Shown here: positions 1 through 64,000 of the stretch, piece after piece | How positions within the stretch are numbered: position 1 is the first letter of the stretch | Layout: each line of letters opens with the position of its first letter | Assembly (NCBI GenBank): GCA_934045905.1 | Contig: OW203771.1 | Location: 2,976,001-3,040,000 of the forward strand | DNA from: Leuctra nigra | Lineage: Eukaryota > Arthropoda > Insecta > Plecoptera > Leuctridae | Length of the DNA: 64,000 nt | Direction: 5' to 3' | Translations under genes and position numbers: made by a program | Notes under the pieces: generated by a model | Told to the model about the DNA's origin: nothing | What the model saw: only the letters and a program-made list of their open reading frames with translations | The model's database searches: none

Positions 1-310
1 AACTTTTAAAATAGTACACGTTGGTATTTTTTCAATTTTTTTCCTGATAGTACCTATGTGCTATACATACGTATGTCTACCAGAAAAAAGTTTTTTGTTA
101 AAATCTAACGGAGCAAAAAATTTAAACTTCAATTTAGCTTTAAAATGACACTATTTTACTTGGCTGTCATAAGATAACGGGGGAGACAACTCAAATTATC
201 TCAGAAACTATATAAGAGAAGTGTTTCATTTTTGCAGGGATCATCAATAAGAAGTACAAAAAATTATGAAAATCTGAGACTATGCCTCGAGTGATTGCGC
301 AACATTAATC
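1..310. repeat. Dispersed repeat fragment (family M), cut by the window edge
   Basis: The stretch containing 'tagtacacgttggtatttt' matches the segment around 58330-58360 ('tagcacacgttggtattatt') and, inverted, 46395-46425. The 46 kb copy is bounded by TTAA on both sides, so this is probably a TTAA-flanked non-autonomous DNA element. The left end lies outside the window. It sits in the intron downstream of the head exon at 509-1075. Confidence 0.5.
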
Positions 311-508
311 TTAGCGAGTTTGTTGAGTTGAGATAACACTACAACAGGTTAACAGCTAAACGAATTTTGTATTTAAATTGACTAGAAAGAACCCAAGAAA
401 ACACACCCTAAACAGGAAATAACAATTACACATCTGCTAAGTCCCTCGATTACTCAAATGACGTCTGACCCGTTTGGATTCTGACAGCCCACATGCCGCT
501 GGACTCAC

Positions 509-1075
509 CCCACTGAACGCTGTAGTTTTGTTCTCATCTCTGATGAGTCTGTACGACAGAGACTTGAGTCCCGAGCATCTCCCCAGCGCCTCATAGCTCT
601 CAGGTACAGTCACTTGGTACAGCTTCACAGTCTCCAACTTGCGACACACTTGACCGATCAACACGCACATGTCACGCTCACACTTCGTCACGTGAGATAA
701 ATCAAGTTTCACCACATTCCTCAGTTCACGTGAGTTCAGACTGATGCGATGAGACGGCGCGAATTTCCTTAGATTCTCGTGGAAGAAGATTGAATGGATG
801 TAGACATCGTAATCGTTTCTCTTCAGTTTGACTCTAGGAGACTTTAGAACTGCTTCGTGAAGTGAATCCCACATTGAAGGAAGAACGCCGTCGACGAGAA
901 CTTGTTGAACTCTTTTCAGAACTTGTTTCTTGTTGTCGGTTGACTTGAAGCAACAAGTGAATGGACGTTGTCTGAGTTTCATGTCCTCCATGTTTAGAAG
1001 TGATGTTTGAATGAGTTGAACCACGGCTGATGTGGAGAGTGTTGACAAGCTCGGAGGCTGCTTGTGAGGAGGCAT
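509..1075 (-). CDS. LRR-like protein, head exon (paralogue B); tail exon beyond the left edge
   Basis: Minus-strand coding exon of 189 codons from an ATG at 1075 (MPPHKQPPSL) to a GT-AG donor 'gtgagt' just after codon GGG (phase 0). A splice acceptor (attgttacag) lies seven bases before the ATG, so a 5' UTR intron is likely. The protein resembles the exon at 13930-14484 along its length: GVLPSMWDSLHEAVL near the middle, HENLRKF, LRNVVKLDLS, CRKLETVKL and GLKSLSYRLIR near the end. These L-x-x-L-x-L periods are typical of RNI-type leucine-rich repeats. Its tail exon must lie left of the window. Function is unknown; an F-box-like or adaptor role is only a guess. Confidence 0.65.
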
Positions 1076-1168
1076 GGCAACGCTGTAACAATACAACAGA
1101 GTCAGGATCTCTGTGTACCTCAGAGGTAGAAGGCCGGAGGTCATTTCAATGATTCTTGAGTGGAGTTC

Positions 1169-1861
1169 CGGTCATATATTTTTTCCCGCCAACAGTAGTT
1201 TTGGAGCGGTTTTAGAGGGAAATTCGAAATATTAATTGCTATATTTGGCAAACGGTTATGAATATCGAAAAAGCAAGAAAGACATGACATGTATAGACCA
1301 TTTTAAATATTATCTCGGTGGCTCTGCTTTCTAAGAAAAATCATATGCAGTATTATTTCCAGACACCTTAGTCCCTGTTTTACCTATTGTTGAAACAGGG
1401 ACTAAGGTGTCTGGAAATCAAACTGCATTATGATTTTTCTTAGAAAGCAGAGCCACCGAGATAATATTTAAAATGGTCTATTGAACCTTTATTTACATTT
1501 TCAAGGTTTTATTGAACCTTGATCTGTATTTTCATCGCTAACTGTCATAACTTTGCTCCTACTAAGTATGTGGTCAGCATTGGTCGTGCACGAAAACGCT
1601 CCGTGCGAGCGACGACAAAAAACGGTCGAGAAACCGTTTTCGGGCGTTTTCGTGCCCGACAAATGCTGACCACATAGTAGGAGCAAAGTTATGACAGTAA
1701 GCGATGAAAATGTAGATAAAGGTTCAATACATGTCATGTCTTTCTTGCTTTTTCGATATTCATAACCAAATAACCATATTGCCAAATATGGCAATTTATA
1801 TTTCGAATTTCCCTTTAAAACCGCTCCAAAACTACTTTTGGTGGGAAAAAATATGTGACCG
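1169..1861. mobile_element. Nest of foldback MITEs (outer palindrome plus two inner ones)
   Basis: The outer arms pair 1169-1293 with 1730-1861 (ends CGGTCATATATTTTTTCC and its complement; inner ends GCAAGAAAGACATGACATGTA). The middle is filled by two further palindromes. Inner A at 1294-1480 has arms TAGACCATTTTAAATATTA. Inner B, about 1481-1729, has arms TTGAACCTT...TTTTCATCGC around a GC-rich centre. Nothing here supports a protein gene; the open frame across 1501-1887 on the minus strand is a by-product. Confidence 0.8.
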
Positions 1862-3261
1862 CCCTTAACCAGTAATTCTGTCTTCATGTAATCATATTTG
1901 TAATGATGACATGATTCATTGTGTAAGAGAATACTTCAATATAATTGTATTTAAAGCAATTAAAAATTTTGGGATATTTCGTCATGTTTTTGTTTTTGAT
2001 GAAAATTTGTTAAGTTATTGTCGTGATGAAGATTTTGATATAAAAATCGAAACTGTTGCAACGCTTAGTCGGGAAGATTGACTTACGCCCTTCTACTACT
2101 GAGGCACAGAGTTATTTGAAGCACTTCGTCGGAGGCTGCTCGGAGGGTTGGGGAGTTGTTTGAATTGTTATGAACCCAGTGCTGGCATAATTGCTTACTT
2201 TTCAGTATCAACTTATTTGTACACATTAGAAGTTAAATCCTTACTATTATCATTTTGCTCGACATCTCTATCTTTATCCGTGTATTTAATACCTGAAGGC
2301 GTGTAGAGTAAATCATGTTTGAGCAATGTCTCACTCATCGACCCCTTAATTCTTTAAATGTGATAACAATTTGATTGGGTTCATTTTCATTAAGTCCATA
2401 TTACACTATACAATTCAAGTTGGACAATTTGAAATTCTAGGCAATGAAATATTGTTTTGAATGAAACTCTGAAATCCAATTGGCTTGTGGTTGAAATTGT
2501 CCAATTTGGAATGAATAGTGGAATATGGACTTTATCTACTATAATTTAAACAATTTTAAGATTTTATGAATTTTAAAATTGTAAAATTGTAAGACGATTT
2601 TTCAGTATAGGTACTTAAATTGAGATTTAAGTTTGTTGTATTCACGTATTGTATATAACTTCTGATCTTGAATTGTTTAATCTTCTTAAGTGTTTAATTG
2701 CTTGTATCGATCTTCTAATAATTATAAAACTATTTACAATCCTTATATTGGCACTTGCTACTGATAGTGATAATGCTTCATATAATGCTACTGATAATTG
2801 CTTCTGATTAGCCTGCTACTTAGACGGGATAAGGTGTAATAAATTGTCATCTATTTATAACGAGTGGATTGATTAATAATACAATATAACTTGTATGCTC
2901 ATTATCTGTATTAATGACTGTGTGAATAAGGTTCACAACTTGGAAAAATTGTTTTTAGTTAGTGCCTTATTTTTTAAAAATATGATAATTGTGTACATGT
3001 AACTGGATAATTTTAAATCATTTCATGCCGCACGAAATAAGTAGCTACGGTTTCAAAGAAAACTGTCAAAATTAAATTATATTTATCTGAAAAAATTACT
3101 GATTATCCTCTTTATTTTATCCCGTAACACAACATATTATTTAAACGTCTCAAATATTAAGAAAAATCGACTCAATATTTTTAATATTTTTTTTATAAGA
3201 TGTAGGTAAGTTAAATTTTGGATTAATAGTGAAATCCATGTTTGCTCATGGGAAATTTCAA
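1862..3261. other. Intergenic AT-rich DNA with one small MITE
   Basis: No exon, RNA or long open frame is seen. A short foldback lies at 2392-2532 (arms AAGTCCATATTAC and GAATATGGACTT, with CAATTCAAGTTGGACAATTT repeated inverted inside), consistent with a MITE of about 140 bp. Confidence 0.5.
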
Positions 3262-5040
3262 TAATTAATTAATTTATTTATTTATTGACAACGGGACCCA
3301 AGGGTCCCACAAGTGCAATACAATAAAAACACATTAAAAACAACATACTTACACAACAATAAAATCAGACTTAAAGTTCAAACAAAACAAGCAATGTATC
3401 AGAGAAATAGGTATCACATTATCACAATATTATATCACATGCCCCGACTAGATCTACAATAACGGCTTTAAAAATATCCAATGAACAGTTATTTATATCA
3501 ATTCTATCTTGAGGTAAAGTGTTAAAAGTTGAAAGAATTCTATTGATACACGAATATTTAAAAACATTAATGCGACTTCGACATGGGACAAATACATCTT
3601 TGTTTCGTGATTTACTTGGAACCCGAAAATTAATCAATTCTAAAAGTCTGTCGTCATAATAACTATTAACAATTTTATACAAGAAAAGTAAGTCAGTTAC
3701 AGTTCGCCTTTGGGCTAGGGTCGTTAAATTAAAATTCCTACAACTATCAAGATAATCCATACGGTGATATGGCACATGCGATTTGAAACACATTAACTTC
3801 ATAAATCTTTGTTGTACACTTTCAACACAGCTTGCATGATGGACGTGTGAGCCATTAGGGTTCCAAATGACTGTGGCGTACTCAACTTGAGGCCTCACAA
3901 GCGATACATACATACATCGAAGGGTTGATGACTTCAAGTCTTTTAGGCAGTTACGCTTGATGAACCCGAGCTGTTTAAAGGCCCTCGGAACAATGTTGCC
4001 AACGTGCTTATTATATGTGAGATCGCTGGAGACAGTCACCCCAAGATCACGAATGTGTTGCACTCTTGCCAACTGCCGACCATTAAGGTGATAGTCATGA
4101 ATACTAAAATTTTTCCTGTTTGTAAAAGTTAGAACACTACATTTATTAAAATTAAGATCAAGTTTCCACGTGTGGCACCAATGAGAAAGTGACAGAATAT
4201 CACTTTGAAGAAGATCGGAATCGGACGGCTCAAGGATGGGACGAAATAACTTTAAGTCGTCAGCATATAAAAGAGATTCTGAGTGTCTGATGCAGTCAGG
4301 AAGGTCATTTATGAACAATACAAATAGTAGAGGTCCCAAGATGGACCCCTGCGGCACACCGGAAGTAACCTCCACCGGTAAAGAAGAACCTGAATTGACC
4401 CTGACAGTTTGAGCCCGATGCTTAAGTAACTTGTGAATAAATCATGAAGCTTTCCACAAATTCCGAAACTTTTTAGTTTATATAGCAGAAGAGCATGGTC
4501 AACACTATCGAAGGCACACGACAAATCTGTGTAAATTGAGTCCACCTGTATTCTGCTGTTCATATTTCGCGCTATGTAATCAGTATACGCTGCCAGGTTC
4601 GTTACAGTAGACCGACGTTTCACAAAACCATGCTGTTCAGGGGCAATGCTGGAGGCAACATGGGCATAAACTCTTTTGTGTAAAAGACCCTCAAACACCT
4701 TAGAGATGATGGGAAGGAGAGATATTGGTCTATAGTTAGTTATCAAAGAACGACTACCCTTCTTTAACACAGGTGTCACAAGAGCAGTCTTCCAGCATGT
4801 TGGAAAGGCACCTGACCGGACTGCATGATTGAAAATATCCGCCAACGACCGAGAAATTACTGACCGACAATATTTGAGCATTGACACAGGAATGTTATCG
4901 GACCCTGGAGATTTTCCGTTTTTCAACCCTTTAAGGAAATGTTCGACCTCCGGTGCAGAAAAATGCACCGTTGACAAGTTATTATAGGTTTGTTCAGAAA
5001 CAGAGGGAAGATTATTTCCCAGCAATGAAACAGGAAGGAA
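3262..5040 (-). mobile_element. 5'-truncated non-LTR retrotransposon (reverse transcriptase fragment)
   Basis: Two overlapping minus-strand frames (4309-5025 and 3422-4375) encode one broken reverse transcriptase. The first frame shows NGKSPGSDNIP, NYRPISLLPIISKVFE and the D-containing motif A region (TDLSCAFDSVDH). The second shows GVPQGSILGPLLF (motif B) and the catalytic YADD (motif C), then a C-terminal region. A frameshift and stop near 4375-4440 separate them. No endonuclease domain is present, so the 5' end is truncated at about 5040. The 3' end carries a tail of TTTA/TAAT units at 3262-3287, typical of LINE insertion. The copy is dead. Clade (jockey/CR1-like) is not certain. Confidence 0.88.
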
Positions 5041-5431
5041 CTTTGTTTTAAAATATTTGGAAAATTTATTTCAAGTATCTTTTAAATTTTTTCCTGTAAC
5101 CAATGTTTTTATTTGTGTATTTGCATTAACAAGGCCCAGATTACACAATTTAATCAATTATTTGTATGATATTTGACCCACGATACACGCACGGGTAGAT
5201 ATACAAGGGAATACATGAATGGCATTTGAACAAAATCAATTGTTTGCTAAAAAAAAAAGTGACAAAATCCGTTTAATCGATCAATGATCAACTTTAAATG
5301 GTCATTGAAACACAAATTGTAGGATCTTTTGTTAATTTTGAGACATTAAGTCGGGCAAGAACTGAAAGAGATATGGAAGGATATTGTGATGGATGATGGT
5401 AATTATGATTGATGTTATGTTTCAGGAACAT
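5041..5431. other. Intergenic, nothing recognised
   Basis: AT-rich sequence between the LINE remnant and the G/C-run element, with no convincing exon, RNA or repeat. Confidence 0.4.
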
Positions 5432-5993
5432 AGGCGTGCGGAGAAGAAATCATTAGGGGGGGCCAACATGGACGCCGGCAGGGATTAATGACAGGGGGGG
5501 AAAGTCAACGGAAAAATATGCCACGGGTTAGGGGGGGGGGGGGTGTGGGGGGCGCGCCCTCCACCTTGCCCCGCAGGGAATTTTTTGGTTTTTTGACACT
5601 TTGAAATCGATTTTGAGACGCTCTGACGAGCATTTTCTTTACATTTTTTTTTTAATTTTACACACCTTTTCACTACAATAAGGTGAGGGGTGCATGCCCC
5701 AAAACATATTAAAAATACATTTATAGGGGAAAAACCTAGAAATTCATGAAAAAATCGTGTTTATGGAAGGTACTTTATAGGCATTGTTTTCCAAAATATT
5801 GTGTTTTTGATCAACCTAGTACTTGATTCCAGTGATTTGAGTAACTCCAGTGTGCCCCGCAGGGCGATTTTTTTGTTTAAAACCTTTTAAAACAAAATTT
5901 GACACTACAAGGACCACATTTTATAATTTTTTAGTTGAAGCTGAGCCATTAGGGGGGGCCAAGGCCCCCCCCCCCCCCCCCGTGCGCACGCCT
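5432..5993. mobile_element. G/C-run transposon copy with short TIRs
   Basis: The ends are imperfect inverted repeats, AGGCGTGCGGA at the left and GTGCGCACGCCT at the right. Long G runs lie near the left end and C runs near the right. The interior holds the phrase 'cccgcagggaattttttgg', which recurs near 7800-7950, 13600, 38900, 47620-47730 and 57040. This suggests a non-autonomous DNA element family. No protein is encoded. Confidence 0.6.
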
Positions 5994-6515
5994 TTCATCT
6001 ACGATATTCACCATGTTATTCATGATATCATGATCATGATATTCACCTACGAGACACGCGGTCCAAAGATAAGCTAGACTTTGGAACTCATCGAAGTAAA
6101 AAATTCAAGAACTGTTTTTTCTATTCAGCCTCAGTAGCATACTACACAACAACAACAGAAGAGCAGACCCTAAGTTTAAAAGCTTTCAAGACGCTCGTTA
6201 AGGATAAACTCGCTATCATTCAAGAAAGAGAATTCGTGAAGTAATGATATTGGAAGACGAGAATCAAGATTACATCCTGCTGAGAATGTTTTTTCAGTGG
6301 TTTTCCCTCAGCTATAAAGCAAATGCTTGGATGTTCTTCCAATATTACCACTGATATTGAAGCACAATTTTAATGACTATTATGAATTAAGAAGAAGTAG
6401 GTAAACGGTGAAGAGGTGAAGCAGCTGAAGAGAAGAGATGGATGTATGGAAGATCAACGACTCGATTGTTGAATACAGACCAATTGTGTACCTATTTTAT
6501 GTGCTCAATAAATTA

Positions 6516-6679
<164 letters not shown>

Positions 6680-7663
6680 TATGTTCAGGGAGACTCCACG
6701 GCGCTGCCGCGTTGATAAGCGAGCACTGAAAATGCATGACCCTGAACACAGCTCCCAGCAGTAAAGCGGGGAATAAAATTTCTGGTGAAACCAAGAGATC
6801 AATCTTGCTAGAAATCAATACGTATATGAACTGGATGGAAATTAATCATTTTTAAAAATGTTATCTTGAATAAAGAATAAAATAGAGACGCAAGCCACAT
6901 GTTTCAACTAGAAGTTTCAAACCGCTTTGAAATATCAATGAAGAGCGAATGTTCATTAAAAATATTGAAATGAATTGTATAAATAGAAATTCAGACATGG
7001 CTCTTGATTTGAAAATTTTATATAGGTGATATATATATACACGTTATATACGTTTTATGACATCATTAATCTCCATAAATTTCGAATACTCGCTGAGACG
7101 GCGATGAAACACAAAATTAAAATTAGACTCATTGAAATTCCCAAACATTCCCGTTCCGTCCCTATACTTGGCCATTACGTCAAATTGAAGTTAGCGGCAC
7201 ATTTAGCAGTTGCTCCGATCTTACCCACGAAATCGTCAAACTTCTGTAGGAACACGATGATGCTCGGTTTCAACAGACAGTGCGAGAATGTGATATCTTG
7301 TCAGAGCTGTCAAAGACGGACTGATTAGACGTAAACTCGACGCACATGTGTATTGGCGTGACAGCTGTAAATAGTTTGATATTAGTGATTACAATGATGT
7401 CGTTATCTCGAGGATTGTGGATAAGAGTGAGTGATCGTCAAGCGCTTGAGAGGATCCAGAAAGATGCTGCAGGAGATCACGGAAGAGTGGAGACTTGAGA
7501 GCAAGGATCGGAATGAGCTCAGGAAATAGTACCTAGTGAGAAGGTGACGCATCTTCGCCTCAGAGTGTTAGTGCTCTATGTCCAACTTTTCCACCCGGAG
7601 AGGGTTGAACTTTATGATTTTATTAACCCTATACAAGTGTTAACAGTATAAGAATATCTTCAT
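6680..7663. other. Intergenic; unassigned open frame at 7026-7328
   Basis: A 100-codon plus-strand frame starts in a TA-rich stretch at 7026. It has no recognisable domain, no clear splice sites and no homologue I know. Nothing else in this stretch supports a gene. Confidence 0.3.
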
Positions 7664-7997
7664 GGGCATCCACAGTGAAGGGGCAAGGGGGGGATGCTTG
7701 CCCCACCCCCTCTCATGGATGTCAGGAAAACGTTTTTTTTTTATGTTTTGCGCATAGTTTCATATTATAAAAAAAATCAAAATCATTATTTCAAAATGTC
7801 AAAAAAGCAACACATGCCCTGCGGGGCAAGAAGTGGCCCTCCACCAAACCTAAAGTGTCAAATTTGAATTGAATATTTCAACAAAATACACCTCATAGCG
7901 TAGCAAAATTGATTTCAAGTGTCCAAATACCAAAATCGTCCTGCGGGGCCACACCTCCCACGCCCCTCCCCCCCCCCCCCCCTTTGCGGACGCCAAT
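7664..7997. mobile_element. G/C-run transposon copy
   Basis: It is bounded by GGGCATCCACAG at the left and GCGGACGCC at the right. The interior contains GCCCTGCGGGGCAAG and a C-run, and shares the 'ccctgcggggc' blocks of the 5432-5993 family. Confidence 0.5.
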
Positions 7998-8610
7998 ATC
8001 CCATGAAACATATTACACCACATTTGATCTAAAACTTCATAGGTATTTATTTCTTCTAAATTATGTGTGAATTATTGACTCAGCACTATTGCCACTAATA
8101 CATTAATTTTTACAATCACCATCTCATTTTCTGCAATCATGCATGACAATCCAAATGGACGGATAAATGAGAAGAGCGGGAGAAGCAAACGCCGCAGCTC
8201 TCATGCTCACTTGAAAGAGGAAGATAGGAACTCAGTTGGAACATTATGTGTGTCAATTTCCTTTATTTTTCTCATGATTAAATTAATTTTCGGATTAACT
8301 CTCAAATTAAAAGGTAAATTTTCAAAATACATAGTAAAATAATTCAGTGACTAATTAGGTATACATTATAGTAAAAAAAATAAGAATGAACATACATTTC
8401 TTCTCATATTGAGAGCAAGAGTGGCTTGGTTGGAGGTGCCAGTTATGTTTTGTCAAATATTTGACCAGAAAAGCACATGTGAATTTATGAAAATGCTCAA
8501 TATTTGACAAATGTCATGACACTGCATCATACACAATATTAAAAATAATCAATGAACCACTTTGACACAATACATGTCTTAATTACACTTTAGTAAATTT
8601 CAATTAATAT

Positions 8611-9000
8611 TAAGAGGGCTTGGTAGTGAGCGTGGCCTTGACGAGTTTTTTAATCGATTTTTATCAATATCTTTTTCCAGTGTAATTGTTAACAAAATAG
8701 GGCTATGGACGTGAATTCAGAACAGTTCAATGAAAATAATTTCATAGTTTGGAATAAGCTATTAGTTTTATTGTGTCCAACAGGTGTTTAGAACCCAAAA
8801 AGTACTAAATTTTTGGGTTCTAAACACCTGTTGGACAAAATAATACTAATAACTTATTCCAAACTATGAAATTATTTTCATTGAACTGTTCTGAATTCAC
8901 GTCCATAGCCCTACTTTGTTAACAATTACACTGGAAAAAGATATTAATAAAAGTCGATTAAAAAACTCTTCAAGGTCAAACTCACTACCCAGCCGTCTTA
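8611..9000. mobile_element. Near-perfect 390-bp foldback MITE
   Basis: The two halves are reverse complements almost throughout: AAGAGGGCTTGGTAGTGAG at the left and CTCACTACCCAGCCGTCTT at the right, meeting at a hairpin centre 'gaacccaaaaagtactaaatttttgggttc' region near 8790-8825. TA flanks both ends. No coding capacity. It lies about 115 bp beyond the stop codon of the LRR tail exon. Confidence 0.9.
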
Positions 9001-9114
9001 ATTTGGCACTTTTGAATAAAGTAAATTGTCCCAGAATTAAAACGCATTAAATCGTGGATTAATAAACAGTACAATCAGTGATAATTAGTTCCAACCACTT
9101 ATAAACAACCATAA

Positions 9115-10011
9115 TTACACCACCACCATACCCGTCACACTCACAACAAAGTCCAGGTTACTTTCTACAACGTATTGACGAATCATCTGAACAAATCTAT
9201 CGAGCTTCCCATCCACGGCACATTCAAGTTCCAGATACTCGAAGTTCGGAAACTTTGTATAAATCTCTCTGAGCACGGTAGCCGACATCACAGCGGGGTG
9301 ATAATTACCGTTAACACTCAAATACTCTAGACTTTTCAGCCTTATCGACTTCATTAACTCAATGAAGAACTCATTTATGTCAACTTCACACATAACTACA
9401 GAAAACGAAGAGAGTTCCGAGACATGCGGTAGGAGTACTTTGAGAAGGTCGATTGGAGATTGGCCTTCCACAATGGATTCGATTGATAATTTCTCTAGTT
9501 TTGTCAACGACGATGGTATCATGTTCTCTGGATTGTACGAAGTGTTGGATGGGGGATCCATTTCTGACTGCCAGCAATATTTAAGTGTCAAATGTGTCAA
9601 ATTTGAACAAAATTTTGCTATTCGCTGTGCAGTTTCTTCGGGAATCAGTGGACTTTGCAAAGATAATTTCAACAAATGTCTTCCCTTCTTCTCGATGAAA
9701 TGATCGAAGGCGTCATCAAAGTACTTCAGACCGACGTCCAGTTCGTGGATCTCCAGAGAGCTTGTCGATAATGCTTCATAATATCCTATAATATCGTCTT
9801 CGCTGTCAGCGTCGTAATAACAGCTTGCTTTGAGACGTTCAATATGCGGACACAGTGCGATGATTCTGTTCATGATCTCGACGGTACAGTTATCTTCCTT
9901 GATGAAGCGAAGGTTGAGAGTCTTGGTAGAGTTGAGATTCAGCAGAACTTCGCCCATCCTCTCGTAACTGTAGAACTCGAGCAGAGGAAATAGATCCAGG
10001 GCCAGTTTAGC
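9115..10011 (-). CDS. LRR-like protein, second tail exon (alternative or paralogous 3' exon)
   Basis: Minus-strand exon of 298 codons plus stop, starting after acceptor 'ctgtcgacag' in phase 0 with AKLALDLFPLLE. It aligns with the exon at 12501-13403 throughout (MGEVLLNLNSTKTLNLR, RIIALCPHIERL, EALSTSSLEI.EL, FIEKKGRHLLKL, CEVDINEFFIELMKSI, VLREIY..FP). Leucine spacing fits RNI-type repeats. No head exon of its own lies between it and 12501, so it is either a duplicated terminal exon used with the head at 13930-14484, or the remnant of a paralogue that lost its head. No frame damage is visible. Confidence 0.68.
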   Translation of the reverse strand, partial: AKLALDLFPLLEFYSYERMGEVLLNLNSTKTLNLRFIKEDNCTVEIMNRIIALCPHIERLKASCYYDADSEDDIIGYYEALSTSSLEIHELDVGLKYFDDAFDHFIEKKGRHLLKLSLQSPLIPEETAQRIAKFCSNLTHLTLKYCWQSEMDPPSNTSYNPENMIPSSLTKLEKLSIESIVEGQSPIDLLKVLLPHVSELSSFSVVMCEVDINEFFIELMKSIRLKSLEYLSVNGNYHPAVMSATVLREIYTKFPNFEYLELECAVDGKLDRFVQMIRQYVVESNLDFVVSVTGMVVV

Positions 10012-12500
10012 CTGTCGACAGAATATCAGTCTTGTTCATTATTAAAATTTGGGAAGTACCTACTAGCGACATTAATTTTTTTAATAGGGTTTTCCTTTCA
10101 TTACAATTTATTTCAAAAGAGTAAATTGCAGAAATATGGTAATTTTATGTCATCCTGAGCATGTTTTACTTGAAATACGAAAATGTTTAAGGGCGGAAAT
10201 GGACAGAATTTTAAAATGTCATCTCGACATTCTTAGGTAGACATGCTTTAGACATGCTACAGACTTTATTTTAGAAAAATTGTTACACAAAATACCGAAA
10301 AAGGACTTCTTACTACCTAGGTAAATGGATTATGATTTTTCATGCCAAGTTTCAGCTTGATATGTTGAACGGTTATTCAATTAGGAACTTTTCTGTGAAT
10401 TGTCTTGAACCAGTTTGAATCGTACCGGATATTTTTTTGACTTTCCAAAATGGGTTGATTTCGCTAAATATCAGTGTGCCAGAGACATTGAGACATTGTG
10501 CCAGAGTCATTTTAGTAAAAGATTACTTCAATAACCGTATTTGTTGATATCAGTCAGATACAGGCTACAGCTTGACAAAAGTAAAAACAAAAACAACTCA
10601 AAGAATAAATTATATACAGAGGAAGATGTATCAAAACATATCGTATGAGAAAAAAAACATGGTTTAACATGGTATTATTATAATTAATAATAATACAAAA
10701 GAAAATGACAGCACAGCAGCTACTCCAAGGAACGTAATGGGGCCAATTTTTGATTTCATATTTAATAATTTGATATTTTAAAATATAAAATAGTAATATA
10801 AAATATGGTTATTATCCACTTTTATTCCATAAAAGCTATTTTCTAACTCTTAGAATGCATTAAATTTGATCAACTAAAATTTTACCTTAATTTAGATTTA
10901 ATCATATTTGAATTATCCCGCCATCAATGCGCGTAACTGAGACGCGGAGCAGCGCCTCTCATGGGCAATAGTGGAAACTTTTCGAATGCTTAAGGCGCGC
11001 GATTCAAATATCTATACTTTTCGTGAACAGCGGACCATAGAGCGGACCACTGAGTGCTATCATAGTACAAATTAATTATTCAAGTACTATGAAATTTTAG
11101 TGGTTTGGCGGGAGGGGGGGGGGGGGGGACATCTAGGGGAATGTAGAATTTTAAAAATTATTGATTCTAAACTGAACAAACTGAACTTAACAACCCTCTA
11201 AAAAAAAATTAAAAGTGTTTCTGGGACGCTAAAATAGATTTTAAAATATTTGGACTGCTCCAGTGACCTTCCTATGCATGGCAGTGGTTATGCCGCTTGA
11301 TCCATATTTTGTATGCCCGAAAAAATAAATCAAATAATGTTTTAACAAAATATTTGTGTGTGACTGGTGGAAGGTGATTATGCATATCCTGGGCACAGCC
11401 TTGGATTTTTTTCATGCAATTACTTCTTTTAGTTCGTTTAGAGTTGAGTTTTGGGCGTCTTTATATCCAAAATATAGCTCAAATTTCAAAATTAATAACA
11501 CACAAATTAATAATATATATCACATTGAGGGAACATTAAAAATATTATAATTTATTTAGGTATCAAATATTGGAAAATTTATATTCTCTCTGAAATCTAG
11601 AGATTTTTAATAAATTAATAAATTAATTTAGAACTAATTAATTATTTCGAGGGGTGCGTAATAGAACTACTGATGGGATCTATCAAAGAAGTGCTATGGA
11701 ATGTCCTATTGGTTGTATCAGGTCAGGTGGCTATAAGAGAGAAAGACAAAGGATTAGATACACTAAATGACGTTTATTTTTACTTTCATGAAATGGATTA
11801 CAAATGTAATGAGAATTAGATAGAAAAGCACCTACATTTACACATAAAAAGGACGTTTGAATGAAATATTTATTTTATATAATCTATAAAACCGAGAGTC
11901 AAGTGGTTAGTCTGTGAAAAGACTGTCTATGGCAATGCATACATAAATTATACCTAGGTAATATACATAAAAACACACATCATAAAATATTTTAACAATA
12001 ATTAAATGGCAACAATAAGTATTATGCAATGAGAGTAGTACATCAATCTAAAAAAATACTGTACCAACGTACCTACCTACAATATTAATAACTAAAAAGT
12101 AAAAATTATACTGATTAATTTGTATAAATCTTAAATAATTTTAATTCACTACCTATGCAATTAATCTTAGATAGATAAAATTTTATAATTTTCCCACGAT
12201 GTCTCTGTAAATCATAATCATGTACAGTACGGTTGAAGCACTCATGTATCTCATAATTTATTTATTATTACCTGTTATAAATTCTTTAAATCTAGATAAC
12301 CCCATAAAACACTCCATGTAAAAAGAGCAGCCAAGTTTCTCGTCTAAAAAATCTAAACATACTTCACTTTAAAGGTGACAGAAGATTATTAAAAGTTTCG
12401 AAAATATAATTAAAAACTTTGATTCTTTGGGGTAGGTACCTAAATGGATTAAATGGGTATATTTTGAACTCTCCCAGCATTTATTTTGCTCTAGGCAAAT
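10012..12500. other. Intron or intergenic DNA between the two LRR tail exons
   Basis: AT-rich with no supported exon. There is a G-run at about 11110-11129 and a GC-richer patch at 10918-11000. No TIR-bounded element was resolved. Confidence 0.4.
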
Positions 12501-14484
12501 TCAAAACAATCCTAATTGATAGGGACCGTGAACATTGACTGCAAAGTCAAGGTTGTTCTCCGTAACTTCTTTCTCGATGTCCGCTACGCAGTCCGCAACT
12601 CTATGATGCGTTTCACACGCAAGCCCCAGCCGCTTTAGCCTCGGATACGTCACGTAAATCTCCCTCAGCACTTTGTGCGTCAACTCCGAGGAATCCAAGG
12701 CCGATACGTTCAAATCCTCAAGGCGGCACATCGCTATCGACCTCATCAACTCGATCAGGAACTCGTCGATGTCGACTTCACACACGTGGATCTTTAGAGA
12801 AGACAGCACCGAGTCTTGCGGAATGAGTATCTCGAAAAGTTCAAGATCCGAAATGGCGGCGACTTCGTAATATAGCGTCAATTTCTTTAGCTTTATCAAT
12901 GTTGATGGAGAAATATCTTCAGTTTCGATCAAGGTATTAGCTGGATCGGGCGTACTAATATGCATTCTTACCGGACATCGAAATTCAAGCTGAACTAAAT
13001 TTTGACAAAATTTCGATATCAACTTTGCAGCCGCTTCAGGAACAGGTGTACAATATAACTTCAATTTCATCAGATGGCTTCCTTTCTTCTCGATGAAGTT
13101 CTTGAAGTTTTCGTCGAATTGCGTAAGGGCGACGGTGAGTTCCCGGATGTCCAACGAACTCGTCGACAAAGCTTCCAACGAAGGACTGCAGTCGGAATAG
13201 TTTGAGTAGTGGTCGTTGGCTTCGAGACGTTGAAGATGAGGACACAAAGCGATGATTCTGTGGACCATCTCGATGGTGAACTTGAATTCCATGATGGAGC
13301 GGAGTTTGAGAGTCTTGGTGGTGTTCAGGTGGAGAAGAACTTCGCCCATTCTGTTGGAACTGTAGTGCTCGAGGCAAGGGAATATGTCCAGAGCCAGTTT
13401 AGCCTGTCAACAGAATAGCAGTCACTTATGAAGATGATTAAAATTGACTACGATAATGATGAGTCTAGTGACAAATTGGATAATATTCATAAGAGAGTTA
13501 AATAGGGCGTATCCAGGATGAAATATCGAGGGGGGAAGGGGGGGGCGGACATTACTAATATTTTGAAAAATCAAAGTGAAATACAGGGGGTTCGGGGGTG
13601 CAGCCTCCGAGAAAATTTTGGATCAAGGTCATTCATTTAGGTGCAATTTTGAATTGCAGTGTGAATTGCTATTTTGGGGAATTATAAATTAAACAAAATA
13701 TCAAAAAATTGTTCTAAGTGGTTTAAGAATAGGACCATTTATTGAACTATTGAACCCAACAACGCAAATCTGGGGCGCATAGTCCCGGAAATATTTTTGA
13801 ATTTTAACTCAATTCTAACCATTTTGGAACGTTTTTGACATGATCTGTAGTCCTACTTTTAAAGTGGTTTTTTATTTTTTCAGATATTATTTTAAATGTG
13901 TGTAACGAAACATACGAGGGCGTACTCACCCCGACAAACTCCGACGACTCCGTGAAAGCAACTCGGTGATCCGTCCTGTTCCTGATCCACGTGTACGACA
14001 GAGATTTGAGTCCCTTACATTCCGCCAACGCCTCGTAAGTCTCGGGCACTTTTATACCGGCAAGCCTCAGAGTCTGCAGCTTCCGACACTCTTTCCCGAC
14101 CAACTCGCATTCGCTCGGCTCGCAGTACTGGTTACACGTCAGATCCAGTTCCACAACATTCTTCAGCCTACTCGAGATCACGCTGTAGCCGGCGAAGGCA
14201 CTCGTGACCTGCGTGAACTTCCGCAAGTTCTCATGGACGAAGATCGAATAGATGCAATAACCCGCGTCGTAGTAGCCCCTCGGGGCTTGTAAAACGGCTT
14301 CGTACAGTGAGTCCCACATGAACGGGAGAACGCCGTCTACGAGGTAAGCTTGCACGGCGTACAAAGCTTCTTCGAGATCGTCTGGACCCATGGTGTTCAT
14401 CCTCAGAAGAGAGTTGTTGACGATTTCTACCGCCACTGATTTTGAGAGTGTGACGAGACTTGGAAGCTGATTGTGAAGAGGCAT
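12501..14484 (-). CDS. Leucine-rich-repeat-like protein, two coding exons (paralogue A)
   Basis: Head exon 13930-14484 (185 codons, start MPLHNQLPSL; a splice acceptor 'tttcgcag' precedes the ATG by nine bases) and tail exon 12501-13403 (300 codons plus stop). The donor 'gtgagt' and acceptor 'ctgttgacag' are both phase 0, giving a 485-residue protein joined at EFVG/AKLALD. The head has GVLPFMWDSLYEAVLQ and HENLRKF, then repeats such as LKNVVELDLT, CRKLQTLRLAGI and CKGLKSLSY. The tail continues with CPHLQRLEA, LTVALTQFD, LVQLEF and LEDLNVSAL. This is the pattern of RNI-type leucine-rich repeats as in F-box/LRR proteins, but no clear F-box is seen. No signal peptide or membrane segment. Function not assigned; probably an intracellular binding protein. 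A second tail exon at 9115-10011 could be used alternatively. Confidence 0.75.
13503..13800. repeat. G/C-run family fragment in the LRR intron
   Basis: Starts with 'gggcgtatccaggatgaaat', has two G runs and 'cagggggttcgggggtgcagc', and shares composition and phrases with the other G/C-run elements. No second terminal repeat was recognised, so it is probably truncated. Confidence 0.4.
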
Positions 14485-15344
14485 GGTGACGCACTGCGAA
14501 ACAAGAAAGTAGAGTTACTAGAAGGTTTGGACGGCTGGACCGATCTGAACAAATTTGTCCCAATCAAAAAATATGTAAGACGACTGTAGATAAAGATAAA
14601 TCAATGTTATTGAAGTTTTCTAATATTTTCTTATATTAAAAAGTGCGTATTTCACATAATTTATACAATTTCAATAATACAAAGAAGAAAGTCTTGCCAT
14701 TTACAGGCAGTGTTCATGTGACCGACTAATTCAGACAAATTTCCATTCCCAGTTACCGAAACCAAATGACATCATAAATCCTTTGACTAAATTAATTATA
14801 AATAAATATTTTATAAATATAAACTCAAAGTGCTATGCTTTCAGCCATCATTTTTAAATCCAGAAGTGATGCCAATCTCGAAAACTGCTGGATTGATTGG
14901 AACGAATTCTTTGCTACTACCTATTCTAATGGGATTATCAATTAAAGCCTGATACCTCCTACTATACGCACCTTTATTAGGCAAGTAAAGTCACTTCACC
15001 CAAAAATTAAATAAAAAAAAAACAGCAATGAAAAGTTGGATTTTTTTATCCCCATAAAAAGCATTTCATCCCCTAATACTAATCACGGCTCTTCAACTAA
15101 AAAAAATAGAGAATTTTATAGGTACCTACACTGAGTAATTTTTTTTATGGGGACATTATATAATTATGGAGGTGATATAATGATATATCTGGAAAAGTCC
15201 TTGGGTATGCACTTACTAAATGTGGGGGATGTGGAGTGGCGCCAACGCGGCGGAGTCAACCCCCTATTCAGTCACTTTGCTGAAGCCAAGTAGTGACAAG
15301 TAGTAATGCCAAGTATTCTAGATAGAGAACCGCTTCCGTACATA
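14485..15344. other. Intergenic, 5' side of the LRR gene
   Basis: The first bases likely contain the 5' UTR intron of the LRR gene (acceptor just upstream of its ATG). The remainder is AT-rich with no supported feature. Confidence 0.4.
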
Positions 15345-17562
15345 ATGGGGTTGTTCACGCAAAACTATTGTAGATGGCGCTGCTGTTCTAATCGTCCGGG
15401 AGAGAGCCAATCAAAATGCATCTAGCGGAATGGAAGGTTTTTAAACCTTGGCGGGAATTTGATTCAGAGATCTTGGATTCAGAGACCAACCAATCAGAGA
15501 GAGGCACCTCCAATGCCGCTAGCGCTGCGAGTGAGACTGCTGTGTAGTATTTCTGGACGTCAGTAAGGCGTTCGATAACATCGGCCACGAACACATCAAT
15601 GCTTGCTTATCTAATCTTCCAATCCCCGCAGCACTCAGAGAGACAATTCTAGCATTAACTTTTCAAAACTCCGTTCAAATAGAAGCAAACAGATCGAAAT
15701 CCTCAAAAATCCAAATAAAAAGGGGAGTACCCCAAGGTGCCCCATTATCACCCACGCTGTTCAATCTGTCAATTGACCACATTATCAAAGAGCTCACGGA
15801 GAAGACGGTGTCTAAGGAGTATGGCTATTCACTAGCGGATGACCTGGAGTCCCTATCTGCAGTTGGCTTTGCAGACGATCTTGCACTCATCGGTAACAAC
15901 ACCAACTCAGCCTCTGAGCTCTCATCGATGGCTGAAAGGGGTCTACGAGAAATTGGCCTTGCAGTAAACACCGCGAAGAGTAGTGGAATCAACATCAAGA
16001 GTGGAGAATTATCTCAAGAGGCTATCGTTACCACAGAAGGTTCTACTATATCAACGATAGGCGATAGTGAACGAATACGGTACCTGGGAATCGACTTCAA
16101 CAAATCAATAGTTATTAATAAAGGAAAGATAATTGATGATCTACGCTCTGACCTATCAAAACTAACATCTTCTGATCTCTTGAAACCCGATCAAAAACTA
16201 AACATCCTTAACCAATTTGTCTGGCCTAAACTTATCTATCCCCTTCAATGCGCACCGATACCTCAGCTTTCTACGAAATTCCTAGAAGACATCGATATGA
16301 TCATGCGTAGCGCAGTGAAAGAGATCATCGGGCTACCTGGCGACACTCCAACAGCTTTCATATACGCTCCGAGGAAATTTCGTGGACTAGGCATAATGCG
16401 GGCAACCTGGGAGGCACACGTACAGCACTTCAACATATGTAAAAAGTTGATGACAGTCGAAGACAGATTGATTGACGTGGTTCGAGACCTTCCAGCTGAA
16501 AAGACAAAGTGTATTGCTGACCTTGGCCTTGCACTCGATGCTACCGATGAGCGTGTCTCCGGTCGATCTCTACGTGATGCCCTGCGGCTGTCAGCTTTCA
16601 ACGATTGGGCGAAGCTTCCTCAGAAAGGCAAAGGGGTTGGAATGTACGCAGAAACTCCACGATCAAACAAATGGGTGTACGCGAAGAAAGGTCTATCATC
16701 ATCTGAATGGACAAACTCCATCAAAATGTCCTGCAACGTAGCAGCAGTCCGTGCAGTCCCCGGCAGATCACCCAACACTAACCGTTGTCGTAATATAAAC
16801 TGCAACGAGATCGAAACAATTGCACATGTGTTGGGGAAATGCAACAAGGGAGAACTGTTACGGAACACACGCCACCATGCTGTTCGGACAACCATTGCAG
16901 ACGCATTTCGTCGACAGAAGCGCTGGGAAGTACACGAGGAAGTTTCATGTATTGCAGCTGATGGATCGACACGTCGAGCGGACATTATAGCCATAAGATC
17001 TGACAGGAAGCAAGCACTGATCTTGGATCCCACCATCCGATTCGAGCAAGGTGAAAAACACGCTGAGGACGTTGATGAAGAAAAGAAAAGGATCTACGAG
17101 CCATGCATTGAAGATCTTGCAAGACGCTACAAAGTTCCAGCTGAAAACTGGGAAGTCATTGGCCTCCTCGTAGGAGCAAGAGCAGCAATCCCATCTTTCT
17201 TCACGGCCTTTCTCAAACGATTTTCGGTTCCCCTCAGTACTTTAGATGTAATAGTTCCCTCAGTCCTCAAACACTCAATCTCCATCCTACACAACCACCT
17301 CTACAATAATTAGTAAATATACACCTTTAGTAATAGTTAGGTTAGGATAGACGTTTAGTTTAGATATTATGTATCTCTGTATAAAACATGTCAAAAAGTA
17401 AATGTAAGCATAAAAAGTAACAATGTAACCATAGCATATCTTCTTAGTCCTATTATTATACAATTGTAAATTTTATTGATTAGTACGCTAGACCTGAATG
17501 GTCAACCATGTATGTTGGAAAGCCGTCAATAAATATGATTTTCTCTCAGTGAACAACCCCAT
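15345..17562. mobile_element. TIR-bounded MITE split by a LINE insertion
   Basis: The left end ATGGGGTTGTTCA (15345) and right end TGAACAACCCCAT (17562) are inverted repeats. The left 195 bp match the reverse complement of the intact 217-bp element at 17645-17861 nearly base for base. About 2 kb of LINE sequence sits near its right end, and the last 16 bp (CAGTGAACAACCCCAT) resume after the LINE 3' end. The arrangement reads as a LINE inserted into a MITE. Confidence 0.85.
15538..17546 (+). mobile_element. 5'-truncated RLE-class LINE (R2/R4-like) with intact C-terminal frame
   Basis: A single frame is open from about 15541 to the stop at 17313. It begins directly at reverse transcriptase motif A (FLDVSKAFDN), followed by GVPQGAPLSP (motif B) and FADDLALIG (motif C). 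Further on is a zinc-knuckle-like C-x4-C-x7-H-x4-C near 16796-16845, then a restriction-like endonuclease region (RRADIIAIRSDRKQALILD) at about 16970-17040. That order (RT, CCHC, RLE) is characteristic of the R2/R4/NeSL group of non-LTR elements. The N-terminal part is missing. A polyadenylation-like AATAAA lies at about 17530, close to the 3' junction. The intact long frame suggests recent insertion. Confidence 0.88.
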
Positions 17563-17644
17563 TGGATGAATTACTTTAGAATGTACGTCATCTCTAGCAC
17601 ACGGTATCATTCAAAAGACAAATTACCAATGATAATAAACATTT

Positions 17645-17861
17645 AATGGGGTTGTTCACTGCCATTTGCTCTCACTCGCAGCGCTAGCGGCATTGGAGGT
17701 ATCTCTCTCTGATTGGTTGGTTTCTGAATCCAAGATCTATGAATCAAACTCCCGCCAAGATTTAAAAACCTTCCATTCCGCTAGATGCATTTTGATTGGC
17801 TCTCTCCCGGACGATTAGAACAGCAGCGCCATCTACAATAGTTTTGCATGAACAACCCCAT
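17645..17861. mobile_element. Intact 217-bp MITE (ATGGGGTTGTTCA family)
   Basis: Terminal inverted repeats ATGGGGTTGTTCA and TGAACAACCCCAT. The body is the reverse complement of the left part of 15345-15537 with few differences. The two copies are 82 bp apart in opposite orientation. Confidence 0.88.
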
Positions 17862-17997
17862 TGAAAAATAGACACGGACGGAAAACACTTTGACAGATCC
17901 AAACATCAACAGCTGGTTGCTGGACTGGGTGATAAGAACGTTTTCTATTGGTCGCTTTGGTCACATGACCTCGTGTGAGTCAGAGAAAAATCAAGAC

Positions 17998-18042
17998 TGA
18001 TTGATTGATTGATGATTGATGATTGATTGATGATTGATTTAT
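17998..18042. repeat. GATT-rich microsatellite
   Basis: Short run of 'gattgatt' and 'gatgattgatt' units. The surrounding stretch 17862-18655 shows nothing else except the presumed promoter and 5' UTR of the gene starting at 18656. Confidence 0.8.
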
Positions 18043-18655
18043 TAAACTCTTTGTCAAACTGCTGTCAAACTCTTTGTGTCTGACCATTTGTTGCGACTTT
18101 TGGCCGATAACATTACACTTTATTAGTGTAATTACCAGGACAAAATACCAATTTCAATATAAATACCTATTACAGTCGCTGGTTGTTAGATACTCTCAGA
18201 TAAATAACAACAGCACGGAATGGACAGTTTTGTAACTATGGCAACACACATTGTAAACAAACCTGAATTTTAAGCATTTACGAATAAATATGTCATTAAA
18301 ACACATAGTTTTATTAGAAACATATTATGTAAGCTCAAAAAATAGTTCACACTTTATAAGTGCTATTCTATGTAAAGCCTAGTTATCCAACAAAACCGTA
18401 AATAATTGTTTTCTGTGCCGCTGTCAGTCGGCTAAATTTCGACCTTGAATGGCATTCAGAATTCAACATGGCGACCTGTCACATTTATTTGGAAGTACAG
18501 CTGTCAATGTCTAGTGTTTTGGGTGCGGTTATCTTATTATTTAAATAAAAATTAAAGGACATTAACAACGAATACATATCTATTAAAGTACACATTGTTA
18601 TGATTTTAAAAGGAACTAGGAAAGCCGGCACCACTTTCGGGAGGGCTGGCTCAGA

Positions 18656-21600
18656 ATGGGAAGCTGTTTTGGCCACTGCATCAGTGGCAGAAATAAAAGG
18701 TTTAGTAATTTCCTATTCACTTTGGGTGTAAGAATGTGATGCTCACTGATCTAGCAATTAAATTCTCGTCTTGCTTCTATTTCCAGACCATCTCGATCTC
18801 AACGTAGCAAGTATTTTCGTGAGGCGGACAGTATCGAGGTAAGCTGTCATTGGACCGATTGATTGGGTTTCAAATACCTAACACTACCTACTTTGTTATG
18901 GCAATGCAGGACTACTGCCTTAGCATACAATGCAATATAATAGTTTCTGTAGGAAATACAGCATCTTAAGAATGTGCCTTTAGGATGTAGGTATGTAAAC
19001 TGTGATTGGACATCGTTTAAAACATGCTCGATTCGTTGTTTGAAATGTGCTCAAGATATTGCCTGGTAATAAATTACTATGACTAATTATGTACCATTGC
19101 ATTGCTTATATTCAAAACAAGCATTTCTGCTGTTCAACTGTGTAGGTAATGGAGAGTTGTCAAGTCTTGGTTAGCTCATTATAATTAGAAGTCCTGCTTA
19201 ATTTCTAGCCTGCCTAACTACCTAATTGTAGTGCTAAAATATTTTCTTTCTTTTTCAGTTTGATTTTCTTGTTGATGATGAGGTGAGTCTAAAAAATTTA
19301 AAGACCTTGAGAAATAGCGAAGGTTCTTAAATATAGAAATTCTTGGCCTGGACTTGTAAATAAGAGGATTGTTTCAAAATGTTATTTGGGACCAATTTAA
19401 ATAATCTACACCATTCAAGTATCCAATCAAACATCGTTGTAGGTACACTTGACAATTCATAAAACGGTATTTGAAAGAAATGGATTGCCATGAAAAAATG
19501 TGATGGCATCTTCCGATGAAGTCAATGCTTACTCGTCATCTACCTCTAGTAGGTGAGCTCTGAATTAATTGATAATATCAAGGATTGATTGTCAAGTGAC
19601 CTGACCAGCAGCCAATCTGTTAAGTTTAAATACCGTTTTATGATTTGTTGGGTGTACCTACTTTTAAGTGTTATTTCAAGGAATATCATTGGTGGTTCCC
19701 ATAGCAATAGGTTGTTCTAATCAATTGTTTAAAATGTTAGAGCATCGAAAACTAGCCCTAAAGTCTAGTAAACATTTCAATTGATTTGTACTAGGAAAAC
19801 GCTCAGTGTAACGCGTTGATGAGCGAGCACGGGTACGTGCAAATTCTGTATGTATGTATGTTTTATTGATCCGCTTTGTGATACAATGCACGGTGGCAGA
19901 ACATATAATAATGTGATAATATTATCTCACATAATAACATGATAACAATAATTATAATACATGCGTCTCGACATTAAAAGCTAGTGTAGAATGAGAATGA
20001 ATGAGAATGAGATGAGTGATATGTGATGAGTACAAACAATAATAATATGGATTCATGCTGCACCTTCTCATGAAAATCGAACCGGAAATGCGTACACAAC
20101 GCACAGAAAACATATCCATACATATTGAATTGAAATATGATCACTCAATCAACAAAAAAGTTTATGCTTTTCATCGAAACGTGAAAATAACATCTAAGCA
20201 CCCTGGTAAATAGCAAATCAGATTCAATTCAAGTGGCGCTGGAAAACATTCATTTCGATAATTCATTACTGACAGATATTAAAAATGTCAATAAGTTCAT
20301 ACGTTCTTAACTGATTGGGTTGAAATTTTGTAAAATAAGATACAATGTTGGTCTTAATGATCATGCAAAATATGAGTTTGATCTGAATTATCGAAGACCG
20401 TTTTCATTTTTCAGCCTATCAGGAGATATTTATTTAAATTTTAACTAATGAATGGATTTCAAAAAAATTATGGTCTGCAAACAGAGAAGGTTGGTTATAC
20501 ATGTTTGCAAAATTCAGCTCGATCAAAGAAAAACTCTGACCTGTATAGCCAAAATATGAATTTGATCAGATTTATCGAAGACCATTTTCATTTTTCAACC
20601 TATCAAGAGATGTTTATTTCAATTTTAACCAATGAATGGATTTAAAAAAAAAATTGAGCCTGCAAACAGAAAAGGTTGTCTCTACATGTGTGCAAAATTT
20701 CAGATCGATCGAAGAAAAACTCTGACCTGTACAGCTGACCCAACAGAAAAAAAACACAAAAAAAAACAGAGGTCCGTGCCAAATGAGCCGAAAGGAGACG
20801 CTCGCTACGCTCGCTCAAAAATATTTAAATGATTTTTGGTACCAAAATCTTGTTATCTCTTGTAAAATATTGCCAGGCTGCATAAATTAGCTCTGGGCTC
20901 AACTACAGAGAAGATTTGTTTCGATATCCTTGTCACATTATTGTCGCTGCTAATTATGTGATGTTTTTCAGGCATCGTTTCGACGAGAAAACTCACGTGA
21001 AGGGTAAGTTGAGTCACGTGAAGCGTTAACGTTCGTCACGTTGTTTCCACGTCAGCTCATGTCTTGTCTCTTTGTTGTTCGTGCTTTCCGGAATCAGGAT
21101 TTCATATTTACTGTCGTTCAAAAAGAGAAAGGTTTGTGATGTCTCGGTGTGTGTGCCTAGAGGTTCTATTACTCTTATTACGATGTAGATACTTTGTTTG
21201 TTTGCAACATTAAGCGAGCATTAGGCATTCACTAGCACTTTCCTCCACTTCCTTTTTTTTTATTCTAAATTTCCTTGCCGTCTCGTTTCACGTGATACGG
21301 GCTCACTATCTATTTAACATGGTGGTGACAACGTTTCAATTGATACGACATTACAAGGAAATTTAGAATAACCCCAATCAACCAATTGATTTGAAATTTT
21401 CTGAACACTAATGCCATACTAGTGTACTCCTTTACCATGCCAAATCAATGTAAAATGTATATGTTTATTGGGTGGATATCAACAATGTTAATATCATTTT
21501 GAATTAAGCTTAAAAATTGTTGAAGGACTTACAAGTTAGGTAGTACTGACTGACATTTTGCTAATTTTGAAATTGTAACTGCACTGCACCCCCTTGCAAA

Positions 21601-23819
21601 TTGTTGGAGCAGAGTGTTCTCCTAATACCGGACATATGTTAAATAATATTTTGTGTACGTACCTACATATTATATTCAATTTATTACGCATCTGGCTACG
21701 GTTTTAGAGCTCTAACTTTCAAAGCATAAGTGTTTCATTAAATTTGGCAAATTTTTCATTTATTTTTTTAATAGTGATCCATTTGTATTTTCATCCCATA
21801 GGGCATCAGATATAGTAATTTTTTATTATTTAAGGAGGTTTAGGGTACCTTCTAAAATTTCAGTTGGTACTACAGTAGAGTGCAAAATAATAATTATAGT
21901 TGTTCGAAATTAGGGGAATTTAAATTTCGACAGCCACCCTTGGAGGGAGGCTAAATAAATTTCCTTGTTGTCTAATTAAACTTAAAATGGTCTCAGTGAT
22001 AGGTATGTATTTTTCATGGTTGTGAAGCCGTATCAATTGATACGAGATGACAAGGAAAGTTACTACTATAAGCATAACAGGGTACCTATTCTATATCTAT
22101 TTTTTATCTCGTTTGGACCGAATTCATTTTGGCGTAATGCTATCTCTTAATGGCAGTGAAATGAATTCGGTGGAAATGAGTTCAAAAATAGATATAGAAG
22201 GTATCCTGGCCTCTTAAAAGGCGGCTGTAAACATTGCTGATAATATTTCCTAATCGCTAGGTGTAACTTTTGAATCATTCAAGTTATGAAATATGTGAAA
22301 AATAATTAGTGTAGCTAGCTAAGTTTTAAGTCGACCTTACCAAAACACCAAATAAACACCAAATTTTAATAGCAATATTTGTGCTCCAATCTCGTGAAAA
22401 ATATGAAAAAATAGAGAATTTTGTCTTAAAAATGTATTACACTAATTATTTATCACATATTCGGTCCATAACTTGAATGATCCAAAAGTTATCCCAATGT
22501 TTACTTATTAGTACAGCCGCCTCTTAAACATCAAAGTATGTCCTTCCCGCTGCTAACGATCGTGTTTGTGTCGGACAGGCCGCGCGAGATGTAATGCTGG
22601 AGCTGTCGGATAGAGAGGCCAACGTGCGGACAACACACTTCCAGCCGCTGGACGCTCGCTCGCTGTTGGCACATCGTCTGGTCAGCTCCAGGACCTCCAC
22701 TCCAGCCAGCTCACTGGATCTGGAGTGGGAGAACGATGGTACGACATTCACTAGGTCCTTTGTAACATCCATCTCTCAAATACTCGGTTATACCGTTATT
22801 ATAGTATCAAATAATGTCTGTTATGTATTTGTTTTGTTTGTGTTGTGTAGTTATTCATTTAGCTTTTACTACCCGTTACATTTTAACAATAGTATTCTGT
22901 TACCAATCTTCCTTTTTTAAAGTATTCAATTATTTTCATTTTAAATTCACCCACAGTTTTGTATCAGTTAATTTATTTGAAATCTAGATCTAGGTCTAAA
23001 CCAAATTTTTACAAAACATTTTTAAAAAATGTGATTTTCTTTCTTTCCCATGTATTTTATTTTGTGCAGAACTCTAAGATGGAGTTATTTTAGGGAGGTT
23101 TGAATATTAATTGCATTTTACTTTGAATATTTCAATTGTAGAATTATACATAATTAACGTAAATATTTTGAATGTGAAATCGAATTTGAATAGGTAGGTA
23201 GTTTGCAACTAAATTCATTGGACAAATAAAAAAAACTAAACTGTCTTCAAATTACAAGAAGGAAGGATGGTTAAGCATCTATATTCTATAGCTTTTAGAT
23301 GCTATCTTCGAAATTTAACTGTAAAAGAGTAGGTAGCGAAGAAGTTTCGGAGAAAGTTTCGTGATTATTTTTAGATTTAAACACATAAACTTCTCGAATG
23401 AGCACTTGAAATTTTAAAATATCTACTTTTTTGATTGCCTACTACATGTCAATTTGTATATTCAAAGATAATATTATTTATTTTATTTCTTAAATTTATA
23501 TTTCATTATTATATTTACCTATTTCTATTCAATTTTTATTGTTTTTAAATGTTCTCTGTTAATGTTGCTCTTGTCGCCACCAGGAGCGCTGCCGCTGCAC
23601 GTGCAGCACTACAGCCGTCCGGTGACGGAAGACGAGTCGCGCGGCGCGACCAGCAGCGTGGCGTGGTCGCGCCTCTCCTCCCCCGACTCGCTCGAGTGGG
23701 ACCCGATCGAGGCCGACATCGCGACGTCCAACCTCGACGCGGAGACGGAGCAGCTGCTGACGGAGATAGAGAGACTCACGTCCAGAGCTCTGAGGGAGAC
23801 GGGAGACGGAACCAGCTGA
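18656..23819 (+). CDS. AP1AR: AP-1 complex-associated regulatory protein (gadkin) orthologue
   Basis: Exons: 18656-18699, 18787-18838, 19259-19282, 20972-21003, a tentative 34-bp exon 21098-21131, 22579-22738 and 23584-23819. Together they give 193 codons plus stop with all phases matching. The start MGSCFGHC is an N-myristoylation signal with cysteines available for palmitoylation. Next come SKYFREADSIEFDFLVDDE and later SSLDLEWEND and SLEWDPIEADI. The same order (MGxC, SKYFR..IEFExLV, SLDLEWE, GLEWE) is what I recall of vertebrate AP1AR, which links AP-1-coated endosomes to kinesin-1 and ARP2/3. The protein is shorter than the roughly 300-residue vertebrate form, and I found no exon for the central coiled coil. 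The 34-bp exon is inferred only because it repairs phase between 21003 and 22579. The exon 1 donor 'gtttag' is weak. Confidence 0.78.
19791..20822. repeat. Dispersed ~0.9-1 kb repeat (ACGCTCGCT family), copy 1
   Basis: Begins CTAGGAAAACGCTC..GTAACGCGTTGATGAGCGAGC and ends GGAGACGCTCGCTACGCTCGCT, as do the copies near 43209 and 59965. The interior contains degenerate tandem phrases of the type 'gaccatgcaaaatttt..ttgatcgg'. The copy contains a diverged or inserted segment at about 19850-20270. It lies in intron 3 of the AP1AR-like gene. Confidence 0.65.
22075..22210. mobile_element. Short palindromic MITE
   Basis: The arms GGTACCTATTCTATATCTATTTTT and AAAAATAGATATAGAAGGTATCC flank an inner pairing around CCGAATTCATTT. 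Intronic; no coding capacity. Confidence 0.7.
22200..22530. mobile_element. Foldback MITE (AGGCGGCTGTA family), copy 1
   Basis: The ends AAGGCGGCTGTAAACATTG and AATGTTTACTTATTAGTACAGCCGCC are inverted. The inner arms GAATCATTCAAGTTATGAAATATGTG and their complement recur in the element at 42244-42768. It immediately precedes exon 22579-22738 of the AP1AR-like gene. Confidence 0.75.
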
Positions 23820-24432
23820 TTCACTTCCACACACAGTGTTACGAGACAGAGACATTCGTAGAGAGACGGGAAGATGCCGGGCCGGTGCCAATACTCGCGA
23901 TTCAGATTCTTTATTATTCTTCCATGATATGAAAAGGGTCAATCTAAAGATGTCCTCTTTTAAAATGTTACAAACTCTTTCAATCAAGATTTTTTGCATT
24001 TTTAGCAACAAACCGATTGACTGATCTATTTGAAATTCTCTCAAAATGAAACAACAAAATCAACAAAATGTATAATTTTTTATCTCAGAACTTTTCTGTT
24101 TATATTTTTACAAAATGAAAGCACAAACTCTCTTTGCATTTTTGTATTTATTGGTACTAATAATTTTATATACTTACAGTTACACACTATTTTCCCAGGA
24201 ATTAAAAAGTTAATTTACATTTAGATATAACTTTTAATTAGGTAACATCTTGGTAGTTGATTTACCTAAAAATTATTTAATATTTATTTTAACTAACTAA
24301 ACAGCAGCAATTTATTTTTCTTCAAGAAGTACAAGTACAGCTGGCCAACTAAAATATAACTTCACTTGACAAATAATTGTCTCGAAATCAAAGAATCGGA
24401 ATCATTGGAATTGGCATCGGAATTAAAACATA
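23820..24432. other. Downstream region of the AP1AR-like gene
   Basis: Probably holds its 3' UTR. No terminator or second gene can be set. From 24361 a 75-bp block begins that is repeated at 25089-25160, on the other side of the pogo-like element. Confidence 0.4.
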
Positions 24433-25056
24433 CAGTAAACCCTCGTTAATTCGAATTCAAGGGGACCCAAAAAATCCCAGTTCGAATTAAAAAAGTTCGA
24501 AATATAAAAAAAAATAAAAATTTTTTTTTTTTTTTTTTTAGTACATACCTATTGATTTGATATAACGCGATGTTGATTCATTATTTTTTGCCTTCAAAAG
24601 CTAACTCGCACTATATACGCGGCCAAATGCTTTCAAAATGTTGAATGAAGTTTGAATATTCCCGCCTAAAGTGTTCCAGGGTAGGCTAACCTGTATACTA
24701 AAGAGACTAGACCTACACTTTCCCCACCCCAACACAACAGAGAGCAGTTTGACTACTCTCTTTGTGACGTGACGCCATTGGAAACATTGGAAATGTGTAG
24801 TTTGAGTTTGTTTTTTCGAAGTTTGTTCGCGATTATTTTGTCAATCCTTTTGCAAAGTTCGAATTAAAACAACTTTATGCAAGTCATAACATGGGCTGGG
24901 ACCAAAATTCAGTTCGAATTTCGAAATAACCTAAAATTCGATTTATCAAAATTATTTAACATTGTAAAGTCTATACTAAACACTGGGACCATCCACCTAG
25001 TTCGAATTTACCCCTAAATTCGAATTATTGAAGTTCGAAATAATGAGGGTTTACTG
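24433..25056. mobile_element. Pogo-like (Tc1/mariner) MITE with TA target duplication
   Basis: The termini CAGTAAACCCTCGTTAATTCG and CGAAATAATGAGGGTTTACTG are inverted repeats, flanked on both sides by TA. The interior is rich in TTCGAA/TTCGAAT motifs repeated at both ends. The CAGTnnACCCTCGnTAA terminus is that of pogo/Tigger-type elements. At 624 bp with no transposase frame it is non-autonomous. Confidence 0.87.
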
Positions 25057-27560
25057 TAATTCATTCCAAACCAAAGAAAATGTCAACTTTACTTGACAGC
25101 AAATTGTCTCGGAATCAAAGAATGGGAATCGTTGGAATTGGCATCGGAATTAAAACACAATTCGTGATGATGAATTTGTTGAATCGGAGAAATCTAAATC
25201 ATCGCATCGATAATAAAAAACTAAACCATCAAAATGTCACTAATAGCCGGTCACAGTGAAATCTTCTTTAGGATCTGTTCTGTTATTTAATAATTTTTTT
25301 TCTTCTAATTTCCTTAGGGCATAAAGACATAAAGACATAAACATACACATTTAGACATAAAGAGATCTAGTGAAAATTTCCATCCTTTTTTCTGCCGCAT
25401 TAATACAGTTTTTAAATATTGAGCAGTTTGCACAATTGTGCACCATGTTTGCACAAGTAGCTCAAAACAGGGGTTGTGAATTTACACACAAAATTATTAC
25501 TTTCTTCAACATTCAGTTAAGGTTGAAGAAAATATTCAGAATAGCATAATACGTTTTCTTCTTAACTGCAAGTCGTGAAAAAATTGTTCTTTAAATTAAA
25601 ATATTAAAAATAGGGAAGCATTTTATATTTAAGTACTGTCTGTAGTACAGACATCTTCAGTGGTTGGTTGATTTTCTGAATAAATAACCATTTTACAAAT
25701 TCTGACTGTGTCATTGAGGATAGACAATATTTGATATTTAAAAAATTGCTGGAGAATAAACCACTTTTGCGCCAACCACTTCTAAGGGTGTCCTCAAAGC
25801 TGATTTTGAATTAACATTTCATTGGATTTGACCTTCAATGAAATATGTGCGTTTCAAAAATCAGAATCCAGAAATCAGATTGGTTGTCCTTCGCAATTTG
25901 TTAAGTTAAAACTATCATTAAGTGTAATTTGTAATTGTTTCTTTGTTTCGTCTTTAAACATACCTTTTTGGGTACTAGTTCCCTCCAAAGTAACTAAAGA
26001 GGTTTCACTTTGCTCAATTCTAAGTACTAATAAAACTTAAAAACATTTTACAATGTTAAGCCCAAGGATCTAAACATGTGCAAGAATTAATAATATTGCA
26101 GCCGGCATAAGATATTCGATATCGAGACCGGTATTCGTAGCGAAGTCTCGTCTGCTTCTGAACCGAGCTTAGTGTTGATCGTCGCGGGAGGAACATTTAA
26201 CCAAACATGCGCTAAAGTGTAGAGCTGGTCTTTCCACTCATCAACCATATCTTGTTACTAGATGATGAATATTATACAGTGTGTAGCGAATATATGTAAT
26301 CGAAACGGGTGTACTTGTACATACTTTGTCAGATAATAAAATAATATGTCTTCGAATTGAATTGAATTTATTTCTTCTACAGCCTGAATATATTTCTTTA
26401 ATCAACCCTTCATAAATTTGTTTTGTGCAGTACTACCTACGTAAGGGTTTTACAAAATGTAAAATTAATTCAAATTGACACAAAGGCAATGTTTAATTTT
26501 ATAAATGTAATGAATTATAACATTTTTAAATCTATACAACATTGTTTTTGGTCATAAATGTTACAAATTAAATTACTTAATTGGTGTCACTAAGTTGCTG
26601 TGGACCAATTTTTTAAATAACTCTGCACTTAGAACAGATATCTGGTTTAAATTATACAATTCTCAATATGGTATTTTAACATTTTCTTAAAATGTTATGT
26701 GATGTTTTTGTAGATATAAAAGTTGAAACATTAAAAATGACAATTGACAACTATACCAGAACATCAATAAAATCACAACGAAAAAGCATTCCTGGACTAG
26801 ATAGAGTAGGGTTGAAAGAGAACATAGTATGTAGTACTTTGAGAAAATTTATGGAGGCGTATTTATATTTAAATTCACTGCATCAATTATGAACAAAACT
26901 AAAGTAAATGCAACTACTTTTCGTTAAAATATTTATAATAATGTGACTACGTATCTCGTTATGTAGTCAGTATCTAAAAGATTAGTCTTCATATTGTCTT
27001 GTGTAATATCTGAAAGTGCTTCGTTATTATTCTAGAGTAATATTCTACCCATCTTGAGAATGGCGACAAGATTCTAGCATTCTCTCATCCACAGATCAGG
27101 AAGAAGTATCAAAAGCTGAAGCATACACTTTCCAGTAATCTCCAAAATTTGTTTCAGTTAGATTAATAATATCTAGACAAAACTGGACCCATGCGGAAGA
27201 GTAATGATGGACGGTGGGAAGAAGGCTGTCTTGGCCAATCCAGGCATCACCGATTACTTGAATCAGGAAGGATGTCACCAGAAATTGAACCCTGGATAGA
27301 CGGACCTATAGTGTAATTTTATTCGTCAGACAATTGCTAACATTGAACTCCTTTTTATTGACGCAGAGCGAATGGCATGGAAGATAGACAGACCCTAAGA
27401 AAACGGGACATCTTCCTAAGGATACCCGGAAGCTTCTTCTTGAAGGCCGTGATTGTTTATTGATGATTCATTCATTGTAATTTCAAATAAACAGCGGCCA
27501 TCCGGTTTCATCTCATTGATCTAAGATAGTTTTCATCGTGGTGGGAAGAATTACTAGATG
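25057..27560. other. Intergenic DNA between the AP1AR-like and GMC genes
   Basis: AT-rich. It includes the second copy of the 75-bp block (25089-25160) and a GC-richer patch at 26100-26220. No exon, RNA gene or bounded element could be supported. Open frames at 25822-26040 and 26692-26892 are short and featureless. Confidence 0.4.
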
Positions 27561-30500
27561 TCAATTAAAGAAGAAGAACCGTCGTGGAGGTAATGTATGC
27601 CGTGAGGATGTCGTCCAGGCCGTCTTGATCATGTCCGCCGCCTTCTCCCCGATCATGTAGGCGGGGGCGTTGGTGTGCGCGGCGAGGTTGACGGGGAGGA
27701 TGGAGGCGTCGGCCACACGCAGTCCCACGACGCCGCGGACCCGCAGCTCGGGGTCAACCACGGCGCTGGGGTCGCTGGCAGGACCCATCTTACAGGTCCC
27801 GATCTAGAACAAGAGCAGAGCTGTAGGGAGGGCGTTGTGCAATAGGATGGAGGCGTCAGCAGTCCTAGTACACCGCTCACACGGGGTCCACCACGGCGCT
27901 GGGGTCGCTGGCAGGACCCATCTTACAGGTCCCGATCTAGAACAAGAGCAGAGCTGTAGGGAGGGCGTTGTGCAATAGGATGGAGGCGTCAGCAGTCCTA
28001 GTACACCGCGCACAAGGGGTCAACTACGGCGCTGGGGTTGCTGGCAGGACCCATCTTACAGGTCCCGATCTAGAACAAGAGCAGAGCTGTGGGGAGGGCG
28101 TTGTGCAATAGGATGGAGGCGTCAGCAGTCCTAGTACACCGCTCACACGGGGTCAACCACGGCGCTGGGGTTGCTGGCAGGACCCATGTTACAGGTCCCG
28201 ATCTAGTACAAGAGCAGAGCTGTAGGGAGGGCGTTGTGCACTAGGATGGAGGCGTCAGCAGTCCTAGTACACCGCTGGGGTCGCTGGCAGGACCCATCTT
28301 ACAGGTTCCGATCTAGAACAAGAGCAGAGCTGTAGGGAGGGCGTTGTGCAATAGGATGGAGGCGTCAGCAGTCCTAGTACACCGCTCATACGGGGTCTAC
28401 CACGGCGCTGGGGTCGCTGTCAGGACCCATCTTACAGGTCCCGATCTAGAACAAGAGCAGAGCTGTAGGGAGGGCGTTGTGCAATAGGATGGAGGCGTCA
28501 GCAGTCCTAGTACACCGCGCACACGGGGTCAACCGCAGCGCTGGGGTCGCTGGCAGAACCCATCTTACAGGTCCCGATCTAGAACAAGAGCAGAGCTGTA
28601 GGGAGGGCGTTGTACAATATAGGATGGAGGCGGTGAAGAACTATCTGGAAGGAACTACTCTCATCGTGTGTGTGGGGGGGGGGGCATGTATTTCGAAAAT
28701 AATCAATTTAAGAGTAATTCTGTGATGCTCAAGTTACAATTGAAACAACTTCGTTATTGCTCCAGGGTGATTTCTTTAGAATTTAAACAATTTATAGGTA
28801 CGTGATTCTGAGACGCTAAGTTTATTTATGTAAGGTGAATGGGGGCGGGGGTGGGGGGGGTCAGACTTCTCTAGTGAAGGGGATAAGCCTATGGTGACAT
28901 GGAGGGGCAAGGGGGGTGGGGCGCTTGCCCCTCCCCCTTGCCCCCCCCCCCCCCCCCCCGGATGTAAAGAAATCCTAAAATTTGTGTAGTGTTTTATAGT
29001 GGAGTTTTTCTCTCTATACCTAAGTCGGCAAACGCGGTATCCAGTCAAAGGCCATTCATCCATTGTCAATGGCTCAAAAACATGACATTTTCTAACAAGC
29101 TACAGGCTCGGCTACAGGCCTTGTTTTATGATCTCCAAATCCCAACTTTCCCCTGTTGTCAAATATGGTCAAATGTTTCTTAAAATATGGAAAGGGGAAG
29201 GACATCTTTCTAAACCTCTCAAATGTGTGGTATTTGGCATCAATGCACAGTTGTAAAAATCGCCCTCCCTGCGCCTGACTTGATACCTGGCTCATCTCTA
29301 TAAATTTACAACCTGCCAAAACAAACACTTGTTCCTAGTCAAGCTCCATTGTGCAAATTCTGAGTGGAAATCAATGGAAACTTTCAAATAGGTATAGAGA
29401 GAAAAACTCAACTATACCATGGTTTTATGTAGGTATGTAGTTTCATAAAAAAACCGGGGTTTTCCCTGCTTTGCCCCCCCTGGCAGAAATCCTGCGAACG
29501 CCCATGTATGGTGATGAAGGCATTAGACTCCAAGTTGAACGAAAACACGAATATACCTCTTAGTCTTGAACCTCCTGTGTTAAATTACACCGTAGTTAAC
29601 TCACTTGATGGTTGGTTGCGGCGGACAAGTGTCTGACCGCGCACGCCCAGTACTCGTCACTGCCGAACACGTGGTCCGTGCACCCCGGCAGCGGCACGTC
29701 GTGGAGGGTGGCGCCGAACTTCTGGAATGCCGGCGTCGCCGCCAGACGCCGCACCAGCTTGACGCCCTCGACGACGACGGCGACGTCGCGCGGGTCGGAC
29801 AGGAGGTTGGCGTGGAAGAGGGGAGGTGTCAGAGGGTGCTTGTTGGCGAGCATCACGCGGCCGACGCTACGGGGGCGCAACACGATCGGCCAGATCGTGA
29901 ACGAGTCTCTGTAGTCCACGGGTCTGGGGAAATGTAGGTAGATGACAATCAAAACAACATACTTCATTTAGTTCATTTCTGTTCTTAGCTTTATACAAGT
30001 TACTGACGCTGATCAGAAATTACATTTAACTCTTTAAATCTTCGCACCAAGTTAGATAAAATTGTATCGGTATAGGAAGATGAGCATGAACGTCCTAAAA
30101 AGGGGCGGTGGTGATAAGAGAGGGTTACATTTTACTGAATTTACTACTGAAATTATTCAAAGCGGAAGAAAAATGGAAAATGATACAATATGAAAGGAAT
30201 CGACAAGATTTGTGTAGTCTTTCGTATGTTGTCAGCCATATTTGGTGACTGCCAGATTTGTTTTTGCTGAAATTTGAAATTGGTATGCAACATTGTTGCT
30301 CATTTCCATGAAAGAAGGAAAGTGTTGAAAACGGAAAAAATGTTATCTAGGTACTTGCTTACTATTATATTTAATTTTATGACAATTCAGCAGAATCTAA
30401 AAAAATACATTTTTTACTTATAAATAAAGTTTCACTTTCCCTGGGATATTTCATGGGGTTCACGCATGCTAAAACGCAGTCATAAGTTCAAACACAATTC

Positions 30501-33500
30501 GAGAAATTCTTCAAAATAACAGTAATGTGTGTACCGCCACCTACTAGATCTTTCCCGCCTCTCCTCCAACAGGGAGGGGAGGGGGAGGAAGAAATATCTA
30601 GTAGGTGGCGGTGTGTACAATATTTCAGATCATTTGGTTGACAGGTCACATGATGTGCTGTTCACCTGTGCTGTACAACTGACCTGTACACAGTCTCGTA
30701 GACCTCGTCAGAGATCCTATTAATCTTCTTCGTGACGCCGCCTCCGTCAGTGTTCACCCCGCCAGTGATGTACAACAACTCCAGATCGGGCCTCTCGTCC
30801 TCGGCGAACCTCGTGCGGAGGTAGGCGACGGCTTCGGGTCCACCCGGCATCGTCAGAGGACCGCCTCCGTGGATGAGGAAGTCTCCGAGGAAGTTGGGCC
30901 GTCTCAGCAGCGACCTCGGAGTGAAGGGGACAGTGTAGTTGACGAGGAACATCGCCCCCGTGAAGCCGTCGTGGTTGCGGAGGTTGTAGCCGACAGGCAG
31001 GTCGACGAGTACGTCGATGTCTGGGGATGAGAAACAATAAGAGTGAACATTGGGCATTAATTTCTTCACTCACTACTTTCAATCTATTCTCCCCGGAGAT
31101 AATATGCACTGTGTTTGTCATTCATGTGAAGATTGTATAATTTGTAATTACTGAGTATTGAGTAAGTTTATTGAAACTAAAGGTACGTTTACAGCTCAGC
31201 GTTCGTTCGACGTTCGGCGCTCAGCGCTGATGATGAACATGGTTTATCTTTTGACCTTGAACGCCAGCGCTCGGGCGCTCGGTGTTGGCCAATCAGGAGG
31301 CTCAACGGCGAGCGCTGAGCGCCGAACGTCGAACGAACGACGTGCTTTCCACATCTTCCATATTCAATATAAAAGTTATCAACCTATGTCCTATATTGTA
31401 CATTTTGTTATCAATTGTATTGTTTTATTTCCCATTTTTCTTCACAATTTTTTCTTCACTAATTGATTACCTACTCATGGGTAAACAATCTCAAATTTTG
31501 AACGCCGACATCACCACCTCCTTGACGGCGACATAGTGCTCGTCCTAGTACACTCACCCATCTCCTTGAGATGATCCTTGGGTCCAATACCGGACAGCAT
31601 GAGCACCTGCGGCGACTGCAACGTCCCCGCCAACACCACCACCTCCTTGACGGCGACGTAGTGCTCGTCCTAGTACACTCACCCATGTCCTTGAGATGAT
31701 CCTTGGGTCCAATACCGGACAGCATGAGCAGCTGCGGCGACTGCAACGTCCCCGCCGACACCACCACCTCCTTGACGACGGCGACGTAGTGCTGTCTCCC
31801 GCGCTTGATGAACTCCACGCCGCGCACCTGCCGCGACGCAGGGTCGATCACCACGCGGGTCACGTGACTGGCCATGCTGACGTGGAGGTTGTTGCGCGCG
31901 CATTGGCTGCGCAGGAACGCCTTGGAGGAGCTGAGGCGCGTGCCATTGCGCATGTTCACCTGATCACGTGGAACAGTGACGTTTCAATTGCAGCTCTTTT
32001 AGGAAGGGTACAGGGGAAGAACGCTTTAAGTCACATTCGGTTTAATGTTGAAAGTACCTAACTATCTTCCATACAGACCTATGTTTCATTTGCTTCTTTC
32101 AAGTCTTAGTGGAAATATTTTCTAAAAGCTGAGGGAATATTCTGAAAGTTCATAAAAGTCACTGCAAAATTAACTTATTTTTTTCCAAAAATGGACTCAT
32201 AGCGTTATTTCCCTGTACCCTTCAGGTCCATCGATCAATATGACAAAAATATACAAAATATGTTTTTTTAAATCACCATTTCAAACAGGTTTTTTATAAC
32301 AGTTCAACTGTACTGTGGACTTGTAGTATATAAGTCTTACAGTCTCTTGTAGTTTGCAACTCCTGCCCAATGATTAGCTTTTTAATGTCTCAGAGAATGG
32401 ACAAAACTTGAATATGTGAAAAAAAATCGAAAAAAATTAATTAGAGCCTAAACATTACATAATTTTACATGGCTGATGGGAAACCAACTCAATGTATCTC
32501 AGATAAAAAAATCGAGTACCTAATTAGGGAAGTCTCCTAATTTATTCTTAAATTTAAATTAAAAACCAGAGGATAAAAATGATAAATGTCAACACTTGTT
32601 TTCCTTGTCTAGTCCGTCATTTTCATTGTCAAATCTCGCATTGAAATATCGCCTAACATTCAGGCTGGTAAAACGGAGTTGGACAACATGAACGATAATG
32701 ACGTAGACAGCAATGTTATCAGCAACCGGTCTCATCATGATTATACATTGGGTTTATGTAGAGAGCCTAGGTTTATGTGATTCAGTACACGTTTTTGACG
32801 TCAGTTGTCCCTTGGGTCGTTCTTGCGCTCGCGATAAGTGACTCATTTCATTCAGATTCGATTAAAGCTTTGCTACTAGAGTATTAATCCCACAGAATAA
32901 ATTTTTTGATCATCGAGATCAGAAACGTGTATATTTTTAAAAATCCACGTATTTATTTCATTCTACACTAAGAGACTTCCCTATTGTTCTAAAAGTGGTG
33001 AATATCTGAGACCATGAGCAATGGAGTCACTTAATAAGATATTAAAACGTACCGCAACAATACCTGAAGGTAAGCGAATCCCTGTTGCTGCTCCCCATTA
33101 GTGTCTGTGACCTTGAACCACAGCTGCTCCCCCGCCTCCAGGAACGCGGCGGCGAGCGGCGTTCTGAACGGGATGTGTGCGACGTCCAGATAGCCTCCTC
33201 GGGAGTGGTACTTTGAGTCCTGGAGCTCAGGGATCTCGATGTTCTCAGACTTCAGGAAGTACGGGAGAACCTGGAACAAGGGGGAGGGGGGTGTTGAATA
33301 TTGGTAGTTGCATCACCCTCTAACCAATCTTGTTTTGTTTATTTTGTTGGATGGGAAAATGAGGAGAGGTTTTATAAGTATCTTGCCTTGTTCTAATATA
33401 ATAAGTTTCTGATCTTGACAACGTACAATTACTTATGTCATTCTACAACTATTCTACTGACGTCGGAAATACCAAAGATATTTTATCTTTATATTTTCTT

Positions 33501-34961
33501 AAAAGAGTTTCATTAAGGTGTTACCTTCTCGTAGCTCCATCCAGTATTGCCCTCTCTCTCCAACTCATCATAATCCCCTCTGTTTCCTCTGGTATAGAGC
33601 ATGAAGTTGATACTGCTGGTGCCACCTAGCGCCCTGCCTCGAGGATACGGACATCTCTGATCAACCAATCCCAGACAGCCATGTGTCTGCGGCTCAGTCG
33701 AGAAACCCCAGTTGTAGTCCGTCAGCTGGAGGAAGCCGACGGTGAGGGGGACGTCGTTGATGAGCGTCTCGTCCCGTCCTGCCTCCAGGAGGAGCACGTT
33801 CCAGGCGGGGTTCTCGGAGAGGCGGCTGGCGACGACAGAGCCCGCGGTCCCGGCGCCGATGACGATGAAGTCGTAGCTAGAGAGAGAGGGAGAAGATGAG
33901 GACGTCGTTGTAGAGTGTCAAGGAGGTTCCAGGCTGGCGACGACAGAGCCCGCCGTCCCGGCACCGATGACGATGAAGTCGTAGCTAGAGAGAGAGGGAG
34001 AAGATGAGGACGTCGTTGAAGAGTGTCAAGGAGGTTCCAGGCTGGCGACGACAGAGCCCGTTGTCCCGGCGCCGATGACGATGAAGTCGTAGCTAGAGAG
34101 AGAGGGAGAAGATGAGGACGTCGTTGAAGAGTGTCAAGGAGGTTCCAGGCTGGCGACGACAGAGCCCGCTGTCCCGGCGCCGATGACGATGAAGTCGTAG
34201 CTAGAGAGAGAGGGAGAAGATGAGGACGTCGTTGAAGAGTATCAAGGAGGTTCGAAGCTGGCGACGACAGAGCCCGCGGTCCCGGCGCCGATGACGATGA
34301 AGTCGTAGCTAGAGAGAGAGGGAGAAGATGAGGACGTCGTTGAAGATTGTCCCGTCGGTCCTCCTTAAGGTTGGACAGGAGGTAGTACACAGGAGGTTGA
34401 ACATTCATTAAATTCTCAGCTAAACAAATTCACCAACCGCATCTCACCAAATGCATTCGTTCGCAAGTAATTATTTGAGAGTGATATAAAAATTAAGTGC
34501 ATTTACCGTTGAGGAATATTCCTTAAAATGGGAATTTTGCGGTAATGTTTTACAACTAACACTTTTATTACATTTTAGGATATTTTTGTGAATAAAATGA
34601 GGTCGCACGAAATGTGGGCACAATTTTTTAGTTTAAAAACAAAATTTGAGTCTATAAAAATATATCCAAAATTAGATCAAACGTAATATTCAGAAATCGG
34701 GATTAAGGGGAATTTTCCCAATATCCAGATGGGAATATTGGACTTCCATCACGCACACCCCCCGCGCATCACATATCGAGATGATGACGTCACTCACTGG
34801 TCCAGGAGAGTCCGAGGGCTGCTGTCCTTGCATCTGGCCTGCGCGAAGAGTCTGTGCTTCTTGTGCCAGCGTGTCGACGCCTCCCGCAAACTTCCGGGGT
34901 CGTCGTTGAGCCTGTTCAAGACAGCGGCGGCCACGATCAGTGAGAGGGTGAAGTAGAGCAT
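27561..34961 (-). CDS. GMC oxidoreductase, glucose dehydrogenase [FAD, quinone]-like
   Basis: Seven minus-strand exons: 34798-34961, 33525-33876, 33064-33270, 31683-31959, 30684-31020, 29605-29923 and 27561-27803. All GT-AG junctions agree in phase and give 632 codons plus stop, the usual length of insect Gld-like enzymes. Residues 1-16 ([16 protein letters not shown]) form a signal peptide. The FAD-binding GAGTAG is at about 62-67, GMC signature 1 ([20 protein letters not shown]) at 134-153, and signature 2 ([17 protein letters not shown]) at about 309-325. Active-site histidines are expected in NHQIGTCKMG (His 551) and AHTNAP (His 595). The family oxidises an alcohol or sugar with FAD, outside the cell or in the secretory route. 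The substrate cannot be told. Exons are strongly GC-rich against AT-rich introns. Four exon edges are tandemly duplicated (see repeats). Confidence 0.94.
27801..28645. repeat. Tandem array of the exon 7 acceptor, seven copies
   Basis: The junction 'gttctag/ATCGGGACC' (read on the minus strand) recurs at 27801, 27934, 28067, 28200, 28310, 28443 and 28576. The spacing is 133 bp except one 110-bp unit. The copy at 27801 is the real acceptor of exon 7. Each extra unit repeats the first ~55 bp of the exon ([18 protein letters not shown]), then loses part of it and reaches TGA or TAG. Confidence 0.93.
28646..29604. other. GMC intron 6, with G/C-run sequence
   Basis: G runs at 28674-28683 and around 28838-28860, and a long C run at 28943-28959, belong to the scattered G/C-run family ('ggcaaggggggtggggcgcttgcccctccccc'-like block). 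No exon here. Confidence 0.5.
29924..30683. other. GMC intron 5 with a small palindrome
   Basis: A foldback at about 30527-30616 has arms TGTGTACCGCCACCTACTAG and its complement around a CT/GA-rich centre. Otherwise AT-rich, with nothing supported. Confidence 0.55.
31182..31350. mobile_element. GC-rich palindromic MITE in GMC intron 4
   Basis: The arms CGTTCGTTCGACGTTCGGCG and CGCCGAACGTCGAACGAACG are complementary, extended by CTCAGCGCT/AGCGCTGAG. About 170 bp with no coding capacity. Confidence 0.75.
31500..31790. repeat. Tandem duplication of the exon 4 donor (about 2.4 copies)
   Basis: The end of exon 4 with its donor 'ATGG/gtgagtgtac' (true site at 31683) is repeated 125 bp downstream with donor at 31558, and a third partial copy covers 31500-31550. 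The repeated exon part encodes [26 protein letters not shown], that is GMC signature 2. Confidence 0.9.
32525..32984. mobile_element. MITE, AGGGAA-TIR family, copy 1 (GMC intron 3)
   Basis: The ends TAGGGAAGTCTCCTAATTTA and its imperfect complement (AAGAGACTTCCCTA). Related termini occur at 36547-36969 and 59530-59930. No frame. Confidence 0.65.
33871..34365. repeat. Tandem array of the exon 2 acceptor, five copies of 108 bp
   Basis: 'ctctctag/CTACGACTTCATCG' (minus strand) recurs at 33871, 33979, 34087, 34195 and 34303, exactly 108 bp apart. The copy at 33871 continues into the real exon 2. The others carry the FAD-motif coding start ([17 protein letters not shown]) and then jump to intron sequence. 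As 108 is a multiple of three, a long false open frame runs across the array. Confidence 0.94.
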
Positions 34962-35165
34962 GACGTCACCTTGGGGTGGGGATTCATTGGTGTCAGGCGC
35001 ATAGGAACTACATGTGCTGCCTCCAGCAGCCTCCAGGGGTCGTCGTTGAGCCTGTTCAAGACAGCGGCGGCCACGATCAGTGAGAGGGTGAAGTAGAGCA
35101 TGACGTCACCTTGGGGTGGGGATTCATTGGTGTCAGGCGCGTAGGAACTACATGTGCAGGGGGGG
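34896..35165. repeat. Tandem duplication of the GMC start region (2 copies of 140 bp)
   Basis: The segment with the ATG and signal-peptide codons (ATG at 34961) is repeated 140 bp upstream with its own ATG at 35101. The upstream copy codes the same first 22 residues ([16 protein letters not shown]..) then runs out of frame across the real start and stops, since 140 is not a multiple of three. It would act as an overlapping upstream open frame if transcribed. Confidence 0.9.
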
Positions 35166-35214
35166 GGGGGGGGAATATTGTAAAAAACTTGAGCTGGAGA
35201 TCAGGTCTGTTCCT

Positions 35215-35362
35215 CGGGGTGTTCTAACATGCCCAGATCACACCGGAAGTCGTCACGGAACAGTTTACTTATACCTATCCGTCGAGGTTTGATTCGTAAT
35301 CCTTGCATCTAACATATTCAGTGACGTACTTCCGCCTGCTCCGAGCAGGTTAGAACACCCCG
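35215..35362. mobile_element. Short MITE with GGGGTGTTCTAAC ends
   Basis: The ends CGGGGTGTTCTAACATG and CAGGTTAGAACACCCCG are inverted repeats; about 150 bp, upstream of the GMC gene. The following 35385-35580 is another G/C-run family fragment, and 35581-36510 shows no supported feature. Confidence 0.7.
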
Positions 35363-36510
35363 ACGTACAAACCTAGTGTCTACGAAGACAAAGGGGGGCC
35401 TGGGGGGAGTGCCCCCAGCGAAATGCGGGTCCGGGGCGCACAGCTCCGGAATTTTTTGAATTTCAGGCATGAATTTGGTGCATTTTTACGCGATTTTAAC
35501 ATAAGAACATAGGGAGAGGAATTAAATCAGGGGGGGGGGTATTTTTCCCCATTCCCTCACCCCCTTTCCCGCGCCTGTTGGTGTCAAAATTATCTTAGTA
35601 ACTCTTTCTAATAAATTTCATGCGTAGTTTGGTTTTCAGGTAGGAAAGAAGGGACTTTGGTACCAGGAATTCAAACCTACTGTTTTTTGAAAGAGATAAT
35701 TTTTAAAATGGTCTTTTAATTAACATTGAATATGATTTTTTTTCTATTGTTTTTATTTTATTGAATACATTTATTTAAGCGTCTCCTTGGTAAATGTCCA
35801 GTGCTGGCAAATGTCTGCTTTTGTGTTACTCAATAGAAATCACGCCGTTTCTCCGATCGAACTGAAATTTTGCACATATTTAAAGACTCCATTTTAGATG
35901 ATTTGCATTATAGATTTTAAACAATATCCTTTAATAGAAAAATATTAAGATAAATATTCCCATTAGTTGAAAAATCTAAATAATTCGATATACCGCGCGG
36001 TATAATTAGGTATATTATGGGTGATTCCTAAAGAAATCAATAATTATTACAGATTTTTTTCGGCGATCGTCCGATTGTAATGAAATTTGGTATGTTCATT
36101 TATACCATGCTGGAGAGTAATTGTGAATTTTTTCAGAATTTTTCGTAACTTTGTAATATTATGAACGGTCATAGTAAGACCTAAATTTCATATGTGTTAC
36201 ACATTTTAAGACGAATTCATTAATTGTTTAAATTTAAAACATGAGTATTTGTACCAATTTTTTTCTTCCTACCAAAATGTTCCGATGTGGTTGTAAATTT
36301 GCTTCGTCGACCAGAGCAACATTTTAGATATCTGATGACTTTTCATCACGCAATTTGTTTGTCTGTCCACATCCTAGACAATATTTCACATTTTTAATTA
36401 ATTCAACGTCAGAGAAATTTCACTATTCTGGAATATTCAAGATTCAGCTGGCTTCCGTTTCAAATCACATATAACGATGCAATATATGAAGAAATATGTG
36501 AATCACTATT

Positions 36511-37080
36511 AGGCCCGGTCTTTCAATACTCTGCTAAAGTCTCAATAGGGAATTATCCTCTAATTTTATTAAGGCAAATTCGTATAAAACAACACAAATA
36601 ATAATCACAAACACTCTTATCACTTGAGAACTAGAAAATTTTTATTCATAAAAATCAATTTCAAATGTCATGGAACATTTTGGCGGGAAAAACGGCATGT
36701 AATGAGAATCTGGGTTGTGTTGTCATTTCTAAGTCCACAACAATGAGTTACCATGGTGATATGCTTTGTTGCCATGGCAACATATGAGTTATGACGTCAA
36801 TATCAATTTTCCTGTTTTAAAGTTAGAAGAAAATTGTCAAACTTTGTAAATCAATTCCGAGAGAACTATTAACCCCACAACAAAATTAATAGCATATCTG
36901 TATTCAGCAATGTCTCCCCTACCATAATAATACAATTATTTGGAAATTTAATTTAGAGGAGAATTCCCTATTAGCTCTTAACAGTTAGTTAGTGGTCATT
37001 CTAGGAATGTCATTGGTTGTTGCCATGGGAATATAGTCCTAATTGACTGTATAAAAGTTAGCAAGGCATTGAAAGACCAT
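36511..37080. mobile_element. MITE X (TCTTTCAATACTCTGCT family), copy 1, interrupted
   Basis: Left end GGCCCGGTCTTTCAATACTC; right part GTTAGTTAGTGGTCATTCTAG, ending near TTGAAAGACC at about 37078. The middle is split at 'gtctcaat' by another MITE (36547-36969). The uninterrupted order is seen in the copy at 63116-63247. Confidence 0.8.
36547..36969. mobile_element. MITE, AGGGAA-TIR family, copy 2, nested in MITE X
   Basis: The ends AGGGAATTATCCTCTAATTT and AATTTAGAGGAGAATTCCCT are inverted, flanked on both sides by AT, which looks like a 2-bp target duplication. The interior holds CATTTTGGCGGGAAAA, also found in the element at 59530-59930. Confidence 0.78.
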
Positions 37081-37184
37081 AAAGACCATTGAAATAAAAA
37101 AAAAATTGAAATTGAAATTGAATTGAAATTGAATTTGAAATAAAGACCATTGAAAGGCATTGAGTCGACTTCTATTAATTTCCA

Positions 37185-37290
37185 TTTTGTCGTTGTTGTT
37201 GTTGATACGATTCCATGCAATGTCTATGGCCGTGAAACAAATGCCATCAGAATGGAATTGGGAAAAGGTTCTATATAATTGGCAACTGCC
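37185..37290. repeat. Repeat shared with 52606-52725
   Basis: Contains 'cgattccatgcaatgt' and 'ccatcagaatggaattggga', both also present in order at 52647-52710. Probably a MITE fragment. Confidence 0.5.
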
Positions 37291-37737
37291 AATGCTGCCG
37301 TTCTCAGTGTCATAATAATTTTCAATGACGATCTCTAATTTGTTTTCCAAACCGATTGGATTTCCATCATGCAATTTATAATAATCATATTCTCACACAC
37401 ATTCCTCGCTCCGACAAAACTATATCAATTATATTTGTATACATTTCAACAAATTTTAGTTTCACAAAAAAGAATAAGAATTGCATCTTGAGCTCACATT
37501 ACCTTAGAAATCCACAAAGATCTGCGTGAATGGTGAGTCGATAATTTTGAGTGTCACTAATAAAAATAAACAAAACACAATAAAAATCACATTTCCTGAA
37601 TCGAATGATTTTTGCAAAATTCTCAAGAATTATTTTTTAATAAATAATAATTAATAATACATTTTGTAGAATTACGCATAATTCTAAGCCTCACGGTCAT
37701 CCCGGGACCTCTGAGAATAATGTACGATGAGAATTAA

Positions 37738-38263
37738 GGTGCTGCAAGCGCGAGCGATTTTGCTGCTTTTTGTAGACACTTTTTGCCATACGATTGGAGA
37801 CAAAATGGGTAGACCAAATTATTTGAAATTTTAATCGTGATTAGAGAAAAGACAAACTTAGGGTTATTCCTTGGTACATTTTTAATTTTTTGTTTCGTTA
37901 ATTAGTAATAATTAGTGGATTTTTGGTGAAAAATTAGCTATTTTGTTGTCTCCCATGGGCGCCGTATGAAATAAAATTTCAAAATTGTGCCAAGGGATAA
38001 CCCTAAGTTTGTCTTTCATCTAATCATGATTTAAATTTGAGATCAATTGGTTAACGGGTTTGGTCTCCAATCGTATCGCAAATTTCATAGTTTTGCGCGG
38101 TTTTGTTGAATAACCGGCGCCTAATTAACGAAGTAATGAGCAAAAATGAAAAAGTGCTATATACAATCAGACTGATCATGTGAACATCCTATCAAAGTTA
38201 CACTCACTTATGACACAATTTTTCTCTCTCAATTTTCTAAAACGGCCGAGCGCTTGTATCACC
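37738..38263. mobile_element. TTAA-flanked MITE, copy A
   Basis: Starts GGTGCTGCAAGCGCGAGCG and ends GAGCGCTTGTATCACC, with TTAA immediately outside both ends. About 90% or more like copies at 45567-46094 and 58642-59169. The TTAA target is that of piggyBac-type transposases; no transposase frame is present. Confidence 0.88.
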
Positions 38264-38545
38264 TTAAGGAGCGACACTGTTGACGTGATCTGTTTGAAAG
38301 ACGTCTCCGTCAACACTAAAAGGTATATTTAAATTTGAATAAAAGTATTGAAATCTGTGACAGTAATATCTAAACCGGTTTCACTTTCATCCATCCACGC
38401 ACTAGGCTTGGGTTAGCTCTGTCGAGGACAATGCCTTCAGTTTATGTAAAATATCTATTAACTAAATCTTTCTCCACAAATGAGAATTTTGAAATGGTTT
38501 TGTCGAATAAGTCGTTTGGAACTGAATGGCACGTGATCCCAGCAC

Positions 38546-39650
38546 CAGTGTTGTGATTAGATAATTTTATTTTTATCTAGATAAAGATAAAGATAACACG
38601 ACAAAAATTTATCTAGATAAGATAATAGATAAAATTCCAAAAAATCATCTAGATAATAGATAAAGATAAAAATATTTATCTAGATAATTGTAATAGATAA
38701 TAGATAATTTTTTTACCAAACAATAGTAGGTACGTAATTTAGTGGACTCAACCCTTTTGACTTGCGGGCCAATAATACGAATTTGCTTTTGTTGGCGGGC
38801 CGCATTTTTAAAGTACAACAATGCTCACGTGATCAGGTATTCCAGGCACGTGGGAACTACTTTTTCATTGGGGGTGTGGGGGGCGAAGCCCCTCAGTTTT
38901 AGCCCCGCAGTACGTTTTTATTTTATTTAACAATTTAAAAGTAATTCTTGGTCTTTAAGCACGAACTGAAGCAAAATGTACCCTCCAATTGCTGCCTACG
39001 GGTCTGGTTCTGGTTTATACAGTGTCTTTTGTTTATTAGGAAACGAATCGAACAATATTTCACACGCCAAACCAAACACTTTTTACAATATTCGGAATTG
39101 TTAATTGGCTTAATTTTTATTGCAACAAGTATGACGCTACATTTAAGAACCATCCGTCGCATTTCAGCCCGATGCGTGGGTCCTAACATGACAATTCTCT
39201 CAGAATTTCTCTCAAATGAAACAAGAAATTATTATTTTTTAATATTATTTTCACAGTGGACAAATTTTTGAATAAGTTATAAAACATCAACTGGAGGGCC
39301 ACAACAATTTGTGTCGCAGGTTGAGTACCACTGACCTAAAAATACTAAATGTTTTCATGCAAAGTTAATAATGAAAATAATAACTTTCCATACATTCCAA
39401 ACGACTTACAATGGGAATAATTTTTGGTAAGTGATAGAGGCACTCGTTACGTGCATGTTGATAGGTACACACAAATGCATATTTCGAATTTTATATTTTT
39501 TATCTAGATAATTGCCAATATATAACAATATTTTTATCTAGATAAAGATAAAGATAACAAATTATAAAATTATCTAGATAAGATAATAGATAAAAAATAT
39601 CTATCTAGATAATTATCTAGATAATTTTATCTAGATAAGTCACAACACTG
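38546..39650. mobile_element. hAT-type element with exact 8-bp target duplication CCCAGCAC
   Basis: CCCAGCAC at 38538-38545 and again at 39651-39658 flank CAGTGTTGTGATTAG and CTAGATAAGTCACAACACTG. The ends are rich in (TTATCTAGATAA)-type repeats. Eight-base target duplications and a CA(G)TG.. terminus are hallmarks of hAT transposons. The 1105 bp contain a second nested element (38740-39333). Confidence 0.92.
38740..39333. mobile_element. Nested hAT-like element
   Basis: The left end AGTGGACTCAACCC..TTGCGGGCC and right end GGCCACAACAATTTGTGTCG..GTTGAGTACCACTG resemble the CAGTGGTnCTCAAnC..GTGGCCC terminus of many hAT elements. A clear 8-bp duplication was not found, so the ends are approximate. 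Confidence 0.6.
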
Positions 39651-40029
39651 CCCAGCACAGAAACAGGTTTCGACTAGTGAACACGTATTTATCTAGGACA
39701 TACTATTGACGAACCTATCGTTATAGCACTTACTCAACGAATTTTGTGATAGCAATTTTCAAAATTTCCAAAAAATGCACGAAAAATTTTAAATGTCAAA
39801 ATTAATTTTTAAAATAATAATGAAACATAATAATTTCAATTTCAATGTATTTATTAATATTTAATAAGAAATGATTTTGGGATACAACTGCGTAAATTGA
39901 TTTTAGTCCAACAATTCGGACAAACTTTTTGCCCCATAACAAGTAATTTTAGTTTTCTGAGTTGTGAGATTTTTTATATTTTTTTAATATAACATGGCAG
40001 TGGTGACGGTTTGTTCCGATGTATGTGCT

Positions 40030-40160
40030 GGTGGCCCTGATAAGGGCCGTTCGCGACGTTTCGAAGGAGTTACTTCCTTCATCTTCTGGCGGCGACTGAA
40101 GTCGTCGCTATATATCCGCTATATATCCGCTATATATCAGCTATATATCGCTGTTATATC
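40030..40160. repeat. Retroelement-like fragment with a histone-type stem-loop
   Basis: On the minus strand it reads CTTCGAAACGTCGCGAAC followed by GGCCCTTATCAGGGCC (40033-40048), a 6-bp stem with a 4-base loop, one base from the canonical histone mRNA 3' stem-loop. No histone gene adjoins. Four short 'gctatatatcc' units lie at about 40107-40155. Confidence 0.4.
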
Positions 40161-40198
40161 CCGATCTACCGAAAACGTCCACGACATCATTTTTTTTT

Positions 40199-40488
40199 TT
40201 TTTACGGAACAGGTTGGCTGAGTGGTTAACGCTCTGAACTTGTATTCCGGAGGCCCGGGTTCGATTCCCGCGGCCGTCCTTCCTGACTGGGGTTTTTTCG
40301 TGGTTTTCCCTCAGTCGACAGGCAAATGCTGGGAAGGTACCCTACTAATAGGCCACGACCGCCTCCCTTCCACCTTCCATCCTTACCTACTCTTCACCAT
40401 CATCTCCCAATCATCATCATAATCATTCATCCGTCGCCATTAGCCTCGCTGCAGAACAGTGCGACGTTAAGCCCCAGACAAAAAAAAG
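40199..40488 (+). mobile_element. tRNA-derived SINE
   Basis: Contains an A box (TGGCTGAGTGG, 40215-40225) and a B box (GGTTCGATTCC, 40258-40268) at normal tRNA spacing, then an unrelated body. The 3' end GCGACGTTAAGCCCC is followed by an A-run. A reversed fragment of the same 3' part lies at about 48475-48545. Not a functional tRNA gene. Confidence 0.88.
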
Positions 40489-40953
40489 ACATTATTTTAA
40501 TTTCTCTCATTATTTATTTGAATACTTTTTACAAATATTTCACAGCGATACCAAGTTTATAAAGTTGATTCTTAGAGAGAACGTAAAACCAAAAGTTTGA
40601 AAAAGTTTGAAGTTTGCAAAATATTTTTTTGATAATTTTACGTCGTTAAATTTTCCAACATTTATTGTTTACGACTGCACGATAATCCATTAGACAAACT
40701 TTTACGTTGCTGCTAATCTTAATGCTTAGTTCAATTGTGAATGGGCAATTCCATTTAGTTTTCATTCACATTAGAAATAACAGCAGTAAGATTATCAAAA
40801 CGTAAACGTTGTAAAAGTCCTTCACAATAATGTTGAAAAGACCTTGATTACCATGCGAACCAATTGCCATCCAAAATGGCTCAAGTGAAGAGAAGGTTCG
40901 TTACCAGTCAATTCATATTAAACATGATTAATTTCAAATAAAGGTATTTATAG

Positions 40954-41463
40954 CTGGGTCCACATAGGCCGTTTTTCCGTTTTGCGTTTTCCGTTTTTAC
41001 TCATTGAACATCTCCGTTTTGAGTAGGACTGTCCACATAGAGCGTTTTGCGTTTTGCGTCTACTACAAAAACTTTTTTAAGCACCTTGATCCCCGCCTGG
41101 TTAAAACTTTACTTTTGAGATGCAGGAGGCCGTGGAAAACAAAAAAAATTTCTTTCAACATTATTTATATCTGTCAGTGACAGTTTGTGAGTATTTAGAT
41201 GGGCTAATTTTCTTCCCAAGTATGTAATTTTAAAATAATGCATCTAGTGTTAGATCGGCCATGTTATTTGACCATGTGACGTAGTCGTACGTGATTGGTT
41301 ATTAAAAGTTTTACGTCACTTCCGCCGTGCGTCTTTTTTAAAATCCTCGTTGAAGTTTATGCGGCGCGGCGAGGATAAAATCCGCGTGCGGCGGGCTTGT
41401 GATTGGTCAAGAGAGAAAAACGGAAAACGCAAAACGGAAAAACGGCCTATGTGGACCCAGCTT
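40954..41463. mobile_element. MITE with long TIRs (GCTGGGTCCACATAGGCCG)
   Basis: The ends GCTGGGTCCACATAGGCCG and its exact complement are followed inward by complementary TTTTCCGTTTTGCG blocks. About 510 bp, no transposase. Target duplication not settled. Confidence 0.85.
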
Positions 41464-41499
41464 AAATCAACTAAATTACTAATTAACAAAGCAAAAATT

Positions 41500-41800
41500 A
41501 AAAATATACCAAGGGATAACCCAAGGGCCAGTCTTTCAATACTCTGCTAACTTTTAAAGGTTGATAAGGACTGTATTGTTTTGGCAACAACCAATTGAAT
41601 ACACTGTTAACTAACTGTTAACAGCTAATTGAGACTTTAGCAGAGTAAATTGAAAGACCGGCCCTAAGTGTGTATTTTATCTAATCATGAATAAACTCAT
41701 TATTCATATGATTTCAAACATTTCGTCAACCCATTTAGTCTCCAATCATATCCAAAAAAAATGTGCCTGCAACAAGCGGCAAAATCGCTCACGTTGCAAC
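41500..41800. mobile_element. Partial TTAA-MITE copy split by MITE X copy 2 (41525-41664)
   Basis: 41500-41524 ('aagggataaccc') and 41665-41800 ('taagtgtgtattttatctaatcatg..cggcaaaatcgctc') are parts of the TTAA-MITE body, which in intact copies are contiguous. Between them lies MITE X, with ends GGGCCAGTCTTTCAATACTC and TTGAAAGACCGGCCC. Confidence 0.75.
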
Positions 41801-42243
41801 CAAAATTTTTATTTAGTTTAAAATTTATGTATTTATGTCTTAAAAAAATATCTGTAAATATGAGTGCTACCTTTATCTCAAAATATTTTTTTAAAATATT
41901 TTTAGCTATTTTCATTTTCATTTTGTATAAACAAAATGTGCAAATTTGGCTTTGATCCGAATTCCAATACCTATGTACTCACCTTGGCTGTAAGATGTTT
42001 TCGGTTACAACTAATAAATAACCGCACCAACACGTTGTCTTCCCGTTGACCGATCAGACTCCACTGATCGGATCGTATCAAGGAAACGCGCGAAAACAAT
42101 GCGTACGTGCGTTTTTGCCCTATAATCATGTCAACTTAGCATTGACCCACTGCTCCGCAGCACAATCCCCCCTTTCCCCGCCAATATGGACCACAGAGAC
42201 CCGACGGTCATTTTCTCCATTTCGTGTTGCAGACTTTTGTAAT

Positions 42244-42768
42244 GATTTAAGAGTCGGCTGTAGTAAAAGATAAACAATGGTGATAATATTTCCTAAATAT
42301 CGCTATAACTTTTCAATCATTCTATTTATGAAATATGTGAAAAATAATAAGGATATCTAATCTTTTCGCCGACCTTATAAGATTTGTGCCCGAAGTCGTG
42401 GAAAACCTGAAAATTCTCTATCTTTAAGGTTTTCCACGAGTTTGGGCACAAATATTATTAATAAATAATCTTATTAATAAGATTAAAGATCTTATTAATC
42501 TTGTTAATAAATATTAATCTTATTAATTTTATTAATAAAATTAATAAATCTTATTAATGTTTATATTGCTAAGGTCGGTTAAGAGATTATAGCTAGGTAT
42601 GCTTATTATTTATCACATATTTCATAACTTGAATCATTCAAAAGTTATAGCGATATTTAGGAAAAATTATCACCATTGTTTACCTTTTATGTAATTATAA
42701 TTATGTAATTCTATTATTCGACAATAAACAATATTCTATTCTATTCTTTTACTACAGCCGACTCCTAA
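42244..42768. mobile_element. Foldback MITE (AGTCGGCTGTA family), copy 2
   Basis: The ends TTAAGAGTCGGCTGTAGTAAAAG and CTTTTACTACAGCCGACTCC are inverted; arms GAATCATTCAAAAGTTATAGCG recur from 22200-22530. The centre has an expansion of 'cttattaat' units (42455-42560). Confidence 0.8.
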
Positions 42769-43208
42769 CAAGCTCTATCAATTGATATTTGACTGATGTC
42801 AACAAACACAGTTATGTTGAAGTATTCTCTTACCCAATTACTCATGTCACTTTAACAAATATGATTAGTTGCAGACATATTAATTGTTTAATAAGCCATA
42901 TACCAATTAGTTAGTTATAATTTAAAGTGTCGATGTTCCAACATTCTAATTATATTCTAATTTTGTTTTACCTCGAATCTAGGTCAACCAGATCTTTGCC
43001 GATGAATCTTTCTTTCATTTAATTTATTTCGTTATATTTGAATGGAGGTTTGTATCAGGTGCCGTTTAGCCTTGAATCATTGGTGTGGTTTCAATGTTAA
43101 TAGGACTAGTCAACTATGTAATATCAATGTCACAATCATGTCACGTAATAATTATATGTCCCACGTCCTCCATTCAAAAATGAATCTCTCTTTTGGTGTG
43201 AGTTTTCG

Positions 43209-44105
43209 TACTAGGAAAACGCTCTGAGTAACGCGTTGATGAGCGAGCACGGATACGCGCAACACCTCGAACCGAAATTATGTTTATCGAAAATGTCATT
43301 AAAAGCCAATAATTCTTGAATTTCGTCACAGACTTGTTTGAAAATCTCCAACAATTCCTAAAATATTGGTCCCAATAACCACGCAAAGTTTTAAGTTGAT
43401 CGATTGAACCTTTATGATTGAACTATTCCTTGTTAATTTCCAAAATTCACAGGATATCGTTCAAAAAAAAATTTAAACGGTCATATCAGTTTCATAATAT
43501 ACGTTTGAAAGTTTCTGCTCTAACAGCCTTGAAGTGAAGATTCGAAGATGCCGTGAAATATGAAATTCGAGAAATATGATGGCCAACACGCAAAATATCC
43601 GTAAACTGTCAATAACTTTTGAATTTAAACACAGTTAGTCTGAAAATTGTCAAAAATACAGATAATGTTTGACCCGATGACCATGCAAAATTTTAAGTTG
43701 ATCGGTCAAGCGGCTCTGGTTTAAATTTCAAAAAGCACATGAAATATTTTTTTAAATTTTAACCAATGAGAGGATTTGGCTGAAAATTTGTAAAATAAGA
43801 GACAATGTTGGTGTTAATGACCATGCAAAATATAAGGTCGATCACATTTGTTGAAGTCCATTTTCATTTTTCAGCCTATCAGGAGATGTTTATTTAAATT
43901 TCAACCAATGAATGGATTTCAAAAAAATTAGGGTCTGCAAACAGAGAATGTTGGTTTTACATGTGTGCAAAATTTCAGATCTATCGGTGAAACGGTGCAA
44001 CCTGTGTATCGGCTATTAGCAGCCAAAAACAAAAACAAAAACAAAAAAACAGAGGTCCGTGCCAAAAGAGCCATAAGGAGACGCTCGCTTCGCTCGCTCA
44101 ATTAA
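43209..44105. repeat. Dispersed ~0.9 kb repeat (ACGCTCGCT family), copy 2
   Basis: Starts CTAGGAAAACGCTCTGAGTAACGCG and ends GGAGACGCTCGCTTCGCTCGCT. Inside are degenerate repeats of 'gaccatgcaaaattttaagttgatcgg' phrases, each linked to 'tttaaattt..aaccaatga'. Confidence 0.75.
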
Positions 44106-45316
44106 AAGTCAAACAAAGACCTCAAGCTGGGTGCGTATTAGGTTATAAGCGGGGAAGGAGGGGGATAATCTAAAACAAGCTTCTTATCTCACCCGAGAAG
44201 ACCGTGAATAACATTGAGATGAGAAGATTTTCAAGTGAGAACAAAGTTGTCATTTTATATGATCGCACCCCTTCTATTGTCTATCAACAGTGTTGTGACT
44301 TAGTTATATATATATATATAACAGATTAAATTATCTAGATAAATATACAGATAATTATTTTTCATATATTATCTTAACTAGATAATTAAATAATTGGTTA
44401 TCTTTATCTTTATCAACATAAAAATATTGTTATCAATTGGCATTATATAGATTAAAAAAAATATAACATTCAAAATGCATTTGTGTGTATGAACATGCAC
44501 GAACCTCAAATGTCAGATGATATGAAATTAAAATGGAAAATGATCTCCTTGACCATCTCGTTAAAGAGACGCAAAGACGCAAAGAGACGCTGAAATGCAA
44601 ATAGTTACAGAATTGGGGCCCAGGAAAACGTGTGGAAGACAGCCTGAGAATGGGGGTAAAAAATTATTTACATATTGACAATTGACACACAAGAGTTTCC
44701 GAAGATGCATCTGTTCAGTTCACTTTATGATAATTGTCTGCTAGCAACAATAATAAATAATCTTATCTAAATCCGATCAAATGAAATGGAGATTTTCTTG
44801 ACAACAGTCTACTCATAGAGACCAATGCAGGCAGCTCTCAGATCAAATAATAACGTTTATTCTTCTTATATATTGCATACAATTACATACATTTTCTTAA
44901 AGAGCCAAAGTTAATTCACTTTTTCCCTTTAGGAAAAAATAGAATTTTAAATTAGTTTTATATCAAGTCTTTCCTTGTCTTGTATAACGTAAATGTTTAA
45001 GAAAGGCAGTAATCATTGACTCTTTTCTTTTCAGAAGAAAATGGTGCTTTATTGACTCCATCCATATTTAAGGCGAAAAAAACAATGTTGTACACGGCTG
45101 AGGAGGGGTAATAGGTTAAAAAAAACTTTTCCTTTAAAAAAAATCATAGCTCGTTTTCAATATTTAAATTTAAATAACTAACTTCGCAGCAGTACATGCA
45201 ACATGCAACACACGATTAAATGTCACAAATATCATCTTATAATCCATAGCACATACAATTTCATACATTATTAGGAGTTGTACAACCGAATCTCAAATCT
45301 CTGTGAACATCGACTC
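44106..45316. other. Intergenic, with a TA/TATC-rich element at about 44288-44480
   Basis: CAGTGTTGTGACTTAG at 44289 equals the terminus of the hAT element at 38546, followed by degenerate TTATCTAGATAA units, so this is a truncated copy. No gene in the rest. Confidence 0.5.
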
Positions 45317-48300
45317 CTAACTTGGTTTCGCGAATATACTGGCCGAGAATGACAACGGGGATGCTGGACTCCAACTCCATATCTCTGCAGCCTGCCAGGC
45401 GGAAATTCTGGGAGTGATTGGAGGCATGGAGTTGGGCCTCCGACAGCGACATGTCATCACGGCTAAGACGATGAGGAGAACAGCAGCGAAGACGGTGACG
45501 CCGAGCAAGATCTTCAACTTGCTGCAATAACAACAGAAATAAGAGCTTCAGGGGTTCCAAGGTTAAGGTGCTGCAAGCGCGAGCAATTTTTCTGCGTTTT
45601 GTAGACACTTTTTGCGATACGATTAGAGACGAAATGGGTAGACCAAATTATTTGAAATTTGAATCGTGATTAGATAAAAGACAAACTTAGGGTTATCCCT
45701 TGGTACATTTTTAATTTTTTGTTTCGTTAATTAGTAATAATTAGTGGATTTTTGGTGAAAAATTAGCTATTTTCTCGTCTCCCTGGGCGCCGTATAAAAT
45801 AAAATTTCAAAAATGTGCCAAGGGATAACCCTAAGTTTGTCTTTCATCTAATCATGATTAAAATTTGAGATCAATTGGTTCACGGGTTAGGTCTCCAATC
45901 GTATCGCAAATTTCATCGTTTTGCGCGGTTTTGTTGAATAACCGGCGCCTAATTAACGATGCAATAAGCAAAAATTAAAAAGTGCTACTAATATTCAATC
46001 AGACTGATCATGTGAACATCCTATAAAAGTTACACTCACTTATGAAACAATTTTTCTCTCTCAATTTTCTAAAACGGCCGAGCGCTAGTATCACCTTAAG
46101 GTAGCACAACTGATATCTCACATCTTCCAAATAAGCCTATTTTTGGCAGAGGTATCAATAATCACTATTTACACGATACTGTGAAATATGAACAACTTCT
46201 CGTGTCTAGATTTTGAGATATTGTAGTTATAAATTCCTATTTTTAACATGTAGTCTTATGGCGACCATTAAAATCATGACGATTTCCATGCTATTTTTGA
46301 GTTTTGAATTTTACTGAGGTTCATCGTTTTTTCAAAAAACTGATTTCTAGATAGATAGTTGGACATTCTATTAGGAAAAAAATTGAAAACATTACCAACG
46401 TGTGCTATTTTAAAAGTTATCCACCAAAAACTAAATGATTTCCTGTGTTACAGTTTTGTTCATTCTCGGAAGGCAATAAATTGAAACCTCGCTATACGAC
46501 AGGGGTTGCAAGTTAAATGACATTTTATGATTCATTTATACTTAAATATAGTTGAAATGTAGGAAAACGTTTACTGAACTTGTAATTTCAAGTTTTTTTT
46601 TTGTATATGTATAATGAAGGTACTACCTTAAGGTGATACAAGCGATTGGCCGTTTTATCAAATTGAGAACGAAAAATTGTTACATAAGTGGATGATAAGC
46701 GAGCCTTTGTATTGCAACTTGCAAGCAAATTAATGTGATGTGTGAAAGTTGCTGCTCTACAGAACTTAAAAAGAAGCCGTAAAGGAAATTAGCTTTCTGA
46801 CGAACATAGATTTGATAGGATGTTCACATGATCAGTCTGATTAGTATCACTTTTTCATTTTTATATCGTGCCTTGTTAAGGCGCCGGTTATTCAACAAAA
46901 CCGCGCAAAACGATGAAATTTCCGTTACGATTGGAGACCAAACCCGTGAACCAATTGATCTCACATTTTAATCACGATTAGATAAAAGACAAACTTAGAG
47001 TTATCACTTGGCACATTTTTTAAATTTAATTTAATACGGCACCCAGCGAGAAAAGAAAATATACAATTTTCACCAAAATATAACTAATATTACTAATTAA
47101 AGAAGCATAAAATTTAAAGATGTACCAAGGGATAACCCTAAGTTTGTCTTTTATCTAATAATGTTTAAAATTTCAAATCATTTCGTCAACACATTTCGCA
47201 TCCAAAAAAGTGCCTGCAAACGCGGCAAAATCGCTACACATACAGTTATTTGTATGTTTTTTTAGAATATAACTGTGGTTCGAAAATATCAATCACCAAG
47301 ACAGCTGTTCTAAGTAAATCATCTGAATCTTGAAACTTCCATGGAAATCCGTCATTTTGTTTAACCTGAAACTACAAATGAGGCAGAGATTCGAGCATAA
47401 GGATGGTAGACTGTTACTACTTGTGGAGTGACGCCACTGCGGCAGTGGTCGAATTGGGGGGGGGGGATGCGGGGGGATGGCATCCCCCCATGGAGAATAT
47501 ATTGATGTTTCCATCCCCCCATGGCTAATTGGTCCATTTCACCATCCCCCCATGAGAGATTAAAAATACACTTCAGAACGTCTCAAAGTTGATTTCAAAG
47601 TGTCAAAAAACCAAAAAACGCCCTGCGGGGCAAGGTTTGTAGAGCATTCCCCGTTGAAAATCAAAATAACTACATCTCAGAACGTCTCAAAATTTATTTC
47701 AAAGTATCAAAAAAACAAAAAACGCCCTGCAGGGCAACGTGGGGGGCCCGCCCTCCACGCCCCCCTTTCCGCTTGGCAAGTATTGTTCCTTCACTTGCCC
47801 CCCCCCCCCCCCGGGCAGAAATCCTGCCAATACACCATCCCCCCATGGACTGACTTCCAATTCGACTACTGCACTGCGGCTGATGTAAGGAAGGTACTTG
47901 ATATCGGATATTCACCTGAGCATGCAACATTGGTTGTCGGCGCAGCAGGCGTATCCAAAGCCACACTCTTGGTTGGGGACGCTGCTTGGCGAGTCAGAGG
48001 GTGCTCATTGTTGACTCCACATACCGCCAGCTGTGGCTGCAATACCAACATCATCATGACCCGGTTATAGCAATAGACAGACTTTTTAGGAGCTGAAGAA
48101 ACCTGGAGGCCCCGTAGAAACTTGAGGCTGAGTCAAATTTTCCCTAAAAGCGGACATATATCCTAGGCTCAATATTTACTCCACTGCTATGCAACTCTGG
48201 GAGGTGTTTTGATACACATTTTCTAGAAATCATATTGATCAAGTATAATAAATATTTTTTTAAAATTATATTCATCATATTTTTTTATGATATACCTTCG

Positions 48301-51300
48301 CGTGAAAGAAATGATTCCTTAAAATATTCTTTAAATTTTCAGTATTTCCAGAAAATGGGTGTCAAAACTACCTCTTAAAGTTGCATAAAAATGGAGTAAA
48401 TAATTAACCTTGAGGATATGTACGCATTTTGTGAAAATTTAACGCAGCCGTGAGTTTCTACAGCGGTCCCAGGATTCTTAACGTCGCACTATTCTGCAAC
48501 TTGCTCAATGGCGCCGGATAATTGCATACGATGGTGAAGAATGCACGGAGGGACGGTGAAAATGGGGCCGGGTTTTTCAAAACCCCGCTAAAAACAAGTG
48601 GAATGTAATTGATTCTTGCCCTAATCAACTCTAAAAACTACTAGCTGACTTGCCCGGCGTTGCTCGTGCCGGAGGGGGGAGGGGGGGGGGGGGGGGGGGG
48701 GGGAGTACAGTCTGGGAAACTAGATGGTTCATACTCTGCCTCTCTCTGACCCATAACATAAACATGTTTTTATATGGAGCAGAGAGAGATAGAGTATGAA
48801 CCATCTAGTTTCCTTGACTATACATGAGAGTAGAAAATTCGAGAGATTGTGTCCTAAGTTTTATTACACCTAATATCAAAAAGTGAATTATATCTCGTAC
48901 ATTCTGCCTTTAAGCTGAAATTCTTCAATTAGGGCTGGTTTGGGGGAGGAGGTGAGTGACCTGAAATAAGGGCAGGTTGACGAAGTACACGTGTGCAAAA
49001 TTTTATTGAGGTCGGTCAATGGTGTAGGAGCGTAATGGCCGAAAGTGTAAATTTAATTTTTTCAATTTTGATGGTTTTTCAATTATTGGTGGTTTGGGGG
49101 AGAGGGTAAGTACCCGACGATGTGCGCAGGCTCAGTTAGAATCTCTCAGTCTGTCATGCAGACAGACAGACATTCTATTTTATTGGTATAGAAGATAGAA
49201 GACAGAGAGATTAAAATCTGTCCCTAAATATCCGACTTACCTACTCTGTATGCAATATCAAAGGAGCAACTGAAGTTGAATGCAAACAGAGTGCAATTGC
49301 ACTTGCACTGATACGTTGCACATACTTACCAGTATCAGTATCACTCTTGCCTTCAACTTGATAGGTTTGTAATTATTGCGTTGTTCAAAGTCATTGTTAA
49401 TATCGTATTTAATTGTTATCTGGACAATTATAAACTGGCGTTCACTAGGACATAAAAGCCCAGTTGAGGAACTGGATAAGAATAATGACTGGTTAATGAA
49501 TAATTGGTAGAAGTTTGGTTGAATAAACATATATAATGAAAATATGACCAGAATATTGAATAAGTTTCAAAATAATGTTGGTAACATAAATCAAAGAAAT
49601 TAAAAAAACATGCATTGGTACTTGATGAAGTAACAAGTACTACATTACAGATTGTTTTATTTTGAATATACAATTACCCATATGCTGATGACCATGCTAT
49701 AGATATATTTGACAGCTGTTATAATATTATGTGTTTATACCATCTATGGATGGCCCATTAAAACAAATTGATCCTAATCTACCTCCTCTGTCCTTGATAT
49801 TCTCAGCCTCTCCCAACTTGTTCGAAACTGAAGAACTTTTTGCCACATTATTCCTAACTCTTAATCCAGTGAAATTTGATTATTCCGCTTCACTTTTTAG
49901 AAACTTCATTTCCTCCTGTATAAACCAAACTATGGTCGGTGATAGGCAAAGATGAACCTGCGCTAGCATGGGCCGCCCTACCGTTGATTGCCTATGCTAA
50001 ACGGGGTTCATCTTTGCCTGTCACCGACCTTATGCGCGGTAACAACAAATATTTCACAACAATAATATTATGTACGCATGATATTCATTCCATAATAAGA
50101 CTGAAAACCGGATAAATATTTCACAGTGAAAATAGGGACTTGGGGGAGGGCGTTTAAGCCCCCCCCCCCCCCCTCCCCCGTGAAAACCTTGAATTTCTTG
50201 ATTATATTTAATGGGTTTTGTAGCAATCCTGATGTTCAATTGATTTGATTTTCTCAGCAGAACTCTTTAATTTGATGAAAAACACAACATTATCAGTAAA
50301 TAATACAGTATGTGATTAAGACATTTTTGTTGAAAATTTATACATTTTATAGAAGTCTTAATTTTTTAGCTCTCCAAGGGCAGCATAGTTTCAATTGTGT
50401 GGGGGGGGGGGGAGAGCTTTTAAAGTGGCCATCTCGTTTGCTGGTTCAAGTCATTGCATAACAGACAAAGTCACCCGATCGGACCTCCCCGGACCTAGGC
50501 CCGGACCACCGAGGCTAGTTTCTCATTAGCTATCACGGATCTGTTTCTGCAGTAGAGGAAAGTCTTGATGACGCAACCGATCAGAAACATGGCAGCGAGG
50601 CTGGCGGCTGAGATCATGAGCTGGAAGATCCTGGAACATAATACAGATCGTCACTGCAGGACTCTTGCGTCACTTGCACCCTGTTTATTTTTGTTTACGT
50701 ATGTAGGTCAAACCGTTCGCCTTATCACCTGGAATTTGACGCACGCACTAATGTCATATAAGCGGCCAGGTGTATTTTTTAACGAGATCTTGTGAATGGT
50801 TTAAAATTAAAAGTGGAATCGTTTGACCAATCAACTTAAAATTTTCCAGGTCTTTGCGACCAACATTGAAGGTGTTTTCTTCGTTTTACAATTTTCAGAA
50901 AGGAAATGAAAGAAATTCAATATAATGACGTTATATGACGTTATATGACGTTATGATTTGTCAATTCGAATTATAATTGATCAAATGGTTCCATTTTAAT
51001 TTTCGGCAAATCACAGGATCCGGTTCAAAAACTTTACAAAACTTTACACTTCAAAAACTTTAAAGTGGTTCGATCGTTTCGGCATAGCAATGAGAATTTG
51101 CTGTAATTCACACCAAAGATTAATGAAACCATATTACATACAACTAGCAAAAAATATTTGCCCCTTACGGTATCATATAATTAGATATTCTTGATTGAAG
51201 ATCATCTTTTCCCCCATAAGATAACACAGGGAAACATGAAATCGTCCTGGAAAATTGGCCTTAAATTGCTCCTAAAACCGCAAGAGGAATGACAAATTAT

Positions 51301-52914
51301 TGAAAATAGTCTCAAATTAAAGATAATAATTTTTAGAATAAGACTGCCGTTTGAAAATATGGGGTCACGGGCCAAATAAGAAAGAAAATGTGTACAATGT
51401 GTGAAATTTACCATAAATCTGGCAACATTGCACTACAAATATGAATTATTTTGGGATAGTTTAATTGGAACTTCAATTAAAAACATATAATTGGAGCACA
51501 CAGTAAGATATAATTGTTTTATGCTGTTGTTTGAGGTATTATTTCATCATAGATTTGTATGAATTACGGCGAATTCTAAGCACCTTGGCTGGAGCAGTGG
51601 GACCACTTTAAGACGTGATGTGTGCAAAATTTAGATGAATCGGTTGAACTGTTTGACCTGGGCAGTACAGACAAAGACAAAGAAGTGTGAAGAAAAACTA
51701 AACAATACGTTTTGACAATACGTGCGCTTTCCTTACAGAGTCTTACAGCAGTGCGTATAGCCGCAACATTCGTGGCCATAGCCGCAGTCTTGAAGGGGGT
51801 CACGGGTTGGAAATCCAGGAGGCGGTGACTTCTGATTCAAACACACACTGCCACCTGTAATAGCGTCATATAAATTAGTTGATTAGCTCTGATTTCATTG
51901 TTATAATAACAAGGATTGGTTGCAGTGTTGAACTCAGACATTTCAGCCCGGGGGGTTGGGGGGGGGGAGGGGGCAAAATTATTATTGTTACAGGTGGACT
52001 CAAGAGGGGGTCTGAGGGGTCTGCCCCCCCCCCCCCCCCCCCCCGAAAACTGCCGGGCAGCGAAATTCTTAGATATTTTTCTTAGATAAGTTTAAAATAC
52101 CCATACATAGAACATGTTGGGTCTGTCACGTCTGCAATCTAAAGGAGGTCTAGAATGACAAGATTAACAGTGCAAAAGATGTCAAAGTAGGGGAAAAAGT
52201 AGGGTTTGTAAAATGTTTTGGAGAATATGAAATGCCGTGAGCTGGTATTCGCATCAGATACAGAAATTAAGAGCTCTTATTTGGGATATGAAAATTGTTT
52301 TAAGATGTTTTTATGTAATTTAAACATACACACGACTTATTTGCAAATTGAGAGATGTACAGAAGAAAGTTAATGTATGTGAATACAGAAGTGTATGTGC
52401 GGACATAGTATATTTTCCTCTTGGGGGGGGGGGGGGGCACTCGCCCCCCACAGGTATGCCTGGATTCAACACTGATTGGTCGTTAAGGAACCTGACCAGC
52501 AGACAATACAAATCGTTCAAATACCGTTTTTACTTTGACCAAGTGTATATAATATATTTTGCTCATTTTCATGACAAGTAGCAATGGAGTTAGGATATTA
52601 TTGAGGGCCCTATTACAGAACTTTTAAATTCCTAATTCTGATGGAATTCGATTCCATGCAATGTTAATCCTTATGGCCGTTGCCGGATTCCATCAGAATG
52701 GAATTGGGAAAACGTTCTAGAATAAGTATCCATACATGCATAGTTGTCGCTTTGCTATGTCAATACTTGAAAAGTGACATTTGCATAGTGAATGAAAGGG
52801 AATTTAAAACATGTCAGTAATATTTAGTAGATTTCAAGAATACATTGTGATAAAACTTTCTTTTGACTTACCTACTCTGTACGTTAGAGCCAATAGCAAC
52901 AGCAGACAAATCAT
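45317..52914 (-). CDS. Small cysteine-rich single-pass membrane protein with two alternative last exons
   Basis: Exon 1 (52872-52914) codes the signal peptide MICLLLLLALTYRV. Exon 2 (51737-51854) codes GSVCLNQKSPPPGFPTRD and then a Cys-rich patch, DCGYGHECCGYTHCCKT. It ends in phase 2 at a 'gtaagg' donor. Two downstream exons start after good acceptors in the matching phase: 50495-50630 (LMISAASLAAMFLIGCVI membrane helix, short basic tail; 98 residues in total) and 45317-45521 (ILLGVTVFAAVLLIVLAVM helix, CRCRRPNSMPP tail; 121 residues). A signal peptide, CC-rich ectodomain, one helix and a short cytosolic tail recall the VOPP1/WBP1/shisa-like families, but similarity is too short to assign. 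The exons may instead belong to two paralogues. Confidence 0.6.
45567..46094. mobile_element. TTAA-flanked MITE, copy B
   Basis: TTAA, GGTGCTGCAAGCGCGAGCA ... GAGCGCTAGTATCACC, TTAA. Same family as 37738-38263. Its right TTAA is shared with the next element. Confidence 0.88.
46099..46627. mobile_element. TTAA-flanked element of family M
   Basis: Lies between TTAA at 46095-46098 and TTAA at 46628-46631 with ends GGTAGCAC and GTACTACC. Inverted copies of its interior are at 58180-58637 and at 1-310. Confidence 0.65.
46632..47240. mobile_element. TTAA MITE, copy C, inverted and diverged
   Basis: Starts GGTGATACAAGCG right after TTAA and follows the body of the family in reverse ('gatcagtctgatt', 'gaataaccggcgcc' complement, 'aagggataaccctaagtttgtc'). 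It ends near 'cggcaaaatcgct', with the terminal bases eroded. Confidence 0.75.
47440..47845. repeat. G/C-run family, two or more partial copies
   Basis: G runs at 47457-47467, C runs at 47798-47812, and twice the phrase 'cgtctcaaa.ttgatttcaaag', followed by 'aacgccctgc.gggcaa' (47580-47635 and 47680-47735). This suggests a local duplication. Confidence 0.55.
48640..49195. repeat. Retroelement-like 3' fragment starting CTAGCTGACTTGCCCGGCG
   Basis: Has the phrase 'gtgcaaaattttattgaggtcggtcaatgg' followed by 'cagacagacagacattctatttta', a pattern common at ends of degenerate invertebrate repeats. It is interrupted by a G-run and the small MITE at 48705-48828. Class uncertain. Confidence 0.45.
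48705..48828. mobile_element. Short palindromic MITE (AACTAGATGGTTCATAC), copy 1
   Basis: The arms GGGAAACTAGATGGTTCATA and TATGAACCATCTAGTTTCC surround an AT-rich loop with 'aaacatgttt'. The same element, inverted, is at 63288-63408. Confidence 0.85.
49196..50494. other. Intronic or intergenic DNA with a small foldback and G/C runs
   Basis: A foldback at 49933-50036 has arms GGTCGGTGATAGGCAAAGATG and their complement. C runs lie at 50160-50180 and a G run at 50400-50411. At 49238-49254 the minus strand repeats the donor context TACAGAGTAG/GTAAGTC of exon 1 at 52872. Confidence 0.55.
50631..51736. other. Intron of the small membrane protein gene, with repeat fragments
   Basis: 50810-51010 is an inverted fragment of the ~0.9 kb ACGCTCGCT repeat ('tgaccaatcaacttaaaatttt', 'accaacattga'). 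51597-51690 is another fragment ('gtgtgcaaaatttagatgaatcggttgaac'). No other feature. Confidence 0.5.
51855..52871. other. First intron of the small membrane protein gene
   Basis: Holds G/C-run sequences at 51948-52044 and 52424-52447, and a MITE-like block at 52606-52725 shared with 37185-37290. No exon seen. Confidence 0.5.
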
Positions 52915-53568
52915 AGCTTTGAGTAATCCTTCAAATCAGATAACAATAGCTTTAGCAGAGTCCATCACGTATCAACAGTATTGAACAACTATTCACACAA
53001 TGACATAGTTCCTTCAACGTCACATAATTATATTTATACTTGGATAAAACGTCACTGTCAGTGTAATGACTACTAGTAATGAGTGTATTACGAACGGAGT
53101 ATAAATTATAATGAGCAGTCGAACACGCAATTTGATTTACCTTGAAGATAGCACAATAGTTATATCAGAAGATTGATTAGAGTTACGTTTATTAATTCGT
53201 TAATTTTTACTTAGGGAATTCTTGAGAAATACAGTTGGATAGTGAGTGGATTTCATTTTCAGTTGTTTTAAAAAAATGTATAATTTTTCTATAATGAAGA
53301 GTTTCGGTGAATTTTTTTTGTAAATTTTTCAGTTATTTAACTATGTTTTTATTATTCAACTTTTATTTTCAAAATGTAAATGAAAATCTCATAGATTGTG
53401 AAATAATTACCCTGAAAAGCAGATTGTTTTCATTTCTTCTCACTTCTGGAGTATCAAGCCTAGCGGCTCTCGTGCAAACTAGGAAATGAGTTAACATGAG
53501 CTTGACGGATCTATGAGCTTAATTTGTGAAATTATAAGTCCTTAACATATCAATTGTATAACTTATCG

Positions 53569-54180
53569 CCAGAGCCAGTTGTTTGTGGTGATAAAAAAAG
53601 CCAAATTTCGTTTTCAACATTCTGAAAGTGGTGAATTGGTGGTGATAATTATACTAATTTTCGCGATTGGTGGTGAAATGGAAAAAAAAAAAATTTGTAA
53701 GAATAAGTGTGAAATATGACGCGCGAGCGAGCCGCAATACTACCAACCCCCCTCTCACTAGCGAGACTCGGCGCGTGCGCATGCGCACCCCTGTTCAAGG
53801 TCATGTAGATGCGTCATTCCATGCTCAGCAGCCAATCAGCTGGCACCCCCATACACTCTTTGGCTGGCACTGACAGCTGGCTTACGAAGAAAACAGTGCG
53901 ATTCTTTCTATTTCGTGGTACTTTAGACACAGATCGAGGAAATTTTTGTAAAATATATACTCGGAATCGGGAAATGTTGCAAAACACGTAGGTTTGGGAC
54001 AAAATCGCGTGAAATCGCGAGAATTCGTCAATATCGCGTCAAAACACAAATTTCGCGAAAATTCGCGAGGAAAAGATACATATATTTGGAATCAGGAGTG
54101 TATGAAACGTAAAGATATGACAGAAAATTCATGTTTCTAAACATTTCGCGTTTATCGTGGAAACCATAAACAACTGGCCC
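53569..54180. mobile_element. TIR-bounded element (GCCAGTTGTTT ends)
   Basis: Left GCCAGTTGTTTGTGGT and right ACCATAAACAACTGGC are inverted repeats. The interior has many 'tcgcg' motifs at 53980-54070. No transposase frame; class uncertain. Confidence 0.65.
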
Positions 54181-55429
54181 TGCTTATCGCGTTTTTTTTA
54201 CAAAAGTAGTTAATGAATTTTAATTGGCAATTTAATGGCTAAAAATGTTGCACATCAATACGCAGTCAATCAACAAACAGACATCGACAACGCAAAACCA
54301 CAATATTGACTTTTTATACAAGATGTTTATTTAATGCAAATCGGCACTGAAAAGAAGTGCTAGCAAAAACGGTACATTTCATTTTTTTTATTAATTTAAA
54401 ACATAAATTAGTATTATTACTAAAATAAGAAAATACTTTCTATCAGTAGTGCATTACAAGAAGGTGCAGCTTTAATATTTGGCTCACGATGCGAAATATT
54501 TTTGATTCTAAAAGTACGTTTTCTTAACCTTTAATATCAATGATGATTTGTATATTACAAAACTACTGTTTTCTACATTTAAAAACAGTTGTCGCAAATA
54601 TTCATTAAGAAGCAGACATCTAGAAATATTATTTTCAACACGTGTGAAGACGTAAAGTGTGACACATGATTGTATTCTCTATTGTCAAATAATTATTTAC
54701 ATATACAGTTAATTTTTTCAACGCCAAAATCGTGATGAATTTGTAAAATACAATAAATTCCAATTTTAATTAAGTGCGTCCAGGAGAAAAATTTTCGTGA
54801 TCAATAGGGCACTAGCCAAACTATCTCCCGCTAGGGTGCTGCCATCGGTTTTGTGACAAGTGTGAAGTAAGCTGTTCGTGCCACTCAAAATTAAAACTCG
54901 CGAAACTTTATTTTGACATGCGTAAGAAGATGTACTCACTGTTTAGATACATAGATTTTGTACTCTAGTATAATTAAATGTGTAAAAATAAGAAGATAGT
55001 GCAATATATAAAGCAAATTCTATTTCAATCTGAAGCGACACCCTCTCAATTGTTTTAATTGGAAGTTACAAAATTCCATTAAGCAGTGAGTCAGTTCAAG
55101 AGAGCACTGGAAACAAAAATAATTCTGTGAGCTGTCCATATATGATCAAAATATCATTATTACACTACCATTTCTAATAATTATCCACTATTTCGTTAAA
55201 TAACCAAATATCAACATTAATTATTATAATATAACATGAAAATACGGACTGTGGAGTAAGAAATGCGTTGATTTGAAAAGCACAGCCTCGACGCTAGCGC
55301 CGAAGTGGCCGATCCCGTCGTCCTAGCTTGGCATCGCCCCATCGAATGCTATTCGACACTAAAAGTTGCAAAACGCCACCTAGCGGAAAAAGTTAGCATC
55401 TATACCACGAATACTTGTGCACATGCGCA
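54181..55429. other. Intergenic, nothing recognised
   Basis: AT-rich with a GC-richer patch at 55290-55330. No exon, RNA or bounded repeat is supported. Confidence 0.4.
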
Positions 55430-55895
55430 CAGGGCGCGTTCAGACAAGTCACTTAGATGTAAATCGTAACGAGTTCAGTAAAAGCTATAATTACATCGCG
55501 AAATGACAGAAATTGATGAATACCTTAGTATCAACAATCACATACAATCGCCATATTTCATTACAGCACACATTCATTCAAATTCTTGTGAAAACGAGTT
55601 GTCTATTCACCAAAAATCACCATTCGACAGATGCAAATTGTTTTTCTCACGGCCTTCTGAACACACATTTTTCTTGACGCATCGTTCAAACAACTGCAAT
55701 CTGTCAAATGCTGCTTTTGGTGAATAGACAACTCGTTTTCACAAGAATTTGAATGAATGTGTGCTGTAATGAAATAGGCCAATTGTATTTGATTGTTGAC
55801 ACTGAGGTAAGCATCACTGTTATTTCGCGATGTATTTAAAACTTTTTACTGAACTCGTTACGATTGACATCTAAGTGACTTGTATGTAAAAGTAC
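55430..55895. mobile_element. Large foldback element (~465 bp)
   Basis: The arms CAAGTCACTTAGATGTAAATCG and CGATTGACATCTAAGTGACTTG, and further in GAAAACGAGTTGTCTATTCACC and its complement, pair almost throughout, leaving a small centre near 55630-55690. The open frame at 55503-55727 is a by-product. Confidence 0.88.
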
Positions 55896-56051
55896 GCACG
55901 CGCTGGGATTGTTGTACTCGCGGGAGCGTCCATCTTATATTTACTAGCGCACTCTCTAGGTACTTTTAGTGTCGATCGAGAGTGTCATAAAAATTATATA
56001 TCTTAAACTTAAATGAAACGTATTTTAATTGCTGAAGGTGGGTTAACTAGA

Positions 56052-56430
56052 CTGGCTCACTGGGTGCATGCTTGGTGTGTTGGATACCTCGGTTCTCGTT
56101 AGATCACCGAGGTTAAGCAACATTGAGCGCGGTCAGCGATTGGATGGGTGACCATTCAACTCTGCCTTGCCAGGTTGCTGCCGTTGGGCCAGAGAGACTG
56201 GGGTGTTTGGGGGTTAGTGTGACGACCTCCCTCCACCTGTTATCAGTCTCTCGTGCTGTGAAATGTTACACCGTCCTTCGGAAGGGACGTTAAGCCCTTG
56301 GTATCTTTCGTCAGGAGTAGGCTACATGCCGGTACCGGGTTTCCTCTCCTCCCTTCTCTATATTACATTCTCACTAGTGGAGCCTGGCTCTGTTGAGAAT
56401 AAAGACTTAATAATAATAATAATAAAAACC
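56052..56430 (+). mobile_element. 5S-rRNA-derived SINE
   Basis: TACCTCGGTTCTCGTTAGATC, AGGTTAAGCAACATTGAGCG and GATGGGTGACCATTCAAC match the 5S rRNA internal promoter in order (A box, intermediate element, C box). A body follows with GGGACGTTAAGCCC near the 3' end and a TAA-repeat tail at 56408-56428. The start is approximate. Confidence 0.9.
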
Positions 56431-56439
56431 GTTGATTAA

Positions 56440-56775
56440 CGGGATTAACGCACTGTTCTTCAAAGTGATTTTTTTAAATATTGTCTTCCCTTCCCACTGC
56501 AGAAATAAGTAGCGACCCATTACAGCCTAATAGAATAAATAATGCCAAATACTGGAGTACACAATAACCTCTGATACGACCTCAGTGTTAAATACGATAT
56601 TTATCGGAGAAAAAAGTCGTAAATTTAACACTTTGAGGTCGTAGAGATCATCAAGTACTCCAGTTTATGGCAATATTTAGTCTATAAGGCTGTAATGGGT
56701 CGATACTATCTGTTTTCTTAATTCTGTATTGAGAAGACGATATTTAAAAAATACGCAGTGAAGTGCTACTGCTAC
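56440..56775. mobile_element. Foldback MITE (GACCCATTACAGCCT arms)
   Basis: The arms ACCCATTACAGCCTAATAG and TAAGGCTGTAATGGGTCG, and inside GTACTACAG-like pairs 'tactggagtac' and 'gtactccagt', give nested pairing around 56600. Confidence 0.78.
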
Positions 56776-56930
56776 TGCACTGGGATCGTATAACTTTTGT
56801 CAACAACCGATCGACATCTCTTATGGGAGAATAACATTGACACGTCATAGTCGATCGACTACAAAGTCGAATCAATGCTAATCTCTCATAAGAGTTGTCG
56901 ATCGTTTGTCAGGCAAAGTTACACGATCGC
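56776..56930. mobile_element. Short palindromic MITE
   Basis: The arms CACTGGGATCGTATAACTTT and GTTACACGATCGCAGTG, with inner CGATCGACATCTCTTATG and CATAAGAGTTGTCGATCG. It directly abuts the hAT element on its right. Confidence 0.75.
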
Positions 56931-56936
56931 AGTGTT

Positions 56937-57903
56937 CAGTGGCGTGCCGTGACATTTGAAGTGAGGGAAGCAAATTGCCAGGAAAGAAATTTGCCCAGAC
57001 CCGGAGGGGGGTCTGGGGGGCTTGCCCCCCAGCTTAGCCCCGCAGGGAATTTTTTAAAATTTGACTAATTTTAGATGGTTAAAAACGATTTTGAAAGTAC
57101 CTTTTTGGAAGATTACTTGAATTTAAGAAATGGTCAAAGGAGGATTTTCAGACTAATTTTTTATATTTTAATCATTAGTTTTTTGAAGGCAAATACGAGG
57201 GCAAATACAGATATACAAAAACTTTGTAGAAATGTGTAAACTGAACTGAGAATCCGAAACTGCAATATTTTGTAGATATTACAAGTTTAGACATTCAACC
57301 GCTCTTGAGCACTGTCACCGACCGATCACATGTTCGTTCCAATCGTGTCAACTCGGGAGTAGTTCGGCTGCGTTCGGACTGTGGATGCAACTCTCCGATT
57401 TGCTTCCCTTGGCTAGAATATGCCTGCAGAAATAGACGCATTTTACACAGAAATGCTTTGTGTTTAGACCGGCAAATAATGTTATTATCATGGCAAAATA
57501 AGTTTTTATTATTGACAATACTTTCAGGTGGCTGCAGATTAACATATTTGATTGTAGGCAAATCACCTAATGCATGCGTAACTCCCGTATATAGAGCGAG
57601 GGATTGGAAGCAATTCGAAAAGTGAATCCCTTGGAGCCGGCCGACTACCGAGCCGAGGCAAGTGTATGCGTGCGCACGCGCCTTGCCCACCTCCTGTCTT
57701 AGAAACCGCGTTTACTTTGAAATCAGAGCGAAAGTGGTGACATTTGTGTTCGTAATAAGAATTCTAAAAGTAGTATTAAGTGATGAATATTTTTGTAAAA
57801 AGATTAAATTATTATACATATAATTATTATATTTTAATATTGATGGAATGGAAAAGGAAGGGGAAGCAATGCTTCCCTTGCTTCCATTGAGTGCACGCCA
57901 CTG
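56937..57903. mobile_element. hAT-type element with exact 8-bp target duplication GCAGTGTT
   Basis: GCAGTGTT at 56929-56936 and at 57904-57911 flank CAGTGGCGTGCC and GTGCACGCCACTG. The interior includes the G-rich 'cccgcagggaattttt' block of the G/C-run family, which suggests that that family is hAT-related. 967 bp with no transposase frame. Confidence 0.93.
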
Positions 57904-58179
57904 GCAGTGTTGCTGAAAGTAAAGCACTGAATGTCTACGTTGGTTGAGACGTGATCGTAGCAGAAAGCAGGGAGTAGGTGTTGTGACTACTCCTCAATAT
58001 CTGAAACCAGAAGAGTAGAGTAGAATATTCAAGGCCTCACCAGTGTCTTTCAAGTTCACTTTGGAAGATCCCAAACATCCCGCAAGTGATGTAACGGCGA
58101 TTAAACGTGGCTCAACAGATCGAAAAATCTAAAATATTAATTTTTTGAAATTACCATCATGAATTATTTTTTACCTATA

Positions 58180-58637
58180 AGTTTTCAACGGTATAAAATA
58201 ATCATCAAATGTCATTTAACTTGCAACTCCTGTCTTATAATGAGGTTTTAGTTTATTGCCATCCAAGAATTAACAAAACTATAACAAATGAGGTATAGGG
58301 AAATCATTTCGTTTTTGGTTTATAACTTTTAAAATAGCACACGTTGGTATTATTTTATAATTTTCCTTGTAGAATGTCCAACTATCGATCAGAAAATATT
58401 TTTTTTGTTCAAAGTTGGGAATACATAAAATTGAGATCATCTTTATTAGCCTAAATGTGACACGATTTTACTTGAATGGCCATAAGATAACATGGGGAAG
58501 AAAACTCAAGTTATCTCTGAAACTAGACACGAAATATGATTAATTTTTTGAGAGATGGTATATGGCATGATTATCAATCAATGAGTAGACAAAAAATAAT
58601 GAAGATCCAAGATCATGTCCCGATTGGTCGAGCCACC
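58180..58637. mobile_element. Family M element, adjoining a TTAA MITE
   Basis: The interior matches 46099-46627 in reverse ('ttgcaactcctgtc', 'tagcacacgttggtatt', 'agaatgtccaactat'). It ends GAGCCACC right at the TTAA of copy D. Confidence 0.6.
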
Positions 58638-58641
58638 TTAA

Positions 58642-59169
58642 GGTGCTGCAAGCGCGAGCGATTTTGCTGCTTTTTGTAGACACTTTTTGCGATACGATTG
58701 GAGATGAAATGGGCAGACCAAATTATTTGAAATTTTAATCGTGATTAGATAAAAGACAAACTTAGGGTTATCCCTTAATACATTTTTAATTTTTTGTTTC
58801 GTTAATTAGTAATAATTAGTGTATTTTTGGTGAAAAATTAGCTATTTTCTCGTCTCCCTGGGCGCCGTATAAAACAAAATTTCAAAAATGTGCCAAGGGA
58901 AACCCTAAGTTTGTCTTTCATCTAATCATGATTAAAATTTGAGATTAATTGGTTTACGGGTTTGGTCTCCAATTGTATCGCAAATTTCATCGTTTTACGC
59001 GGTTTTGTTGAATAACCGGCGCCTAATTAACGATGCAATAAGCAAAAATTAAAAAGGGCTACTAATATACAATCAGACTGATCATGTGAACATACTGTAA
59101 AAGTTACACTCACTTATGAAACAATTTTTCTCTCTCAATTTTCTAAAACGGCCGAGCGCTAGTATCACC
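58642..59169. mobile_element. TTAA-flanked MITE, copy D
   Basis: TTAA, GGTGCTGCAAGCGCGAGCG ... GAGCGCTAGTATCACC, TTAA. Full-length member of the family at 37738 and 45567. Confidence 0.9.
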
Positions 59170-59328
59170 TTAACGTATAGCGTCAACATATTGGCGACGT
59201 AAGAAAACGTTAATTCACATTTAATTGTTTAATGTGCTACACATTCTGGTGAAGCGTTACACAAGGAATGTTCCGAGTTTTTAAATAATTTGATGCGTGC
59301 TCTGTGCTCTGACACATTGTTTACTCAC

Positions 59329-62300
59329 CCATGAAAAGGTGTCCACTGATAAGGGTGCAAAACCTGCTGCCTTCGCAACAAGCGGTTGATTCACTCGAGA
59401 CATCATGATAATCATTGATCTTTTAAATCCTTCTGACGCTTCGAACCAATCACAGCCGTAGACCGCTTCTCTCACTACCTCGCTCTGTAACATCATAAGC
59501 AGGGAGAGAAGAAAATTAACCCTAACAATAGGGAATATGCATACATTTATTAAAAACTATATTCCAAAATAACAACATGTTTGTTCGTAGCACGCTATTT
59601 TCATATTCAAAAGGGTAAATTTTCATTCATAAATATAAAATTGAAAATCAGTTGACATTTTGGCGGGAAAACAGTCCTGTTCCTAACGAAGTGACATCAT
59701 TTTTATCAACCAACAATGATGTTGCCATGATTACAATAAAATATGACATCACTCGTTAGGTAATGTCAGAAACACTATTTTCCAGCCAAAAAGTCCAACA
59801 ATTTAAATGTCATATTTTTTAATGGAAACTTACCCTTTTGAGTTTGTGAATAGTGTGTTTTACCAGCATTTATGTTGTTAATGTGAAAAATTTTACTTTA
59901 ACCTAATTAAAAAACTTTTGCATATTCCCTATTATAGTGAATTTTAAATACACATAAATTAGCACTAGGAAAACGCTCTGTGTAACGCGTTGATGAGCGA
60001 GCACGGACGCGCGCAACACCTCGAACCGAAATTATGTCTATCGAAAATATCATTAAAGGCCAATAATTCTTAAAATTCGTCAGACTTGTAGGTATAAAAA
60101 TCTCCAAATATTCCTGGAGTATTAGTCCCAATAACCATGCAAAGGTTTAAGTTGATCGATTGAACCTTTATGATAAAAATGTTCCTTGTTAATATTCAAA
60201 AATCATAGGATCTATTTAAAAAAAATATACCTGGGACCACTCATATGATAAAAGTGTGTGTACTTACACAGTATTAGACCGATCTGTTGAACGGTCATAT
60301 CAGTTTCATACGTTTGAAAGTTTCTGCTCTAAATACCTTGGAACTATAAAGAGTCGAAGTAGCCGTGATCAACATTTTTGAGTAATTTGACAGCAAACAC
60401 GCAAAATGTCCGTAAAATGTCAAGAACTTTTGGATTTAAACACAGATAAGTCTGAATTTTGTCAAAAATACAGATAATGTTGGTCCCAATGACCATGCCA
60501 AGTTTTAAGTTGATCGGTCATATGGTTCTAGTTTAAATTTCAAAAATCATATGAAAGATTTTTTTTAAATTTTAACCAATGGGAGTATTTGGCTGAAACT
60601 TTGTAAGATTGGGTTCAATGTTGGTTGAAATGACTTGTCAAAATTTCAAATTGATCGGAACAACCAATCAAAAGATAATTTTTTTAAAACTTGAACCAAT
60701 CACGGGATCCCGTTCAAAAACGATCCCAGGGACCTCATAGACTACGTTAGTATGTGTACAAAATTTCAGATCGATTACTTGAGCGGTTTGACCTGGGCTG
60801 TGACCACAAAAAAATAAACAAACAAACAAAAAAAAACACACAGAGAAAGTGCCATAAGAGTACCGTGGTGACGCTCGCTACGCTCGCTCAACTATACTAT
60901 ATTACAAGAAATAGTAGAAATTAGTAGAAATTGAAGGGCAGGCGCGTACCTCCTGTGTTAATTTGTCACAAATCCAGCAATAGACGCCGAGAATCAACGT
61001 AAAGATGGTCAGAATTACAAGTATAATCAATGTGATCATGTCAAACGTCGGAACCTAGTTCACAAGAGACACAAATACAATTTGTTAATAAGTTGAAATA
61101 TGTCGGTGTCTGCAAAAAGAGGTCAAAATACTTACCAATGTTAAAGAGACAACGGCCAAAGAACATGAAATAAGTCCGAAAAGAATGGCGCTTATCATTA
61201 TTGGTTGGTACAGGAGGATCCCAGCATAGAATTCCCTGAAAAAGGTATATTATATTAAATATAAATGAGGCATTCTTATATGGATTCATTGAGATGCCCT
61301 TTGCTGATAAACATGAAATAAACCATTGCTCGAAAACTCTTACCTGATCAGCTCCTGATGATGCTGGATGCATTCCTTCAGACGTCTCTCCATCTCCAAG
61401 TCAAGCTCACGCTTCTCTTCATCAGCTTCGTATCTGATTGGATACCGATGCGCTCCAATCACCTTCCATGGCCGCGTTCTTTCATAAGATTCTATTGTGA
61501 CATGTATTCTTCCTTGACTTAACTCCATCACACCTCGCTCAGCTGGTGTTCGACTGTTCTTAGTCTTCTGGTGAAGCTTGGCCATGATGTGCTCGAGACT
61601 GTCCGCTCCTCCTTGACTTAACTCCATCACACCTCGCTCAGCTGGTGTTCGACTGTTCTCAGTCTTCTGGCGGCGCTTGGCCATGATGTGCTCGTGACTG
61701 TCAGCTCCTCCTTGACTGAACTCCATCACACCTCGCTCAGCTGGTGTTCGACTGTACTCAGTCTTCTGGCGATGCTTGGCCTTGATGTGCTCGAGACTGT
61801 CAGCTCCTCCTTGACTTAACTCCATCACACCTCGCTCAGCTGGTGTTCGACTGTTCTCAGTCTTCTGGCGACCCTTGGCCTTGATGTGCTCGAGACTGTC
61901 AGCTCGGATATTCAACAATTTGTCGCAAAGGATTTTGAATTGGCAGAGTATTTGAATAAACCAAGCACCAGCTATTAATTGCACAACGCATGTGAGCAAA
62001 AATGCTCCCACCCAAGATAACACATGAGCCAAAGCTGTTATCTCTTTATTTGGAGAAGCTGTGACATCGTAAGGGTAGTAGCATCTGCAATTATAAATAG
62101 TTCGTGATTAATATGACTTTTGCTGGAAAAGTCTTCAGGTTTTTATAGTTACTTACCCCTGTGTTAGGTCTTCTTGTGTCAAGAAGAAAATGAATGTGGT
62201 GACACCCAGAAACCCAATAAAAATTATTATAACGGGCATTAGATATCTGATCGCATTCTTCGTCAAACTTGTTCTCTTTTGTACCATAATTCGGTATATT

Positions 62301-62956
62301 TCTTTCTCCGTGGCGTAGGTTTTGTTGACTTTCTCGAAAGAAGCCGCCAAGCGAAGAACCTCATCTGGATTGAGGTAGCAATTTAGTATGCATATTGCCA
62401 AAATTGCCTCTGTGTTTTCAAGAACTATTAATTTGGGCAGTTCCTGAAACGTAATGCTGTTTCGGTTCGTATAGAAGTACAAGGGACGCAGGACGATTGC
62501 TTCGAAGCATAGCTCGGTCATGACGAGGCGTGGAAGAAAGAATCTCATTAGACTCAATGAGCTTTTCTTCATCTCTGAGTAACTCAACATTCCTGGATGC
62601 AGAAGAGAGAAGAGTAACACAAGGACTGGTCTAGAAAATACATACAAATGGCGAAATAACTCGATAAAGAGTGTAAGGGGAAAGGGATGACCAGTCAATA
62701 ACTTGTTAGTAACGTGACAAGAAATTGACATCTCCTATTGTACAATAAATGAAGTTCCATTGTTACAAGGTAAAGGAAATGATCCAAACAAATAAGTTAA
62801 ACTCCACTGTAGACGAAGTGAAGATTTGACATGCCAACTGTTGGACTCTCTGGTAGAGTTCCAAAAGAATTGAAGTATCTCGCTGCACTCACCCAACTTT
62901 CTTGTGAATCGATGAAGTTCAAAGAACGGGTCTTTATCTCGAGCTTGTTGATCCAT
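59329..62956 (-). CDS. Odorant receptor (insect 7TM OR family) with a four-fold repeat in its intracellular loop
   Basis: Six phase-matched exons: 62893-62956, 62157-62592, 61344-62084, 61136-61235, 60950-61054 and 59329-59484. They give 534 codons; a final short exon after donor 'gtgagt' at 59328 was not found, so the gene is incomplete here. Start MDQQARDKDPFFELHRF. Membrane helices include IRYLMPVIIIFIGFLG, VGAFLLTCVVQLIAG, PIMISAILFGLISC and ITLIILVILTIFTLILG. Family hallmarks are YYPYDVTASPNKEI, ECIQHHQELI before the fifth helix, and EAVYGCDWFEAS..FKRSM near the C-terminus. It should act with Orco as a ligand-gated cation channel in olfactory neurons; the ligand is unknown. Residues about 228-359 are four 33-residue repeats absent from typical ORs; without them the length is the usual ~400. 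Confidence 0.92.
59530..59930. mobile_element. MITE, AGGGAA-TIR family, copy 3 (OR intron)
   Basis: The ends AGGGAATATGCATA and TGCATATTCCCT are inverted and flanked by AT on both sides. Contains CATTTTGGCGGGAAAAC as in 36547-36969. It lies in intron 5 of the OR gene. Confidence 0.8.
59965..60892. repeat. Dispersed ~0.9 kb repeat (ACGCTCGCT family), copy 3 (OR intron)
   Basis: Starts CTAGGAAAACGCTCTGTGTAACGCG and ends GGTGACGCTCGCTACGCTCGCT. Degenerate internal units of 'aatgaccatgccaagttttaagttgatcgg'. Ends 57 bp before OR exon 5. Confidence 0.8.
61508..61903 (-). repeat. Coding minisatellite, 4 x 99 bp, in the odorant receptor
   Basis: Four in-frame units of exactly 99 bp (33 residues), each of the form ADSxEHIxAK..QKT..SRT and then PAERGVMExSQG. 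Units differ at about 2-6 residues. The repeat is rich in charged residues and has no hydrophobic helix. Confidence 0.97.
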
Positions 62957-63115
62957 GACTCCGCAGCCTCAGATGAGTTATAGAGATGTAAGTGTTGGTT
63001 TGATTGAGTGAAGAACTCTTAAGTCCTTCTGTCACTTGTTACATCCTTCATACTCAGCACATGGTGTACTTTTTACGATGTGTTTAATCGTTCGATCAGA
63101 AGTCATTATGCTCCT

Positions 63116-63247
63116 AAGGGGCAGTCTTTCAATACTCTGCTGGCATTTAAACTGTTGATTAACAACCAATGACATTGCTAGAATGACCACTAACTAACAG
63201 TTAAGAGCTAATTGAGACTGTAGCAGAGTATTGAAAGACTAGGCCTA
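63116..63247. mobile_element. MITE X, copy 3, uninterrupted
   Basis: The ends GGGGCAGTCTTTCAATACTC and GAGTATTGAAAGACTAGGCC are inverted. The middle 'aacagttaagagctaattgagactgt' is continuous, whereas in copy 1 it is split by another element. Confidence 0.85.
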
Positions 63248-63287
63248 AGTTGATATTTAGTATAAAAATGTTATTTTTCTTCAAATG

Positions 63288-63408
63288 TATAGTCAAGGAA
63301 ACTAGATGGTGCATACTCTATCTCTCTCTGCTCCATATAAAAACATGTTTATGATATGGGTCAGAGAGAGGCAGAGTATGAACCATCTAGTTTCCCTGAC
63401 TGTACCTG
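63288..63408. mobile_element. Short palindromic MITE (AACTAGATGGT), copy 2
   Basis: The arms AAGGAAACTAGATGGTGCAT and ATGAACCATCTAGTTTCC. The reverse complement of the copy at 48705-48828 over nearly its full length. Confidence 0.85.
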
Positions 63409-64000
63409 TTCACTTAGAATCACCCATAGTATGTAACTTTACTTCTCTTGGAAGGCCTACACAATTTCATCCACTACATTTAAAAGACATCAACATTTGG
63501 TAACTTCCAATGGGCTTAAACACTACAAAACAACTACAAAGTGAGTTTTCAACTGAATAAAAAAATGCTGTGATGAATTTCACTGGTTTAGTTTTATGAA
63601 TTATTTAACACAAGTAATGTTCTGTTCTCCAACATTAAATACTAGTTAAAACATTAATGTAAATGTTTGCCATTGATTATGGATTTTTTCATCTCCCGAT
63701 CAACAAAAGTTTAATGTAAATCGTGAAAACAGTTTAAAAACAACGTTAGCGCGCATTAATAATACATGACAGATTCATTATTGATGTCACAAATACGTAG
63801 TTGAGTTGAACAGTAAAATCATTGTGCGTGGAAGCACAGCCGCATGACAAAATAACAACTATTGATAACTATAACTATTGATTAATAACTATTGATAGGT
63901 ACATATTAACCTGTCTATCCATAATTTATCAGAACAATTGAATCAAATTTAATCCCTGTTATCTACACTTAAGTTCGTAGACAAACAGGTAAAAGCCAAA

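Follow-up and report, generated by a model that had tools for sequence, protein, structure and literature searches.

A gene for a GMC oxidoreductase of the insect Leuctra nigra carries tandem arrays over four of its coding edges. Arrays at matching edges recur with different copy numbers in five paralogs, whose exons differ from it unevenly at synonymous sites, and other arrays lie at coding edges of unrelated genes. We hold it reasonably likely that these are minisatellites of the mirage type, in which GC-prone duplication, survivorship at edges, copy-number change and partial homogenisation between paralogs act together.

The host gene and its four arrays

Positions are those of the window, the whole stretch of 64,000 nucleotides that was analysed. 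Seven exons on the minus strand, joined at the inner copies of the repeated edges, give an intact frame of 632 codons and a stop. The exons defined by this spliced open frame are:

34798..34961, minus strand: exon 1, coding part from the inner ATG
33525..33876, minus strand: exon 2
33064..33270, minus strand: exon 3, without an array in the window gene
31683..31959, minus strand: exon 4
30684..31020, minus strand: exon 5, without an array
29605..29923, minus strand: exon 6, without an array
27561..27803, minus strand: exon 7, including the stop codon

The protein is a glucose dehydrogenase-like GMC oxidoreductase. The 120 listed of its 6832 database matches share 42-52% identity with it, cover 70-98% of the query and, where they bear a name, are GMC proteins of arthropods, glucose dehydrogenases among them; the domains PF00732 and PF05199 are annotations of these matching proteins. 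Four arrays were delimited with Tandem Repeats Finder, with scores of 413 to 1332:

34896..35157, minus strand: array A, over the start codon; period 140, 1.9 copies
33824..34351, minus strand: array B, over the exon 2 acceptor; period 108, 4.9 copies, with five AG acceptors
31503..31793, minus strand: array C, over the exon 4 donor; period 125, 2.3 copies, that is, two full copies and a 39-bp stub
27749..28632, minus strand: array D, over the exon 7 acceptor; several overlapping rows of the program, period 133 with one spacing of 110, seven acceptors

A preliminary description of this DNA had reported four arrays with these units and copy numbers in one intact GMC gene, with different units and all at coding edges, and the repeat annotation and the open frame bear this out. 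Its further statement that every unit spans an exon-intron boundary holds for B, C and D, given the boundaries of the spliced frame; array A lies instead at the start codon, with no demonstrated splice site. The start codons of A are at 35101 (outer, opening another frame) and 34961 (inner). The first exon bases following the acceptor copies of B are 34308, 34200, 34092, 33984 and 33876 (inner), the donors of C are at 31682 (inner) and 31557 (the stub, which lies farthest out, lacks a donor), and the acceptors of D are at 28578, 28445, 28312, 28202, 28069, 27936 and 27803 (inner). The true copy is thus the inner one in all four arrays, as had been claimed, but this follows from geometry for any tandem duplication that crosses an edge.

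The unit of the acceptor arrays B and D consists of an intron end, an exon start and a linker. The B linker resembles exon 2 further downstream in a 20-column match (1 of 1000 shuffles scores as high) and the D linker resembles exon 7 further downstream (2 of 1000). Since these linkers resemble later parts of their own exon, part of the 'intronic' unit in B and D looks like a decayed exon copy, and the earlier view that units carry only part of the exon is not supported in that form; the linkers of A and C gave no significant match to the whole coding sequence (29 and 105 of 1000 shuffles). The unit of array C comprises 109 bp of exon end and 16 bp of intron, and is followed by stubs of 30-41 bp. 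The C and D linkers of the window have GTGTACTAGGAC in common, with a chance of about 2e-5 by our own arithmetic. DNA secondary structure was considered as a cause and rejected: when folding was compared with that of shuffled sequences, only unit C folded better (z -2.45), and the other three units (0.77, 0.78 and 1.00) and four control segments (0.27, -1.04, -0.51 and 1.13) did not stand out.

Arrays shared by six paralogs

The arrays are not confined to one gene, as the preliminary description had implied. A protein search of the assembly (536,196,549 bases in 144 contigs) returned 76 matches, the closest multi-exon ones of which were grouped into five more genes:

C10:2.41-2.47 Mb: P1-P3
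C10:14.03 Mb: P4
C4:31.6 Mb: P5

In the window gene, P1, P2, P3, P4 and P5, respectively, array B has 5, 11, 15, 2, 3 and 3 copies, where the count for P2 is a minimum given that the fetched piece begins inside the array. Array D has 7, 3, 9, 10, 3 and 7 copies, and array C has 2, 1, 1, 6, 8 and 3, counting copies with at least half a unit covered and including the inner one. B and D therefore recur in all six genes, window gene included, while C is multiplied in four and is represented in P1 and P2 by one full exon end and a stub, a state that is either the seed of the array or its contraction. With B and D in six of six paralogs and C in four plus two with stubs, the arrays inside the window gene are largely inherited. 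Compared between these genes, the differences in copy number are large (2-15 for B, 3-10 for D).

Other edges of these genes are also repeated. Exon 1 was compared in the window gene, P3 and P5; the arrays over the start in P3 (142 x 4.1) and P5 (153 x 2.7) differ from array A. The exon 3 donor edge of P4 carries an array of 1.9 x 94 bp. Between its two anchored B copies, P5 retains exon 2 sequence that is absent from most copies of the other genes, a remnant that fits an older, longer B duplication trimmed later. A dispersed mobile unit was rejected, given that the genome-wide matches to unit D, at least 39, are all confined to the six GMC paralogs.

Synonymous divergence among the paralogs

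Exons and arrays of the window gene align with those of the paralogs, the array stretches being 76-98% identical (mostly above 90%, with array A lowest), and outside short flanks of the exons the fetched introns had no match at E 1e-8 (only part of the P2 and P5 introns was fetched). Differences from the paralogs at fourfold sites are distributed unevenly. They amount to 0-7% in exon 4, 5-7% in exon 7 (P5 left out), 6-14% in exon 3 (4 of 8 sites in P5), 9-18% in exon 6, 10-38% in exon 2 and 27-44% in exon 5, the most diverged exon in four of five comparisons; exon 1, compared in P3 and P5 only, differs at 1 of 7 and 4 of 12 sites. P5, on the other contig, differs at 2 of 50 sites in exon 4 versus 19 of 50 in exon 2 (Fisher, 4e-5). 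By Fisher tests uncorrected for multiple testing, exon 4 differs significantly from exon 5 in all five comparisons, from exon 2 (with array B) in three of five, and from the array-free exon 6 in one of five; exon 7 differs from exon 5 in all four.

This unevenness can be read as gene conversion around C and D, a reading that calls for caution because the array-less exon 6 is also fairly uniform; constraint could be an alternative. A more far-reaching proposal, which we regard as rather unlikely, is that exon-edge arrays form a class of mutation spread across the genome in this insect lineage and act as recombination anchors, keeping exons 4 and 7 near-identical between paralogs on different chromosomes while the other exons and the introns diverge. 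If it were true, splice-edge minisatellites would shape the evolution of a protein family and could seed new introns.

Edge arrays in other gene families

Edge arrays were found in GMC genes, including distant ones, and in carboxylesterase and P450 genes. With edges identified by translation and by GT/AG signals, arrays occur at each of the four kinds of coding edge: the start (window A, P3, P5), the acceptor (B, D, L023, L070), the donor (C, L027, L071, L072, exon 3 of P4) and the stop (L011, L012, L056, L064). The survey loci were chosen through exons of a few families.

Six arrays with periods of at least 50 were present in 27 loci elsewhere in the genome (L001-L025, L027 and L028; 121,802 bases). 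L011 and L012 have an array at the stop codon with one unit common to both, and because of this shared unit they probably have one origin and are not independent. L023 has its array at the acceptor of the last exon, L027 at a donor and L009 after the acceptor-like site of an open frame, whose supposed Ly6-like identity was rejected (no Pfam family at E up to 1). The array of L019 lies in AT-rich DNA away from exons. In the best 30 of 98 P450 matches (112,350 bases, periods of at least 40) we counted seven distinct arrays: two at stop codons (L056, L064), one in frame inside coding sequence (L067), two beside or over the ends of a putative exon (L044) and two at no edge that we could see (L040, L047). 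The 101 carboxylesterase matches included three exons with partial copies nearby: L070, with 5.9 x 142 at an acceptor, and L071 and L072, with about 4 x 121 at a donor and a common unit; having been picked for visible copies, these three enter no rate and only the count of periods. The intron part of a unit is sometimes tiny: L070 and array C have about 16 bp of intron, and L071 and L072 have GTGAGTGT. In the latter two loci the outermost copy resembles the others exactly as far as the splice junction, and the intron starts that follow it differ.

Placement and survival of the arrays

Periods of edge arrays are divisible by three in 3 of 16 cases (counting L009 and L044, genes without an identity), as expected if the extra copies are untranslated. 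The two interior arrays found (window 61511-61905 and L067) have periods of 99 and 45, both multiples of three. Placement was analysed in 26 distant-GMC loci whose coding segments were taken from tblastn, a small and non-random sample. A GMC coding edge is spanned by four of the six arrays there. Random placement predicts 6-9% per array (P about 6e-4) and placement matched for GC within 0.07 predicts 5-11% (P about 2e-4). When coding interiors are also excluded, the five GC-rich arrays have expectations of 70, 64, 62, 56 and 31% and the AT-rich one of 5%, so that four of six has a P of 0.29. Counting L009 as an edge by eye places all five GC-rich arrays at edges, with a probability of 0.048 under the same null. 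Because this null makes four of six unremarkable, GC content and survivorship are enough for these data, within the limits of the small sample, and the suggestion that GC-richness matters is supported by the GC-matched placement.

Under the mirage-type explanation, local tandem duplications of about 60-155 bp would strike the GC-rich exons of this genome. Those falling wholly within coding sequence would be purged by selection, except where the unit length is divisible by three. A duplication straddling an edge would keep one intact edge attached to the remainder of the exon, and could be tolerated because the transcript can stay correct, presuming correct splicing; the arrays probably survive because edge copies leave the protein undamaged. 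Once established, arrays would grow and shrink through unequal exchange, and some, with the adjoining exon, may be homogenised between dispersed paralogs by gene conversion. Counter to this explanation, arrays away from any visible edge do exist (L019, L040 and L047), all five GC-rich arrays would sit at edges if L009 is counted, and the splice signals are kept slightly more often than drift predicts (see below).

A process aimed at exon edges, tied for example to splicing, transcription or an RNA intermediate, might instead make the duplications. The tiny intron parts and the exact ends of similarity in L071 and L072 favour such a process. However, the intron part ranges from 8 to over 40 bp, start and stop edges are affected without any splicing, and the null of GC and survivorship accounts for placement in our small test; we judge this process unlikely.

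The extra acceptors and donors could also be selected decoys that draw the spliceosome to copies with premature stops and so tune expression. Stops are indeed met when reading across the copies of array B, and the splice signal is kept in all 92 copies covering at least half a unit in the six paralogs (AG in all 39 copies of B and all 32 of D, GT in all 21 of C; seven shorter C stubs have no site). This is slightly more than drift would give: among the 75 outer copies by our count, we estimate that 3-4 losses would occur at the background rate of the units. The copies are related, however, and the inner copy, which is under constraint, may have converted them; they are hence not independent tests. 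A purpose specific to splicing does not predict arrays at start and stop codons. Copy numbers are spread widely between paralogs (see above), and lancelet arrays are reported not to interfere with regular splicing (PMC3087553). We consider selected decoys distinctly improbable. An assembly artefact in GC-rich repeats, which the preliminary description had entertained, is highly improbable because copy numbers and point differences are distinct in six genes, which occupy four regions on two contigs (30 and 40 Mb).

Implications

The occurrence of arrays in three gene families, not only at splice sites but also at start and stop codons, suggests a process that is not about splicing. In a chromosome-scale insect assembly, mutation, selection and conversion can be told apart by counting. 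Gene annotators should be warned that the outer copies mimic exons and start codons.

Comparison with known systems

Our search of the literature, covering titles and the beginnings of abstracts of open-access papers, returned no insect mirage case, which is weak evidence of absence. Arrays of this kind are nevertheless not without precedent, as had been supposed, since the mirages of lancelets are one (PMC3087553, PMC3902484). Mirages are described as minisatellite-like tandem duplications across intron-exon boundaries, on the acceptor or the donor side, in Adh3, the globins BflGb6 and BflGb9 and other genes (PMC3087553) and in PGBD5 (PMC3902484). Adh3 units measure 10-72 bp and globin units 150-160 bp, many copies have splice signals, copy number is variable and homogenisation occurs within arrays; normal splicing and allelic or somatic instability are reported (PMC3087553). 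The authors, for whom the origin was unclear, suggest that mirages could be a wider feature of cephalochordates (PMC3087553).

Arrays B, C and D are like these in spanning intron-exon boundaries, in having AG or GT in many copies and in varying in copy number, here between paralogs. Unlike the mirages described there, they occur in an insect, extend to start and stop codons, affect up to four edges per gene and are kept at matching edges in six paralogs; the insect host and the start- and stop-codon edges are additions to the class. Lancelet mirages come with reports on splicing and instability, whereas the insect arrays are known from an assembled genome alone. The internal tandem repeats that lie at exon-intron boundaries in human paralogs from segmental duplications (PMC2812944) are similarly exon-edge minisatellites that differ in copy number between recent paralogs; their units average about 30 bp, and they are reported to form new introns with transcript support. 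The arrays also resemble intron gain of the Rogers type in that exon sequence is duplicated in tandem with splice signals. Array C, unlike that type, has no AG at the junction, and the exon end AG|GT of L071 could, judging from its sequence, serve as in such a gain.

Sequence conservation around the exon 4 array

Exon 4 of the GMC oxidoreductase gene and its array are 94-98% identical to the paralogs, whereas the identity of exon 5 (window 30684-31020) to the paralogs is only 73-82%. Arrays C and D are otherwise unrelated, but their linkers (the remainders of the repeat units at the exon 4 donor and exon 7 acceptor edges) have in common the 12-mer GTGTACTAGGAC (window 31667-31682 and the array D linkers). 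This 12-mer is also present in many paralog copies, and the array C consensus of P5, a paralog on another contig, differs from it by one base.

Other features of the window and the assembly

Additional arrays and open frames were recorded as follows.

Window 3422-4441, minus strand: reverse-transcriptase open frame, RVT_1 (Pfam)
Window 15535-17313, plus strand: reverse-transcriptase open frame, RVT_1 (Pfam)
Window 61511-61905, minus strand: in-frame array, 4 x 99 bp, within open frame 61340-62107
L044:495-1240 (P450-search locus): GC-rich putative exon, array on either side (42 x 5.6 and 85 x 2.9)

A database relative of the plus-strand reverse transcriptase, 83% identical, derives from a JGI contig of 2.4 kb. 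The open frame holding the 99-bp array may encode part of an odorant receptor, but a Pfam search of it returned no family. Elsewhere in the assembly, besides the COX1 match on contig C144, a second full-length match lies on a chromosome-size contig (G000:C13:51651552-51652892), and may represent a nuclear mitochondrial copy or a misjoin.

Comparison with distant GMC relatives

In each of the distant GMC relatives in the same genome (L002-L013), the match runs almost without a break through a single open frame, in contrast to the seven exons of the window gene; these relatives are possibly retrogenes.
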